Shown here piece after piece: positions 1 to 64,000 of a stretch of 64,000 bases of DNA (the stretch's first letter is position 1; each line of letters begins with the position of its first letter). This stretch comes from Methylomonas methanica MC09 (lineage in GTDB: Bacteria > Pseudomonadota > Gammaproteobacteria > Methylococcales > Methylomonadaceae): positions 3,224,001 to 3,288,000 of the forward strand of contig NC_015572.1 in NCBI RefSeq assembly GCF_000214665.1, read 5' to 3'. A program made the position numbers and the translations under genes. The notes under the pieces were generated by a model that saw nothing but the letters and a program-made list of their open reading frames with translations, did not search any database and had not been told where the DNA came from.

Positions 1-639
1 AATGTGGAAGAAAAAACCGTGCGCGGCCAATATACCGCCGGCTATATTCAAGGCAAACCGGTACCCGGTTATCTGGAAGAAGCCGGCGCCAATACCGAAA
101 GTATTACCGAAAGCTTCGTGGCGATTCGGGTGGATATCGACAACTGGCGCTGGGCGGGCGTGCCGATTTACATGCGCACCGGCAAACGCATGCCCAACAA
201 GCGTACCGAAATCGTCGTCAATTTTAAAAACCTGCCGCACAACATTTTTAAAGACAGCTTTCATGAATTGCCGGCCAATAAACTGGTTATCCACCTGCAA
301 CCCAATGAAGGGGTGGACGTGATGATGTTGAACAAAATTCCCGGTATAGACGGCAATATCAAATTACAGCAAACCAAGCTGGACTTGAGCTTTTCCGAAA
401 CTTTCAAGAAAAACCGTATCTTCGGAGGTTACGAAAAATTGATACTGGAAGCATTGCGGGGCAACCCCACGCTGTTTCTGAGCCGCGAAGAAATCGAACA
501 GGCCTGGACCTGGGTCGATTCCATTCAAGACGCCTGGCAGCACAACCACACCCCGCCCAAGCCCTATCCGGCCGGCAATTGGGGACCGGTTGCATCGGTA
601 GCATTACTCGCGCGCGACGGACGCGCCTGGGAAGAATAA
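1..639 (+). CDS. zwf: glucose-6-phosphate 1-dehydrogenase, 3' part
   Basis: This is the C-terminal 212 codons of a G6PDH, running in from beyond the left edge; the family is usually about 490-500 residues. It oxidises glucose-6-phosphate to 6-phosphogluconolactone with NAD(P)+, the entry to the oxidative pentose-phosphate and Entner-Doudoroff routes. The visible part has the conserved substrate-domain block YMRTGKRMPNKRTEIVVNFK, the IHLQPNEGV segment and the C-terminal region with NWGP. The N-terminal Rossmann domain and catalytic His are outside the window. It is followed after 32 bases by pgl, so the two probably share an operon. The identity is secure; only the start is missing. Confidence 0.95.
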   Translation, partial: NVEEKTVRGQYTAGYIQGKPVPGYLEEAGANTESITESFVAIRVDIDNWRWAGVPIYMRTGKRMPNKRTEIVVNFKNLPHNIFKDSFHELPANKLVIHLQPNEGVDVMMLNKIPGIDGNIKLQQTKLDLSFSETFKKNRIFGGYEKLILEALRGNPTLFLSREEIEQAWTWVDSIQDAWQHNHTPPKPYPAGNWGPVASVALLARDGRAWEE

Positions 640-671
640 CCAACACCATCCTTATTGAGAGAATAACGACC

Positions 672-1382
672 ATGGTTAAAGAATTCTTTTTTGAACAGCA
701 TCATCACCTATTTACCGCATTGGTTGCCGAATGCCAGGATGTATTATCCGAGGCCCTCGGCAAACACGGCACCGCCACGCTGCTGGTGTCGGGCGGCGGC
801 ACCCCAGGCCCCTTGTATGAAGCCTTGTCGAAAACCGAATTAAACTGGAAAAAAATCAAAATCGCCCTGGTGGACGAACGCTGGGTAGATCAAGACCATA
901 CCGCCAGTAATGAAGCGCTGATCAAGCGCACCCTGTTGATTAACAACGCCAAGGTTGCCGAGTTTACCGGCATGAAAAACGCCGCCAAAACCGCGGCGGC
1001 CGGCCAAAGCGAAACGGAAACCCTGTACCGCAAATTGCCGCAACCGTTTAGCCTGGCAATCGTGGGCATGGGGCCGGACGGCCATACCGCCTCGCTGTTT
1101 CCGCATGCCAAAGGCTTGTCCGACGCCCTTAACAGCGATAACGACAACTTGACTGCGGCAATTACCGCCAACCAAAGCGAAGTGACCGGGCCTAATACCG
1201 AACGCCTGACGCTAACCCTAACCGGTTTGCTGAAAACCGAGCGGATAGTCATCTTGTTTACCGGGGAAGACAAGCTGGCCGTGTTCGGCGAAGCGCAAAA
1301 ACCCGGTCCGGTGGAGGACATGCCGATTCGCGCGCTGCTGCATCAGGAGGATGTGCCGATCGAACTGTATTGGGCACCTTGA
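672..1382 (+). CDS. pgl: 6-phosphogluconolactonase
   Basis: This cytosolic enzyme hydrolyses 6-phosphogluconolactone to 6-phosphogluconate, the step after Zwf. The protein has 236 residues, normal for the DevB/Pgl type. It shows the sugar-phosphate-binding SGGGTPGPLYEAL loop, the ALVDERWVDQDHTASN block and the GMGPDGHTASLFP signature. The frame is open further upstream to 579, but that stretch overlaps the end of zwf. The ATG at 672 follows a purine-rich stretch (GAGAG) and gives the family's usual N-terminus, so I chose it. It sits directly behind zwf. Confidence 0.93.
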   Translation: MVKEFFFEQHHHLFTALVAECQDVLSEALGKHGTATLLVSGGGTPGPLYEALSKTELNWKKIKIALVDERWVDQDHTASNEALIKRTLLINNAKVAEFTGMKNAAKTAAAGQSETETLYRKLPQPFSLAIVGMGPDGHTASLFPHAKGLSDALNSDNDNLTAAITANQSEVTGPNTERLTLTLTGLLKTERIVILFTGEDKLAVFGEAQKPGPVEDMPIRALLHQEDVPIELYWAP

Positions 1383-1511
1383 TGGGAAACGGCCGGCCGT
1401 CAGCCGAAAAACAAAAATTGAGTTGGCCGCCGCCAGTGATTTTGGATACACTTCAGCGCCGTTTAAGCCATTAGTACTATCCTGCCCACTTTTTCCAACG
1501 GGACGTCTCCT

Positions 1512-2900
1512 ATGAAATCCGACATCTTGACTCCAACGACGCGCAACTTGCAGTTGGATTTCTTTCGAGGCTTGGCTTTGATGATCATCTTCATCAACCA
1601 CATGCCTTTCAACCCGTGGTTTGCTTACACCCCCTCTCGTTTGGGGCCCAGTGACGCGGCGGAAACCTTCGTGTTTTTATCCGGATTCGCCGCGGCCATC
1701 GCCTTTGGACGTACGTTTAAGCAAGCGGGCATTGCACTTGGCTCGGTAAGGGTTTTATTCCGCTGCAGCCAGATTTACCTCGCACACTTGGTCTCGTTTT
1801 TATTAATGAGTATCCTGGTGATCCTGGTGACCTCCTGGGATGCCACGCATGCAACGTGGCACCTCGAAAAACTAAAATACTTCTTCGACCATACCCCGCA
1901 GGCGCTGCTGGCGCTGGCCAGCCTCAGATACGTACCTAATTTCATAGACATTTTGCCGATGTATCTGGTCATCTTGCTCTGGCTGCCGATGGTATGGGCC
2001 TTGTCGCGTATCCATGTAATGCTGGCCTTGGGTTTTTCGGTATCGCTGTATGTCGCGGCCCGCTATTTCGGCTGGGAACTCACCGCCGATCCCACAACAG
2101 GCCGCGTCTGGTATTTCAATCCGTTCTGCTGGCAATTGGTGTTTTTTACCGGCTTTGCCTTCAGCAGCGGCTGGTTGCCGATTCCCCCATTCCGGCGCAG
2201 CCTGATGCTGCTGTGTTTAGCGTATGCAATCTTTTGCTATCCGCTGGAAAACGCCTATGGCTACGATCGCCTGCCCTGGTTTGCGGCTTTTCGCGAACAG
2301 TGGGAGCCTTTGCTGAATAAAAACCATCTGGGCGTTTTGCGTTACCTGCACTTCTTAGCCATGACCTACCTGTTAAGCCATTTCATGCGTAAATATTCGC
2401 ACTGGTTAACTTCCAAACCGGCGCGTGAAATCATTGCCCTGGGTCAGCAATCTTTGCCTATCTTCATTCTGGGTATCTGTCTGTCGTTTTTGGGCGGGGT
2501 AGTGCTGGAAGGCATGCATGCCGACTTTATCGACAGCCTGTGGGTGAACTTGGCAGGGCTAGGCTTAATGCTGTTGAGCGCCAGACTGTTGAACTGGCTG
2601 GACCGTAAACCCTGGAAAAATCTTACTCAGCCGGCCGTCAACCCGGATTGGTCGAAACAATTCGTCCTGGCCAGTACTTTAGTGATTTTAACTATCGCAC
2701 CGCTACAACTCTTACAGTCACCGGCCGCAAATCCGAGTTTGGCTGCCACGACACCTACCATCGCCGAGACCGTCGTTGCCGAACCGGATTTGGCGATTGT
2801 TGGACTGCGGGATTTAGCGGTCGGTAGCGAGCTTTCGAACACCGAGCAAGTGACCTTCACCGCCCCGGAAGCCGCCATTGAATTACCCGAACCCCTCTGA
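1512..2900 (+). CDS. OpgC-family membrane protein (acyltransferase-like)
   Basis: This is a polytopic inner-membrane protein of 462 residues resembling the OpgC family. OpgC itself succinylates osmoregulated periplasmic glucans; the substrate here is not known. The N-terminus has the typical RNLQLDFFRGLALMIIFINH block, followed by DAAETFVFLSGFAAA. About ten hydrophobic segments follow to roughly residue 400. The last 60 residues are Pro/Ala/Glu-rich and look like a soluble tail. The ATG at 1512 follows GGGACGTCTCCT. It lies between pgl and edd on the same strand, about 130 bases after pgl, so co-transcription with the sugar genes is possible, but no metabolic link is evident. Confidence 0.75.
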   Translation: MKSDILTPTTRNLQLDFFRGLALMIIFINHMPFNPWFAYTPSRLGPSDAAETFVFLSGFAAAIAFGRTFKQAGIALGSVRVLFRCSQIYLAHLVSFLLMSILVILVTSWDATHATWHLEKLKYFFDHTPQALLALASLRYVPNFIDILPMYLVILLWLPMVWALSRIHVMLALGFSVSLYVAARYFGWELTADPTTGRVWYFNPFCWQLVFFTGFAFSSGWLPIPPFRRSLMLLCLAYAIFCYPLENAYGYDRLPWFAAFREQWEPLLNKNHLGVLRYLHFLAMTYLLSHFMRKYSHWLTSKPAREIIALGQQSLPIFILGICLSFLGGVVLEGMHADFIDSLWVNLAGLGLMLLSARLLNWLDRKPWKNLTQPAVNPDWSKQFVLASTLVILTIAPLQLLQSPAANPSLAATTPTIAETVVAEPDLAIVGLRDLAVGSELSNTEQVTFTAPEAAIELPEPL

Positions 2901-2948
2901 CACCCTTCACTTTGCCCCTCTTTTGCAAATTTCCGGAGACAGCTTTAA

Positions 2949-4769
2949 ATGCATCCTGTAATAGAATCCGTCACACAACAAATCATCGAGCGCAGTCGCG
3001 AAACGCGCACTGCCTACCTGAACAGAATAGACGCCGCTATCGCAAACGGCCCTCAACGCACCCAATTGCCTTGCGCCAATCTGGCGCACGGCTTCGCCAT
3101 ATGCTCGACAGTGGAAAAAGACGAGCTATCCCACGCCCAAAAAGCCAATGTCGGCATCATTTCCTCCTACAACGACATGCTGTCGGCCCACGAGCCTTAC
3201 CAGCATTATCCTGAACTGATTAAGCAAGCCGTGCGGGAAGTCGGCGGCGTGGCCCAATTCGCCGGTGGCGTGCCCGCCATGTGCGACGGCATCACCCAGG
3301 GTATGCCCGGCATGGAATTATCGTTGTTCAGCCGAGATGTAATCGCCCTTGCCACCGCCATCGGCTTAAGCCACAACATGTTCGACGCAGCCCTGTATTT
3401 GGGCGTCTGCGACAAAATTGTTCCCGGCCTGTTACTGGGCGGCTTGAGTTTCGGCCATATACCGGCGGTATTCGTCCCTGCCGGCCCGATGACAACCGGC
3501 ATCTCCAACAAGGAAAAATCCCGTGCCCGACAAAAATTCGCCGACGGCAAGATCGGCGAAAAAGAACTGTTGGAATCCGAATCCAAAGCATACCACAGCC
3601 CCGGTACTTGCACGTTTTACGGCACCGCCAACAGCAATCAGATGATGGTGGAAATCATGGGGCTGCATTTGCCCGGCAGCTCATTCGTCAACCCTTACAC
3701 GCCGTTGCGCGACGAGTTGACCAAAGCCGCAGCCAAACAGGTTTTGAAATTCACATCCTTAGGCAACGACTTCCGTCCGCTGGGACATATGGTCAACGAA
3801 AAAGCCATCGTCAATGCCATCATAGGTTTACTGGCCACCGGCGGTTCCACCAACCACACTATCCATTTAATCGCCATTGCCCGGGCGGCCGGTGTGATCA
3901 TCAACTGGGACGACTTTGACAATCTGTCCAAAGTCATCCCGTTGTTAACCAAAATTTATCCGAACGGTCCGGCCGACGTGAATCAATTCCATAGCGCCGG
4001 CGGCATGGGTATATTAATTGGCGAGCTGCTAAATCACGGTTTATTGCACGGCGACATTTTGACTGTCGGCGACCAGCGCGGCATGGCTCAATACAGCCAA
4101 GTGCCGACATTAGCGAATGGCCAATTACGCTGGGAGCCGGGCCCAACCCAGTCGTTGGATCCGGAGATAATCGCCAGCGTGGAAAAACCCTTTGCCACCG
4201 GCGGCGGCTTACATGTGATACATGGCAATCTGGGCCGAGGCGTTACCAAAGTATCGGCGGTCGCCGAGAAGCATCAAGTCGTTACCGCCCCGGCCATGGT
4301 CTTTGACGACCAACTGGATGTAGTGGCGGCATTCAAACGCGGCGAACTGGAAAAAGACGTGATAGTGGTATTGCGCTTCCAAGGCCCTAAAGCCAATGGC
4401 ATGCCGGAACTGCATAAGCTGACCCCTATTATGGGCTTGCTGCAAGATAAAGGCTTCCACGTGGCGCTACTCACGGACGGCCGCATGTCCGGCGCATCCG
4501 GCAAGGTACCGTCCGCCATTCATATGTGGCCGGAATGTATCGACGGAGGCCCCCTTGCCAAAGTGCGAGACGGCGATATCATCGTGCTGAATACGCAAAC
4601 CGGCGAAGTCAACGTACAAGTCGATGCCGCCGAATTCGAAGCCCGGGTCGCGGAACCCAACCATGCCACCGGCCACCATTTCGGCATGGGACGCGAATTG
4701 TTCGGCGCCATGCGCGCACAAGCGTCGACCGCGGAAACCGGCGCCACCAATTTGTTTTTCGTGGATTAA
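2949..4769 (+). CDS. edd: phosphogluconate dehydratase
   Basis: First enzyme of the Entner-Doudoroff pathway: it dehydrates 6-phosphogluconate to 2-keto-3-deoxy-6-phosphogluconate using an Fe-S cluster. The 606-residue length is typical of Edd and exceeds most dihydroxyacid dehydratases. IlvD/Edd signatures are visible: [17 protein letters not shown], the cysteine-bearing [20 protein letters not shown] and [12 protein letters not shown] segments, [20 protein letters not shown], and near the C-terminus [20 protein letters not shown] good ribosome site (CCGGAGACA) precedes the ATG. With eda 140 bases downstream, the pair forms the committed ED branch fed by zwf and pgl. Confidence 0.95.
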
Positions 4770-4786
4770 TTACAATAAGAACAAGG

Positions 4787-4890
4787 GCGGGATTTTAATA
4801 AGGTAACGGCGTAGCGCAGCCGAATCCCGCTCTCCATGCCATCATCGTTGGGTTTACGCTACGCTTTGCGCTCTATTGGCTAAACCCAAC
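4787..4890. repeat. pair of inverted repeats between edd and eda
   Basis: The edd-eda gap holds two nearby hairpins. One pairs GCGGGATT (4787-4794) with AATCCCGC (4823-4830). The other pairs GTTGGGTTTA (4847-4856) with TAAACCCAAC (4881-4890). Neither is followed by a T-run, so they are not convincing intrinsic terminators. The layout resembles a dispersed intergenic palindromic repeat, but no second copy was found here. Confidence 0.5.
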
Positions 4891-4910
4891 ACTGTTATCG
4901 AGATTTAGAC

Positions 4911-5540
4911 ATGACCGTATCAATCAATCAAGTAATGACCACTTCGCCGGTAATGCCGGTGATGGTGATCAATCATATCGAACAAGCCGTACCGCTGGCA
5001 CGCGCCCTGGTCGACGGTGGCCTGAAAGTCTTGGAAATCACCTTGCGCACCCCGGTCGCGCTGGAATGTATCCGTCGTATTAAAGACGAGGTTCCCGAGG
5101 CAATCGTCGGTGCCGGCACCATCATAAACACCCAAACCCTGCATCAAGCTATCGACGCCGGCGCCCAGTTCATCGTCAGCCCCGGCATTACCGCCAGCCT
5201 TTTGGATGCCTCGTTGACCTGCGGTGTGCCGATACTGCCCGGCGTCGCCACCTCCAGTGAAGTGATGCGTCTTTTGGAAAAAGGCATTACCGCGATGAAA
5301 TTCTTCCCGGCGGAAGCGGCCGGCGGTATTCCGATGCTGAAATCGTTCGGCGGTCCATTACCGCAGGTGACCTTCTGCCCTACCGGCGGCGTCAATCCGA
5401 AAAATGCTCCCGATTATCTGGCCTTGAGCAACGTGGCTTGCGTCGGCGGCTCCTGGATGGCACCCGCCGATTTAGTCGATGCCGGCGATTGGCCTGAAAT
5501 TTCTCGCCGTGCGGCGGAAGCGGCAGCCTTGAAAAAATAA
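4911..5540 (+). CDS. eda: 2-keto-3-deoxy-6-phosphogluconate aldolase
   Basis: This enzyme cleaves KDPG to pyruvate and glyceraldehyde-3-phosphate, completing the Entner-Doudoroff pathway. The 209-residue protein is full length for a class I KDPG/KHG aldolase. The catalytic general base lies in LEITLRTP (Glu42), and the Schiff-base lysine in AMKFFPAEAAGG (Lys130). The phosphate-binding FCPTGGVN segment follows. The ATG at 4911 is preceded by a weak CGAGA ribosome site. It is on the same strand as edd, behind a hairpin-rich 140-base gap. Confidence 0.95.
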   Translation: MTVSINQVMTTSPVMPVMVINHIEQAVPLARALVDGGLKVLEITLRTPVALECIRRIKDEVPEAIVGAGTIINTQTLHQAIDAGAQFIVSPGITASLLDASLTCGVPILPGVATSSEVMRLLEKGITAMKFFPAEAAGGIPMLKSFGGPLPQVTFCPTGGVNPKNAPDYLALSNVACVGGSWMAPADLVDAGDWPEISRRAAEAAALKK

Positions 5541-5970
5541 ACGCTATCGGTGGACAGCCGCCTCGGCGTCCACCCTTTTAGCCCAGATGCGAAACAGGTT
5601 GTGTTTAAACACTTAAGGAATACCCTGTACATCCGCATCCAAGCGGAACGAATCGCTATTCTGCATGTTGAATCGGGCCGCGAATTAGTCGACATCCCCG
5701 CCTTGGCGATCGAAACAAAAGGCAAACAATCCGACATTGTCGCTGTCGGCCAAGCCGCTGTTGCCCTGGCTGGCACAGCCAACATTTCAGTCTGCAACGG
5801 CTTCCGGCATCCCCGCACCTTACTCGCGGACTTTATCCATGCCGAAAGAGCCTTGAGGTATTTGGTGAAGCAAGCCCTGCCAAAATTCGGGTTCGTTAGT
5901 TCGCCCGTTATCATCATGCACCCGCAAGCTTTACTGGAAGGTGGATTGACGCCAGCCCCCCGCGTCAAAA

Positions 5971-5983
5971 TAGTTGTCGCCTC
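5971..5983 (+). repeat. left inverted repeat of the IS
   Basis: TAGTTGTCGCCTC, a perfect inverted match to 7610-7622. Confidence 0.85.
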
Positions 5984-6017
5984 AAATTTATAGAATCCAT
6001 TAAATTTGAGATAAAAA

Positions 6018-6518
6018 ATGATTACCCCGAAAAAGCAGTATTCTGACGAGTTCAGAGAGCAAGCCCTGGCAAAAGTCTACAAACGTGGAAAACGAACCAT
6101 TCAAGACATTGCCGACGAATCTAACCTCAGCATACATACCTTAAAAAACTGGATGAAAAGCAGCACACCCACCGATACGTCAAGCCCAAACGTGGGCAAG
6201 CGCCCTCAAGATTGGCTCCCCGAAGAGCGTTTACTGGCCCTCCATGAAAGCCATGGTATATCCGGCGAGGCATTGAATGCCTGGTGTCGGCAACGTGGGC
6301 TATTTGCTCATCAACTCGCGCAGTGGAAAAGCGATTTTTGTGCCGTCACCAGCGCCCGTTCAGGCGGCAATGACAGCCAGACACTGCGCACTTTAAAAGC
6401 CGAAAATCAGCGTCTGGAACGCGAACTCAACCGTAAGGACAAAGCGCTGGCTGAAGCCGCTGCCTTGCTGATCCTGCAAAAAAAGGTCCGGGCGCTGTTG
6501 GCGGGCGAGGTCGAATGA
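6018..6518 (+). CDS. IS transposase OrfA (DNA-binding subunit)
   Basis: A 166-residue protein with an N-terminal helix-turn-helix: YSDEFREQALAKVYKRGKR, then IQDIADESNLSIHTLKNWMK. A second predicted helical domain contains EERLLALHESHGISGEALN. The C-terminal third is a coiled coil (LKAENQRLERELNRKDKALA), typical of OrfA-type subunits that pair with an rve-type OrfB. Its TGA overlaps the OrfB ATG as ATGA, so OrfB is probably made by translational coupling rather than by a programmed frameshift. Confidence 0.85.
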   Translation: MITPKKQYSDEFREQALAKVYKRGKRTIQDIADESNLSIHTLKNWMKSSTPTDTSSPNVGKRPQDWLPEERLLALHESHGISGEALNAWCRQRGLFAHQLAQWKSDFCAVTSARSGGNDSQTLRTLKAENQRLERELNRKDKALAEAAALLILQKKVRALLAGEVE

Positions 6519-7597
6519 CATCCCTTCAGCAGCGCCAAACCCTGATCGAATCCGTCGCCGAAGCCACCGAGGCCGGTGCCCGCCAAGACCAAGCCTGTGC
6601 CGTGCTGGGCCTGAGCCCGCGCACCTTGCAGCGCTGGCAGACCGGCGAAACCCCGGGCGAAGACCAGCGACCGTTGCGGCAATACACACCGGCGCATGCA
6701 CTGACCGAAGCCGAGCGTGCCCACATTTTGACCGTGGCTAATTCCGCTGAATTTGCAGATTTGCCACCCAGTCAGATTGTCCCGCGCTTGGCGGATCAGG
6801 GGATTTATCTGGGCTCCGAATCGACGATCTATCGCCTACTGAAAGCCGCCCAGCAACTGAAACACCGCCGCAGTGAACGGCCCAGCCAGCCACGTACCAA
6901 ACCCAAAGCATTGAGTGCGACCGAGCCCAATCAACTCTACAGCTGGGATATTACCTATCTTGCGGCCGCAGTCAAAGGCCAGTTCTACTACCTCTACTTG
7001 TTCCTCGATATTTTTAGTCGCCAGATCGTCGGCTGGCAGGTATTTGAGGAAGAAAGCAGCCAATACGCCAGCGAGTTGTTACGGGATATTGTTTTACGCG
7101 AAGGGCTACAACCTGGGCAAGTTATCCTGCATTCCGATAACGGCAGCCCCATGAAAGGCGCCACGATGCTGGCCACCCTGCAACAGCTTGGCGTCATGCC
7201 CTCGCTCAGCCGACCGGCGGTGAGTAATGACAATCCGTATTCGGAATCGCTGTTCAAAACCCTGAAATATCGTCCGCAATACCCGTTGCAACCGTTTGCC
7301 GACCTGTCCGTCGCTCGTGAATGGGTAGCCGACCTGGTGCAATGGTACAACCACGAACATCGGCATAGCGCCATTGGTTTTGTAACCCCAGCCCAACGTC
7401 ATGCCGGATTGGACGAGGCACTATTGAATCAACGCAAAGCGCTCTATGAAGACGCCCGCCGCCAAAACCCACGGCGCTGGAGCCAAAACACCCGGAACTG
7501 GAACAGAATCCATACCGTGCATCTAAATCCGGATCATGCCGAAACCCAAAACAACTCGCCCCAGGAGGTCGCTAATCCAGACAAAATAACCGCATAG
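6515..7597 (+). CDS. IS transposase OrfB (rve/DDE integrase core)
   Basis: A 360-residue transposase. The first 100 residues hold a helix-turn-helix (ACAVLGLSPRTLQRWQ). The retroviral-integrase core follows, with all three acidic residues visible: Asp in YSWDITYLAAAVKGQ, Asp in ILHSDNGSPMKG and Glu in DNPYSESLFKTLKYRPQ. The WYNHEHRHSAIGFVTPAQRH segment is typical of IS3-type and related OrfB proteins. The ORF is intact. The IS3 subgroup is not assigned. Confidence 0.88.
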   Translation: MTSLQQRQTLIESVAEATEAGARQDQACAVLGLSPRTLQRWQTGETPGEDQRPLRQYTPAHALTEAERAHILTVANSAEFADLPPSQIVPRLADQGIYLGSESTIYRLLKAAQQLKHRRSERPSQPRTKPKALSATEPNQLYSWDITYLAAAVKGQFYYLYLFLDIFSRQIVGWQVFEEESSQYASELLRDIVLREGLQPGQVILHSDNGSPMKGATMLATLQQLGVMPSLSRPAVSNDNPYSESLFKTLKYRPQYPLQPFADLSVAREWVADLVQWYNHEHRHSAIGFVTPAQRHAGLDEALLNQRKALYEDARRQNPRRWSQNTRNWNRIHTVHLNPDHAETQNNSPQEVANPDKITA

Positions 7598-7609
7598 TAT
7601 TTTTACGTC

Positions 7610-7622
7610 GAGGCGACAACTA
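7610..7622 (-). repeat. right inverted repeat of the IS
   Basis: GAGGCGACAACTA on the + strand, the exact reverse complement of 5971-5983. Confidence 0.85.
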
Positions 7623-7943
7623 GCTTGAAATTTTCCGCCAGTCGAAACGCGCGCGTTTGCCGAACTGGGTGCGTCGGTGGGTGCTAAACGCGTGTATGTT
7701 TGGGTGGGTGCGGATTTAACCCGGGAAGAACTGATTGCATTAAATTTTTTACGCGCCGAGGGGCAATTGCTTTTTCCATAGCAGGCATCCAGCAACACTC
7801 GAAGGCGTAGCAAGGTCTAACCCACACTTGGAGTTAACCGAACTTTCATGTTCCATTACCCGGATTAAGGTTATAGTAGCCGCGAAACATTCGTTTCCGG
7901 CAGGTACATCCGCTTTAACCTACAGAATACGGAGACTCACTAT

Positions 7944-8513
7944 ATGACCTGGAAGAACACATCTATCCGTTACGGCTCATTAAACATTGCCCTGCATTGG
8001 CTGATATTCGTCTTGATTGCTTCCGCCTATGCCTTTATCCTGCTGCGCGAACTTTTCCCCAAAGGCAGCGATCCGCGGGAGACCATGAAAACTCTGCATT
8101 TCATGCTCGGATTATCGGTATTGCTACTGGTTTTGCCGCGCATTGCAATGCGTTTCGTAGGCTCGACGCCCTCGATCACGCCTGAACCGCCCGCATGGCA
8201 GCATTCGGCGGCACGACTGGCTCACTTGGCACTGTATGTATTCATGATCATCATGCCTTTGCTCGGCTGGCTGATGTTGAGCGCCGCCGGCAAACCGATT
8301 CCTTTTTACGGCCTGCAGCTACCGGCGTTAATCGATGAAGACAAAGAACTGGCTAAATTCATCAAGGAAATTCATGAAACCATCGGCGAAATCGGCTATT
8401 ACCTGATCGGCTTACATGCCCTGGCTGCGTTGTATCATCACTTTATCCAGCGCGATAACAGCTTGCTCAACATGCTGCCGGCGGCATTTGCCAATCGTTT
8501 AAAGCTCAAATAG
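7944..8513 (+). CDS. cytochrome b561-family protein
   Basis: A 189-residue four-helix inner-membrane cytochrome b of the CybB/b561 family, which carries electrons to or from the quinone pool or small acceptors. Haem-ligand histidines are expected in NIALHWLIFVLI (helix 1), MKTLHFMLGLSVLLL (helix 2) and IGLHALAALYHHF (helix 4); all are present. The conserved HETIGEIGYYLIGLHALAALYHH block is typical. The ATG at 7944 follows ACGGAGAC, a good ribosome site. It stands alone between the IS-split gene and gnd; its redox partner is not evident. Confidence 0.88.
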   Translation: MTWKNTSIRYGSLNIALHWLIFVLIASAYAFILLRELFPKGSDPRETMKTLHFMLGLSVLLLVLPRIAMRFVGSTPSITPEPPAWQHSAARLAHLALYVFMIIMPLLGWLMLSAAGKPIPFYGLQLPALIDEDKELAKFIKEIHETIGEIGYYLIGLHALAALYHHFIQRDNSLLNMLPAAFANRLKLK

Positions 8514-8536
8514 CATTACGAACAATGACGTATACG

Positions 8537-8562
8537 GCAGTACAAACCTGGGTTTGCACTCC
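8537..8562. repeat. solo copy of the RAYT-linked palindrome
   Basis: An imperfect 26-base palindrome centred on ACAAACCTGGGTTTG. It matches, with a few changes, the palindromes flanking the transposase gene at 26276-26818. It lies in the cybB-gnd intergenic region, as expected for a mobilised REP-like element. Confidence 0.75.
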
Positions 8563-8684
8563 AAATCGAAGCGTGATGATCAAGTTGCATAATTTTATCT
8601 AATCCAAAACCCCGATGTAGCCGAACGGTATCCGGAATAGTCGTGGTAAAATTTCCGTCACACTCAACGAACAAGCAGGCGAAC

Positions 8685-10130
<1,446 letters not shown>

Positions 10131-10170
10131 CAGACCAATCGCGGGCAGTTCTTACAGCCGCCCGGCAGTT

Positions 10171-10212
10171 CTGCTGGTTCCCAGGCAAAGCCAGGGAACC
10201 AGCAGCAGTTTT
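10171..10212. terminator. intrinsic terminator between gnd and the convergent nlpE-like gene
   Basis: A 12-bp perfect stem, CTGCTGGTTCCC (10171-10182) with GGGAACCAGCAG (10194-10205), and an 11-base loop. CAGTTTTA follows on the + strand. The genes on either side converge here, so it may serve both. Confidence 0.8.
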
Positions 10213-10227
10213 ATTTCGGCGAAATTC

Positions 10228-10743
10228 TTAGTGAATGTGGACTTGGCGCGACTTCACCGTATCGCTTCTGCGCAGGGTATAACTGTCCTGATTGCCCGGC
10301 ATCGGCGCACCTTTGCTATCCAGCTGAATCAAAGTACCTTCATCCTGAATGCGAAACTGTCTTATCGCCGCGTCCTTACGCGGGGTCAGCACCACTACCC
10401 GGGTCTTTTCGTCCCAGGTATATTTACCCTTCTCGTAAAATTCCCGCGATGAGGCTTTGGCAAACTGGCTCACCAGCAGATAATTGTTGTTCTGCTTTAG
10501 GGAGAGGGTCATTTTCAGACCGTCGCAATCGTCGCAGGGCAAAAATCCGTAAAAAACCCCGTGAAACACCTCTTTTTCGTCGGTCGGTTTTTCGTGGGCC
10601 GAGTGATCCATATGCGGCGAAGCAGTCGATTCGCGCGTCTTCAGGACTTTTTCCTGCATTTGCATGTCGGACAATGCCAGTGCAGGTTGGTGGGTCAATA
10701 ACAAGGTACTGAAAAACATCAAAGTCAGGTTTATTTTTATCAT
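10228..10743 (-). CDS. NlpE-like copper/envelope-stress protein
   Basis: A 171-residue exported protein. The N-terminus (MIKINLTLMFFSTLLLTHQP) is a signal peptide cleaved near ALALS, with no lipobox, unlike E. coli NlpE, which is a lipoprotein. Residues about 60-160 match the NlpE N-terminal domain, including the GFLPCDDCDGLKMTLSL motif whose CxxC is conserved in the family. A Met/His-rich stretch (SPHMDHSAHEKP) precedes the domain and may bind copper. The Cpx-type signalling role known for NlpE is inference here. It converges on gnd. Confidence 0.75.
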   Translation of the reverse strand: MIKINLTLMFFSTLLLTHQPALALSDMQMQEKVLKTRESTASPHMDHSAHEKPTDEKEVFHGVFYGFLPCDDCDGLKMTLSLKQNNNYLLVSQFAKASSREFYEKGKYTWDEKTRVVVLTPRKDAAIRQFRIQDEGTLIQLDSKGAPMPGNQDSYTLRRSDTVKSRQVHIH

Positions 10744-10896
10744 TGTTTTTATTATTGCTCTGGTTTATGAACCCATGGCTAATGGCTGGGGCGAGTTTTC
10801 GACCGCTAGGGCCGCGCAACGTGAAAAATTTACCAGGAATATCCCGAACGTCAACAGTCGGCATCACTCACGCGGCCGTATCCGTCCGGCAAATAA

Positions 10897-11289
10897 TCAC
10901 TCCACAAAATCGTAAACCTGATATTTCTCCACCATGGGACGCAACACATCCTTGGCAATCCGGCCATACGTCGGATTTTTCAAAAATGCTTCAAACGCCG
11001 CCTGATTTTCAAATACACTGGCTATCGCCACATCGTAGGATTCATCCAACACTGAGCGACTGTGCCGCCGCTTGACGCGAGCCGGGCGGCCAACGTCGTA
11101 AGCCAACACGCCGGGTAACTCGGCCAGCGGTTTGCTTTCATCGATATAACGCTGCCTGAGACTTTCATCCCCCGGTTTATTTAACCAAACCACCACTAGA
11201 TGATGTAAACGCTGCTGCGATTCTATTGGGTTAGCGGCGCAACCGGATAAGCAAACAGCCAACATCAACGGCAACATTCTGGCTATCAT
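10897..11289 (-). CDS. small lipoprotein with Dabb-like (stress-responsive A/B barrel) domain
   Basis: A 130-residue predicted lipoprotein. The signal MIARMLPLMLAVCLSGC ends in a clear lipobox (LSGC). The rest resembles the dimeric alpha/beta barrel (Dabb) family: LHHLVVVWLNKPGD at the start, a central VLDESYDVAIASVFEN, and a terminal YQVYDFVE. The function of Dabb proteins is generally unknown. Its ATG overlaps the stop of the upstream thioredoxin-fold gene as ATGA, so I prefer it over an in-frame codon 12 bases upstream. The two are translationally coupled. Confidence 0.72.
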   Translation of the reverse strand: MIARMLPLMLAVCLSGCAANPIESQQRLHHLVVVWLNKPGDESLRQRYIDESKPLAELPGVLAYDVGRPARVKRRHSRSVLDESYDVAIASVFENQAAFEAFLKNPTYGRIAKDVLRPMVEKYQVYDFVE

Positions 11290-11849
11290 GCCGCCTTCCA
11301 TTTGATATTGCAGCCAATACTGGGAATCTGCTCGGCGGCAACGGGTTGGCCGGCCAACAGATTATCCAGGGCATTGCGCAAATCCTGGCCCGAAACCGGT
11401 AGTTCATTTTTGGGCGTGGAACCGTCCAACCGCCCCCGGTAAACACAGGCCAGCTTGGCGTCGAATAAATAAATATCCGGGGTACAGGCCGCTTGATAGG
11501 CTTTGGCCACCGCTTGGCTTTCGTCATACAAATAGGCGGCGAACGGATTGCCCCATTCGGCCATTAACTCGCGCATTTTGTCCGGCGCATCCATCGGGTA
11601 ATTTGCAATATCGTTAGAACTAATCGCAATGCTCGAAACACCTAAATTGGCATATTGCTGGGCGATGGCGATCAATTGCTGCTTAACATGCAGCACATAA
11701 GGGCAATGGTTACAGATAAACATGACCACGGTACCCCGTTCGCCTTTCAGTTGTTGCAGACCCATTTGCTGTCCGCTGATGGTGTCCGGTAAATAAAAAT
11801 CCGGCGCTAACGTGCCTAAAGGCAACATGTTGGAAGGGGTGGCGGCCAT
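11286..11849 (-). CDS. thioredoxin-fold (AhpC/TSA-like) protein
   Basis: A 187-residue protein of the peroxiredoxin/TlpA-like superfamily. The N-terminal PLGTLAPDFYLPDTISG and the CNHCPYV redox motif (VVMFICNHCPYVLHVKQQL) place it in the widespread CNHCPYV subgroup annotated as thioredoxin-family proteins. A CTPDIYLFD segment with the cis-Pro follows. The frame opens 75 bases further upstream, but the ATG at 11849 has a strong GAGGAGAG ribosome site. It lacks a signal peptide, so it is probably cytosolic. The substrate is unknown. It is divergent from the large signalling gene at 11970. Confidence 0.8.
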   Translation of the reverse strand: MAATPSNMLPLGTLAPDFYLPDTISGQQMGLQQLKGERGTVVMFICNHCPYVLHVKQQLIAIAQQYANLGVSSIAISSNDIANYPMDAPDKMRELMAEWGNPFAAYLYDESQAVAKAYQAACTPDIYLFDAKLACVYRGRLDGSTPKNELPVSGQDLRNALDNLLAGQPVAAEQIPSIGCNIKWKAA

Positions 11850-11969
11850 AAACTCTCCTCGGGTAATCGCGATAAAACCCGGATTATAAAACAGCACCCG
11901 GACTGGTTTTACCCCAAAAATCACTTTACTATGAAAGACTCAATCCGTATTCCAAGGCAGGTATAGCAG

Positions 11970-14900
11970 ATGATTGGCCACTATCACAATAATGTGCAAC
12001 TGCAGGATGCCCCACGCTTAAACAATTACGTTATCACCGAAAAATTGGGCGAAAGCCTGCAAGCCACGGTTTTCAAGGGGTTTCACAAACATGTGCCGGA
12101 TTACCCGCTGGTCATCAAATGCCTGAAACTGCTGTCCAGCTGGGAAGACCAGTCCCGGCATTTACGCCAAAAAGTCGAACGCTTAAAAGTATTGCACGAC
12201 CCGCGCATTTGCACCCCGCTAACCTTGGAAAGCGGCGAGGACCATCAATTTATCGTGCAACCCTGGTTTGGCGGCCTGCCGCTGAATACCTGGGCAACCG
12301 GCCAAGCCCATATCGAACTAAGCGATTTTCTCGGCTTGGCCTGCGCACTGGCCGACACCCTGCAAACCGTGCATGATGCCGGCATCACTCACGGCGGTGT
12401 CAAACCGCATAATATCTTGGTACTGCCGGATTCCCTGAGCATACGCTTGACCGACTTCATCACCCCTTTGGACATACGCGACGTCAGCCATTTTATTTAC
12501 GACCCGGAGTTCGTGCGTAACACCCTGGCCTATACCTCGCCGGAGCAAACCGGCCGCATCAATTACCGGGTGGATTTTTCCACCGACTTATATTCGCTGG
12601 GTATCGTGTTTTACGAATTGCTGACCGGCAGACTGCCGTTTTTTTCCTCCGACCCGCTGGAACTGATTCATTCGCACTTGGCGGAAGAAGCCCGCAAAGC
12701 GCATATCGTCAATCCGGATATCCCCCCTACCCTGGCTGAAATCATTCACAAACTGACCTTGAAACAGCCGGAAAAACGCTATCAAAGCGCCTCGGGCTTA
12801 TTAGCGGATTTAAGACGCTGTCAGGAAGAATTCCAAAAACACGCCTGCATTTCCAACTTTGCCATTTGCCAACACGACCTGAGCCGACGGGTGATTTTTA
12901 TCTCCAAAATGGTCGGCCGTCTGGCGGAAAGTGCCTTGATACACCAGGAATACCAGCACGTGATGTCCGGGCAATTTCGCTCGGCATTCATTTCCGGCTT
13001 ATCCGGAATCGGCAAAACCCGTTTGATCCAGGAACTACAGAAACCGCTGGTTAAAAATCGCGGTTATTTCACCTCCGGCAAATTCGATCAGTACCAAAAA
13101 AACATTCCTTACAGCTCCTTCATACAAGCTCTGCGCAATTTGATCCGCACCTTTCTCACCGAAAGCAACGAGCAGGTCGGGCAGTGGCGGCATAAAATCC
13201 TCGAAGCCGTGGAAAACCAGGGTGGGGTGATTATCGATGTGGTGCCGGAGCTGGAATTTATCATCGGCCCGCAACCCGACCCCGTGCAGTTACCGCCGGT
13301 GGAAGCACGCAACCGGTTCAACAATTTATTCGGGCGCTTTTTGGCCTGTCTGGCCAGCGAGAACAATCCGCTGGTATTGTTTATCGACGATCTGCAATGG
13401 TGCGATACCGCCACGTTCGACTTTCTGCAAAACTTGTTTGCCAATCATCGCGAGCACCCTTATTTGTTTTTCATAGGCGCTTACCGCCACAACGAAGTGG
13501 ACTCGGCCCATCCCTTGAGTAAATTGATCAACACCGTCCAGGATAATGCGGGACCTTTGGTGGAAATTCGGCTGGACGCCCTCAGCGAAACCGATTGTCA
13601 TGAAATGGTGGCCTATATTCTCGATTCAGAGCTGGCCTCTACCGTGCAACTGGCGCACTTTATCGCCGACTTGACCGAGGGCAACCCCTTGTTCGTCAGC
13701 GAAAGTCTGGCCTGGTTGTATAACGAGGGCCTACTCAGTACCGATGACGACCTGCACTGGATCTGGGATATACAACGTATCCGCGACACCCAAATGCCGG
13801 CCAGCGTAGTGGAATTATTCAGCGCCAAAGTGCAAAAACTGCCCGGCAAAACCCTGCATATCCTCAACCATTGCGCCTGCATGGGTAACCGCTTTACCGC
13901 CGACGACGTGGCCTTGGTGATGGACATACGCATCGAACAACTGTTTGAGGATTTGAAGCCGGTACTCAGTTTGAGTTTATTGCTGGAAAACAAATCCGAC
14001 CTGCAATTCGTGCACGACAGAGTCCAGGAAGCCGTGCTGCGTCAGGTCGACAGCCAAACCCGGCCGGCCATTCACTGGCGCATAGGCAACCGACTGTTCC
14101 AAGCCATGGCACACTGTGCCGATCTTGAAAACCTGGACAATCTATTCACCATCGCCGCACACCTCAATCAAGGCCGCCCGAACAACCTGGATACCGCAAC
14201 GATTTTCCGGCTGGTAGACATTAATTACCACGCCGGCAACAAGGCGCTGGCGGCACTGGCCGGCGAAGCCGCCAACCAGTTCTTTCTGCAGGCCCACGAT
14301 TATCTGCCGGACGATAGCTGGGAAACAGCTTACGAGCTGAGCTTTCGCATTCATCAGCGGCTGGCCAAAACCAGCCTGATGTGCGGGAACTACGAGCAAT
14401 CGGAAACATTACTCAATCATTTGATCGAACATGCCGTCAGCGATCTGGACAAAGCAGAAGCCCTGGCCGACCAGACCACCTCGTTATCCTCGTTCGGCAA
14501 CTTCAATCTAGCCATCCTGACCGCCAACCGAGGCCTGGCCTACTTTGAAAAATCGATTCCGACCGATGCCGATCGGGCCCGGCAACGGATGCTGGCATTG
14601 ATGGCGCAAATCCAGCAACAAGGCGATGTCTGGCAAACCATTTTGCGCATGCCGTTTACCCGGGAGCGTAAAAGTAAAATCGAACTGGCCTTTTACAGCG
14701 AACTGATCCCGGACCTGTATATGTGCGGTCTGGTGCCGCAACTGTATTTATCGGCGGCGCAATCCACGCTGCATTGCCTCGAAGGTGGCATGGACGAATC
14801 GGTGATTTATTCGTTCTCCATCATGGGCCTGAATCTCGGCGAACAGGGCCGCTTCGACGAAGCCTTTAAATACCAGGATCTGGCGCACGACCTGTGTGCC

Positions 14901-17102
14901 AAATATCCCAATACCTTTGGCGCCACACGCGGCATGAACGGCATCGTCTGGTGCAACATGCACAGCCGCAGCCATCCGGCGGCTATCGTCGATTATGCGT
15001 ATAAAGGCATACAGTGCGGCAAAAATTGCGGTGATCTGTATAACGCCGGCCTGTCTTACGGCCCGCTGATGTGGAACTTAATGGTACAGGGCAAAAACCT
15101 GCGCAGGTTGGAAGAAGCCGCGGAAGAATGCCTGCAATTTTCCCATAAAAACCAACTGTCCTTCTCTGTGGGCTTGGCCGAAGCCGTACTGGCGGGCTGG
15201 GTACAGCCGATGAAGCCCGATTATCAACCCATCGATATGACGGCCACATTGCAGCGCTGGACCACCGATAATTATGTCGCGGCATCCGGCAGCTATTATG
15301 CGTTGCTGGGCTTCGCCCAGTATTTTTTGGGTGAATACCGGGCAGCCGCGCAATCTTTGCAACAGGTGGAGGATTACCTGCACGGCATGACCGACAACGT
15401 TTTAAAAAGGCTGTGGGTTGTATTCAAAATTCTGATTCGCCTGCGCCAGCCGGAACAACTGGACTGGCCGGAAATAGATGCCGAAATCAACCCTTTGCTG
15501 AGCAAATTGGAAACCTGGGCCAAACTGGGGCCTTTATTACAGCCTTATCTGGCCTTCATTCGGGCGGAAATCGCCCTGCAACAAGGCTTTTACCGGGAAG
15601 CGCGCAACTTGTATTTCGATGCCATCGCCCTGGCTCAGGCACAACAATACGGCTTGCTGAGCGGGCACTTATACGAAATGCTGGCCGATTTATTAAACGA
15701 ATACCTCTTGGGCGATGCCGAATTATATTACACCGAGGCCCGCCGTCACTACCGTCTAAGCCGGGCGGACGGCAAAAGCCACCGGCTGCAGAGCCGGCAT
15801 CCTTATGTCAGTAGAGACACGACAACGCGCGGCACCCGCAACGAGGTATCGCATGAAACGCTGCCCAGCCTGGATATCAATTACTTGATGAAATCGGCTT
15901 TGGCGCTATCCGCGGAAATCGACTTAACCCAATTGATGCAAAAAATCATGGCCGTGGTTCTGGAGAGCTCTGCCGCCCAACATGGTTACTTGCTGATCGA
16001 ACAAGGCGAAAAATTATTTGTCTGCGCCGAGCAAGATGTCGGCAAAAAACAATTTCCCCAAAAATCGGCCTATTCCTTCCATAAGACTCGCGGCATTTGC
16101 CGGGCTATCGTCAATTACGTACATCGCACCCATGCAAAAGTGGTTTTACAGGATGCGATGAATTGCGGAGACTTTCAAAATGCCCCGGAAGTGCAAAGCC
16201 TAAAACTGCGTTCCGTATTATGTTTGCCCATCATCAAGCAATCTGAATTTATTGGTCTACTCTATTTAGAAAACCGTTTATCCGAAGGCGTGTTCACCAT
16301 GGAAAAAATCAGTATGACCGAACTACTGACCGCACAGGCGGCTATTTCCCTGGAAAACGCCAAGCTGCTGGAACAAACCCGACTGGCTTATCTGCAATTG
16401 CAGGAAAACCAGGAACACATGCTGCAAATGGAAAAGCTCTCCGCCATGGGCACCCTGGTAGGCGGCGTGGCGCACGAAATCAACAACCCCTTGATGGGGG
16501 TGATGAATTTCGTGGAATTCGTCGCCGATCGCACCGATGATCCGAAATCCAAGCAAATTCTTGAGCAAGCGCTGCAACAAATCCTGCGCATCAAAAAAAT
16601 CGTTTCCAATATGCTGGTGTTCATGCGCGGCAAATCCACGACCGCCGGGCATTGCTCATTTTCCGAGGTACTCGACCAAACCCTGTTGCTGCTGGAAGGC
16701 GAACTGCGCAAAGCGGCTATTCCGGTTGAAACGCAACTACCGGAAAATCTGCCGGATATTGCCTGCCCCGCCGAATGCCTACAACAGATTTTAGTCAATT
16801 TACTGATCAATGCCCGCGACGCGTTGCTGGATTCGGCGCAACCTAAAATAGAGATTGTCGCCGTACGCAAGAAACAAACACTGACTGTCTCAATTAACGA
16901 CAACGGCCCCGGCATTAGCCAGGAGATTCAAAATCGCATGTTCGATCCGTTTTTTACCACGAAAGCGCCCGGCAAAGGCACCGGCCTGGGTTTATCGGTT
17001 ACCCGCCGGCTGATACAAGACAGCGGCGGCTCGATCGCAATTGACAGCCAACCTGGGGCAGGCTGTCGGATTCGGGTGAATTTCCACATTTTCGATAGCT
17101 AA
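11970..17102 (+). CDS. giant kinase-like/ATPase/GAF/histidine-kinase hybrid with degenerate kinase catalytic loop
   Basis: A 1710-residue cytosolic signalling protein. Residues about 19-290 have a Ser/Thr-kinase fold with VIK Lys50 and DF at 162-163. The HRD catalytic loop reads HGGVKPHN (141-148), with Gly143 where the catalytic Asp should be, so this domain may be a pseudokinase. An AAA-type ATPase follows: Walker A GLSGIGKTR (Lys349) and Walker B LVLFIDDLQWCD. A long helical, TPR-like region covers about 650-1280. A GAF domain lies at about 1320-1470. The histidine kinase has AHEINNP (His1502), N-box NLLINARDAL, DNGPGI and GKGTGLGLSV. This architecture is a known multi-domain class (PknB-AAA-GAF-HK). 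The receiver-KaiB gene follows after 67 bases and is its likely phosphotransfer partner. Confidence 0.9.
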   Translation: MIGHYHNNVQLQDAPRLNNYVITEKLGESLQATVFKGFHKHVPDYPLVIKCLKLLSSWEDQSRHLRQKVERLKVLHDPRICTPLTLESGEDHQFIVQPWFGGLPLNTWATGQAHIELSDFLGLACALADTLQTVHDAGITHGGVKPHNILVLPDSLSIRLTDFITPLDIRDVSHFIYDPEFVRNTLAYTSPEQTGRINYRVDFSTDLYSLGIVFYELLTGRLPFFSSDPLELIHSHLAEEARKAHIVNPDIPPTLAEIIHKLTLKQPEKRYQSASGLLADLRRCQEEFQKHACISNFAICQHDLSRRVIFISKMVGRLAESALIHQEYQHVMSGQFRSAFISGLSGIGKTRLIQELQKPLVKNRGYFTSGKFDQYQKNIPYSSFIQALRNLIRTFLTESNEQVGQWRHKILEAVENQGGVIIDVVPELEFIIGPQPDPVQLPPVEARNRFNNLFGRFLACLASENNPLVLFIDDLQWCDTATFDFLQNLFANHREHPYLFFIGAYRHNEVDSAHPLSKLINTVQDNAGPLVEIRLDALSETDCHEMVAYILDSELASTVQLAHFIADLTEGNPLFVSESLAWLYNEGLLSTDDDLHWIWDIQRIRDTQMPASVVELFSAKVQKLPGKTLHILNHCACMGNRFTADDVALVMDIRIEQLFEDLKPVLSLSLLLENKSDLQFVHDRVQEAVLRQVDSQTRPAIHWRIGNRLFQAMAHCADLENLDNLFTIAAHLNQGRPNNLDTATIFRLVDINYHAGNKALAALAGEAANQFFLQAHDYLPDDSWETAYELSFRIHQRLAKTSLMCGNYEQSETLLNHLIEHAVSDLDKAEALADQTTSLSSFGNFNLAILTANRGLAYFEKSIPTDADRARQRMLALMAQIQQQGDVWQTILRMPFTRERKSKIELAFYSELIPDLYMCGLVPQLYLSAAQSTLHCLEGGMDESVIYSFSIMGLNLGEQGRFDEAFKYQDLAHDLCAKYPNTFGATRGMNGIVWCNMHSRSHPAAIVDYAYKGIQCGKNCGDLYNAGLSYGPLMWNLMVQGKNLRRLEEAAEECLQFSHKNQLSFSVGLAEAVLAGWVQPMKPDYQPIDMTATLQRWTTDNYVAASGSYYALLGFAQYFLGEYRAAAQSLQQVEDYLHGMTDNVLKRLWVVFKILIRLRQPEQLDWPEIDAEINPLLSKLETWAKLGPLLQPYLAFIRAEIALQQGFYREARNLYFDAIALAQAQQYGLLSGHLYEMLADLLNEYLLGDAELYYTEARRHYRLSRADGKSHRLQSRHPYVSRDTTTRGTRNEVSHETLPSLDINYLMKSALALSAEIDLTQLMQKIMAVVLESSAAQHGYLLIEQGEKLFVCAEQDVGKKQFPQKSAYSFHKTRGICRAIVNYVHRTHAKVVLQDAMNCGDFQNAPEVQSLKLRSVLCLPIIKQSEFIGLLYLENRLSEGVFTMEKISMTELLTAQAAISLENAKLLEQTRLAYLQLQENQEHMLQMEKLSAMGTLVGGVAHEINNPLMGVMNFVEFVADRTDDPKSKQILEQALQQILRIKKIVSNMLVFMRGKSTTAGHCSFSEVLDQTLLLLEGELRKAAIPVETQLPENLPDIACPAECLQQILVNLLINARDALLDSAQPKIEIVAVRKKQTLTVSINDNGPGISQEIQNRMFDPFFTTKAPGKGTGLGLSVTRRLIQDSGGSIAIDSQPGAGCRIRVNFHIFDS

Positions 17103-17169
17103 TTAACGGCATTCCCTGGATAATTGCGAATAATTCGCATCCAAATTACCTAGCACTGAGTAAACGTAC

Positions 17170-17871
17170 ATGTTAAACAATATTTTGGTCATAGATGACG
17201 ACCCGGCGGTTCGGGGCGCATTTAAGCTGATACTGGAAGAAGAAGGCTACGTCGTCCGTGAAGCCGAAAACGGCCTGCAAGGCCTGGAAATGGTCGAGCG
17301 GGAACGGCCCGACCTGGTTTTCCTGGATCTGCGCATGCCCGGCATCGATGGTGTGGAAACCTTACGCCGCCTGAAAGCGATCCATCCCGACCTGAATATC
17401 TATATTGTCACCGCCTTCGCCGCCGAGTTCATGGAGCAATTAAAATCCGCCCATGAAGAAGGCTTGCAATTCGAACTGGCCAGCAAACCCCTGTCCGCCT
17501 CGCAAATCAGAAATATCGCCCAGGTCGTCCATGTCGCCAAAACTCAGGAGGCCAGACGCGCCAACCACCATAAGCTGGTACTCACGCTGTATGTGGTTTC
17601 GCTGAATACGGAAACCCGCCGCATGGTGGAACAAATCAGCGCCCTGCTGGCCGGCATTTACGAGCCCGGCCATTGGGTATTTGATGTGATCGAAGTGCTG
17701 GGCATGCCGGAAAAGGCTTTGGAAAAAGAAGTGTTCGCCACCCCTATGCTGGTACGCGACATCCCGGAACCGGTGTTGAAACTGCTGGGCGACCTGTCCC
17801 GCATGTCATCGGTCATGGCGGCCATCACCACGCAAACCCAAGGCACAGGTGTTCAAACCATCATTATTTAG
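17170..17871 (+). CDS. response-regulator receiver fused to a KaiB-like domain
   Basis: A 233-residue fusion. Residues 1-125 form a CheY-like receiver with the acidic pocket at Asp9/Asp10, phospho-acceptor Asp53 (FLDLRMPGIDG), Thr81 and Lys106 (ASKP). Residues about 134-222 match the circadian-clock protein KaiB. The strand KLVLTLYVV, then VFDVIEVLGMPEKA, the ATPML motif corresponding to KaiB ATPTL, and IPEPVLKLLGDLS all align in order with KaiB. No DNA-binding or enzymatic output is present, so signalling presumably runs through KaiB-type protein contacts. No kaiC lies in the window. It is the middle gene of an operon, 67 bases after the sensor kinase and 14 before a GGDEF-EAL gene. Confidence 0.88.
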   Translation: MLNNILVIDDDPAVRGAFKLILEEEGYVVREAENGLQGLEMVERERPDLVFLDLRMPGIDGVETLRRLKAIHPDLNIYIVTAFAAEFMEQLKSAHEEGLQFELASKPLSASQIRNIAQVVHVAKTQEARRANHHKLVLTLYVVSLNTETRRMVEQISALLAGIYEPGHWVFDVIEVLGMPEKALEKEVFATPMLVRDIPEPVLKLLGDLSRMSSVMAAITTQTQGTGVQTIII

Positions 17872-17885
17872 ACTCCCGTTATAAC

Positions 17886-20258
17886 ATGGCCGACACCCTA
17901 AAACGACTCAGCCTGATCCTGAATACCATCACCGACGGCATTCTGGTAGTCGACTTACAGGGGATTGTACTGTACGCCAATCAGGCTGCGGAACAACTGC
18001 TCGAACGCCCCGGCATTGTTGGCCAATCGCTGGCCATTCCGATCACTACCAATACTTCGCTCCCGCAAGACATCAACCTAATCAGGCCCAGCGGCTTAGC
18101 CTGGGCCGAAATGCGCTCGGCTCCGCTGGATTGGGAGGGAGCAAAAGCTTATGTTATCGGCTTGCGCGACATCTCCGCCCGCAAGGACGCCGAGCTGGCC
18201 CTGCAACAAAGCGAAACCTTATTTCAAACGCTGGCCAGACTGGCACCTGTGGGCATTTTCAAAACCGACGCCTCCGGCAAATGCGAATACGTCAATCAGC
18301 GCTGGTGCGATATCAGCGGTTTGGATGCGGAAACCGCGCTCGCTGACGGTTGGACCGGCTCGATTGCCGTCGAAGACAGTGCGCGGGTGCGGGAAGAATG
18401 GGCCCGGTCTATTCAAACTCAGATCCCGTTCTACAGCCAATACCGGTTTCAGCACAAAAACGGCCCGCTGCACTGGGTAGTCGGGCGTGCGGAAGCGGAA
18501 TACGACGGCAATAACCGGCTACTCGGTTTTATCGGCACGATCACGGATATCAGCGAAATAAAACGCAACGAAGAGCATTTGCGTCTGGCGGCCGCAGTCT
18601 TTGAAACCACTCGCGAAGGCGTCATGATTACCGACGCCAATCGCAACATCCAACGAGTTAACCGCGCGTTTACCCAAATCACCGGCTACAGTCAATTTGA
18701 AACCTTGGGCAAAACGTCCAATCTGTTACGCTCCGGCCGTCATTCCGACGCGTTTTACGAAGCGATGTGGGACGAGATTATCCACACCGGGCATTGGCAG
18801 GGCGAAATCTGGAACCGGCGTAAAAACGGCGAGATTTATCCCGAGCTATTGAGCATCAGTACCGTCAAGGATTCGAATGGCGAAATTTGCCATTATGTCG
18901 GGGTGTTTGCCGACATCTCCAAATTAAAAGCCTCCGAGCAGGAACTGGAGTTTTTAGCCCACCACGACCCGCTCACCAAGTTGCCCAACCGCGTATTGCT
19001 TATGTCCCGGCTACAACACAGCATCTCGCAAGCGCAACGCCAACACAGCCAATTGGCGGTAGTGATGCTGGATTTGGACCGTTTCAAGGATGTGAACGAC
19101 AGTTTCGGCCATCTGGCCGGCGACGATTTATTGCAATCGGTTGCCCGGCGCCTGACTGCCCGCTTGCGGGCCGCCGATACCGTTTGCCGGTTGGGCGGCG
19201 ATGAATTTGTCGTGCTGCTGGAAAACATCGCGCACCCGGAAACCGCCGCCCGCATTACCACCGACATTATCGCCGCCATCAACGAACCGTGGCATTTGAG
19301 CAACGGTAACGCCGTGAGAGTCGGTGCCAGCATCGGTATTGCCCTGTATCCGGAGCATGGCGAGGCTCCGGCGGAGTTATTGCAACATGCCGATACCGCG
19401 CTTTACCAAGCCAAGAATGAAGGGCGCAACTGCTTTAAATATTTTTCGGAAGAACTAACCCGCGCCGCCCGGGAACGCATCGGTATCGAATTCCGACTGC
19501 GCCAAGCCATCGAAAATAATGAGTTCAGAGTGTTTTATCAGCCGCAACTGGCAATCGGCAGCGGCGAAATTATCGGTGCGGAAGCCTTAATACGCTGGCA
19601 AACCGCCGGCGGCGAATTGATACCGCCGCTAAAATTTATTCCGATTGCCGAAGAAACCGGCTTGATCTCCAACATCGGCAACTGGGTGTTGAAAGAGGCT
19701 TGCCGGCAAGGTAAAGAGTGGCTGGATGCCGGATTGCCGCGTATCCGCATCGCGGTAAACCTGTCGACTCACCAGTTTTTGCATAGCGATATTTGCGCGA
19801 TCGTGGCAAACACCCTGGCGGAAACCGGCTTTCCCGCCGACTATCTGGAACTGGAACTGACCGAAAGCGCCCTGATGAAACGCGAAAAAGAAGCGATCGA
19901 CATTTTAAACCGCCTGCATGAACTGGGTACTCATCTGGCCATCGACGATTTCGGCACCGGTTATTCATCGCTGGCCTATTTAAAATCGTTTCCGCTGGAC
20001 ATCCTTAAAATCGATAAAAGTTTCATCGACGACATTCCCATGCAGAACGACGACATGGAAATTACCGCCACCATTATTGCCATGGCCAAAACCCTACGCA
20101 TGCAAGTGATTGCCGAAGGCGTGGAGACCCCCGCGCAAATGGCCTTTCTAAGCAGCCGCAACTGCGATTTTTATCAAGGTTATTTCGCCAGCAAACCCTT
20201 GCCCGCCGATGAATTTGCCGCCTTTTTAAGGCAACACGTACCGGACCCGGTTTACTGA
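17886..20258 (+). CDS. PAS-GGDEF-EAL c-di-GMP enzyme
   Basis: A 790-residue cytosolic protein with three PAS-type domains (about 1-110, 110-235 and 240-360), then a GGDEF domain and an EAL domain. GGDEF is intact at 437-441, and an RAAD inhibitory site sits five residues before it. EAL is intact at 566-568 (EALIRWQ), with LELTES and DDFGTGYSSLAYL also present. Both diguanylate cyclase and phosphodiesterase activity are therefore possible; which dominates cannot be read from sequence. No membrane segments are seen. Its start is only 14 bases after the receiver-KaiB gene, so it is a likely output of that pathway. Confidence 0.93.
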   Translation: MADTLKRLSLILNTITDGILVVDLQGIVLYANQAAEQLLERPGIVGQSLAIPITTNTSLPQDINLIRPSGLAWAEMRSAPLDWEGAKAYVIGLRDISARKDAELALQQSETLFQTLARLAPVGIFKTDASGKCEYVNQRWCDISGLDAETALADGWTGSIAVEDSARVREEWARSIQTQIPFYSQYRFQHKNGPLHWVVGRAEAEYDGNNRLLGFIGTITDISEIKRNEEHLRLAAAVFETTREGVMITDANRNIQRVNRAFTQITGYSQFETLGKTSNLLRSGRHSDAFYEAMWDEIIHTGHWQGEIWNRRKNGEIYPELLSISTVKDSNGEICHYVGVFADISKLKASEQELEFLAHHDPLTKLPNRVLLMSRLQHSISQAQRQHSQLAVVMLDLDRFKDVNDSFGHLAGDDLLQSVARRLTARLRAADTVCRLGGDEFVVLLENIAHPETAARITTDIIAAINEPWHLSNGNAVRVGASIGIALYPEHGEAPAELLQHADTALYQAKNEGRNCFKYFSEELTRAARERIGIEFRLRQAIENNEFRVFYQPQLAIGSGEIIGAEALIRWQTAGGELIPPLKFIPIAEETGLISNIGNWVLKEACRQGKEWLDAGLPRIRIAVNLSTHQFLHSDICAIVANTLAETGFPADYLELELTESALMKREKEAIDILNRLHELGTHLAIDDFGTGYSSLAYLKSFPLDILKIDKSFIDDIPMQNDDMEITATIIAMAKTLRMQVIAEGVETPAQMAFLSSRNCDFYQGYFASKPLPADEFAAFLRQHVPDPVY

Positions 20259-20344
20259 TACGGGCAATCTTCAACATCAGGTTTTAGACTACGCATCGAA
20301 ACGTCGTATAATGGTCTATTTTTCAAACCAACGAGGATCAGAAA

Positions 20345-21010
20345 ATGGCTGATTTAATTGCACCTTCCATTCTCTCCGCCGACTTTGCACGCTTGGGCGA
20401 AGAAGTGGACAATGTTTTAAAAGCGGGCGCGGACATCGTGCATTTCGATGTCATGGACAACCATTTCGTGCCTAACCTGACCATCGGCCCGCTGGTTTGC
20501 GAAGCATTGCGCAAGCACGGCGTCACCGCCGATATCGACGTGCATTTGATGGTAGAACCCGTGGACCGCATCATTCCGGATTTCGCCAAAGCAGGCGCCA
20601 GCTACATCACCTTTCACCCGGAAGCCTCCAGACACATCGACCGTTCATTGCAAATGATCAGAGACCTGGGTTGCAAATCCGGATTGGTATTCAATCCGGC
20701 TACCCCGCTGTCTCATCTGGAACACGTGCTGGACAAAGTGGACATGATTCTGTTGATGTCGGTCAACCCCGGTTTCGGCGGCCAATCGTTTATCCCATCC
20801 GCCCTCGACAAACTGCGCCAAGCCAGAAAAATCATCGACAACAGCGGTTTCGACATCCGTCTGGAAATCGACGGCGGCGTGAAAGTCGACAACATCCGCG
20901 AAATCAAAGCCGCCGGCGCGGATACTTTCGTGGCGGGATCGGCCATTTTCAGCCAACCCGACTACAAAAAAGTCATCGACGAAATGCGCGCGGAAATGGC
21001 CAAAGCCTAA
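20345..21010 (+). CDS. rpe: ribulose-phosphate 3-epimerase
   Basis: Interconverts ribulose-5-phosphate and xylulose-5-phosphate in the pentose-phosphate/RuMP network. The 221-residue TIM barrel has all the signatures: [17 protein letters not shown], then [17 protein letters not shown] with the metal-binding His and Asp. The [10 protein letters not shown] strand, [12 protein letters not shown] and [10 protein letters not shown] complete the active site. A ribosome site (CGAGGATCAG) precedes the ATG. It is 86 bases after the GGDEF-EAL gene and is probably separately expressed. Confidence 0.96.
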
Positions 21011-21021
21011 TCGTCGCAATA

Positions 21022-21046
21022 CCGCTTCGGCGTTCGGCCGAAGCGG
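21022..21046 (+). terminator. hairpin after rpe
   Basis: CCGCTTCGG (21022-21030) pairs perfectly with CCGAAGCGG (21038-21046) around a 7-base loop. The T-run is weak (CCTTAG), so it may attenuate rather than terminate. Confidence 0.5.
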
Positions 21047-21076
21047 CCTTAGTCCCGCAAACCGCCCGCAACACCC

Positions 21077-24000
21077 ATGGACTGGCAAAGCTTCTTAAAC
21101 CGCTGTTGCAGCCTGGATCTGGAAACCAACGAAAACGGCGATATTTTCGCCATCGCCGCTCAGTTTAGGGGCCAGACATTTCAGCGCAAAACACCTCTTA
21201 AGATTCATCGGGTTCTGCGCGAACTGAATGCCTTTGCCGCCGGCGCCGATTTCCTGCTCGGTCACAATCTGTTAGGCCACGACCTGCCGGTGTGCCGAGC
21301 CATCCTGCCTGATCCGGCCTGCTTGAACAAGCCGGTAGTCGACACGTTGTTCCTGTCGCCGCTGGCGTTTCCGGGAAACCCCTATCATCGCTTGGTCAAA
21401 AACTACAAACTGGTACGCGACGGCCTGAACGATCCGCTGCTGGATGCCAAACTGGCTGAATCTTTATTCCAGGATCAATGGGTTGCACTCAAGGAACAAC
21501 AGCAAGACCGCGATATTCTGTCGTTTTACCACTATGCCTTTTCCGGCGACCCGCGGTATGCCGGCCTGCAACACACGTTCGCCGAACTGGGTGCGGACAA
21601 CATCAATGCCTCGCGGGCCTTCGATTTGTTCAAGCAACTCAGCCGCGGCCAAGTCTGCGAAACCGCATTCAATAAAATCATCCTCTCTTACCTGCCCGAC
21701 CCGCACAAACGCCCTGCCCTGGCCTATTGTCTGGCTTGGCTGCGGGTGGCCGGCGGCAATTCAGTGCTGCCGCCCTGGGTACGCCAGAGTTTCCATGATG
21801 TTGCGCCGGCCTTGCGGCAGTTGCGCGATATTCCCTGCGGTAATCCCGGCTGCGCTTACTGCCGGCAAACTCACGACCCGATTGCGCAATTGAGCTGCTA
21901 TTTCGGCTTCCCGGCCTTTCGCAATGAGCCGCCGGCCGCCGACGGCGGCAGTTTGCAGCAGCAAATCGTGCAGGCCGCGATGAGCGATAGCCCACTGTTT
22001 GCGGTGCTGCCGACCGGCGGCGGCAAATCGCTGTGCTTTCAACTGCCGGCCCTGGTACGTTACCAACGCCGGGGCGTACTCACCATCGTCATTTCGCCCT
22101 TGCAGGCTTTGATGAAGGATCAGGTCGACAACTTGCGCAACAAAACCGGCGCGCCCAGTGCCGCCGCGCTGTACGGTATGTTGACACAGCCGGAACGCGG
22201 CGAGGTGTTGAAAGCCATACAAATGGGCGACATCGCCTTGCTCTATGTGTCACCGGAACAGCTACGTAATTCGGGCTTTCGCAAAGCCATCGCCCAGCGC
22301 GAAATCGGCTGCTGGGTCTTCGACGAAGCCCACTGTCTGTCCAAATGGGGCCACGACTTCCGGCCGGATTATCTGTACGCCGCCCGCTTCATCCAGGAAT
22401 TCGCCGCCGAACAAAACGCCGTCCTGCCGCCGGTGCAATGCTTCACCGCCACCGCCAAACAGGATGTACGCGACGAAATCCTCGACTACTTCCGCGCCTA
22501 TCTGGCGCAAGAGTTGGCGGTATTCGAAGGCGGCGTCGAGCGCGACAATCTGCAATTCGAGGTGCAAACCATCGGCGGCAACGAAAAATTCGCCCGCATC
22601 CATCAATTACTCAGCGAGCGTCTGGAGAATGCCGACGGTAGCGCCATCATTTACTGCTCCACTAAAAAGCACACCGAAGAAATCGCCGAATTTCTCTGCC
22701 TGCAAAACTGGCAAGCCGCCGCCTTCCATGCCGGCAAGGACGCCGCGGAGAAACGTCATGTACAGGAAAGCTTCATAGACGGCGGCATCCGGGTGATCGC
22801 CGCCACCAACGCTTTCGGCATGGGCATAGACAAAGACAACGTGCGTTTGGTGATCCATGCCGATATTCCCGGCTCGCTGGAAAACTATCTGCAGGAGGCC
22901 GGCCGGGCCGGCCGCGACCGGGAAGCCGCCGAATGCGTGTTGCTGTTCGACGAACACGACATCGAAACCCAATTCAAATTGTCCGCCCTGTCGCAAGTCG
23001 ACCAACGCGACATCGCCCAGATTCTGCGCGGCCTGCGTCGCGGCAAGAAAGATAAAAACGGCAACGTGGTCATCACCAGCGGCGAAATCCTGCAGGACGA
23101 TAACGTGGAAACCTCCTTCGACAGCGACGACCGTAACGCCGCCACCAAGATCATCACCGCCGTATCCTGGCTGGAACGGGCCGGCTTTATCGAGCGCAAC
23201 GAGAACCGTACCCAGGTCTTCCAGGGCCGGCCGTTGGTCAAGGACCTGGGCGAAGCCAAGGCCAAAATCGAAAAACTGGGGCTTTCGCAACGCCAGCAAA
23301 AACGCTGGCTGGCGATTTTGGAAGAATTGTTCAACGCCGACAGCGACCAAGGTTTCAGTGCCGACGACCTAGCCTTGCTGGGCGAATTCGCCCCGGATCA
23401 CGCCGATAAACCTGGCGAAACCGCCAGCCAGCGGGTAATACGCACTTTGTACGACATGACTGAACGCGGACTGATCCAGCAGAACCTGTTGTTGACTGCT
23501 TTCGTGCGCTACAAGATCGCCGAATCGTCGTTAAACAGATTGGAAAAAATCTGCCCGCTGGAACGCGCCATGATAGAAGCCATGCGCGAACAAGCCCCGG
23601 ATGCCGCCGCAGACAACTGGCAGATACTGTCGTTGCGGCATGTCAATCAACACTTGCTGGATCACGGCTACAGCCTGAGCAACCCGGAAGTGCTACGGCT
23701 GCTGCTGAACAGTCTGGCCCGCGACGGTTTGGGTCTGGCCGGCAATAAAGGCAGCCTGACGCTGCGGCATCGCGGCCTGGATCAATATGCCGTCAAACTC
23801 AATCGCGGCTGGCCGGCTTTAATCGCCACCGCCGAAAAACGCCAAGCCATCGCCAAGATTGCGCTGGACCGCATTCTGGCCAACATCCCGCCGGACACCA
23901 AGCCGGCCGCCGACCTGCTGGTGGAATTTTCCGCCGAACAATTGATGGCGGCGCTGCGGCAGGATCTGGTCGCCGCGGCGGAAGTAAAAGATCCGCTGGC

Positions 24001-26230
24001 GGCGGTGGAGCGGGCGCTGAACTTTCTGCACGAACAAAAAATCATCACGCTGCAACAAGGGCTGGCGGTGTTTCGGCAGGCCATGACCATCCGCGTGCTG
24101 CCGGAAGCCAAAGCCCGCCGCTACGGCAAGGGCGATTACCAACCGCTGTCGCAGCATTACAGCGAGCGGGTGTTTCAAATTCATGTCATGAACGAATACG
24201 CCCGCCGCGGCCTGGAAAAAATCGGTCAGGCCCTGGCATTCGTGGTGGCCTATTTCGCAATGGACAAGACCGAATTCGTCAAACGCTATTTCGCCGACCG
24301 CCGCGAGGTATTGGAGCGCGCCACCAGCCAGCAATCCTTTCAACGCATCGTCAGCGACTTGCAAAATCCCGAACAAATCGCGCTGGTGGCCGGTGCCGAA
24401 GACAAAAACAGCTTGATCCTGGCCGGCCCCGGTTCCGGTAAAACCCGGGTCGTGGTGCATCGTTGTGCTTATCTGCTAAGGGTAAAACGGGTACCGGCCC
24501 GCAGCCTGTTGATTCTGTGTTTCAACCGCAACGCCGCCGGCGAATTGCGCCGCCGTTTAAGCGATCTGATCGGCGACGACGCCAAGGGCGTCACTATCCA
24601 GACTTACCACGGACTGGCCTTACGGCTGACAGGCCATGCCATAAATCATAACCCCGGTCAAACCGAAACCCTGTTTGCGGACATCATCGAAGATGCCATT
24701 AATCTATTACAAGGCACACAATCGCTGCTGGGCGTGGAAGCCGACGAAAGCCGCGAGCGCTTGCTGGCCGGTTACCGCTATATTCTGGTCGACGAATATC
24801 AGGATATAGACGCCCAACAATACCGGCTGATTTCCGCCATTGCCGGCCGCACCCTGGAAGACGACGCCAAGCTGAACATCCTGGCTGTGGGCGACGACGA
24901 TCAGAATATTTACCAATTTCGCGGGGCCAACATCGGGTTTATCAAACAGTTTCAATCCGATTATCAGGCCCAGCAACATTATCTACTGGAAAACTACCGC
25001 TCCAGCGCGCACATCATTGCCGCCGCCAACGCCTTGATCGGCCACAACCGCGACCGCATGAAACAACAGCAACCGATTCGTATCAATCGCCAACGCGCAA
25101 AACTGCAGCCCGGCGGTCGCTGGCACCACCTGGATACGCTGGCGCGCGGTCGGGTACAGCAAATCGAGGTCGCGAACTTGAGCAGGCAAGCGGCGACGGT
25201 AGCACATGAACTGCAACGCCTACGGCAATTGGACCCCAGCCTGGAGTGGCCGCAATGCGCCATCCTGGCCCGCGAATGGCGTTTGCTGGATTCGGTGCGC
25301 AGCGAACTGGAACAGCTCGCAATTCCGCTCAGCATCATGCTGCCGGAAGAAGCCAACCCCAGCCCGTTCCGCATCCGTGAATACGCCGATCTGCTGCAGG
25401 CCCTGCAACTGGCCGGTAACGCCTTAAATACCGCCTCGTATTGGCTGGATTATCTGGCTGATAAATACTCGCCCGCCGTTGACAATAGCTGGGTTTATCA
25501 GCTGCAAAACCTGTTGCTGGACTGGCAACGGGAGACTCAGGACGCCGAGTTAAGTAACCGGCAAACCCTGGACTACCTCTGCGAAACTATGGCCGAACAA
25601 CGCCGCGAACGCCGCTTGGGTAACGGCGTATTGCTCGGCACCGTACACGCGGTCAAAGGCATGGAGTTTAACCATGTATTCATTCTGGACGGCGGCTGGA
25701 ACGCGCGGGACTTGGAGGAACAACGCCGCCTGCTGTACGTGGCAATGACCCGCGCCAAGGAAACCCTGTGCCTGCTGCAACGCCGGGATTCGCATAATCC
25801 GTTTTTGGGGGAAATTCAGGGCGAACATTTGCTGGTTAGAACGGCGCCGGAACTGCCTGTACCAGTAGAAAACCACGAACGAATTTACCAGATCCTCAGT
25901 TTAAAAGAACTGAATATCGGCTACGCCGGCAGCTTTGCCGCATCCCATCCTATCCATAGTCAACTGGCAAACTTGCAACCGGGCGACGAATTAACCATGG
26001 TCAATCACCACGGCAAACTCTGCCTGCAAGCCAACGGCACAACGATAGCGTGTTTATCGCAAGCGGCCCACGATCTCTGGCAACAGCGGCTAAATCGCAT
26101 CGAACGCATTAGCATCATCGCCATACTCAAGCGTTACCACGACGACGGCAGCGCAGAATACCAAGGCCGCAGCAAGGTCGAGACATGGGAAGTGCCGCTG
26201 GTGGAAGTGGTGTACCGAACACACCGATAA
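21077..26230 (+). CDS. exonuclease-RecQ-UvrD fusion helicase
   Basis: A 1717-residue DNA-processing protein with two helicase engines. The N-terminal ~200 residues look like a DEDD-type 3'-5' exonuclease: LDLETNENGD (Asp14, Glu16), GHNLLGHDLPV and LLDAKLAESLF. From about 290 to 650 is a RecQ-type SF2 helicase with LPTGGGKS (Lys317), FDEAHCLSKWGHDFRPDY (Asp416) and YLQEAGRAGRDREAAE. From about 1090 to 1640 is a UvrD/PcrA SF1 helicase: AGPGSGKTR (Lys1122), VDEYQDIDAQQYRL, GDDDQNIYQFRG, GTVHAVKGMEFNHVF and LYVAMTRAKE. The gene is unbroken. Similar giant RecQ proteins exist in other Proteobacteria, but their role is not established. Repair or mobile-DNA restriction are both possible. Confidence 0.9.
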   Translation: MDWQSFLNRCCSLDLETNENGDIFAIAAQFRGQTFQRKTPLKIHRVLRELNAFAAGADFLLGHNLLGHDLPVCRAILPDPACLNKPVVDTLFLSPLAFPGNPYHRLVKNYKLVRDGLNDPLLDAKLAESLFQDQWVALKEQQQDRDILSFYHYAFSGDPRYAGLQHTFAELGADNINASRAFDLFKQLSRGQVCETAFNKIILSYLPDPHKRPALAYCLAWLRVAGGNSVLPPWVRQSFHDVAPALRQLRDIPCGNPGCAYCRQTHDPIAQLSCYFGFPAFRNEPPAADGGSLQQQIVQAAMSDSPLFAVLPTGGGKSLCFQLPALVRYQRRGVLTIVISPLQALMKDQVDNLRNKTGAPSAAALYGMLTQPERGEVLKAIQMGDIALLYVSPEQLRNSGFRKAIAQREIGCWVFDEAHCLSKWGHDFRPDYLYAARFIQEFAAEQNAVLPPVQCFTATAKQDVRDEILDYFRAYLAQELAVFEGGVERDNLQFEVQTIGGNEKFARIHQLLSERLENADGSAIIYCSTKKHTEEIAEFLCLQNWQAAAFHAGKDAAEKRHVQESFIDGGIRVIAATNAFGMGIDKDNVRLVIHADIPGSLENYLQEAGRAGRDREAAECVLLFDEHDIETQFKLSALSQVDQRDIAQILRGLRRGKKDKNGNVVITSGEILQDDNVETSFDSDDRNAATKIITAVSWLERAGFIERNENRTQVFQGRPLVKDLGEAKAKIEKLGLSQRQQKRWLAILEELFNADSDQGFSADDLALLGEFAPDHADKPGETASQRVIRTLYDMTERGLIQQNLLLTAFVRYKIAESSLNRLEKICPLERAMIEAMREQAPDAAADNWQILSLRHVNQHLLDHGYSLSNPEVLRLLLNSLARDGLGLAGNKGSLTLRHRGLDQYAVKLNRGWPALIATAEKRQAIAKIALDRILANIPPDTKPAADLLVEFSAEQLMAALRQDLVAAAEVKDPLAAVERALNFLHEQKIITLQQGLAVFRQAMTIRVLPEAKARRYGKGDYQPLSQHYSERVFQIHVMNEYARRGLEKIGQALAFVVAYFAMDKTEFVKRYFADRREVLERATSQQSFQRIVSDLQNPEQIALVAGAEDKNSLILAGPGSGKTRVVVHRCAYLLRVKRVPARSLLILCFNRNAAGELRRRLSDLIGDDAKGVTIQTYHGLALRLTGHAINHNPGQTETLFADIIEDAINLLQGTQSLLGVEADESRERLLAGYRYILVDEYQDIDAQQYRLISAIAGRTLEDDAKLNILAVGDDDQNIYQFRGANIGFIKQFQSDYQAQQHYLLENYRSSAHIIAAANALIGHNRDRMKQQQPIRINRQRAKLQPGGRWHHLDTLARGRVQQIEVANLSRQAATVAHELQRLRQLDPSLEWPQCAILAREWRLLDSVRSELEQLAIPLSIMLPEEANPSPFRIREYADLLQALQLAGNALNTASYWLDYLADKYSPAVDNSWVYQLQNLLLDWQRETQDAELSNRQTLDYLCETMAEQRRERRLGNGVLLGTVHAVKGMEFNHVFILDGGWNARDLEEQRRLLYVAMTRAKETLCLLQRRDSHNPFLGEIQGEHLLVRTAPELPVPVENHERIYQILSLKELNIGYAGSFAASHPIHSQLANLQPGDELTMVNHHGKLCLQANGTTIACLSQAAHDLWQQRLNRIERISIIAILKRYHDDGSAEYQGRSKVETWEVPLVEVVYRTHR

Positions 26231-26241
26231 TGTATCTTAAC

Positions 26242-26267
26242 GGAGTACAAACCTAGGTTTGTACTCC
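26242..26267. repeat. perfect 26-base palindrome upstream of the RAYT gene
   Basis: GGAGTACAAACCT is followed immediately by its own reverse complement. It ends nine bases before the transposase ATG. The near-identical copy at 26853-26878 brackets the gene, and a diverged copy lies at 8537-8562. Confidence 0.9.
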
Positions 26268-26275
26268 ACTCGATT

Positions 26276-26818
26276 ATGGGTAAATATATGCTGAAAAAAG
26301 CCCCACATACCCCCGCGCATTTATTGCTCGATCACGCAGCCTATTTCATCACCAGCGCGATTTACCAAAAGCGGCCTTTGTTGAAATCCGACGCTGTCAA
26401 ACAACATTTATTGGATACGATTCGAGCCTGCCTGACCGAAAAAAACTGGCAGCTAAATCATTGGGTGATTTTGGATAACCATTATCACCTGTTGCTTACC
26501 AGCGACAAGGGCGACGATATGCCGGGTATTTTTCGCAAAATCCATGGCTTATCGGCGCGCTTCATTCAAGCCCAGGGGCCTTGCGAATTACCGGTTTGGT
26601 GGAATTACCGGGATTATTGTCCGCGCGACGAAAAAGACTATTACATCCGCCTGAATTACTTGCTGAACAATCCGCTTAAGCATGGCTATGTGACTAATTT
26701 GGCTGATTACCCTCATTCCAGTTTTCACCTTACTTTGAAAACGTTGGGGCGAAACGCCTTGGCACAACAGTTTACTCAGCACCCGGAGTACAAGAATCTG
26801 CATTTGGCAGAAGATTAA
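26276..26818 (+). CDS. REP-associated tyrosine transposase (RAYT, Y1/TnpA-REP family)
   Basis: A 180-residue Y1-type transposase. It has the HUH motif HYH in HWVILDNHYHLLL. The YCPRDEKDYYIRLNYLLNN helix contains the candidate catalytic tyrosine, followed by PLKHGYV as in RAYTs. These enzymes are single-copy, chromosome-resident and linked to dispersed REP palindromes that they recognise and probably mobilise. Here the gene is framed by two copies of one palindrome (26242-26267 and 26853-26878), the organisation of a REPtron. Start is ATG 26276; ATG 26288 is also possible. The ORF is intact. Confidence 0.9.
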   Translation: MGKYMLKKAPHTPAHLLLDHAAYFITSAIYQKRPLLKSDAVKQHLLDTIRACLTEKNWQLNHWVILDNHYHLLLTSDKGDDMPGIFRKIHGLSARFIQAQGPCELPVWWNYRDYCPRDEKDYYIRLNYLLNNPLKHGYVTNLADYPHSSFHLTLKTLGRNALAQQFTQHPEYKNLHLAED

Positions 26819-26852
26819 GGATGTGCTCAGGGCCTCGGCATTACCGAATACC

Positions 26853-26878
26853 GGAATACAAACCTAGGTTTGTACTCC
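26853..26878. repeat. 26-base palindrome downstream of the RAYT gene
   Basis: The same palindrome as 26242-26267 with one substitution (GGAATACAAACCT in the left arm). It begins 34 bases after the RAYT stop. Confidence 0.9.
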
Positions 26879-27008
26879 AAAAAGCATCCAAAAGGCTGAC
26901 AAAGTAAATACCGACGGCAATCCCGGCCAAACCAAATACAGCGGCCCATCGCCATCCCCTTAGACTTCGTGATAGTCTATTTCCATCATTTGAACAGGAA
27001 CCCGCCGC

Positions 27009-28654
27009 ATGTCAGAGCTCGCCCTGCAACGCATTGCCGAAAACAAAAAACTCAAAATCCTCATCAGGATTTGACTAGCTGTGATTTATCCGAATTACCT
27101 CCGGAGCTTTCTGCATGCGTTTGGTTAACGTCATTAGATCGGCTGTCCTGTTCGGAAGAAGGCAATGTCGGCTTCTTGCAATTTCGCGAAGCCTTACGCA
27201 GTGAAATCGACCATTCCGACACCAGCCAAACCCCATTCTCGAAGCATTGGATGGCGGTAAAAGATCGCTTTGTAGCTATGCAAAGCGATTACGATTACAT
27301 CGAATCGGCCGAATTCCGGCGGGTTTGCCAAGAACAAGGTGTTGCCCGCCCCGTCAGCCAGGATGTGTTGCTGCAATTTCTGCACGATTTAGGGGTGGTG
27401 ATCAATTTCCGTAATCTGCAATATTTCGACACCCAAATCCTCAATCCGCTGTGGTTGACCAATGGCGTGTACCGCATCATCAACTCCAAGCACGTCGCCG
27501 ACAACGGCGGCTTGTTGCGGAAGGCCGATTTCGATGCGGTGATTAACGATCCGCGTTACCGAGGTAACGACACCAGCGAACAACACTATATCTACCCTAA
27601 AAACAAGTTGCATTACATCGTGCGGGTGATGCAGGAGTTCGAGCTGTGCTTCATGTTGAATGAATACAGTTATGTGGTGCCGCAGTTATTGCCGGCCAAC
27701 GCGCCGGAGTTTCAGCCGGCGGGCGCAATGTTACGGTTTGTCATCCATTTCCCTGAACTTTTGCCCGGCAGCGTCTTTCCCCGGTTAATGGTGAAACTGC
27801 ATAGCTATATCCGTGACGACGAACGCTGGCGCACCGGCATGGTGTTACACAAACCCAATGTGTTCGACGCCTTGGCCAGAGTTCGCTGGGATAAGGAAGA
27901 CCAGAAACTGTTGATCGATGTGTGCGGCAACGAACGCCGGCGTTTTTTGAGTTTTATCCGCGAAACCGTCAAGGAAATCGTCGCTGACTTTGCCAACCTG
28001 ACTTTCGAGGAACGGGTGCCGGTGCCGGATTGCAACGATTACCAGGAATACGATTATCTGGTGGAAGCCGAAAAGGCCGGAGAAACCGACGTTTTCATCA
28101 AACGGCTTAAAAAACGCATTCCCATCTCAACCTTGCTGGATGGCGTGGAAGAGCCGGCGATGCGCGACGAAACGCAACAGTTGCCGGTTAAAGCCTTTGT
28201 CTCCTATTCCCACCGCGATCTCGAGCATTTGAAAGCCCTGCAAAGCGCGTTGGCGCCGTTGCGCCGCCTGCAAAAACTGCAATTGTGGGACGACCGCAGT
28301 ATCGATGCCGGAGACGCCTGGCGCAAGGAGATATTTCAGCAACTGGCGGAGACCGATATTGTGCTGTGTCTGGTCAGCGCCGACTTTGTGAATTCCGATT
28401 TTTGCTACCAACAGGAGTTCGCCGCAGCTTTGGCCGCACACCGCCTAGGCGAAAAAACCATAGTGCCCATCCTGCTCAGAGAAACCGATTGGCAGGATTT
28501 GCCGTTGGCGGAGATTCAGGGTACGCCCGGCACGTGGATAAGCTCGGCGGCTAATACCGATGCCGCTTGGACAGCAGTATCCAAAAGCCTGCGGCCAGCA
28601 TTGGAAGCCGCCAAAAATCGCAGGCGAGTTAAGCGGGAAAGGGAGTTGCGCTAA
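27009..28654 (+). pseudogene. decayed ROCO (LRR-Roc-COR) protein with C-terminal TIR domain
   Basis: The start ATG 27009 encodes MSELALQRIAENKK, typical of leucine-rich-repeat ROCO proteins, but that frame stops at 27074. The continuing frame encodes DLTSCDLSELPPELSACVWL, a first leucine-rich repeat, then jumps to COR-domain sequence (HWMAVKDRF, RRVCQEQGV, FLHDLGVVINF, LNPLWLTNGVYRIIN). The remaining LRRs and the Roc GTPase (no P-loop) are missing, so a frameshift and a large internal deletion have occurred. The C-terminal 150 residues form an apparently complete TIR domain (VKAFVSYSHRDLEHLKALQ, LWDDRSIDAGDAWRKEI, VLCLVSADFVNSDFC). The long frame is open from 26969, so a COR-TIR product may still be made. 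ROCO-TIR proteins are candidate signalling or defence proteins. Confidence 0.75.
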
Positions 28655-28758
28655 GTCCAGGATTGATTTTTCTCAGGTTACGACTTGGACATGCGGGGCG
28701 GTCTCAAAGCGCATTCAGGTCGTCTGTAGTGGTCTAATAAAAATGGACACCCGAATAG

Positions 28759-29975
<1,217 letters not shown>

Positions 29976-29986
29976 CCACTACAGTC

Positions 29987-30148
29987 AGGGATTCTGGGTT
30001 TGATTTCCAAAGCGTTTCCCGCATCGACCACCTGGAAAAACGGCTCTGTCTTTGAGCCGGTGATGGTGCGTTCGACGCCATCCCAAATCTTTATTACCAA
30101 TAAAGGGCTGGCGGTATTCTGCGGCAAAGGCAGCGTGACTTTTTCCAA
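29987..30148 (-). pseudogene. unrecognised gene remnant truncated by the IS3 element
   Basis: On the minus strand a frame running from TTG at 30148 reads LEKVTLPLPQNTASPLLVIK and continues to the IS boundary. Across the element (keeping one GTC) the frame would continue for only a few codons before TGA. I do not recognise the family. It is in the same frame as the ORF at 30149-30355, separated by one TGA, so the two may once have been one gene. Confidence 0.4.
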
Positions 30149-30355
30149 TCAATTGAGTTGACCAACCACGGGTGGTTGGTCGGTGATAACTTGCCTATCG
30201 AAGTATTCTGTCCAGCGCCATTCGCAATATTGATACGGTAATGCACCGGTATTCAAACCCGCTTTGACTGCGTCGTGGCGGATCTTTTCGACAAGCTTCT
30301 GGCTTATTCCTATTTCGTCCGTTGGAACGGCCTTGACCTTTCGGAAAAAAGCCAA
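30149..30355 (-). CDS. short hypothetical ORF downstream of the FkbM methyltransferase
   Basis: A 68-codon frame starting at TTG 30355, four bases after the methyltransferase stop. The product (for example AFFRKVKAVPTDEIGISQKL) has no motif I recognise. It has no good ribosome site of its own. It may be a coupled small gene or, more likely, the leftover of a larger gene continuing through the in-frame TGA into 29987-30148. Confidence 0.35.
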   Translation of the reverse strand: MAFFRKVKAVPTDEIGISQKLVEKIRHDAVKAGLNTGALPYQYCEWRWTEYFDRQVITDQPPVVGQLN

Positions 30356-30359
30356 CCCC

Positions 30360-31145
30360 TTATCGGCGTTGATTTACCGCGATGTAGTTGGTAATGGCAA
30401 AAAACTCATCGCTCTCGCTATAGCGTGAAATTTTTTTTGCGCCAAAGGGCGTTATTCTATAAAGATCAAAGCCTTGCTCAATGAAAAAATACCAAAAGTC
30501 TTGAAAGTAAGTTCTGGTATCGATATGGGTACCGCCAAACTCAAACTGCAGAACTCTTGTGACGTCCAAAGCAGCTCCAAACCCTTTTAATGCTGCAAGC
30601 TCGTGACCTTCGACGTCTATCTTCACCATGTCAAGCTGCCGGCTTTGCAGCTGGGTTTGCCAATAGTCTTCGAACCGCATCGTACTGATCGTTTCCGTGG
30701 TATCAAATTCGATATTAAAATGATCCAGCCTGCGTTGTGTCAAACTACCCATACCGGAACCCGGTTTGTCGGAGAACAATGTTGCCGAGCCCGCCTGTTC
30801 CGATAGCGCATACGGTACAATTTTCACCAAGCTATCGCTTTCGAAGCGTGCGCTTAACTGCGCTAAATTAATCGTGGAGGGCTCAAATATATGTATTTCC
30901 AACGCCGGATTTCTTTTTCTAAGCTCAGCCGTGTAGTTTCCTATATTGCCGCCAACGTCTATGGCAAGTGTTGGCTGATCTTGCAGTAATTGCTGAAGCA
31001 GCCCGGCTTCTTGCTCTATTGTCGCCGTTCCATAACCTTTTCCCTGTGCGTAGGCAGCAATTTTTTCGACATCGGCAGCCAACAAAGGATGCTGGTTGAC
31101 GATATGATTGACTATCTGGAGCAAGGTCTGATCGTGGTCGTTCAT
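30360..31145 (-). CDS. FkbM-family methyltransferase
   Basis: A 261-residue SAM-dependent methyltransferase. The SAM-binding loop reads LAIDVGGNIGNYTAEL, followed by the acidic strand LEIHIFEPS. The family-typical LDMVKIDVEGHELAALKGFG and VLQFEFGGTHIDTR segments follow, as in FkbM enzymes that O-methylate sugars or polyketides. The first 70 residues are helical. The acceptor is unknown. No glycan cluster adjoins it, and its neighbours are mobile-element debris, suggesting an accessory gene. Start is ATG 31145. Confidence 0.85.
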   Translation of the reverse strand: MNDHDQTLLQIVNHIVNQHPLLAADVEKIAAYAQGKGYGTATIEQEAGLLQQLLQDQPTLAIDVGGNIGNYTAELRKRNPALEIHIFEPSTINLAQLSARFESDSLVKIVPYALSEQAGSATLFSDKPGSGMGSLTQRRLDHFNIEFDTTETISTMRFEDYWQTQLQSRQLDMVKIDVEGHELAALKGFGAALDVTRVLQFEFGGTHIDTRTYFQDFWYFFIEQGFDLYRITPFGAKKISRYSESDEFFAITNYIAVNQRR

Positions 31146-31391
31146 TTTAAATTCCTATAGACGTTGTCGGGGTGAAATTATACGTTTCTATCTGTTTAAC
31201 CTACGATGCCGTGATAGTATCGACTACTTGGCTAAAATCCGAATAGCACTCGACGGAAAGCACATGAACGGAGCAAAATGTGCTTGAATTAACAACTAGC
31301 ACGCAAATTCCGCCTCGGGGACAGTTCGCCGCGCGGCGGATAGCAGCAGCGCCCAATGCGGGTAATATAAGCAATAGCATCGGGGATAGAT

Positions 31392-31643
31392 ATGAGTAAA
31401 TCCGCCATATCCTGCAATTTACATGACTATGTGGAGATTGCTTGTCTATATCATTATCAGGTTAAGTTGACGCTCCGAGATCGGCAAACCATCGAAGGCA
31501 AAGCTATCGATACCCTAAGCAGTGCGAATAAATGCGAATACCTGCTTATCGACACCGGTCAAAAGCAGCAAATTGAACTGAATCAATTAAAAAAACTTCA
31601 AGTTTTGACACCTAACGCACGATTTACGGAAGTCATATTTTAA
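31392..31643 (+). CDS. Rho-binding antiterminator (Rof/YaeO family)
   Basis: An 83-residue protein matching the Rof family, which binds Rho and inhibits termination. The N-terminal ISCNLHDYVEIACLYHYQVK corresponds to Rof's start up to its first strand. It is followed by LTLRDRQTIEGKAIDTLSSA and CEYLLIDT. The ATG follows GGGGATAG. It is monocistronic, between two gene-poor stretches. Assignment rests on pattern resemblance; Rof proteins diverge widely. Confidence 0.75.
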   Translation: MSKSAISCNLHDYVEIACLYHYQVKLTLRDRQTIEGKAIDTLSSANKCEYLLIDTGQKQQIELNQLKKLQVLTPNARFTEVIF

Positions 31644-32001
31644 TCCGGGCTGCCAACAGCAATATTGCTGAACAAGGCGTAATCCATCGTGCAGATGGAG
31701 AACATCTATGAATCCAAGAAGTACCGGTAGTACATAATAAATTTGATACCTCTAAAATAAAGTGTGGCCTGTGATACATATCTACGCTATCGAAGCCTAC
31801 CCAACGATTGCGCTGCAACAATGTCAGGTTTAGACTTGGCCTCGGACAGTGAGGTGGACGTTTATTACGACAGGGGCCAGGAACTTTATGATAGTTAGTC
31901 TTTATGCGAGGTTCCTTATCTTCACTTATTTTTACGCCGTCCGTCTTTTGTAACGCCGGATTGTCCTAACGACCTGTTAGCGCCCACTTATAGACGGCCA
32001 T
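31644..32001. other. gene-free stretch before the MHYT gene
   Basis: No convincing coding frame, riboswitch or terminator is seen in these 358 bases. It presumably contains the promoter of the MHYT-GGDEF gene. Confidence 0.5.
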
Positions 32002-33690
32002 ATGATGGCCCGGCCTCGGGAAAACCTTGAATCAATGAACAACCCCATGTCAACCGTTGCCGTATCGTATAACTACCCGCTGGTAGCACTTTCAGTCTTA
32101 CTTGCAATACTGGCCTCTTATGTTTCGCTGGAGCTGGCCCACCTAGCCGGAAAACCCCATCAAATAGAGCTGAAAGACCGCTGGCTAAGCATCAGTTCGT
32201 TGGCGCTAGCACTGGGCATATGGACAATGCACTTTATTGGCATGTTTGCATTCAAACTGCCTATTCCGGTGATTTACGATGGCTTTATGACCATTCTGTC
32301 GCTATTAATCGCCTTGGCGGGTAGTTTTTTCGGGTTTGCCACTTTGCTTATTCCATGCCCTATCCGGCGGACAGCCGCTCTGGGAGGCTGCATTATGGGA
32401 GCGGGTATCGCCGGCATGCACTATTTGGGCATGCATGCCATGCGTGTGGCGGCGGACATGCATTACAACCCCTTTCTGGTTGCTTTGTCCGTGCTGATTG
32501 CCGTTTTCGTTTCAGGCTTGGCCTTATGGATCGTAGGTTCTATCAAAGCCGGTAACATCGCTAAGACCACGCGTAATAAAATATTGGTCGCCGGCATGAT
32601 GGGCTTAGCCATTGCCTCTATGCATTATCTAGGCATGGCATCCGTAACCTTACAATTAAACGGCAGCACAGTAGACACGCACGGCTTTGTAATTGAAGGC
32701 GAACTAATGGCTACTACGCTGTCTTTTGCGGCTATTTTGCTTATCCTGTTCCCCTTGTACTCGGTCAATTACGAACATCGATTTTCGGACCGTTTGGCCA
32801 TCGAGTTGAAGCAATTGCGTATTAACGAAGCCAGGCTGCGTAAACTAATCGAAAATGCGCCTGATGCCTTTTTTGTACATGACGAGAATGGGCAACTGTT
32901 GGACGTTAATAAAGTCGCCTGCCTACAGTTAGGTTATACCCGGGAGGAGCTGTTATCTTCGTCGATCTTCCGGATTGCCGACAAACAAGAGCTGGTGAAA
33001 GCCATCTGTCCTTCTTTACTAAACACCGGAGGCAGCCAAATTCAGGGAACCTATATACGCAAAGACGGCAGTACGTTTCCGGTCGAGGTCAATATCACGG
33101 CCATCATGGACAATGGTAAAAAATATATTTTTGCGCTGGCGCGCGATGTGACGGAAACGGAAAAGCTAAAGTCGCATTTATCGAAGTTAGCCATGACCGA
33201 CGAGTTAACCGAACTCTACAATCGCCGGGCCTTTATATCCTGCCTGGACAAATCGTTATCAAGGGCCAGACGTAATGCTGAAAACCTTTCGGTACTGATG
33301 ATCGATATTGACTATTTTAAGCAAATTAACGACCTATACGGACACTATGTCGGTGACATAGCCCTGAAACACTTTTCCCATACGATCAAAAAGTCGATTA
33401 GACACGAGGATATCGTAGGTCGGCTGGGGGGTGAAGAGTTTGCAATTTTATTACCCAATACAAGTAAATACGAGGCCTCCGCACTGGCGGAAAAATTACG
33501 CAAGACATTGGAAGACAGTGTATTCGATCACGAGGAAAAAGAAATCGGCTTTACCGTCAGCATAGGGATAGCCTGCTTCGATCCCCCCGATATTAGCCCA
33601 ATGCTATTATTAAAAAACGCCGATCACGCACTTTATTTGGCCAAGGAAAATGGCAGAAATTGCGTGGTTAACTATTGCGCCGCCACCTGA
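32002..33690 (+). CDS. MHYT-PAS-GGDEF diguanylate cyclase
   Basis: A 562-residue membrane-bound enzyme. The first ~260 residues form an MHYT sensor of seven membrane helices with three M-H-x-x-G-M repeats (MHFIGMFAF, MHYLGMHAM, MHYLGMASV), thought to bind copper and sense a diatomic gas. A PAS domain follows (about 275-390: ENAPDAFFVHDENGQLLDVN). The GGDEF domain has GGEEF at 476-480, and an RHED inhibitory site lies five residues before it. It likely makes c-di-GMP in response to a redox or gas signal. The start is uncertain among ATGs at 32002, 32005, 32035 and 32047; 32035 would begin just before the first helix. Confidence 0.9.
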   Translation: MMARPRENLESMNNPMSTVAVSYNYPLVALSVLLAILASYVSLELAHLAGKPHQIELKDRWLSISSLALALGIWTMHFIGMFAFKLPIPVIYDGFMTILSLLIALAGSFFGFATLLIPCPIRRTAALGGCIMGAGIAGMHYLGMHAMRVAADMHYNPFLVALSVLIAVFVSGLALWIVGSIKAGNIAKTTRNKILVAGMMGLAIASMHYLGMASVTLQLNGSTVDTHGFVIEGELMATTLSFAAILLILFPLYSVNYEHRFSDRLAIELKQLRINEARLRKLIENAPDAFFVHDENGQLLDVNKVACLQLGYTREELLSSSIFRIADKQELVKAICPSLLNTGGSQIQGTYIRKDGSTFPVEVNITAIMDNGKKYIFALARDVTETEKLKSHLSKLAMTDELTELYNRRAFISCLDKSLSRARRNAENLSVLMIDIDYFKQINDLYGHYVGDIALKHFSHTIKKSIRHEDIVGRLGGEEFAILLPNTSKYEASALAEKLRKTLEDSVFDHEEKEIGFTVSIGIACFDPPDISPMLLLKNADHALYLAKENGRNCVVNYCAAT

Positions 33691-34017
33691 GATTTCTTTG
33701 TCGCCCTACCGCCAGTTTATTTTGGAACAACTCAACGAATTTGGAACTCCGCTCAAAACAGCACCTCCGGCAAAGATAACGGGAAGTTATTTCTGACCAC
33801 CCCCTTACCTGTAAATGCCGTTACACTATCGCCCATCCAATCATTCGCTTCAAAACGCTATATTAAAATTAAGGACGATATGACTGCGTGGCTGCTGCAG
33901 ACGGAAATATCCGAACGACGCTTTGTTCAATCAATCCTGTATAAATTCGCTCACCCCCGAAAATTGGAACATTGAGTCAGGCTGACGAAATGTTGTATTT
34001 TAGAACCTAAACACCAT
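33691..34017. other. gene-free stretch between convergent genes
   Basis: No ORF of note, repeat or RNA motif is recognisable. It separates the + strand MHYT gene from the minus-strand glnA and ends at the glnA terminator. Confidence 0.5.
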
Positions 34018-34054
34018 AAAAAACCCCGCTAAGCCAGATAACTTGCGGGGTTTT
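34018..34054 (-). terminator. glnA intrinsic terminator
   Basis: AAAACCCCGC (34020-34029) pairs with GCGGGGTTTT (34045-34054). Read on the minus strand, the stem ends in a run of T residues 36 bases after the glnA stop. Confidence 0.88.
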
Positions 34055-34090
34055 GGGTTGGCGTGGGCCTGCTTGAAACAGGCTTAACCG

Positions 34091-35500
34091 TTACAGGCTG
34101 TAGTACATATCGAACTCAACAGGGTGAGTGCTCATACGCAGACGAGTTACATCTTGTCTTTTCAGTTCGATGTAACCGTCGATAGCGTCGTCGGTAAATA
34201 CACCGCCACGGGTCAGGAACTCGCGATCCGCATCCAGAGCATCCAGAGCTGAATCCAGGGAGAACGCAACCTGAGGAATGGCTTTTTCTTCTTCCGGCGG
34301 CAAGTCGTACAAATCTTTATCCATAGCTTCGCCTGGATGAATTTTGTTTTGGATGCCGTCCAGACCTGCCATCAGCATGGCGGAGAAGGCCAAGTATGGG
34401 TTAGCGGTTGAATCCGGGAAACGTACTTCGATACGGCGACCTTTAGGATTGGTGACGTAAGGAATACGAATGGACGCAGAACGATTACGCGCGGAGTAAG
34501 CCAGCATAACAGGGGCTTCAAAGCCAGGTACCAGACGTTTGTAGCTATTGGTAGAGGCATTGGTCAAAGCGTTCAGGGCTTTAGCGTGCTTGATAATACC
34601 GCCAATATAGTAAAGCGCGGTTTCTGACAATCCGCCGTACAAATCACCGGAGAACAGGTTTACGCCGCCTTTAGCTAAAGACTGATGCACGTGCATACCG
34701 CTACCGTTGTCGCCAACCAGCGGTTTAGGCATAAATGTAGCGGTTTTACCGTAAGCATGGGCAATGTTGGCAACTACATATTTCAACTCTAATACTTCAT
34801 CGGCTTTTTTAACCAATGTGTTGAATTTCACGCCGATTTCGCATTGTCCGGCTGTCGCTACTTCGTGATGGTGAACTTCGGTAGTCATGCCGAGCTCTTC
34901 CAATACCAGACACATTGCTGAACGCATGTCTTGGAAAGAATCGACCGGCGGCACGGGGAAATAACCACCTTTAATGCCGGGGCGATGGCCGATGTTGCCG
35001 TTTTCGTAAACTTTTTCCGAGTTCCAGCCGGCTTCTTCGGAATCGATTTTGTATGAACAACCGCCCATCTCGGCAGACCAGCGCACGTCGTCGAAAATGA
35101 AGAATTCATTTTCCGGACCGAAAAACGCTGTGTCGGCGATGCCGGTGGATTGCATGTATGCTTCGGCGCGTTTAGCAATGGAGCGTGGATCGCGACCATA
35201 ACCTTGCATGTCTTTAGGTTCGATAATATCGCAACGCAAAATTACGGTTTTGTCATCGAAAAATGGATCGATCTTAGCGGTGCTTGGATCTGGCATCAGA
35301 ATCATATCGGATTCGTTGATATGCTTCCAACCGGCTACGGACGAACCATCGAACATATTGCCTTCCTCGAAGGTATCTTCGTCGATGGTGTGCGCAGGAA
35401 AAGTAACGTGCTGTTCTTTACCGCGGGTATCGCAAAAACGAAAATCGACGAATTGAACGTCGTTTTCTTGGATCATTTTAAGTACGTTCTCTACTGACAT
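34091..35500 (-). CDS. glnA: glutamine synthetase type I
   Basis: A 469-residue GSI that makes glutamine from glutamate, ammonium and ATP; it forms dodecamers. Signatures include [17 protein letters not shown], the catalytic [27 protein letters not shown] and [12 protein letters not shown]. The Tyr in [17 protein letters not shown] is the adenylylation site, so GlnE control is expected. The ATG at 35500 has GGAGA nine bases upstream; a TTG six bases earlier is too close to it. It leads the nitrogen block (porin, glnK-amt, glnB-amt), on the opposite strand to the PII/Amt genes. Confidence 0.97.
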
Positions 35501-35582
35501 CGGCAAAGGTCTCCTACAGAATAATTGTTATAATTTAATGAGTGTAAAACGGCAATAACAATATCATCAATTTTTACAAAGA

Positions 35583-35624
35583 GCCACAGCAACAAATGCG
35601 AAATTTACGCGTTGTTGCTGTGGC
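35583..35624 (-). terminator. hairpin between porin and glnA
   Basis: GCCACAGCAACAA (35583-35595) and its exact complement TTGTTGCTGTGGC (35612-35624) form a 13-bp stem with a 16-base loop. It lies 35 bases after the porin stop and probably ends that transcript. The T-run is poor. Confidence 0.65.
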
Positions 35625-35658
35625 TTATTTGATGAATTGCAATTTAAGCTCTTAAGCC

Positions 35659-36858
35659 TTAGAACGTAACAATCATATCCATTGCCACGCCGAGCTGGTC
35701 GAACTCGTTGCCGTCATCATAAGCCTTGACGCCATCACCGTCAGCACCGAAATAGTCATAACGCAATTCCGGACGTAATTTCAGCCAAGCATTTGGCGCA
35801 TAGTTCAAGCCTGCTGTAACGGCATAAAAGCTACCACCGGAACCGATACCCGTACGGTAACCTTGACTGTCTCTAAACCATTCCGCGCGAACGCCCGCAC
35901 CCAGTTTATCGTTGATATCGTAAGTCAAGTATTGATTGACGCCGTACCAGTCAGCGTTTTGGCCGCCGTTTGCCGCGCCATTTTGGTATACACCGAAGTC
36001 ATGTTGCAGCACGTAATGCAATTTTTCGGTAAAGCTGTGCTGCAAAACCACGCTGTACATGGTGGTGTTAATGTTGTCTGTCTGGTTGGTATCGCCACTG
36101 ATTAACGAGATAGCCAGTGAGGTATCGTCGCTAGGTGAAATGGTAACGCCACCCAAGAAATCCCACGCGCCCGGTTGTTGACGGAAATTATCCCAGCCAT
36201 TTACCGCACCGCCCGTAACCGACAGCCAATCATTGATGTCATAGCTAAGCAATGCGCCGGTATGGGTAAACGGTTCGCCGTATTGCATGGTATAGGCATG
36301 CGAATAGAAAAAATTATCCGGTGATGTGACGACCTCATAACCTATGATGGTATAGAAGTGACCGATTTTCGCTGTAATACCATTCCCGAATGGCGCATAG
36401 ATTTCGGCATAGGCTTGCGGAAATGCCACATCGTAAAAACGCTCGCCTTCCCCTGGAGAGTTACCGTTATTTCTGGGGATCATCCGGTCATCCCAACCGG
36501 TGGCTTGAGTTCTGCGGGAATCGGTACCGAACATAAAATCCACCCGGCCACCAAAGTCCCATCCACTACCTTTATTAACGGCTTTTTCCGCGAACAGATT
36601 AAGCTGATTCAATTGAAACTCGTTGATCCGATCGTTAAAGGTAATAGGTGAATTAGAATTGGATGGGGCGTTGTGAGATGCGTAAGTAATACCGCCGCTA
36701 GCCCAACCGCCAACATTAATACCTGTACTCTTAGTAAAAGCACTTTCATTAACGTTATAACCACTTAAGGACTCGATCATCCCGGCATCATCCGCCTGAA
36801 CATTTGCAGCCACCAACGCTAAGCTACCAGTTATTAATGAGGGTATGATTTTTTTCAT
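35659..36858 (-). CDS. outer-membrane beta-barrel porin (OmpL/BBP2-like)
   Basis: A 399-residue outer-membrane protein. The signal peptide (MKKIIPSLITGSLALVAANV) is cleaved near QADD. The mature part is rich in alternating aromatic/polar strands (GWASGGITYASHN, GWDFGGRVDFMFG, GHFYTIIGYEVV) and ends in Phe, as barrel proteins do. It resembles the putative beta-barrel porin-2 family. The solute is unknown, but a sigma-54-type promoter 37 bases upstream and shared NtrC-like sites suggest nitrogen-limited expression, perhaps for a small nitrogen compound. Confidence 0.8.
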   Translation of the reverse strand: MKKIIPSLITGSLALVAANVQADDAGMIESLSGYNVNESAFTKSTGINVGGWASGGITYASHNAPSNSNSPITFNDRINEFQLNQLNLFAEKAVNKGSGWDFGGRVDFMFGTDSRRTQATGWDDRMIPRNNGNSPGEGERFYDVAFPQAYAEIYAPFGNGITAKIGHFYTIIGYEVVTSPDNFFYSHAYTMQYGEPFTHTGALLSYDINDWLSVTGGAVNGWDNFRQQPGAWDFLGGVTISPSDDTSLAISLISGDTNQTDNINTTMYSVVLQHSFTEKLHYVLQHDFGVYQNGAANGGQNADWYGVNQYLTYDINDKLGAGVRAEWFRDSQGYRTGIGSGGSFYAVTAGLNYAPNAWLKLRPELRYDYFGADGDGVKAYDDGNEFDQLGVAMDMIVTF

Positions 36859-36893
36859 AATTTATTTCTCCAGTAAACATTCGAATCCTATAA

Positions 36894-36909
36894 AGCACTT
36901 TCCATGCCA
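36894..36909 (-). promoter_or_regulatory. sigma-54 promoter of the porin gene
   Basis: Read on the minus strand: TGGCATGGAAAGTGCT, with the required GG-N10-GC spacing. The -12 GC lies about 37 bases before the porin ATG. Confidence 0.75.
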
Positions 36910-36971
36910 TATAAAATATCAATAAAATTCAAGAAGATACATAAATAAACCTATCCAAATTTCACCAAAAC

Positions 36972-36986
36972 GCACCATAAATGTGC
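36972..36986. promoter_or_regulatory. NtrC-like site 1
   Basis: GCACCATAAATGTGC has the GCAC-N7-GTGC form of an NtrC site. It lies upstream of both divergent sigma-54 promoters. Confidence 0.7.
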
Positions 36987-36993
36987 GCCACAC

Positions 36994-37009
36994 GCACCAT
37001 ATTTGTTGC
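36994..37009. promoter_or_regulatory. NtrC-like site 2 (weaker)
   Basis: GCACCATATTTGTTGC has a strong left half-site and an imperfect right half. It is 22 bases from site 1, two helical turns, as in paired NtrC enhancers. Confidence 0.55.
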
Positions 37010-37135
37010 TAAATGCCTATTTTTTGTTGTTAAACAACAAGCGTTGTCAGCCTATACCCAATCAACGCCCTCTTTTTTGAAGGCTTAGACTTACCTGGAA
37101 AGCAACGTGATCCAAAATGACGCAAAACGATCCAC

Positions 37136-37628
<493 letters not shown>

Positions 37629-37649
37629 ATCATTAAGCAGGAGAAACAA

Positions 37650-38912
37650 GTGGAAAACTTAAACAAAGTTGTTGAACTGAGTTATGCGCTGGATACCTTT
37701 TATTTCTTGATGACGGGCGCTTTAGTCATGTGGATGGGTGCCGGCTTCGCCATGCTGGAAGCGGGTTTGGTTCGGGCCAAAAACACCACAGAAATTTTAA
37801 CCAAAAATATTGCGCTGTTTGCGATTGCTTGCACCATGTATTTGTTGTGCGGCTACGGCATTATGTATCCCAGCGAGGCCGTTAACAGCGTCTGGCCCGG
37901 CATAAGTTTTTTGATTAGCCCCGACCACACCGTGGAAGAAGTGTTGGCCAGCAACGGCGAAACGTATTATTCCGGACTGGCCGACTTTTTCTTCCAGGTT
38001 GTGTTCGTAGCGACCGCCATGTCCATTGTGTCCGGCGCCGTTGCGGAACGCATGAAATTATGGTCCTTTTTATTGTTCGCAGTGGTTATGACCGGATTTA
38101 TTTATCCGATTCAAGGCTACTGGAAATGGGGTAAAGGCTTTTTGGATGCACTGGGCTTTTTGGATTTCGCCGGCTCCGGCGTAGTTCATTTGTGCGGTGC
38201 GACCGCGGCATTGGCCGGCGTATTACTGTTAGGCGCACGCAAAGGCAAATACGGACCAAACGGGGAAGTGATTCCGATTCCCGGCAGCAACCTGCCTTTA
38301 GCAACCTTGGGAACTTTCATCTTGTGGATGGGCTGGTTTGGATTCAACGGCGGATCCGAACTCAAGGTTTCCGATGTAGGTGAAGCTAACTCGGTGGCCA
38401 TGGTCTTCGTAAATACCAACGCTGCAGCGGCCGGCGGCTTGATCGCTGCCCTGTTGGTTTCCCAATTGAAATTCGGCAAAGCGGATTTATCCATGGTACT
38501 GAACGGCGCATTGGCCGGCTTGGTCGCTATTACCGCGGAACCTTTGACACCGACACCGCTGGTGGCGACGCTAATTGGTGCAGCCGGTGGCGTATTGGTT
38601 TTCTTTGCCATTATCTTCATGGATAAAGTTAAACTGGACGACCCCGTGGGCGCCCTATCGGTACACGGCGTAGTCGGAATCTGGGGCTTGCTGGCTGTCT
38701 GCATCACTAATCCCGACGCTAAATTATCCGCTCAACTGATCGGTATCGCCTGCATCTTCGGTTTTGTGTTTGTATCCAGCGCGCTGACCTGGTTTGTGAT
38801 CAAAGCTACCGTAGGTATCCGCGTCAGCGAGGAAGATGAATACCACGGCGTGGACTTTTCCGAATGCGGTATGGAAGCGTATCCTGAGTTTACTGATAGT
38901 AGTAAAGGCTAA
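37650..38912 (+). CDS. amtB: ammonium transporter, first copy
   Basis: A 420-residue polytopic inner-membrane Amt protein, about 11 helices. The twin pore histidines are expected in GSGVVHLCGATAAL and LSVHGVVGIWG. The FLDFAGSGVVH and WFGFNGGSELKV signatures are present. No signal peptide is seen: it starts straight into MENLNKVVELSYALDTFYF. The start is a GTG at 37650 preceded by AGGAGA. It is co-transcribed with glnK. Confidence 0.94.
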   Translation: MENLNKVVELSYALDTFYFLMTGALVMWMGAGFAMLEAGLVRAKNTTEILTKNIALFAIACTMYLLCGYGIMYPSEAVNSVWPGISFLISPDHTVEEVLASNGETYYSGLADFFFQVVFVATAMSIVSGAVAERMKLWSFLLFAVVMTGFIYPIQGYWKWGKGFLDALGFLDFAGSGVVHLCGATAALAGVLLLGARKGKYGPNGEVIPIPGSNLPLATLGTFILWMGWFGFNGGSELKVSDVGEANSVAMVFVNTNAAAAGGLIAALLVSQLKFGKADLSMVLNGALAGLVAITAEPLTPTPLVATLIGAAGGVLVFFAIIFMDKVKLDDPVGALSVHGVVGIWGLLAVCITNPDAKLSAQLIGIACIFGFVFVSSALTWFVIKATVGIRVSEEDEYHGVDFSECGMEAYPEFTDSSKG

Positions 38913-38935
38913 TTTAAGCGTCTCCGCCTAAACCG

Positions 38936-38962
38936 GCGGGCGTCTTCGGACGCCCGCTTTTT
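38936..38962 (+). terminator. terminator after amt 1
   Basis: A 9-bp GC-rich stem GCGGGCGTC/GACGCCCGC closed by a C(TTCG)G tetraloop, followed by TTTTT. Confidence 0.92.
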
Positions 38963-38975
38963 GCGTTTGCAGCAA

Positions 38976-38990
38976 GCACTCCTTTGGTGC
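38976..38990. promoter_or_regulatory. NtrC-like site upstream of second PII gene
   Basis: GCAC-N7-GTGC (GCACTCCTTTGGTGC), about 90 bases before the second PII ATG. I see no well-spaced sigma-54 element between it and the gene. Confidence 0.5.
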
Positions 38991-39066
38991 AATTGTCACG
39001 TCGTAAATTGTATGTTGCCCGGGAATTAATTATGATTGTCGGCAGGCTTGATTCTTTAATCACTAA

Positions 39067-39417
<351 letters not shown>

Positions 39418-39446
39418 GTCTGTCCGGATAAGCTAAGTCTAGCCAA

Positions 39447-39488
39447 AAAATCGCCTCTATCTACGTTCGCGTAGATAGAGGCGATTTT
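39447..39488 (+). terminator. terminator after second PII gene
   Basis: A 19-bp perfect stem from AAAATCGCCTC to GAGGCGATTTT with a TTCG loop. It separates this PII gene from the second amt. The stem is A/T-ended on both sides, so it can act in both directions. Confidence 0.92.
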
Positions 39489-39543
39489 GTTGTATCGGGC
39501 ATAGTGTTATTTAGAAGGCAGCCATAAAAATAAGAATATAAAA

Positions 39544-40830
39544 ATGACAACTAATAAATTTATCATACTTACAAGCTTACTTTTCTTGCCGCAATGGGCA
39601 TCGGCAGATGAGATTAACCAAGCCAATACCGCATGGGTTTTAACCTCTACCGCGTTGGTGCTGTTCATGACCATACCCGGCCTGTCACTATTTTATGGCG
39701 GCTTGGTGCGTAGCAAAAACGTGCTGTCCGTATTAATGCAATGCTTTGCCATCACCTGCCTGGTATCGCTGATGTGGCTGGCTGGGGTGTATAGCTTTAT
39801 TTTCGCCGACGGCGGCGATTGGCAAAAATTTTTAGGCGGCGGCACGAAAATATTTTTGCCCGATATGACGACCAGCAATTTAATCGGCGATATTCCGGAA
39901 ACCGTGTACTTCATGTTTCAAATGACGTTCGCCATCATCACGCCGGCCTTGATTGTGGGCGGTTTTGCCGAGCGCATGAAGTTTTCCGCCATGTTATGGT
40001 TTAGCGCGTTATGGCTGGTTGTGGTGTACATGCCGATTTGCCACTGGATTTGGGGCGGAGGCTGGCTGGCGGACATGGGCGTGAAAGACTTTGCCGGCGG
40101 CATTGTGATTCACATCAATGCCGGCATCGCCGCACTGGTTGCCGCTTTAGTGCTTGGCCCCAGACGCGGTTTCCCCACCGTTGCCATGCCGCCGCATAAC
40201 ATGACCATGGTCGTTACCGGCGCCGGCATGCTGTGGTTCGGTTGGTTCGGCTTTAACGGCGGCAGCGCCCTGACCGCCGATGGCAGCGCCGGCATGGCTA
40301 TTGCTGTAACTCACATTGCCGCCGCGGCCGGTTCGTTAACCTGGATGACCATCGAATGGCTACGCTTCGGCAAACCCAGCGTGCTGGGTATCGTCACCGG
40401 CATGGTAGCCGGACTGGGTACCATTACCCCCGCCTCCGGTTTTGTAGGCCCCATCGGCGGGTTGGTCATCGGCGTGGTCGCCGGTGCCGTGTGTTTTTAT
40501 GCCACCCAATATATCAAACGCGGTTTAAAAATCGACGACTCCCTGGACGTATTTCCCGTACATGGTGTGGGCGGTTGCGTCGGTTCTATTTTGACCGGCG
40601 TATTTGCGGCGGAAAGCTTCGGCGGCTTGGGCCTGGACGGTGTGAGCATAATGGATCAGGTCGGCGTACAAGCCTTGGCGGTGATCGTAACACTGACTTG
40701 GAGCGGACTATTTAGTTACCTGATATTGAAGTTTATCGATGTAACCATGGGTGTCCGAGTCAACGAAGACGAAGAGGTACAAGGCCTGGATATCGTCCTA
40801 CATGAAGAAACCGGCTATCACAATCTGTAA
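39544..40830 (+). CDS. amt: ammonium transporter, second copy
   Basis: A 428-residue Amt with a cleavable signal peptide (FIILTSLLFLPQWASA), as in E. coli AmtB and unlike the first copy. It has SLFYGGLVRSKNVLSV, the Amt signature around DFAGGIVIHINAGIAAL, and the pore His regions IHINAG and FPVHGVGGCVG. The sequences of the two Amts are quite different, pointing to separate subfamilies rather than a recent duplication. A terminator sits between it and the PII gene, so read-through or its own promoter must supply expression. Confidence 0.94.
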   Translation: MTTNKFIILTSLLFLPQWASADEINQANTAWVLTSTALVLFMTIPGLSLFYGGLVRSKNVLSVLMQCFAITCLVSLMWLAGVYSFIFADGGDWQKFLGGGTKIFLPDMTTSNLIGDIPETVYFMFQMTFAIITPALIVGGFAERMKFSAMLWFSALWLVVVYMPICHWIWGGGWLADMGVKDFAGGIVIHINAGIAALVAALVLGPRRGFPTVAMPPHNMTMVVTGAGMLWFGWFGFNGGSALTADGSAGMAIAVTHIAAAAGSLTWMTIEWLRFGKPSVLGIVTGMVAGLGTITPASGFVGPIGGLVIGVVAGAVCFYATQYIKRGLKIDDSLDVFPVHGVGGCVGSILTGVFAAESFGGLGLDGVSIMDQVGVQALAVIVTLTWSGLFSYLILKFIDVTMGVRVNEDEEVQGLDIVLHEETGYHNL

Positions 40831-40865
40831 TCCTTAGGCTGTCGGGTTAAAATAAGGCTTTGTTT

Positions 40866-40890
40866 GCGGAGCGGCATTTCGCCGCTCCGC
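40866..40890 (+). terminator. hairpin after amt 2
   Basis: GCGGAGCGGC and GCCGCTCCGC pair perfectly around ATTTC. Only ATTCCTT follows, so termination strength is uncertain. Confidence 0.6.
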
Positions 40891-40913
40891 ATTCCTTATC
40901 ACCCGAGAACAAC

Positions 40914-41678
40914 ATGCCTATTACCCTCGAAACTCTGGAAAAAATCGTACGCGCCGCCGGCAGCGTAGCGATGACCTACTTCAATGATCTGGACCAGCTG
41001 GCGATCAATAAAAAAAGCGCCCGCGATCTGGTCACCGACGCCGACGTAGCCGTCGAAAATTACCTGAAGCAAGCGCTGCACGAACATAGCCCGGAGTACG
41101 GTTTTTGGGGAGAAGAAAGCGGCAAGACGGCCAACCAAACCAGCCGTTGGATTGTCGACCCGATAGACGGCACCCATTCCTTTTCCAAGGGCCAATATTT
41201 TTGGGGCGTCAGCGTGGCATTGGAAATCGATGGCGAACTATTGCTGGGCGCGGTGTATGGCCCGGCTTTGGATGACTATTATTGTGCTGAAAAAGGCAAG
41301 GGTGCTTTTAAAAACGGCAAACCGATACGCGTATCCGACGAGACCAGTCTGGCCACCAGCATGGTATCGACCGGTTTCGCCTGCCTGCGTCAATATCTGG
41401 AAGATAATAATCTGGCCCGTTTCGGACGCATTGCGCAAGCCACTACCGGCCAACGCCGCTTGGGTTCGGCGGCCCTGGATTTATGTACCGTCGCCGACGG
41501 ACAAGTGGATGCATTTTGGGAACAGGAGCTTAATTTATACGACGTGGCGGCAGGCGCGCTGATTGCCATGGAAGCCGGCGGCACTGTTACCGACTTCAAA
41601 GGCAATCCCGGCGTATTTCCAAAACAAATTCTGGCCACCAACGGCAAAATACTCGATCAAATTTTGCCATTGATGTAA
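40914..41678 (+). CDS. inositol-monophosphatase-family phosphatase (possibly histidinol-phosphatase)
   Basis: A 254-residue Mg2+-dependent phosphatase. The metal sites are seen in DLVTDADVAVENYL, GEESG and WIVDPIDGTHSFSKG, with the C-terminal WEQELNLYDVAAGALIAMEAGG. It resembles the HisN-type histidinol-phosphatases as much as SuhB. Known substrates in the family also include inositol phosphates, fructose-1,6-bisphosphate and PAP, so the substrate is open. The ATG at 40914 gives the family N-terminus; the frame opens 54 bases earlier inside the preceding hairpin. Confidence 0.85.
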   Translation: MPITLETLEKIVRAAGSVAMTYFNDLDQLAINKKSARDLVTDADVAVENYLKQALHEHSPEYGFWGEESGKTANQTSRWIVDPIDGTHSFSKGQYFWGVSVALEIDGELLLGAVYGPALDDYYCAEKGKGAFKNGKPIRVSDETSLATSMVSTGFACLRQYLEDNNLARFGRIAQATTGQRRLGSAALDLCTVADGQVDAFWEQELNLYDVAAGALIAMEAGGTVTDFKGNPGVFPKQILATNGKILDQILPLM

Positions 41679-41771
41679 GCGTCCGCACCACGGGTTTTAC
41701 GCCGTCAACCACGCTGAATTGTTCGCAAGTCGTTGTGGGCCCGCATTCTCGCAACGACAGCCGAAAAAATT

Positions 41772-41800
41772 TGCCCGCAAAACGAATTTCGTAGCGGGCA
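41772..41800 (+). terminator. hairpin downstream of the phosphatase gene
   Basis: TGCCCGC and GCGGGCA pair around a 15-base loop and are followed by TAAATTATT. An adjacent GTCGTTG/CAACGAC pair lies just upstream. Confidence 0.5.
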
Positions 41801-41933
41801 TAAATTATTGATTGCAGGTTAAGCACATCTCCCGACACCCATAGCGTCTTCTAACGCTTTGTCGTTATCCAATATCCGGAAATTAAAGGTATGATAGCTT
41901 CAGCTTACCTAAAATGTATCGGTTGAGATATAG

Positions 41934-44444
41934 ATGGATTATCGCTTCACTGACTTGGTCGACATCGACAAATTCCGCGACATGTTACAGTCGTTTTACG
42001 AAGCAACCGGGATTCTGCACGGCCTGACCGACCATGAAGGCACTATCATCAGCGCCATCGGCTGGCAGGAGGCCTGTACCGATTTTCATCGCCGAAACCC
42101 CTGCTCCAACGCCCGCTGCCAAGAAAGCAATGGCTATCTGGCGGAACACCTGAAAGATGCGCCCTTCGTCGGCTTTGCTTGTAGCAACGGCCTGATGGAC
42201 TACGCCACGCCCATCATTATCGAGGGAAGGCAACTGGCAACCCTGCACTTTGTGCAACTCCTGCACGAACCACCCGACATGGCTTTTTTCCGAACCCAGG
42301 CGCACGAATACGGTTTCGATGAAGATCGTTATCTGACTGCAATTCGCAAGGTACCGATCATCCCGAAAGAACGCATCGAGCCCATCATGGCGTTCTATGT
42401 GCAACTTGCCCAGATGCTGGCCGGCGCCGGTCTCGACCGTCTTCGTCAACGCGATGCGGAGAACCGCCTTGCCCTGCTAAACAAGGCGCTTGCACAACAC
42501 GTCCAGCGAAGAACCGAAGAACTGGCGGCAAAAAACGACCTGCTCACGACCGAGGTTTCCGAACGCCGTAGGACCGAAGAAGCTCTGCGCGACAGTCAGG
42601 AGCAGTTGCAAGCCATTCTGGATTCCTCGCCTATCGGCATCGGTATGTCGACAGCCGACGGTATCGTGAAATATATCAACAGGAAATTTACCGAGCTTTT
42701 CGGCTACTGCCAGGAAGATATACCAACTGTCGAACATTGGTACCGCTTAGCCTATCCGGACGAGTACTACCGCAATACTGTCATCAGAGCGTGGGCGCAT
42801 GAAGCATCGGCGGCTAAGCATTCGGGCGCTAAAATACAACCATTGGAAACAAACATCGTCTGCAAAAATGGCATGATCCGCCATATCATTATCAGCTTGT
42901 CTTGGGTTAACGATTTTCGGTTGGTAAACTTCAGCGACATAACCGACCGCTGGCGAGCCGAACAGCGCGAACACGCCCGCAATGCCACCCTGGAGCTGAT
43001 TGCAAGAGGCGCACCGCTGGAAAATATCCTGAATGCCATCGTTCTGGGCGTGGAAGCGGAAGGCGATCGGATGATCGGCTCCATTCTGTTACTGGATCAG
43101 GATGGTAAGCACCTTAGGAACGGTGCCGCACCTAATCTGCCGGAATTCTACAATCAGGCTATCGACGGTGTGGAAATCGGCGAAAACGTGGGCTCATGCG
43201 GTACAGCGGCCTACACTATGCAGTGCGTCATTGTCACCGATATTCAACAGCATAGCTATTGGCGTAATTACAAGGATTTGGCCGCCCAAGCAGGACTGGC
43301 CTCGTGCTGGTCGGAACCCATACTGTCTTCGAAAGGACGTCTATTAGGCACCTTTGCGATTTACCATCGCCAACCTTGCTCGCCCGATGCGGCCGCCCTT
43401 GAACTCATAGGCTATGCGGCCAACCTCGCCAGTATTGCCATAGAGCATCATCAGGCCGACGCTGAGCTCGAACGCCAAGCTAATACCGACTATCTCACCG
43501 AACTTGCCAATCGGCGCCATTTTATCGATTTGGCGGTAACCGAATTAGCGCGCGCCCTGCGGTATCACAAGGCCTTGTCCCTGCTAATGTTGGATATCGA
43601 CCATTTCAAGGCCATCAACGATAACCACGGCCATAAGACCGGCGACAGGGTATTGCAACAACTCGCGTCTACGGTGCGCCAAACCCTGCGCGAAATCGAC
43701 ATAGCCGGCCGCATGGGCGGCGAGGAGTTTGCCGTTATGTTGCCGGAAACCTCCGCCGGCGAAGCCCGGGACGCCGCGGAGCGTTTACGCCTGGCCATTG
43801 CCGACACAAAAATGCAAACCGACGCCGGCGTTTCTCTGTACGTCACGATCTCGATTGGTGTCGCCACAGTGACCGATACAGCGTACGACATCCAGACACT
43901 ATTAAAAAATGCCGATGACGCGCTTTATATCGCAAAAAACAACGGTCGCAACCAAGTGAGTATGGCTGCCACGCTTACGTCCCAAGGCAACGAAAAGGCT
44001 GTGAGGCATTTGGTAAAGCTCACTTGGCACTCCGCCTATGCCTGCGGCCATACTTTGATCGACAGTCAGCACAGGGAGCTGTTTCAACATGTCAATGACT
44101 TTCTCGCCGGGATTCTTTCAGGATACCCCCCCGATCAACTGGCGGCACTGATCGACGCAATCATTCAAGACACCCTCCAGCATTTTAAATCCGAAGAAGC
44201 CATTTTCGCCGAAACCGGCTTCCCGGATGCAACGGCACACGCCGCCCTGCATCAACACTTGATCGACAAGGCAATCGGCCTGGCCGAACGCTTCAGCGCG
44301 GATAATCTTGCCATTGGCGAACTGTTCCAATTTCTGGCGCACGACTTGATCGCCAACCACATGCTGAAGGAGGATCGTAAATTTTTCCCCTATTTGCAGT
44401 CCAACCCATCCACCCAAAACCTAAGTAATGCGAAGCACCTTTAG
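41934..44444 (+). CDS. PocR-PAS-GAF-GGDEF-hemerythrin signalling protein
   Basis: An 836-residue soluble diguanylate cyclase. Residues 1-170 form a PocR ligand-binding domain with the cysteine cluster NPCSNARCQE and the FACSNGLMDYATPI region. A short coiled coil follows, then PAS (about 220-340) and GAF (about 350-500). The GGDEF domain has GGEEF at 595-599, and an REID inhibitory site lies five residues before it. The C-terminal ~135 residues are a hemerythrin domain with the di-iron ligands in GHTLIDSQHRELF, HFKSEEAIF, HAALHQHLIDKA and HDLIANHMLKEDRKF. It probably couples O2 or redox state, sensed by the di-iron site, to c-di-GMP production. The combination with PocR is unusual. Confidence 0.92.
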   Translation: MDYRFTDLVDIDKFRDMLQSFYEATGILHGLTDHEGTIISAIGWQEACTDFHRRNPCSNARCQESNGYLAEHLKDAPFVGFACSNGLMDYATPIIIEGRQLATLHFVQLLHEPPDMAFFRTQAHEYGFDEDRYLTAIRKVPIIPKERIEPIMAFYVQLAQMLAGAGLDRLRQRDAENRLALLNKALAQHVQRRTEELAAKNDLLTTEVSERRRTEEALRDSQEQLQAILDSSPIGIGMSTADGIVKYINRKFTELFGYCQEDIPTVEHWYRLAYPDEYYRNTVIRAWAHEASAAKHSGAKIQPLETNIVCKNGMIRHIIISLSWVNDFRLVNFSDITDRWRAEQREHARNATLELIARGAPLENILNAIVLGVEAEGDRMIGSILLLDQDGKHLRNGAAPNLPEFYNQAIDGVEIGENVGSCGTAAYTMQCVIVTDIQQHSYWRNYKDLAAQAGLASCWSEPILSSKGRLLGTFAIYHRQPCSPDAAALELIGYAANLASIAIEHHQADAELERQANTDYLTELANRRHFIDLAVTELARALRYHKALSLLMLDIDHFKAINDNHGHKTGDRVLQQLASTVRQTLREIDIAGRMGGEEFAVMLPETSAGEARDAAERLRLAIADTKMQTDAGVSLYVTISIGVATVTDTAYDIQTLLKNADDALYIAKNNGRNQVSMAATLTSQGNEKAVRHLVKLTWHSAYACGHTLIDSQHRELFQHVNDFLAGILSGYPPDQLAALIDAIIQDTLQHFKSEEAIFAETGFPDATAHAALHQHLIDKAIGLAERFSADNLAIGELFQFLAHDLIANHMLKEDRKFFPYLQSNPSTQNLSNAKHL

Positions 44445-44464
44445 GCTGACCGCTGTTCCGTTGC

Positions 44465-46291
44465 TCATGAGTCTGACAACGGTTGCTGGTCCGGCAAAAA
44501 CCCGCCGGCCTGCATAGTCCACAATTGATAATAAAAGCCTTTTTTAGCCAACAACTCGTCATGCTTGCCGTCTTCAACGATGCGACCTTGATCGAACACC
44601 AAAATACGGTCCAGATGGGCAATGGTCGACAAACGATGTGCAACGGCAATCACGGTCTTAACACCCATCACTCTATCCAGGTTCTCCTGTATGGTTTTCT
44701 CCGTGACTGAATCCAAGCTGGACGTCGCTTCATCCAAGATCAAAATCGGCGCATCTTTTAACAGCACTCTGGCAATGGCTATCCGTTGCCGTTGACCGCC
44801 GGACAGCTTAACGCCGCGTTCCCCCACCAAAGCCTCGTAGCCATCCGGCATGTCGGCTATGAAAGTATCGGCATGTGCCAGACGGGTGGCGTTTTGGATA
44901 TCCGCATCGCTGGCCTGCAACCGGCCGTAGGCGATATTTTCCTTTAAGCTGCGATGAAACAGGCTGGGCTCCTGCGGGATCAGGCTGACTTGTTGATGCA
45001 GGGAATCCTGCGTAGTTTGGAGAATATCCTGGTCATCGATGAGAACCTGTCCGAACTGCGGTTCGTAATTTCGTAAAATCAAACTGACAAAGGTCGATTT
45101 ACCGGAACCGGAATAGCCCACCAAGCCAACGCGCTGGCCGGGCTCAATGGTAACGTTGAGATGTTCGAACACGGGCCGGTGTTTTTCGTAGCCGAAGCAA
45201 ACGTTACGAAATTCGATTCGCCCTGCCCTGACCTGCAAAGCTTGGGCATTGGGGCTGTCGATAATTTCATGCGGCTTGACGATGGTATCCACACCGTTCG
45301 CCACATTGCCGACATATTCAAAAAACTCCAGGAACCGCCGGGTCAGATTACGGGCATCGCCGATTATCAGCAACGCCAGACCGGTACTCATTGCAAAATC
45401 GCCCACGCTGATTTCTTGACTATTCCATAGCTGCAAGGCGTAGCCTATCGTACCGATTTTCAAACTGGCGGCGGCGGTAAATTGAAACCAGCGTATCCGT
45501 TCCATATACCAAAAGGTGCGGCGACCCTCCCGTACTTCGTTTTCCAAATAGCCTTCAAGATATTCACGCTCGTAATCCAAGCGGGCAAACAGTTTGACAT
45601 TCAACATATTTGTCACGGTATCGACAATTTTGCCATTTACCAAACTACGGGTGGCGGCATAATTTTGCGCATAAGGTTGGCAGCGGGTCGCCATCCAATA
45701 GCAGCTGACCACATACAGAAATACCCAGCCTGCTACGAATCCGCCCAAGCCGATATGCACTTGCAGCAGCAAAACGATGGATACCATGAAAGTTATGGCA
45801 ATGGGCCAAAAATCGAACAACACAGACCAAGTCGTGTGATTGACGCTCATCGCGGTTTCGCTGACCCGATGCGCCAGACTGCCGGCAAAATGATTGGCAA
45901 AATATCGCGGCGAATGTTGTTGTAGATAGGCATACAATAACTGACTGGTGCGCTGCCGTAAGCGCGGCCCCATAATGATCAGTAAGGCGCCGCTGCCGCG
46001 GCTGAATAGTATTTCCGCCACATTCAAACCAATCAGTAACACCAAGGGTTGTTTAAAGGCCTCCCACAAGGTGTCTGCGGCAGGATGAGCCGCCACCGCA
46101 TCCATCAAAGCCTTAATCGCATAAGGTACCAGAATACTGCCGGCAGCCTGTCCGGCTTCCATTATCATCATCAAAAAAAGCATGGCACGAAACTGCCGCA
46201 GACAAAACCAAACAAAACCGACAGTACGAGTAGGTAAGGAGGGGGCCGCGGCAGCTCGTTGAAAATCAGGATTTTTTGCATCCTTGGACAT
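44465..46291 (-). CDS. ABC exporter (fused permease-ATPase)
   Basis: A 608-residue half-transporter. An N-terminal six-helix exporter domain (about 30-330) precedes an ATP-binding cassette with GYSGSGKSTF (Walker A), the LSGGQRQRIAIARVLLKDAP signature, ILILDEATSSLD (Walker B) and the H-loop AHRLST. It resembles MsbA/Atm1-type exporters. Substrate is unknown. Its start lies at the edge of the DnaA-box region, and it ends 20 bases from the convergent PocR gene. Confidence 0.88.
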   Translation of the reverse strand: MSKDAKNPDFQRAAAAPSLPTRTVGFVWFCLRQFRAMLFLMMIMEAGQAAGSILVPYAIKALMDAVAAHPAADTLWEAFKQPLVLLIGLNVAEILFSRGSGALLIIMGPRLRQRTSQLLYAYLQQHSPRYFANHFAGSLAHRVSETAMSVNHTTWSVLFDFWPIAITFMVSIVLLLQVHIGLGGFVAGWVFLYVVSCYWMATRCQPYAQNYAATRSLVNGKIVDTVTNMLNVKLFARLDYEREYLEGYLENEVREGRRTFWYMERIRWFQFTAAASLKIGTIGYALQLWNSQEISVGDFAMSTGLALLIIGDARNLTRRFLEFFEYVGNVANGVDTIVKPHEIIDSPNAQALQVRAGRIEFRNVCFGYEKHRPVFEHLNVTIEPGQRVGLVGYSGSGKSTFVSLILRNYEPQFGQVLIDDQDILQTTQDSLHQQVSLIPQEPSLFHRSLKENIAYGRLQASDADIQNATRLAHADTFIADMPDGYEALVGERGVKLSGGQRQRIAIARVLLKDAPILILDEATSSLDSVTEKTIQENLDRVMGVKTVIAVAHRLSTIAHLDRILVFDQGRIVEDGKHDELLAKKGFYYQLWTMQAGGFLPDQQPLSDS

Positions 46292-46375
46292 GAGAGACCT
46301 TTAGTTTCTAAATCAAGCAAGATTTTTGGTTAAACGCAATACAGTTTTCAACATATTTTTTGGAATAACCGCCAT

Positions 46376-46410
46376 TTATCCACAATTTCTGTGCATAACA
46401 TTGTCGATAA
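46376..46410. promoter_or_regulatory. DnaA-box module 1
   Basis: TTATCCACA, five bases, TGTGCATAA, three bases, then the near-box TGTCGATAA. The first two are exact boxes in inverted orientation. Confidence 0.85.
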
Positions 46411-46540
46411 CTTGCGAGAATACTATTTAATACATTAAGTAACAATAACTTATATATATGATAAACATTTTGTCAGCGCTTAAAAAAACACCGTTTTTGC
46501 AGACAGATTACGCTTTATCATCCCAGGCCATTGTTACCCC

Positions 46541-46575
46541 TTATCCACATAATCTGTGGATAATGCTGTAGACAA
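46541..46575. promoter_or_regulatory. DnaA-box module 2
   Basis: TTATCCACA, five bases, TGTGGATAA, three bases, then TGTAGACAA. The spacing is identical to modules 1 and 3. Confidence 0.85.
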
Positions 46576-46713
46576 GTCACGAATAACCCAATATAAACAT
46601 TATAAATCAGATAGTTAAATTATTTTGACCATAATTTAACCAACTTGTAACATACGTTTGCGTTAACAACTAACAGCTAAAGTTATCCCTAAGTTGTGAG
46701 CGAAAAATCACAA

Positions 46714-46748
46714 TTATCCACACAATATGTGTATAACTTTGTAGATAA
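46714..46748. promoter_or_regulatory. DnaA-box module 3
   Basis: TTATCCACA, five bases, TGTGTATAA, three bases, then TGTAGATAA. Confidence 0.85.
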
Positions 46749-46805
46749 CTTGGTTTTTTTCCTTACTAATGGTTTTTTATCAATGAGTTAGCTTGGTTTG
46801 TCTAA

Positions 46806-47660
46806 TTATTTTACAAACCCGTCGGCGACAGGATTTACATAGCCATCCCGATAACTCTGGAACAAAAATTCATAGCCCAAGGCAGTCAATCTGGCATTGC
46901 TGCAACGTTTGTTTTGCAGGGTGCCGCCGGGCAAATTCAACGGGACAGGAGCGGGAAAACCATACTGCCCGGCTATCCAGGCCATCACGTCCCATAGCGG
47001 GGCGGGATCGTTGTCACTGGCCAGATAACAAGAGTGCAAGCGTTCACCCGCTAATAGCTTATTTATCAAAAATAACAGGACACCAACACAGTCGTCACGA
47101 TGAATGCGGTTGGTATAACTGGGTGGCGTTTGCTGAATGGCTTCGCCTTGCGCGGCGCGACGTATCAACCAATCCCGGCCGGGACCGTAAATACCGGAAA
47201 AACGCACCACGCAATGCGACGCATCAGCGGCCCACAACAATTGCTCGGCCGCAACCAAGCATTGGCTGGTGGCGGATGCAGGTTGAGCGAGACTGTCTTC
47301 ATCCACCCACTCCCCTTGGTTTTGCCCGTAAACACTACTGGAAGACACCATCAGCCATTTCGGCGCGACAGCCGCTGAAGCAAAGTGCGTCAGCATATTT
47401 TCCAATCCGGACTGATAGAGCGCTTGATACGCTTCGAGCTGCCGGCTGCCCGGAGCAACAATGAACAGCACCAGATCAAACTCGGGACTAAGCACTAGCA
47501 GAGTGTCGGCATGACGAATATCGGCTACGAGTATGGGAAAAGGCGTGGGTTTTTCCGGCGGTCGCCGCTTGAGGCCAACCACTTGGTGACCCAGATTGTG
47601 CAGAGCTAAGGCCATTGAGTAGCCGATGTCCCCGCAGCCGACGACGAGAATACTGGCCAT
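46806..47660 (-). CDS. SDR-family NAD(P)-dependent epimerase/dehydratase-like protein
   Basis: A 284-residue extended short-chain dehydrogenase-like protein of the YeeZ type. The Rossmann motif is ILVVGCGDIGYSMALAL. The active-site region has SSSSVYGQNQGEWVDED, where the Ser and Tyr-type positions are present but the YxxxK motif is not clear. FSGIYGPGRDWL is conserved in YeeZ-like proteins. The substrate is unknown. It lies beside the DnaA-box region and precedes no obvious partner. Confidence 0.75.
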   Translation of the reverse strand: MASILVVGCGDIGYSMALALHNLGHQVVGLKRRPPEKPTPFPILVADIRHADTLLVLSPEFDLVLFIVAPGSRQLEAYQALYQSGLENMLTHFASAAVAPKWLMVSSSSVYGQNQGEWVDEDSLAQPASATSQCLVAAEQLLWAADASHCVVRFSGIYGPGRDWLIRRAAQGEAIQQTPPSYTNRIHRDDCVGVLLFLINKLLAGERLHSCYLASDNDPAPLWDVMAWIAGQYGFPAPVPLNLPGGTLQNKRCSNARLTALGYEFLFQSYRDGYVNPVADGFVK

Positions 47661-47695
47661 TGCCGCTCCCTTGTGAAACTGAAACGTCTAGCCTA

Positions 47696-48571
47696 TCACA
47701 TCGATTGAATGGCGCTAATCATGCCGGCGAGATAATCCATGGTTTCACCAATGAATACGTCAAAGGCATCCAGCTTGGCTTTGATCATCAATAAAAAAGT
47801 ACTGTGCCTGAAATCTTCATCCAGATAAAAACTCAAGCCTTTATGGATAGTGTTCAGGCCCATGAATATCATGATGAAGGCCGCCGATTTCAACATCAGT
47901 CCGCGCAGTTGCGCGCTCATTTTGCCGAACGCCACGCTGATAAACAGCATCATCGGCAAAGTGCCGGCGCCGAAAGCCAGCATCAAGGCGCCGCCTTCCG
48001 CTAAACTGGTGGCGCTGGTGGCTTTTACCGCCATGGCGAATGTCAGGGGACAAGGCATCAAGCCATTCAAAAAACCGGCGATCATGGCCCCCAATACCGG
48101 CCCTTTTTGGCTGGCGGTCGCATAGCCTTTCCGCAAGACTTGCATCGGAATCAAACGCACCGTTCCTTGAAACGGTATCCAGCCCAGAATACCCAAGGCT
48201 AAAAATATCACCACGCCGCCGATCAGCATTTGCAAAATGCTTTGCAGCTTGCCGAACAAACCGCTGGACACCAGTACCACGCCCAAAGCGGCGGCCAACA
48301 CGCCAACCACCGTGTAAACGCTGATACGGGTTAATTGGTAGGCAAAATAGGGCAGATAGCTTTTATGCTTACCGGCCTTCATGAAATAACCGGACACCAG
48401 TGCGCCGCACATGCCCAAACAGTGCCCGCTACCCAAAAATCCCGCAACAAACGCCAATGAGTAATCAAACCCGGTGGCGGCGGCGATCTCCGCCATACCG
48501 TGCATAGCATGATCGCCATGTCCAGCGACAATGTGAGCGGAATGATCCATGCCTTCCATCGAGTGTTCCAT
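47696..48571 (-). CDS. TauE/SafE- or DsbD-like membrane protein beside a copper ATPase
   Basis: A 291-residue membrane protein with a His/Met-rich N-terminus (EHSMEGMDHSAHIVAGHGDH) that probably binds copper. It has about six to seven helices with the conserved GSGHCLGMCGALVSG and GLMPCPLTFAMAVKA segments. This matches the family annotated as sulfite exporter TauE/SafE or UrtH-like, often found beside CcoI-type copper ATPases. Its start codon directly follows the ATPase stop (TAA then ATG), so the two are translated together. A role in copper handling is inference from the neighbourhood and the histidines. Confidence 0.78.
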   Translation of the reverse strand: MEHSMEGMDHSAHIVAGHGDHAMHGMAEIAAATGFDYSLAFVAGFLGSGHCLGMCGALVSGYFMKAGKHKSYLPYFAYQLTRISVYTVVGVLAAALGVVLVSSGLFGKLQSILQMLIGGVVIFLALGILGWIPFQGTVRLIPMQVLRKGYATASQKGPVLGAMIAGFLNGLMPCPLTFAMAVKATSATSLAEGGALMLAFGAGTLPMMLFISVAFGKMSAQLRGLMLKSAAFIMIFMGLNTIHKGLSFYLDEDFRHSTFLLMIKAKLDAFDVFIGETMDYLAGMISAIQSM

Positions 48572-51019
48572 TTATTTATTCAGTCTTAATGAATTGACGA
48601 TTACAGATACCGAACTCAGGGCCATTGCCGCCGATGCGATCATGGGATTGAGTTTACCTAGCGCGGCCACCGGAATGGCAATAGTGTTATAACCAAACGC
48701 CCAGAACAGGTTTTGCTTGATCACCCGGATAGTGAAAGCACTGAGTTCTATAGTCTCCGTCACCTTGGAAATATCGCCCTGCACCAGCGTCAGATCCGCC
48801 GACTCTATAGCCACATCCGTACCGCTGCCGATAGCAAAGCCCACATTGGCGGCAGCCAGCGCCGGCGCATCGTTGATGCCGTCGCCTATCATGCCGACCA
48901 AAAAGCCCTCGGTTTGTAATTGCTGAATGATTTGCAGCTTTTCTTCGGGTCTGGCGTTGGCTACCACATCGGTTATACCCACCCGATCGGCAATGTAATA
49001 GGCGGTTTTTTCGGTATCGCCGGTGACCATCAGGGTTCTAATGCCCAGTCGATGCAAACGCTGAATCGATGCCGCCGCTTCCAGACGCGGATTATCCGCC
49101 ACGGCAAACAGGGCCGCGGCCTCGTCGTTAATCGCCATATAAACGGGTGTTTTGCCCTGCCCGGCTATCCTGTCCGCGGCCGGCTCCAATCTGGAAATGT
49201 CTATATTCTGACTACTCAACCAGTGTTGGTTGCCCAGCAGCAACTTATAACTATCGACCTCGGCGCGAATACCCTGCCCGGTTTCACTGTAAAAATAGCT
49301 GCACTCCTGAAGTTCCAACGATTTTTCCTTGGCGAATTCAACAATGGCTTTACCCAAAAAGTGCTCTGAGCCGTACTCCGCGGAAGCCGCCAGCCGGACT
49401 AACTTCAGATCGTCGAATCCGGACAAGTTGACTATTTCGCTAACCCGAGGTTTACCCTCGGTGATAGTACCGGTTTTATCGAAAACGATGGCATTAAGCT
49501 TACTGGCCACTTCCAGGCTCTCGCCGTTACGAATGTACACGCCCTTTTTAGCCGCCTGCCCGGTACCGACCATGATGGCGGCGGGCGTGGCCAATCCCAG
49601 TGCGCAGGGACAAGCAATCAACAGCACGGTAATCGCATTGCCGAAGGCAACCGAGAACGGCGCGCCGACCAACAGCCAGCCGGCGAAAGTCGCACCGGAC
49701 ACTGCCATGACCGAGGGTACGAATACCGCGGAAATTTTATCGACCTGTTTTTGAATCGGCAGCTTGGCGGCCTGGGCCTGATCAACCATATGCACGATGC
49801 CCGCCAAGACAGTATCCATTCCCACTGCCGTGGTCTCAACCTGCAAGACCCCGTTGCCGTTGACACAGCCGCCGATCACGCCATTACCAACCGTTTTCAC
49901 CACCGGCATGCTTTCGCCCGTGACCATCGACTCGTCCACCGTCGACAGGCCGAATACCACTTTTCCGTCGGTCGGAATGCGCTCGCCGGGACGAACCAGC
50001 ACGACATCGCCGACCACTACCTCGTCGACATCCACAACGACTTCCAGCCCATCTCTCAACAGAGTAGCCGTTTGCGGCTGCAAATCCACCAGTCTGCGGA
50101 TAGCCTCGCCAGCCTTGCCTTTGGCACGTTCTTCCAGAAAACGGCCCAACAGCACAAACGTAATAATGGCCGCCGCCGCTTCAAAATAAACATGGCCGCG
50201 TCGGCGAATTAAAGAAGGAACGCTGTAGCCATAAGCCGATCCCACACCCAAGGCAATCAGCGTATCCATGTTGGCGGCGCGTTGCTTGGCCAAGCGATAC
50301 GCCTTGCCGAAAAACTGGCTACCGGCACCGAATACCACCGGGGTTGTCAGCAAAAACTGCAACCAATGCATCCAGCGCGACACTTTCATCGTCATCGCCA
50401 CACCGACCACGGGTACGGTCAAAAGCCCTGCCCATACAAATCGACGCCGGGCCGCGTCAATTCGCTGCTGCTCCTTTTCGATCAGCCTCTTTCTTTGCGA
50501 TAGGGTATCCACCAATAAAGCGCTATAACCGAGCTTCTCTATCTGTTCCACCACATCGTTTTTACTGAGTTGGCCCTGCACGTTAACGGTTTGGGTGGCG
50601 AAATTGACGCTGGCGGTTTTAACCCGCTCGTCGCGATTCAGCACCATTTCGATCAACAACGCACAGGATGCGCAACTCATGCCTTCCACAGCCAAATCTA
50701 TATCCTGCACCGGCCCTTCAAAACGCCTTTTCCGGTCTTTTTTTAGCGTCGGTTTTTTTTGGGCGATATTGCCCAATACGGCATCCAGCAAAATCAATAG
50801 ATTCTTTCTGGGCAAACGGCTGCTGTCAAACTCGATAGCCACCGAGCCTATAGCAAATACCGAACGAACCCCGGTAATTTCCGGGCGTTTTTTCAACAGA
50901 ATTTCAAAAATATAACCGCGTTCCGGATCGTTTTTCAGTACCGGCGTAAGAATGCGAATACGGTTTTTTAATTGGTGCCGAAGTTGAAAATGTTTGAAGG
51001 TGGGGGTATCGGAATCCAT
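48572..51019 (-). CDS. heavy-metal (copper-type) P1B ATPase
   Basis: An 815-residue metal-pumping ATPase. Residues about 10-90 look like a degenerate HMA fold. A true HMA domain follows at about 105-165, with [10 protein letters not shown]. The membrane CPx motif is [15 protein letters not shown], the phosphorylation site is [15 protein letters not shown], and [16 protein letters not shown] closes the site. The P1B-1 type suggests Cu+ export. The start is ATG 51019 (AGAGA upstream); the frame is open for 36 more bases. Its neighbours are an HMA-like protein, two tiny membrane proteins and a Cys-rich mini-protein, all on the same strand. Confidence 0.93.
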
Positions 51020-51078
51020 GATTTTCTCTGAACAGTGATTAAACGGGCTGACCACGCAGACAGCGTCAGCCCGAAAAA

Positions 51079-51693
51079 CTATTTAGGTTTGCGTGAGCGT
51101 ACCAGCAGGAAGAACAGATAAAACGTCGCCATCCACTCGTAACGATGTACCAACGGCTTTACCAACCATTGGGTGGTAATGCGATTCCAATGTACTTTGA
51201 TCAAATACAAGATCAAAATATCGTTTAAGAAATCGATGACGGCTTTTTCAGGATCCCTGAATAACGCACGGGGACCTTTACTACCAAACTTGCCGATCAC
51301 TTTGGCGGCCTGAGCGGTTTCCTTGGCTGCGGTTATTTTTTCATCCAGCCAACGGTTGATTTTGCTGATTTTAAGCTTCTGTTTCAGGCCGGACCGCGAT
51401 TTTTTGGTAACGCCCACAACATTCTGGGGCGCAAAGCAGCCCTGCTGTTCCAAAGCCGCCAAATCGGCAAACAATTGTTTCGCCAAATCGATAAAACGGC
51501 AGACGCTTTCATCATAACGGATAGACAATTTACCCGAACGCCGAAACAAGCGGACGGATACTACACCGTCAATAGCCTCGATTTTTTCGGCAAGCCGTTT
51601 TGCGGCTTCCTGACGCGCGACACGAGGCGGGATCTGAAAGCGAACATGGCCTTTGCTGCGATAACGCACTACAAATTCTTTTTGAATCGCCAT
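51079..51693 (-). CDS. HMA-fold protein with a basic linker and C-terminal membrane segment
   Basis: A 204-residue protein. The first ~75 residues have the ferredoxin-like HMA fold ([40 protein letters not shown]) but lack the CxxC metal motif. This resembles the degenerate HMA-2 type and the N-terminal repeat of the neighbouring ATPase. A basic helical linker follows, and a hydrophobic C-terminal segment ([12 protein letters not shown]). It precedes the P1B ATPase by 59 bases and is probably an ATPase companion. Confidence 0.6.
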
Positions 51694-51813
51694 AAATAAT
51701 AGTATGCAAAAACAAAACGGGCGAACCCGGCCAGCAGGTACGCCCGTTTCAAATTAAACTTCAACCAGCTTAAACGTCAACCAGTTCAATTATCTTAATT
51801 GCGCAGGCGCGTA

Positions 51814-52098
51814 CTACTTATCCTCTTTTGCCTCGGCAACGAGATCTTCCAGATTCTCTTTTTGGTTCAGAACAAAATCCTTACCGGCATCCAGAGTTTT
51901 GTTAGCGCTGGCAATGATGTCTTTTCTATATTTGTAAACGAAAAAACCGGCAACCATACCGAGACCGAAAACCAATACTGGATGTTTAGCCGCTTTACTC
52001 ATTAATTTTCCCCCGGTGCTGACCGTTGCAGTCGCCAATGTGCCCGCCATTACTTGCTTGCCCATAGACATACTTTTAGAATCGTGATTGTGTGCCAT
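51814..52098 (-). CDS. small single-helix membrane protein (YtxH/DUF1490-like)
   Basis: A 94-residue protein. A His/Met-bearing N-terminus (HNHDSKSMSMGK) is followed by a membrane segment (HPVLVFGLGMVAGFFVYKY) and a charged helical tail (ENLEDLVAEAKEDK). This layout resembles YtxH-type proteins and DUF1490/PacL-type chaperones found beside metal P-ATPases. I cannot show homology. It is in the same operon-like run as the ATPase. Confidence 0.6.
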   Translation of the reverse strand: MAHNHDSKSMSMGKQVMAGTLATATVSTGGKLMSKAAKHPVLVFGLGMVAGFFVYKYRKDIIASANKTLDAGKDFVLNQKENLEDLVAEAKEDK

Positions 52099-52123
52099 CG
52101 CTTAAATACCTTTTAGTGCCTGA

Positions 52124-52303
52124 TCAATGGTTGTTGGTGTTTTCAGGTGTTTCCGATACCACTTGCTCTTCATGCAACATATGATAAATACCTTTGCAGC
52201 CTTCGCAGCAGAATTTTTTGTCGCCTTCGGTGGTTTTAAGTTCAAATCCTTCCACTTCGACATCCAAACCGCAAAGATCGCACTGCTTTTGTTTATCACT
52301 CAT
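52124..52303 (-). CDS. Cys-rich mini-protein, putative metal-binding domain
   Basis: A 59-residue protein with C-x2-C (CDLCGLDV) and CCEGCKGIYHM. It resembles the metal-binding domain found at the N-terminus of some cation ATPases (FixI/CcoI type), here stand-alone. The ATG at 52303 gives MSDKQKQ; a TTG six bases earlier is possible. It is 25 bases before the small membrane gene. A metal-delivery or zinc/copper-binding role is inferred. Confidence 0.7.
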   Translation of the reverse strand: MSDKQKQCDLCGLDVEVEGFELKTTEGDKKFCCEGCKGIYHMLHEEQVVSETPENTNNH

Positions 52304-52453
52304 TGTCAATATAAGCCCAACTTCTCAAGAAAACCCAAGGTAATACGCCGACTATTATAGCTTCCCGCCCACCCAAAACAACCGTACGCAGTAAATAAAC
52401 ACTGCCGGGGCGATATAAACCGTCAAACAATTCTAAATTTCGGGGCTTTATAA

Positions 52454-52696
52454 TCAGCGCAACAAACGTTGCTGTGTATCAACAACCACCGGCTTAACCG
52501 TAGTAGCCCGATTCGAAGCTTTCATCAAGGCGATTCTCAACGCCCCGGTCAAACTGGCACTCAAACCCAGACGCATGGCAAGCGCGGGCACTAAAATCAT
52601 GGACGTTAACGCTAATCCAGCTCCCAGCATCAAAGCGCCGGTATTGATTTGTTCAGCTGTTGCTACGTAGTTTGATGCAATTAATTCTTGAGCCAT
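52454..52696 (-). CDS. small membrane protein
   Basis: An 80-residue protein with a long hydrophobic helical stretch (GALMLGAGLALTSMILVPALA) and a basic C-terminus. The ATG at 52696 (MAQELIASNY) follows GTAGAGG; the frame runs 57 bases further upstream, which I treat as non-coding. I do not recognise a family. It is first in the small-protein run leading to the metal ATPase. Confidence 0.55.
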   Translation of the reverse strand: MAQELIASNYVATAEQINTGALMLGAGLALTSMILVPALAMRLGLSASLTGALRIALMKASNRATTVKPVVVDTQQRLLR

Positions 52697-53103
52697 TTTT
52701 AAACCTCTACGAGAGTGCAATACATTTCCGTAGTGCTGCAGAATAAATGCCAAAATACAAGCTATTGATATTATTAGAGTATTTTATAAAACAGATTTCA
52801 AAAACATAAAAAAACCAGGGATATAACCGCAATTTACAAGTTAAATAACATAGTTTTTTAACACCCCTGTACTAATTTTCGTTGAAATTCAGCCTAAACA
52901 GCCTGATTGAAATCGAACCGGACTATCGCCATATAACATCACTTTCCGCCCAGCATCAGTGGCCAGTACCGGTTACAACGAATAGGGCCAACAATAACCG
53001 CTCTCCTTGTCAAAGAGGCGAACAGCATCGCCGTAATGTCGCATGCTTATAGTGCTTGACGATCAGACTCCATCGCCCGGCCATTCGCGGCGGCGACTTA
53101 CCT
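52697..53103. other. gene-free stretch
   Basis: About 400 bases, AT-rich near the small membrane gene. Apart from the presumed promoter of the metal-module genes I see no RNA gene, repeat or terminator. The + strand ORFs here are not credible. Confidence 0.5.
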
Positions 53104-54537
53104 TTAAGGCGCCTTCCAGCCTGCAACTTCGGCTCCCTGCCGCTGTAATTGCAAATACAGCCTGGTCAATCCCGAAAAATCGCCGGGGTTCGCTTTAATA
53201 AAACGCCGTTGCCAGTTACTGCCGGTCTGTTGATTCGCCAGACGCTGCCGGATGACCTCCAGATAGCTATTGGCATCGTCGTCACTAATCCCCAAAGACT
53301 TTAAACCCGTTTCGGCGCGCGGCAACAACTCGTTTTGAATCAATGCAGCCAAGCGCTGTTTATGCTCGCTAAACCAGACCACATGACAATCCAGACCATG
53401 GCGGGCAGCTTGATAAAAATTATCTTTGGCTTGGGAAAACGGTAAATCAGCCTGCCCCTCAGCACGCTGATCCGCCAAATTTTTTACCAATCCATAAAAA
53501 AAAGCGGCATTGGCAATCGTATCCAACACAGTCGGGCCCGCGGCTGGCACCCGGTGTTCGATACGAATATGCGGGGTGCCGTCTTCGTCAAATCCCACCA
53601 GAGGCCTGTTCCAGCGCCAAATGGTGCCGTTATGCAGCCTGAGATGAGAAAACGCCGCCGCATCGTCATCAAAAGACTCAGGCAACAATATCGGAAAATG
53701 CTGCAGATTTTCCACAAAACACTCAAGAATCGACTGCCGGGCATAATCGGAGCCGAAGCTGACTCTATGCAACGGCCCCTCCGCCGCGCCTCGATAACCA
53801 CCAAGCGCAATCGCCTGCTCAAACATCGGGATGCGGGTTTCGGCCCATAAATCCTTGCCGAACAAATAGGGCGCGTTGGCGCATAAGGCCACCATTGCCG
53901 CGGATGCCTGCATGGAGGCGTTATAAACGTGGTGCGCGACGCTTAAAGGGCATTGTATATGCAATTGAAACGACGTCGTGGCCGCTTCCAGCATCACATC
54001 GTGATGCTCAACCCTTAAATGCTCGCGGCCGCAAATATCCAATACGATCGGTTTACCGCGAGTTTCCAAAACCTGTTGGTTCAGTACCCTATATCGGTTC
54101 ATATCGGACATGTTGCCCAAGTTAAGTTGATGCTGCCGCAGCGTCGGCAAGGTACCTATCATTAACAGGTGTAAATCCATCCGCCGGGCATGCTGCTCGG
54201 CGAGCCGCCAAGTGGCGCTGAGATTCTGATGCATCAGGCTCAACGCATTCGCCGTTAAGGCTTGCTGCGGCGTGTTGAGCTCTACGTTAAACTTGGCCAG
54301 CTCGGGACCGGCCATGGGGTTATTAAAGGTACGCAGATAGGCGTCGTTAAGCGAAGCCGGCTGCATATCGTCGTGCAGCAGCCAAGCTTCGATTTCAAAT
54401 CCGGCTACCGGCAGCGCCTCCGAAATAGCCTTTTGTCGCACCATTTTCGCCAGCAGCTCGGTCTCTGTACTTAGGTGCTGTCGAAAACGTCGATAGTCGA
54501 TTTCCCGATACGCCGTAGTTTGAATTTCTTGCCCCAT
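53104..54537 (-). CDS. GCS2-family glutamate-cysteine ligase-like protein
   Basis: A 477-residue ATP-dependent carboxylate-amine ligase. The N-terminal VAGFEIEAWLL carries a metal-binding Glu pair typical of glutamate-cysteine ligases. LAKFNVELNTPQQAL, SFQLHIQCPL and the central HIRIEHRVPAAGPTVLDTIA also fit the GCS2 superfamily. Making gamma-glutamylcysteine for glutathione is the likely role, but GCS2 members also make other gamma-glutamyl compounds. It lies between the metal module and the flagellar genes and has no partner gene (gshB) here. Confidence 0.65.
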   Translation of the reverse strand: MGQEIQTTAYREIDYRRFRQHLSTETELLAKMVRQKAISEALPVAGFEIEAWLLHDDMQPASLNDAYLRTFNNPMAGPELAKFNVELNTPQQALTANALSLMHQNLSATWRLAEQHARRMDLHLLMIGTLPTLRQHQLNLGNMSDMNRYRVLNQQVLETRGKPIVLDICGREHLRVEHHDVMLEAATTSFQLHIQCPLSVAHHVYNASMQASAAMVALCANAPYLFGKDLWAETRIPMFEQAIALGGYRGAAEGPLHRVSFGSDYARQSILECFVENLQHFPILLPESFDDDAAAFSHLRLHNGTIWRWNRPLVGFDEDGTPHIRIEHRVPAAGPTVLDTIANAAFFYGLVKNLADQRAEGQADLPFSQAKDNFYQAARHGLDCHVVWFSEHKQRLAALIQNELLPRAETGLKSLGISDDDANSYLEVIRQRLANQQTGSNWQRRFIKANPGDFSGLTRLYLQLQRQGAEVAGWKAP

Positions 54538-54624
54538 ATTGGCCGTTGCCCGCTATCCGCCGAAAACAACAGATAGTAGGTGGGATATACGGCAGGGTCA
54601 ATCTTGCCGGCCGATTGACGGGAA

Positions 54625-55944
54625 TCAGGCAAACAGACTTAATAAGCCGTTCGTGGCAATCGCCCTGCCCGCTTCGATCTCGTCAACAATATCCTGAGAT
54701 TCGTTCACCACGCCGTTGGTCAGTAAATCGCCGTCGGCTCCCCCGCGCTGATTCTGGCCGCCGGCCATTTGGAAAAATTCGCGGCTGCTCTGTCTTTGAT
54801 CCGCCTGTTGCTGGGAAACATTCACATCCACCAAATTCAGCTGCTGCCCGCCCAACATTTCCCGCAATTTCGGAATGGCGGCTTCAATCGCATCCTTAAC
54901 CGCCATATGTTGCGCGGTAAATGCCACAGTCGCTTGGTCGTGGTTGACGTCGATTTTGACGACGATCGGCCCCAGGTGTTCCGGATTTAAACGCAGTTGC
55001 ACGGAAGGCATATCTTGCTTATGCATCCAAATCAACTTATCACCCAATTCCTGATTCCAGGCCGAATCGCCGAAAGGCTTTTGCATGGCAGGTTGATTAC
55101 TGGGTAACGGCGCGGTCGATTCGCTACGCACCGTAGCGTTCATTCTGGCGATATCACCGGCGACAGCGGTCGGCGACGCTTTAACTTCCTGATTATCCGG
55201 TGCGTTTTCAAGTTGACCTAACTTGGGGTCTGTTTTTAAATCCAAAGCGGGTTTTTCCTGCTGAGACTGCCCACTTTCTCCCTGCTTCGACATCATGGCA
55301 CTAATGCTGCGATCGAATTCCACGCCCAATTCATCCGGTTTTCCGGCTACAGCATCAGTAGCGTTTTGCGTTTTGGTATCTTGAACGGACAAAGGTGCCG
55401 GTTTTTTGACATCCGCCAACATACCAGCAATATCAGCGTCACCGGCAACCGGTTCCGCATCATCACTAACCTCTGCAGGCACGCTAATCGGCATGGGAGG
55501 CGGATTGTTAGCGAGCGCCTCCTGGTCCAGCGCCTCTTGCTGCAAATCCGTCGGAGGGATAGTTTGCTCCGTTGTGGCAATCGCGGGCGAACCGACTGAA
55601 TTTGGATCGGCCTCCAGCTGCTGGAGCTGTTGCAAGACCTCCGCCAAGGTTTTCAGAGTATCTTCCAGATCAATGTCCCCAGCCGACTTGCTTGCCACCG
55701 GCAGATTTTTTCCGAAAAAAGCGGCAAAGTTTTGCAAATCACCCTTGACCCCGGCGTCATCCATCAGGGATTGAATGGCGGACATATCCGGACTGGCGCC
55801 GCTCTGCAACAGTCCCAACTGTTCCATCAAAGCCGAGGCAAACCCGCCGTTGTCGCCGGTTCCGCCCAATAAACCTTGCTGGATATTTCCGAGCCCTTCC
55901 GAACCGGTCAACATGGACAATAGATTCGCAGCTTGAATATTCAT
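54625..55944 (-). CDS. fliK: flagellar hook-length control protein
   Basis: A 439-residue FliK. The first ~290 residues are low-complexity, Pro/Ala/Gln-rich and poorly conserved, as expected for the exported ruler. The C-terminal domain (about 310-390) has the conserved VQLRLNPEHLGPIVVKIDVN and HMAVKDAIEAAIPKLREML, which switches export from hook to filament. It is last of the fliE-to-fliK run, 27 bases after fliJ. Confidence 0.9.
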   Translation of the reverse strand: MNIQAANLLSMLTGSEGLGNIQQGLLGGTGDNGGFASALMEQLGLLQSGASPDMSAIQSLMDDAGVKGDLQNFAAFFGKNLPVASKSAGDIDLEDTLKTLAEVLQQLQQLEADPNSVGSPAIATTEQTIPPTDLQQEALDQEALANNPPPMPISVPAEVSDDAEPVAGDADIAGMLADVKKPAPLSVQDTKTQNATDAVAGKPDELGVEFDRSISAMMSKQGESGQSQQEKPALDLKTDPKLGQLENAPDNQEVKASPTAVAGDIARMNATVRSESTAPLPSNQPAMQKPFGDSAWNQELGDKLIWMHKQDMPSVQLRLNPEHLGPIVVKIDVNHDQATVAFTAQHMAVKDAIEAAIPKLREMLGGQQLNLVDVNVSQQQADQRQSSREFFQMAGGQNQRGGADGDLLTNGVVNESQDIVDEIEAGRAIATNGLLSLFA

Positions 55945-55971
55945 GACATTTCTCCCACACTTTTTACTTTA

Positions 55972-56424
55972 CTAAGCACTATTCGCGCCATCCTTTCTGG
56001 ATGAGCGTGCCGCGCGGGCGTCTTGATCGTTTTGCTCACGCTTGTTCTCCAATTTCACTTCTTCCGCCAATGCCATTTCGCTGAGTTTTTCCAAACTTTT
56101 GGTACGCTGATGACTTTCTTCCCATTTACTCTGGGCCTGGTGAAACGCTTTTTCCTGCAACTGCACCGCTTTTTGCTGCCCTTCTATGGCCTTGTCCAAC
56201 TTGTCGGCAAAGGCGCGGAACTCTAACAATTGACTAACATTCATACCCTGCTGTTGCCGGTCGGCCAGCTTCGCCAGATATTCCTGCCGATAGACCTTTA
56301 AATGCTCAAGTTGTGTTTGCTGCTCTTGCAATTGCTGCTGGCAACGCCCCATGACCTGCAAGGCCTCTTTCTCTTGCAACGCATGTAATTCAACTATGCT
56401 TTGCAGCCGTTGCGATCGTTTCAT
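55972..56424 (-). CDS. fliJ: flagellar export chaperone/escort protein
   Basis: A 150-residue, almost wholly coiled-coil protein rich in Gln, Glu and Lys (LQEQQTQLEHLKVYRQEYLA), normal for FliJ. It works with FliI and FliH in the flagellar export apparatus. Its ATG overlaps the fliI stop by four bases. The identity rests on composition and position, since FliJ sequences diverge. Confidence 0.88.
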   Translation of the reverse strand: MKRSQRLQSIVELHALQEKEALQVMGRCQQQLQEQQTQLEHLKVYRQEYLAKLADRQQQGMNVSQLLEFRAFADKLDKAIEGQQKAVQLQEKAFHQAQSKWEESHQRTKSLEKLSEMALAEEVKLENKREQNDQDARAARSSRKDGANSA

Positions 56425-57770
56425 CCCTCGGCCAATAGTTGCGTTAATTCGGTCAGGCTACGACTCATATCCACCGCCTCATCCATATTTTGCTGTAAAA
56501 ATTCCAGTATGGCCGGGTTTTTGGCAATCGCCTTGTCGATACGCGGATCGGAACCGCTTCGATACGCCCCCACACTGATCAGATCTCTATTTTGCTGGTA
56601 GGTCGAATATAAACGGCGTAATTCGCGCGCCATTTGCAAATGTTCGGCTTCGACAATATCCGGCATGACCCGGCTGATAGACGCCTCGATATCGATGGCG
56701 GGATAATGGCCCGACTCGCCCAAGGCCCTGGACAATACCACGTGCCCATCCAGCACCCCGCGCGCCGCATCGGCAATCGGATCGTTGGTATCGTCGCCTT
56801 CGGCCAGTACGGTGTAAAAAGCCGTAATCGAGCCGCCGCCGACGTCGCCATTGCCAGCCCTCTCTACGAGTTGGGGCAACTTGGCGAATACCGAAGGCGG
56901 ATAACCCTTGGTGGCGGGCGGCTCGTCGATAGCCAGGGCAATTTCCCGATAAGCCTGCGCGTAACGGGTCAATGAATCCATCAACAGCAGCACATCCAAA
57001 CCCTGATCGCGAAAATATTCGGCGATACAGGTGGCGCGCAACGCACCATGCACCCGCATCAACGGCGAATCGTCCGCCGGCGAAGCCACCACCACCGCAC
57101 GCCTTAAGCCTTCTTCACCTAATATCTTTAAGACAAACTCGTTGACCTCCCGCCCCCGCTCGCCGATCAAGCCCACCACCACCACATCGGCCGTGGTGAA
57201 TTTAGTCATCATCCCCAACAACACGCTCTTGCCCACCCCGGTACCGGCAAACAAGCCCATGCGCTGCCCGCGTCCGACGCTCAGTACGGAATTGATCGCC
57301 CTAACGCCCACATCCAGGGCTTCGCGAATCGGTTTTCTGGCTAATGGATTAATGGTGGTACCCGCCAAAGAGATTTTAGCGTCGGTCTCCAACGGCCCTT
57401 TACTGTCCAGCGGTTTGCCGGCTCCGTCGATCACCCTGCCCAACAAGCCGAAACCCACGCTAGCCAAACTGTTTTTTCCCTGAGGCACCACCCGGCACCC
57501 CGGATCCAAGCCTTGCGTATCGCCGGTAGGCATTAAAAACAAGCGGCCGCCGGAAAAGCCAACCACTTCCGCGCCTATGCTTTTACCGCTTTTGGTGATT
57601 ACCTGACACAAAGAACCAATGGCCGCCCTACAGCCTTCCGCTTCCAGCGTCAAACCCACCATGCGGGATAATTTACCTTCGACCACCAACTCCGGCGGCT
57701 CTTTTAAACGCTCCCGGTAAGGTTTCAGACGCTCCAGCCAAATGGCGTTACGATCAGCCGCCGGTATCAT
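56421..57770 (-). CDS. fliI: flagellar export ATPase
   Basis: A 449-residue F1-beta-like ATPase that energises flagellar protein export. The P-loop is GLFAGTGVGKSVLLG, with VVVGLIGERGREVNEF and LLLMDSLTRYAQAYREIALA following. The signature AVTSKGYPPS-like block reads EPPATKGYPPSVFAKLPQL. It overlaps fliH by four bases and fliJ by four, so these are coupled. Confidence 0.97.
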   Translation of the reverse strand: MIPAADRNAIWLERLKPYRERLKEPPELVVEGKLSRMVGLTLEAEGCRAAIGSLCQVITKSGKSIGAEVVGFSGGRLFLMPTGDTQGLDPGCRVVPQGKNSLASVGFGLLGRVIDGAGKPLDSKGPLETDAKISLAGTTINPLARKPIREALDVGVRAINSVLSVGRGQRMGLFAGTGVGKSVLLGMMTKFTTADVVVVGLIGERGREVNEFVLKILGEEGLRRAVVVASPADDSPLMRVHGALRATCIAEYFRDQGLDVLLLMDSLTRYAQAYREIALAIDEPPATKGYPPSVFAKLPQLVERAGNGDVGGGSITAFYTVLAEGDDTNDPIADAARGVLDGHVVLSRALGESGHYPAIDIEASISRVMPDIVEAEHLQMARELRRLYSTYQQNRDLISVGAYRSGSDPRIDKAIAKNPAILEFLQQNMDEAVDMSRSLTELTQLLAEG

Positions 57771-58498
57771 CGCGCGGCATCCCGTTGCCGTTCGCCACCG
57801 AGCAGAGTGGCTATCACGGCGGACAAGCGATTTTCCAAGGTGGCATCCACTGTGGAAATATCGGTTTCAACCGTGCAACCGCCCCGGGTAATCAAAGGGT
57901 TATCCTGCAACCGCCAAGGTGGGGGATTTTCATCCAGTTTCAATACCGAGCGCACTAAGTCCGCATCCTCCGGATGCAAATTCAAGGTGATTTTCTGGGT
58001 CGCCAGCGGCAATACGTTGACGGCTTCCCTGATCACGCCCACTATTTGTCCGGGATCAAGCTTTATTTCCCGACGGATAATCTGGCCGGCTATCGCAATC
58101 ACCAGTTTGACCAGTTCGCTTTCCACTTCCTCATCCAGGTGTTTGAACGGTTCGGCCAATGATTCGAGCAACAGGTTCAACTCCGCCAGTTGCTTTTGCA
58201 GCAAATGCTGACTCTCTTCATAGCCTTTTTTATGCCCGGCCTCCAGCCCCTGCTTTTGACCTTGTTCGAAACCCTGCTTGGAACCTTGTTCAAAGCCTTG
58301 TTGCCGGCCTTGTTCGAAGGCTTCGTCATAAGCCTGCTTCTGCATGGCCTCGATTTCATCTACCGTCAGAACCTGAGTGGCTTGCTCCACTTCGACATTC
58401 TCCGACCGCGGAGCGCCAAAAACCTCCAGATCTTTCCAGGTATCCAGCGCATCCAGTTCGGCAGAGGAAAACTTGGAGACTTTATTAGACGAACTCAT
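57767..58498 (-). CDS. fliH: flagellar export regulator
   Basis: A 243-residue FliH, the stator-like inhibitor and partner of FliI. The diagnostic Gly-Gln repeat runs EQGRQQGFEQGSKQGFEQG and onward (GxxxG pattern), followed by the conserved C-terminal domain with AGQIIRREIKLDPGQI. The ATG at 58498 overlaps the end of fliG by 14 bases; an in-frame GTG at 58510 is also open. The C-terminus overlaps fliI by four bases. Confidence 0.9.
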   Translation of the reverse strand: MSSSNKVSKFSSAELDALDTWKDLEVFGAPRSENVEVEQATQVLTVDEIEAMQKQAYDEAFEQGRQQGFEQGSKQGFEQGQKQGLEAGHKKGYEESQHLLQKQLAELNLLLESLAEPFKHLDEEVESELVKLVIAIAGQIIRREIKLDPGQIVGVIREAVNVLPLATQKITLNLHPEDADLVRSVLKLDENPPPWRLQDNPLITRGGCTVETDISTVDATLENRLSAVIATLLGGERQRDAAR

Positions 58499-59495
58499 CG
58501 CCACCGCCACCGCCCAGCGCTAACTCGCCGGCGTCAGACAACCGCTTGGCAATAGACAGAATATCTTTTTGGGCCGTCTCGACTTCGCTGAGACGTGCCG
58601 GCGGCGCCGCTTCCAAATCGTCCCGCAACATTTCCGCCGCGCGGCGGGACATGTTGGCGAAAATTTTGTCGCGTAAGCCCACATCCACGCCGCGCAAGGC
58701 TAGTAGCAACTGGTCGGTCGACACTTCCCGCAACAGGGTTTGGATACCCCGATCGTCGACATTGATCAAATCGCCAAACACGAACATTTTGTCCTGTATC
58801 CGCTGGGCCAAGTCGGAATTGTTCTCATTGATATCCTGCATCATCGGTTCGCTGATGGCGCTTTCGATGAAGTTCAGAATATTGGCGGCCGCGTCGACAC
58901 CGCCGATTTGCGAGGACTTGACCCCATCGCTGCCGGTCAGTTGTTTTTCCATAATGTCGTCGAGTTCGCGTAATGCGGCGGGCTGCACGCCTTCCAGCGT
59001 GGCAATACGCATCAGAATGTCCGAGCGCATGTTTTGCGGCAACAGTGTCAATACATCGGCCGCTTGGTCCGGATCCAGCAAAGTCAAAATGATGGAGATA
59101 ATTTGCGGATGTTCCAGGCGGATCAGGTCGGCGATGGAACGGGTATCCATCCATTTCAATTGTTCGATACCCTTGCTGTTGGCGCCCAGCAAAATCCGGT
59201 CTATGATGCTGCCGGCTTTTTCCGCGCCCAGCGCATTGGTCAGCATGTTGCGGATATACTCGTCCGAATCCAGCCCCAAACCAGTTTCTTCTTTGATTTC
59301 TATAATGAATTCTTCCAGCACCTGATCGACCATTACCGAGGAAATCGGCCCCAATTGCGCCATGGTGGAACCTATCAACTGCACTTCTTTCGGCCCCATA
59401 TGCTTGAGCACTTTGGCCGCCCTATCCTGTCCGACGGCCAACAGCAATAGCGATGCGCGTTGAGAGTGCGAAAAGTCAATATTTTTCTCAGCCAT
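58485..59495 (-). CDS. fliG: flagellar motor switch protein
   Basis: A 336-residue rotor protein with the N-terminal FliF-binding domain, the middle EHPQIISIILTLLDPDQAADV (EHPQ motif) and the C-terminal torque-generating domain (MFVFGDLINVDDRGIQTLLR). It overlaps fliF by eight bases and fliH by fourteen. Standard FliG length. Confidence 0.97.
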   Translation of the reverse strand: MAEKNIDFSHSQRASLLLLAVGQDRAAKVLKHMGPKEVQLIGSTMAQLGPISSVMVDQVLEEFIIEIKEETGLGLDSDEYIRNMLTNALGAEKAGSIIDRILLGANSKGIEQLKWMDTRSIADLIRLEHPQIISIILTLLDPDQAADVLTLLPQNMRSDILMRIATLEGVQPAALRELDDIMEKQLTGSDGVKSSQIGGVDAAANILNFIESAISEPMMQDINENNSDLAQRIQDKMFVFGDLINVDDRGIQTLLREVSTDQLLLALRGVDVGLRDKIFANMSRRAAEMLRDDLEAAPPARLSEVETAQKDILSIAKRLSDAGELALGGGGGDEFV

Positions 59496-61230
59496 CTTCT
59501 TTCAACCAGGTTTTAATCACTTGGGCGACCAGTTTAGGGTCTTCGTCTATCAGTTTTTGCACGTATTCCAAACGTTTTTCATAACTCTGCGGCGCTTCCA
59601 GTAGCAGTAAATCTTCCGCGCCGCCGGAAATACCCAGCACTTCGCCGGTTTCCTCGTTGACTCTGACGGCAACCGGTTTGCCGTTTTCATCGAAACGCAC
59701 CACACCACCCATTTCTTCGGCCGCCAGGCGGGCTTCTTCCAACAATCTCAGCTGCTCCTCTTTCTCGTCCTTACCAATCAGGGTGGCGAACACGGGACGT
59801 AATACCTTGAAGATCAATAGTAGCAGTACAGCAGCCGCAATCAACATTTTCATGACATCCATGAACCAGGGTCTTTCCCAGAACGGTTCGGAGATGTCTT
59901 CCAGGGCCTCGGGCACTCTAAAGGCCACATTGGTTACAGTGACTTGATCGCCCCGGCTGCTGTCGTAGCCTACCGCTTGTTTGACCAAGTCGCGTAGTTG
60001 ATTCAAATCTTCCTGCGAATAAGGCTGTTGGGTATAGTTGCCTTCGACATTAACATGTTTATCGTCCACCACCACGGCTACGGACAAACGCCGCAAAGCG
60101 CCGGACGCCAGCCGGGTGTGGGTAATGGTTTTATCCAGCTCGTAGTTACGGGTGGCGCTCTTGCTGCTGGACCCCGATTCGGCATTGGCCGGTTTTTCCT
60201 GACCGCTGGCCACTTCCGGAGCCACGCCGGTAGGTGGCGGCTGATTGGATAACGCGCCCGGCACGCCTTGCACCTTGGATTGGGAGTTTACATCTTCCTG
60301 AGTTTGCTCGCTACGCAGAGCGGGCAAATCGGGGTTGAACATTTCCTGGGTTTTTTCGGTGACGGTAAAATCGACATCCGCCGATATCTGCGCCCGCATG
60401 CCGTCGTTGCCCACCAGCGGGGTCAATATGTTTTCGATACGTCCGCGTAAATGTTCTTCGATATTTTTTTTGTATTCGAACTGTTTCGAAGTCAAGGAAA
60501 TATCTTCGGGCGTATCCTTGCTGTTCAACAAGCGGCCTTTTTGATCGACCACGGTGACTTGCCCGGCTTCCATCAAAGGCACGCTGGAGGCGACCAAATG
60601 CACGATGGATTCGATTTGTTCCTTCTCCAGGGTGCGGCCCTGATACAACTCCACCACTACCGAAGCACTGGGTTTTTTACGTTCCCGCACGAAAACCGAT
60701 TGCACCGGCAAGGCCAACAAGACTTTGGCCGATCTAATGTTTTGTATGGTTTGAATGGTTAACGCAATCTCGCCTTCCAAGGCCCGCTGAAAACGCATCA
60801 TTTCGACGTTTTTGCTGGTACCGAAACCACTGTCCTTATCCAGCATTTCGTAGCCTAAGCTGGTGCTGCGCGGCAAACCTTGCGCCGCCAGTTTAAGTTT
60901 CAGTTCTCGCGCATTACCGGCGGGCACCATTACGGCGCCGGTTGTGGGCTCGACTTTATATTCCACGCCCATTTTATCCAGCGCTTCCACGATTTCAGCG
61001 GCATCTTTTTCGGCCACGCCGGAAAACAGCAAATCGTAACTGGGTGCTTGCGCCCACATCACTACGGCCAAGCCGATGGCCACACTGACCGCTAATGCCA
61101 CCATCATGCCGATCTGCCGGCCGGGCGACAGTTTCAGCAAGCTCTGGAGGGCCGGATGAATATTATTGTCGTCCGGCTTGCCGCCTTGCGGCTGGGCTTC
61201 GACTGGAAAATTATTGTTTGCTTCGCTCAT
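59488..61230 (-). CDS. fliF: flagellar MS-ring protein
   Basis: A 580-residue inner-membrane MS-ring protein. It has an N-terminal membrane helix (IGMMVALAVSVAIGLAVVMW), the two ring-building motif domains (YDLLFSGVAEKDAAEIVEAL), a long low-complexity Ser/Pro/Gly insertion near 310-360, and a second C-terminal helix (MDVMKMLIAAAVLLLLIFKV) before the FliG-binding tail. Directly upstream of fliG. Confidence 0.97.
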   Translation of the reverse strand: MSEANNNFPVEAQPQGGKPDDNNIHPALQSLLKLSPGRQIGMMVALAVSVAIGLAVVMWAQAPSYDLLFSGVAEKDAAEIVEALDKMGVEYKVEPTTGAVMVPAGNARELKLKLAAQGLPRSTSLGYEMLDKDSGFGTSKNVEMMRFQRALEGEIALTIQTIQNIRSAKVLLALPVQSVFVRERKKPSASVVVELYQGRTLEKEQIESIVHLVASSVPLMEAGQVTVVDQKGRLLNSKDTPEDISLTSKQFEYKKNIEEHLRGRIENILTPLVGNDGMRAQISADVDFTVTEKTQEMFNPDLPALRSEQTQEDVNSQSKVQGVPGALSNQPPPTGVAPEVASGQEKPANAESGSSSKSATRNYELDKTITHTRLASGALRRLSVAVVVDDKHVNVEGNYTQQPYSQEDLNQLRDLVKQAVGYDSSRGDQVTVTNVAFRVPEALEDISEPFWERPWFMDVMKMLIAAAVLLLLIFKVLRPVFATLIGKDEKEEQLRLLEEARLAAEEMGGVVRFDENGKPVAVRVNEETGEVLGISGGAEDLLLLEAPQSYEKRLEYVQKLIDEDPKLVAQVIKTWLKEDG

Positions 61231-61249
61231 GGCTCAAAAGTATAGCGCT

Positions 61250-61564
61250 CTACATCGGCATGCTCATAACATCCTTGTAGGCATCGACCAGTTTATTGCG
61301 TACTTGTAACATCGCCTGGAAGGAAACGCTGGCTTTTTGCGAAGCGATCATGACTTCGGCCAGACTGACATCGGACTGGCCGGTTTCAAACGCTGTCGAT
61401 AATTTGCCGGCGGTTTTTTGAGTTTGGTTGACTGCGTCGATGGACTCTTTCAGCATCGCCGCAAAATCACCGGAGTCGTTACCGGGGGCGGCGGGCTTGT
61501 TGCCCGCTTCGATAGACATCGCCCGCATTTGGGCCAGTACTTGATTGACATTCATATCTGACAT
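61250..61564 (-). CDS. fliE: flagellar hook-basal body complex protein
   Basis: A 104-residue FliE, linking MS-ring and rod. The C-terminal QTGQSDVS-like block reads ETGQSDVSLAEVMIASQKAS, followed by VSFQAMLQVRNKLVDAYKDV, both typical. Start is ATG 61564 (MSDMNVNQ), although ATG at MNVNQ is also possible. A sigma-54 promoter lies upstream at 61600-61615. It starts the fliEFGHIJK run. Confidence 0.93.
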   Translation of the reverse strand: MSDMNVNQVLAQMRAMSIEAGNKPAAPGNDSGDFAAMLKESIDAVNQTQKTAGKLSTAFETGQSDVSLAEVMIASQKASVSFQAMLQVRNKLVDAYKDVMSMPM

Positions 61565-61599
61565 AATCGTGACTCTTGCTAGTGACTTTCCTGTTACCA

Positions 61600-61615
61600 A
61601 GCATTTTTTACGCCA
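61600..61615 (-). promoter_or_regulatory. sigma-54 promoter of the fliE operon
   Basis: On the minus strand TGGCGTAAAAAATGCT has the GG-N10-GC spacing. It lies about 36 bases before the fliE ATG and partly over the 3' end of flrC. An activator such as FlrA/FleQ or FlrC is needed; no binding site was resolved. Confidence 0.75.
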
Positions 61616-61618
61616 GAA

Positions 61619-63010
61619 TTAACAGGGCACGAACACACCCGCTTCTTTCATGCGGGCAATTTTATAGCGCAAGGTGCGCGGACTGATACCCAGCTTTTCG
61701 GCGGTCGCTTTGCGGTTCCCTCTGGCTTCGTTGAGGATTTGTAAAATGATTTTTTCCTCCGCGGAACGTACGCCATCGCCCAGACTCTGCGACTCGCCAT
61801 CATCGGCATAACTTTGCTGCTCCGGCATTTCCGTAGCCGGAACAATAGCTTGCCGGACGACAGGCAAACAATCCACCGAATCGTACGCCTCGTCTTCGAA
61901 CAACAAATCCTCGGCACGAATACAGTGACCGCTCTGTAAAATCAGCGCCCGCTGCATGACATTCTCCAATTCTCTGACGTTGCCCGGCCAGTGGTAAGCC
62001 TGTAGCTTATGCATTGCGCCCTCATCGAAGCGGTAATGCGTCTTGCCGTGGGGACTGTGTTTGCTTAACAACTCAGCCGCCAGCGGCAAAATATCGCCGA
62101 TACGTTCGCGTAAAGGCGGAATCCTAATCGGAAACACGCTTAATCTGAAGTACAAGTCCTCCCGAAACCGGCCTTGCCGCACATAGTCTTTTAATTTGCG
62201 GTTAGTGGTCGCCAAAATTCTGACGCTTAACTCGATTTTACGCTGACTGCCCAAACGTTCGACTTCTTTTTCCTGCAACACCCTTAACAATTTGGCTTGC
62301 AAGCCTAAATCCATTTCGGAAATTTCATCCAGCAATAAAGTGCCGCCCTGGGCTTGTTCGAATTTGCCCGGCATAGCTTGCGTCGCGCCGGTAAAAGCGC
62401 CTTTTTCATACCCGAACAACATGGCTTCCAGCATATTTTCCGGAATGGCGGCGCAATTAATGGCTTCGAACGGACCGGCATGGTAATGCGAGTTGCGGTG
62501 AATATAACGCGCCAGCACTTCCTTGCCGGTACCGCTTTCGCCTTCCAGTAACATGGTAACGTTGGTTTTGGCGACTTTATTCGCCAAACCGTACAGCTTT
62601 TTCATATGCTCATCGGCCACCACGCGCTCCTGTTTAGGTAACGGCTCACCGACGATTAATTGCGCCACCTTGGCCACCAGGGCTTCGGCTTCAAAAGGCT
62701 TGATCAGATAGTCGCAAGCGCCTGCCCGCATGGCTTCCACGGCACTGGGAACCGTGCCGTAAGCCGTCATCAACAATACCGGCAAACTTTCGAATTTTTG
62801 CCCGAGATTTTGCAACAACTGCAATCCGTCCATGACCGGCATTTGCACATCGCTAACCACCAAACTCACCGCGCACTTTTGTAATTGACTGAGTGCTTCG
62901 ATACCGTTTTTGGCGTAAATGACGCTATAACCTTCCAACTCCAAGGTATCGCAGAGCGCTTCGCGCAATGCCGCGTCGTCTTCCACGATAAGCACATCAT
63001 ATTGCTTCAT
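61619..63010 (-). CDS. flrC: sigma-54-dependent flagellar response regulator
   Basis: A 463-residue NtrC-type activator, FlrC/FleR. The receiver (Asp in VSDVQMPVMDG, pocket VEDDAA) is followed by a sigma-54-interacting AAA domain with GESGTGKEVLARYIH, the GAFTGATQAMPGKF loop and GTLLLDEISEMDLGLQ. The C-terminal Fis-type helix-turn-helix reads ARGNRKATAEKLGISPRTLR. The ATG at 63010 (MKQYDV) has GGAGA upstream and overlaps the kinase gene by 14 bases. It controls later flagellar genes, plausibly including the sigma-54 fliE promoter. Confidence 0.93.
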   Translation of the reverse strand: MKQYDVLIVEDDAALREALCDTLELEGYSVIYAKNGIEALSQLQKCAVSLVVSDVQMPVMDGLQLLQNLGQKFESLPVLLMTAYGTVPSAVEAMRAGACDYLIKPFEAEALVAKVAQLIVGEPLPKQERVVADEHMKKLYGLANKVAKTNVTMLLEGESGTGKEVLARYIHRNSHYHAGPFEAINCAAIPENMLEAMLFGYEKGAFTGATQAMPGKFEQAQGGTLLLDEISEMDLGLQAKLLRVLQEKEVERLGSQRKIELSVRILATTNRKLKDYVRQGRFREDLYFRLSVFPIRIPPLRERIGDILPLAAELLSKHSPHGKTHYRFDEGAMHKLQAYHWPGNVRELENVMQRALILQSGHCIRAEDLLFEDEAYDSVDCLPVVRQAIVPATEMPEQQSYADDGESQSLGDGVRSAEEKIILQILNEARGNRKATAEKLGISPRTLRYKIARMKEAGVFVPC

Positions 63011-64000
63011 AATGATTCTCCAGACTGACGGACTCAAGGTCCGCCGATGACAAACTCAAACCCTGCTGCAAAACCGGCAAAGTCAACACAAATACGCTAC
63101 CCAGCCCCAATTCGGATCGGCAAGTCACCGAACCTTTGTGCGCCTTAACCACGCTGTCCACCACTGACAAACCCAAACCGGTACCGTGGGTCTTGGTGGT
63201 ATAAAACGGTTCGAACAACTGCGCTTGCCGGCCGGGATCGATACCCGGTCCATCGTCCCGAATACTGATCTCGACGCCTTGCCCGCTTTGCACCGCCGTC
63301 AGTCCGATCAAGCCCGCTCCGGACTCGATGGCATTGTTCAACAAATTCAACAAAGCGCCCCGCAGCGCATCCTGATTCCCCAGTAAGCTGTCTTGTGCAA
63401 CCCGGTTATCCAGCAAAAAAGTGCCGTCGAATTCTTCCATTCGTTCCGCAAGGTGCCGCAGCATGCCCTGCAAGGAAAATCCCTGCATGGCCAAACGGCC
63501 TTGCTTGGCATAAATCAGCATGTCATTGACTTGGCGTTCCAGATACTGCAAGCGCTCCAAAATTTTTTCGGAAAACCGCTGCCGTTTGATCTCGCTTAAT
63601 TGCGGCCGGCTCATTTGCGAGGCATACAAAATAGCGGTCGCCAGCGGCGTGCGCACTTGATGGGCCAGACTGGCGACCATCTCGCCCATGGCCGATAAAT
63701 GCTTTTGTTGCGCCAGCCTGTCTTGCAGAGTGCGCAATTCGCTGACATCCGATAACAAAATGATTTGCTCGGCATCGTTGCTGAGATGATTACGGGTAAG
63801 ACTGACGATACGGCCGTCCAACAGCTGGCGTTCGTGCGGCGAATCGGGAACCGGCAACAGGCTGCGCGCCATAATGTCTTGCCATTGCCGGCCCAACAAG
63901 GGCTCACCCAAAAATCCGATGGCGTTTTCATTACAATCGATAATGCGGTTTTGCGCGTCGAGCAGAATAACGGCGGCCGGTAACGCCGCCAAAATTTGCT
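62997..64000 (-). CDS. flrB: flagellar sensor histidine kinase, N-terminus cut off by window edge
   Basis: The visible 334 codons of FlrB/FleS, the kinase for FlrC. A PAS-like region (AVILLDAQNRIIDCNENAIG) precedes the HisKA motif GEMVASLAHQVRTPLATAIL. The ATPase domain has LLNLLNNAIESGAG, RDDGPGIDPGRQ and THGTGLGLSVV. The frame runs on past base 64000, so the true start lies outside the window. It overlaps flrC by 14 bases. Confidence 0.9.
   Translation of the reverse strand, partial: QILAALPAAVILLDAQNRIIDCNENAIGFLGEPLLGRQWQDIMARSLLPVPDSPHERQLLDGRIVSLTRNHLSNDAEQIILLSDVSELRTLQDRLAQQKHLSAMGEMVASLAHQVRTPLATAILYASQMSRPQLSEIKRQRFSEKILERLQYLERQVNDMLIYAKQGRLAMQGFSLQGMLRHLAERMEEFDGTFLLDNRVAQDSLLGNQDALRGALLNLLNNAIESGAGLIGLTAVQSGQGVEISIRDDGPGIDPGRQAQLFEPFYTTKTHGTGLGLSVVDSVVKAHKGSVTCRSELGLGSVFVLTLPVLQQGLSLSSADLESVSLENHYEAI

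Follow-up and report, generated by a model that had tools for sequence, protein, structure and literature searches.

In KaiC, the docking site of KaiB is the RecA-like CI ring. In two-component c-di-GMP systems, a histidine kinase, a receiver and a c-di-GMP enzyme lie in one gene cluster. The Legionella pneumophila KaiB Lpp1115 (PDB 4kun; Loza-Correa et al. 2014) is reportedly encoded in an operon with kaiC and has no receiver fused to it. According to passages of De Luca et al. 2011 (PMC3164672), kaiBC operons outside the cyanobacteria continue with a histidine kinase or a GGDEF/EAL gene. Excerpts of PMC6378743 and PMC12632262 describe two further relatives: SasA, with a thioredoxin-like KaiB-type domain within a two-component protein, and CikA, whose pseudo-receiver engages the fold-switched form of KaiB via its beta-2 strand. 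Here we describe a KaiB that is fused to a receiver and lies between a giant kinase and a c-di-GMP enzyme in Methylomonas methanica MC09. It was found in a window of 64,000 nucleotides, the whole stretch of DNA that was analysed.

The three open reading frames lie head to tail on the same strand (Table 1), separated by 67 and 14 bases as the first-pass annotation had described. A simple scan found no promoter- or terminator-like sites in either gap. Of 301 genomes of the order Methylococcales, 46 carry the receiver-KaiB fusion. Immediately upstream of it, 40 of these 46 loci have a complete giant kinase, and the whole trio of complete giant kinase, fusion and GGDEF-EAL enzyme is present in 27 of the 46 (genes of loci G113, G090 and G249 were assigned by tblastn). 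The laboratory methanotroph Methylomonas sp. LW13 (locus L131) has all three genes as well. Because gene order is conserved across orthologous loci, we rejected a chance neighbourhood. On genomic grounds, adjacency in 40 of the 46 loci points to the giant kinase as the candidate cognate partner of the receiver.

Table 1. Features of the receiver-KaiB locus, in positions of the window
Feature	Position	Strand	Basis
Gene 1, sensor histidine kinase, 1710 aa	11970..17102	+	ORF and Pfam
Ser/Thr-kinase-like domain	12027..12785	+	Pfam and ortholog alignment
AAA_16 P-loop ATPase domain	12909..13475	+	Pfam; Walker A and B intact
GAF domain	15921..16352	+	Pfam
HisKA and HATPase_c	16446..17084	+	Pfam; phospho-acceptor His1502 in VAHEINNP
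Gene 2, receiver-KaiB fusion, 233 aa	17170..17871	+	ORF, Pfam, PDB sequence match
Receiver domain with Asp9, Asp10, Asp53, Thr81, Lys106	17182..17514	+	Pfam and alignment
KaiB domain, residues 135-222 (Pfam match 148-212)	17572..17835	+	Pfam, PDB sequence match, fold model
Gene 3, PAS-PAS-PAS-GGDEF-EAL enzyme, 790 aa	17886..20258	+	ORF and Pfam
KaiB-associated N-terminal PAS, residues 1-112	17886..18221	+	Locus comparison and PAS profile search
GGDEF domain with GGDEF and RxxD I-site	18957..19430	+	Pfam and alignment
EAL domain with EAL, DDFG, KID and EGVE motifs	19494..20198	+	Pfam and alignment

Pfam finds Pkinase, AAA_16, GAF, HisKA and HATPase_c in gene 1, and the middle part is TPR-like. 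This agrees with the kinase-like/AAA/GAF/histidine-kinase giant first proposed, but the kinase-like domain needs a correction. Its HRD motif reads HGG and its DFG motif reads DFI, while the VAIK Lys is retained; HGG stands in place of HRD, without the catalytic Asp, in all 40 giants. The domain is probably a pseudokinase, judging by these residues, and we rejected an active Ser/Thr kinase at the N terminus because the HRD Asp is missing in 40/40. The genome has eight other kinase-matched places; among the seven examined, HxD was found in five and no motif was obtained in two.

The receiver half of gene 2 matches Response_reg with an E value of 3.8e-26. The acidic pair, phospho-acceptor Asp, Thr/Ser and Lys of response regulators are present in 46/46 orthologs, so that the Asp53, Thr81 and Lys106 picked out earlier hold throughout. 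The second half matches the KaiB family PF07689 (E 1.2e-7; 31.8 bits against a cut-off of 27), as do all 46 orthologs above the cut-off, and residues 136-220 match PDB KaiB chains by sequence, the best being 5jwq_B (E 3.7e-9). Since a VIA search with the full-length model returned only receivers among the matches listed, we modelled the KaiB half separately. Alone, it is predicted by AlphaFold2 to be thioredoxin-like, in the fold-switched order, and this predicted domain has the KaiB family fold; there were no ground-state KaiB entries among the matches listed, an absence that carries no weight against that state. The profile and fold tests named by the first-pass annotation both favor its assignment of this half to KaiB. 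In the full-length AlphaFold2 model, the C-terminal half of KaiB is weak (block means 39-66) and takes a low-confidence, ground-like order. The thioredoxin CxxC active site is present in 0/46 fusions, and a thioredoxin-type redox role was rejected because CxxC is missing.

Gene 3 matches PAS, GGDEF (2.3e-52) and EAL (1e-74) in Pfam, and the unit does end in a c-di-GMP enzyme, as had been read from the sequence. Its GGDEF, EAL, DDFG, KID and EGVE residues are conserved wherever rows have letters, in 31-32 of 33 GGDEF-EAL rows; one row, a 3-aa extract, was set aside. By these residues, gene 3 is predicted to be an active bifunctional c-di-GMP enzyme. In 44 of the 46 fusion loci the third gene begins with the same PAS domain, and in the other two it is missing; in 11 of the 46 loci the gene in third place is a histidine kinase starting with this PAS. 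Among the 23 genomes searched, 12 of which also supplied profile rows, this first PAS was found mostly at KaiB loci: 5 of 25 strong matches are not near a KaiB, and 2 of 19 KaiB-bearing genomes (G319 and G331) have no strong match. Furthermore, eight genomes of the order contain a KaiC that passes the cut-off, and in each of them the gene following kaiB-kaiC aligns collinearly with gene 3 from the PAS through GGDEF; EAL is present in five of these genes and absent from three.

The first-pass annotation saw no kaiC, and extending the search to the complete 5.05-Mb genome with the PF06745 and TIGR02655 profiles, we recognised none. The best PF06745 frame, of 457 aa, scores 47 bits, or 70 when the neighbouring match is added; TIGR02655 reaches only E 6e-5. 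This fusion is the single KaiB of the genome. We therefore rejected the idea that it acts on a distant KaiC. Across the order, KaiC was found in 13 of 46 fusion genomes versus 40 of 43 genomes with free KaiB only (Fisher test, p 2e-10, a descriptive value that treats related genomes as independent). The remaining 33 fusion genomes, G228 with its weak KaiC-like matches included, have no KaiC match above the threshold of 100 bits. One of the three KaiC-less genomes counted as having free KaiB only, G300, holds a split receiver-KaiB locus, L051.

Outside the order, fused or adjacent receiver-KaiB genes, with no KaiC alongside, occur in several phyla. These related units are widespread and mostly lack KaiC: no match above 26 bits was found in 28 of 34 receiver-KaiB genomes, many of which are metagenome bins. 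The wider relatives were the best 80 of 309 (79 loci), found by two short peptide patterns. Profiles showed a receiver without KaiB at six of these loci (L170, L172-L174, L179 and L182) and KaiC in place of KaiB at three (L180, L184 and L187); L171 was omitted from A4. In a tree, five of the fused sequences fall outside the main clade and are interspersed among split ones, with supports of 29-96; inner supports are weak. A search of 72,556 plasmid records gave matches in 12, and at no place was 80% of the KaiB query covered.

Our preferred reading, which we judge as likely as not, is a module without KaiC whose receiver, through its phosphorylation, controls docking of the KaiB domain on the PAS of the c-di-GMP enzyme. 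The giant kinase would sense a cue with its pseudokinase, AAA, TPR-like and GAF regions, autophosphorylate on His1502 and then transfer the phosphoryl group to Asp53 of the fusion protein. We infer that phosphorylation then steers KaiB, altering whether the attached domain is free, and perhaps also its choice between two folds. A free, thioredoxin-like KaiB domain would dock on the N-terminal PAS of gene 3 and shift the balance between making and breaking c-di-GMP. In the 11 loci with a histidine kinase in third place, KaiB would shift that kinase instead. Weighing against this reading are the two loci that lack gene 3, the two Methylomonas genomes in which gene 3 occurs without KaiB, the exceptions to the link between PAS and KaiB together with the 12 searched genomes that themselves supplied profile rows, and the weak, ground-like KaiB half of the full-length model.

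The surface of the KaiB half could be read differently. Passages of PMC6769508 describe lateral charged contacts in the KaiB ring between TE Arg23/Lys26 and Glu84/Asp91. Both acidic positions are lost from the KaiB half in 46/46 fusions. Both sides of the contacts are kept in 0/46 fusions versus 2/10 free KaiBs, which are a weak control since so few keep them. The fusions also have Leu (45) or Val (1) at a position that is Arg in the clock KaiBs compared. Together with gene 3 standing without KaiB in two Methylomonas genomes, this would suit a KaiB domain that is a passive leftover, serving dimerisation or stability, with the receiver alone acting, either through contact with the kinase or as a phosphate sink, and with PAS ligands of its own controlling gene 3. 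We find this unlikely: the KaiB core (TP of the turn, three prolines and LG) is invariant in 46/46, and receiver-KaiB genes, fused or adjacent, recur across phyla.

The invariant prolines, Pro192, Pro199 and Pro201, match the triad of KaiB fold switching, whose isomerisation slows the switch according to excerpts of PMC11551320. They would allow a KaiC-free timer, in which receiver phosphorylation gates a slow, proline-limited switch that works like an hourglass and delays the c-di-GMP response. The differing AlphaFold2 orders of KaiB alone and in the full-length protein also lean this way. However, parts of PMC10808063 indicate that altering nothing but the alignment can be enough to flip AlphaFold2 on KaiB, and we hold the timer to be quite improbable. 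At the AF-Cluster marker positions given there (Arg68/Asp83/Arg84 of KaiB-RS), the fusions do not show the fold-switched type, and the window fusion, with positions placed by hand, has Val, Ala and Ala; we give this comparison little weight. Still less probable, by our estimate, is that KaiB acts upstream, docking on the P-loop AAA domain in gene 1 and feeding back on the kinase. The analogy is that this domain and KaiC CI are both P-loop ATPases, and none of the key Walker A and B residues varies among the 40 giants. Against it, other and shorter kinases (histidine kinase frames of 343-1126 aa) accompany the fusions outside the order and, within the order, that of the Methylovulum locus L037/L113; the kinase of L037, the only one of them scanned with Pfam, has no AAA domain.

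Since relatives of the unit occur in many bacterial groups and this genome has no recognisable KaiC, our results suggest that KaiB can work without a clock. More tentatively, and with the doubts prevailing, KaiB may have a second, widespread role as a phosphorylation-gated, fold-switching two-component domain that speaks, with no KaiC, to a PAS specialised in KaiB binding and carried by c-di-GMP enzymes and kinases. If so, a single KaiB-PAS output would have two inputs, kaiBC of some bacteria being one of them. The KaiB-linked PAS common to both kinds of operon, kaiBC and receiver-KaiB, is a direct candidate for the output partner of KaiB outside the cyanobacteria, and the fusion offers a natural example in which phosphorylation may control a metamorphic protein.

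Like the kaiBC operons, this locus places KaiB beside a PAS-GGDEF(-EAL) protein, but KaiC is absent and a histidine kinase with a KaiB-fused receiver stands in its place. The Legionella Lpp1115 operon differs on the same two points: here KaiB is receiver-fused, and the genome has no recognisable kaiC. As in SasA, a KaiB-type domain sits in a two-component protein, although on the response regulator rather than the kinase. Unlike the CikA pseudo-receiver, and pseudo-receivers generally, the receiver keeps a phosphorylatable Asp53. Finally, the clustering of histidine kinase, receiver and c-di-GMP enzyme is that of two-component c-di-GMP systems, except that this receiver carries KaiB where theirs carries an enzyme or DNA-binding domain.

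The first-pass annotation had described an operon in which a giant histidine kinase (gene 1), a receiver-KaiB fusion (gene 2) and a c-di-GMP enzyme (gene 3) occur in the absence of kaiC. The three genes indeed share a strand, separated by gaps of 67 and 14 bases, and a simple scan of these gaps found no promoter- or terminator-like sites. The Methylomonas methanica genome is a single 5.05-Mb contig with a completeness of 100%, and its single match to PF07689 is gene 2, whose closest named relative is a Methylomonas protein (94%). No kaiC is present at the unit, and a whole-genome search with PF06745 and TIGR02655 recognised none. The top PF06745 frame, 457 aa and by our reading RadA-like in length, scored 47 bits (70 including a neighbouring match), and TIGR02655 gave only E 6e-5; most KaiB-adjoining KaiCs of relatives score roughly 250 to 630 bits.

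Coordinates of the three-gene unit, its neighbours in the window, and loci of relatives (L-numbers)
Feature	Location	Strand	Content
Gene 1	11970-17102	+	kinase-like, AAA_16, GAF, HisKA, HATPase_c domains
Gene 2	17170-17871	+	Response_reg, KaiB
Gene 3	17886-20258	+	PAS, GGDEF, EAL
Redoxin/AhpC-TSA gene	11286-11924	-	divergent, adjoins gene 1
Helicase fusion	21077-26230	+	1717-aa single chain; RecQ-like DEAD helicase half, UvrD-like helicase half
Tandem fusions	L123:6995-8429		two receiver-KaiB fusions, giant kinase before, GGDEF-EAL gene after
Second locus, Methylomonas sp. LL1 and a relative	L050:7220-8393; L051:864-1971		receiver, half-KaiB-receiver fusion, free KaiB
Kai pair with protoglobin	L060:2815-8114; L063:3051-7583		protoglobin, KaiB, KaiC, PAS-GGDEF(-EAL)
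KaiB beside PAS-GGDEF-EAL	L067:7258-12239		no KaiC near; enzyme of 1557 aa with CheB and CheR domains
KaiC-like ATPase	L180:7330-8157; L184:2478-3305; L187:7330-8157		single domain, ~276 aa; replaces KaiB after kinase-receiver pair

The unit is conserved within the order Methylococcales. Counting this genome, the full fusion occurs in 46 of 301 genomes, all at E <= 7.1e-64; the next match (E 1.4e-37) is a receiver in a frame lacking KaiB. A complete giant kinase lies directly 5' of the fusion at 40 of the 46 loci. At three it is truncated by a contig end (G281, G228, G248), at one another kinase takes its place (G108), and at two it was not found upstream (G167, G123). Gene 3 is of the GGDEF-EAL type at 33 loci, a PAS-histidine kinase at 11 and missing at 2, and its N-terminal PAS is kept at 44. 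The full order of complete giant kinase, fusion and GGDEF-EAL recurs at 27 of the 46. In a greedy ORF listing, a homologue of the redoxin/AhpC-TSA gene occupies the second position upstream of the fusion at 16 of the 46. The second locus of Methylomonas sp. LL1 and its relative looks as if a receiver-KaiB tandem had been rearranged.

Asp53, Thr81 and Lys106 of the receiver, pointed out in the first-pass annotation, are present in all 46 orthologs, as are Asp9 and Asp10. In all 40 giant kinases the H, N, G1 and G2 boxes and the Walker A/B motifs have their key residues. Their kinase-like domain reads HGG for HRD in 40/40 and DFI for DFG, so it is probably a pseudokinase; an HxD motif is present at five of seven other kinase-like places examined in the M. 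methanica genome. Gene 3 keeps its cyclase and phosphodiesterase residues in every row with letters at those columns (31 to 32 of 33), and the I-site Arg and Asp in 31/32.

Within the order, KaiC above 100 bits was found in 13 of 46 fusion genomes, versus 40 of 43 genomes that carry KaiB without the fusion. By coordinates, all 13 have a separate KaiB close to KaiC on the same contig. The mostly KaiC-less fusion genomes, which as members of one order are not independent, run against a published statement that bacterial KaiB occurs only together with full-length KaiC (PMC5520375).

We then looked beyond the order, scanning a species-genome collection with a receiver-KaiB alignment and two short peptide patterns and assigning genes with home-made profiles at 79 loci, the best of 309 relatives. 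Seventy of these loci hold 72 receiver-KaiB pairs, 52 fused and 20 as neighbouring genes, about half of them from the order. Within this best set, 55/72 pairs have a histidine kinase of the same orientation <=1 kb upstream, 33/72 have a GGDEF-EAL gene <=1 kb downstream and 9/72 a divergent one, and the home-made profiles found no KaiC in any of the neighbourhoods, which extend up to 7 kb on either side. Among the matches listed, fused forms outside the order come from Gallionella, Comamonadaceae, Rhodocyclaceae, Anammoxibacter, Dehalococcoidia, Planctomycetota and Lentisphaerae, and split forms from Marinimicrobia, Rhodospirillaceae, Desulfobacteria, Omnitrophota, Aminicenantes, Melainabacteria, Legionella massiliensis and others. 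We searched 34 receiver-KaiB genomes, one of which (that of L113) belongs to the order, for KaiC and KaiB. KaiC exceeded 300 bits in three and reached 64-127 bits in three; in the other 28 no match rose above 26 bits, many of the 34 being metagenome bins of unestablished completeness. KaiB matched once in 29/34, and the three genomes with strong KaiC each carry two more KaiBs close to it. Anammoxibacter G313 (L155/L166) has eight KaiB matches and no KaiC match; by the home-made profiles, two of the eight are receiver-KaiB fusions. The KaiC-like ATPases of L180, L184 and L187 were likewise called with home-made profiles, with Pfam run for L180 only.

Gene 3 has a counterpart in kaiBC operons. 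Eight genomes of the order have a KaiC that scores above the curated cut-off. In each of them the gene that follows kaiB-kaiC aligns collinearly with gene 3 from N-terminal PAS to GGDEF, at 37-40% identity; EAL is present in five and absent in three (L063, L101, L104). The receiver-KaiB operon is additionally present in two of the eight (G212, G248). A search of these eight genomes and M. methanica with the KaiB-linked PAS (gene 3 residues 1-112) gave 11 matches, eight in kaiBC operons, three in receiver-KaiB operons and none elsewhere. At loci with a lower-scoring KaiC type (L057-L059, L061, L062, L064-L066) this PAS was not seen or scored <=13 bits. The protoglobin in L060 and L063 is a possible oxygen- or gas-sensing input. 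KaiB also adjoins a PAS-GGDEF-EAL protein, with no KaiC near, in L068 and L069; the KaiBs of L067 and L068 are without two of three fold-switch prolines.

A profile of the KaiB-linked PAS (A5), run on 23 genomes, 12 of which had supplied rows, gave 25 matches of at least 74 bits before dropping to 50. Twenty have a KaiB no more than 5.5 kb away; the others are in G024 (1), G060 (1), G304:C124 (1) and G326:C710 (2). Strong matches occur in 17 of 19 KaiB-bearing genomes, the exceptions being G319 (Legionella massiliensis) and G331 (Desulfobacteria). Five of the seven KaiB-bearing genomes without profile rows have them, seven in total, all <=5.5 kb from KaiB. Among four KaiB-less genomes, G116 and G015 have none. 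The other two, Methylomonas G024 and G060 (L198, L199), still have gene 3, flanked by the same redoxin gene and rpe, and lack both genes 1 and 2. Perhaps this joint absence is one event, genes 1 and 2 being gained or lost as a pair.

The receiver-KaiB fusion as such is not unseen, because databases already list such proteins, under names that include 'KaiB-like protein' and 'Circadian clock protein KaiB'. Among the papers listed, we found no description of a receiver-KaiB module without KaiC, or of the KaiB-linked PAS, in the open-access literature, subscription literature being mostly outside the scope of the search. Histidine kinase or GGDEF/EAL genes in kaiBC neighbourhoods are described in an earlier study (PMC3164672). 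We propose that the histidine kinase and receiver would govern the KaiB domain, and that the PAS common to both operon kinds is the likeliest docking site for KaiB on the output enzyme. In cyanobacteria, fold-switched KaiB uses beta-2 to bind the CikA pseudo-receiver (PMC6378743); by analogy, the fused receiver could cover or free this strand depending on its phosphorylation state. The Synechococcus clock is reportedly altered by c-di-GMP (PMC13001216), a finding that is no more than suggestive.
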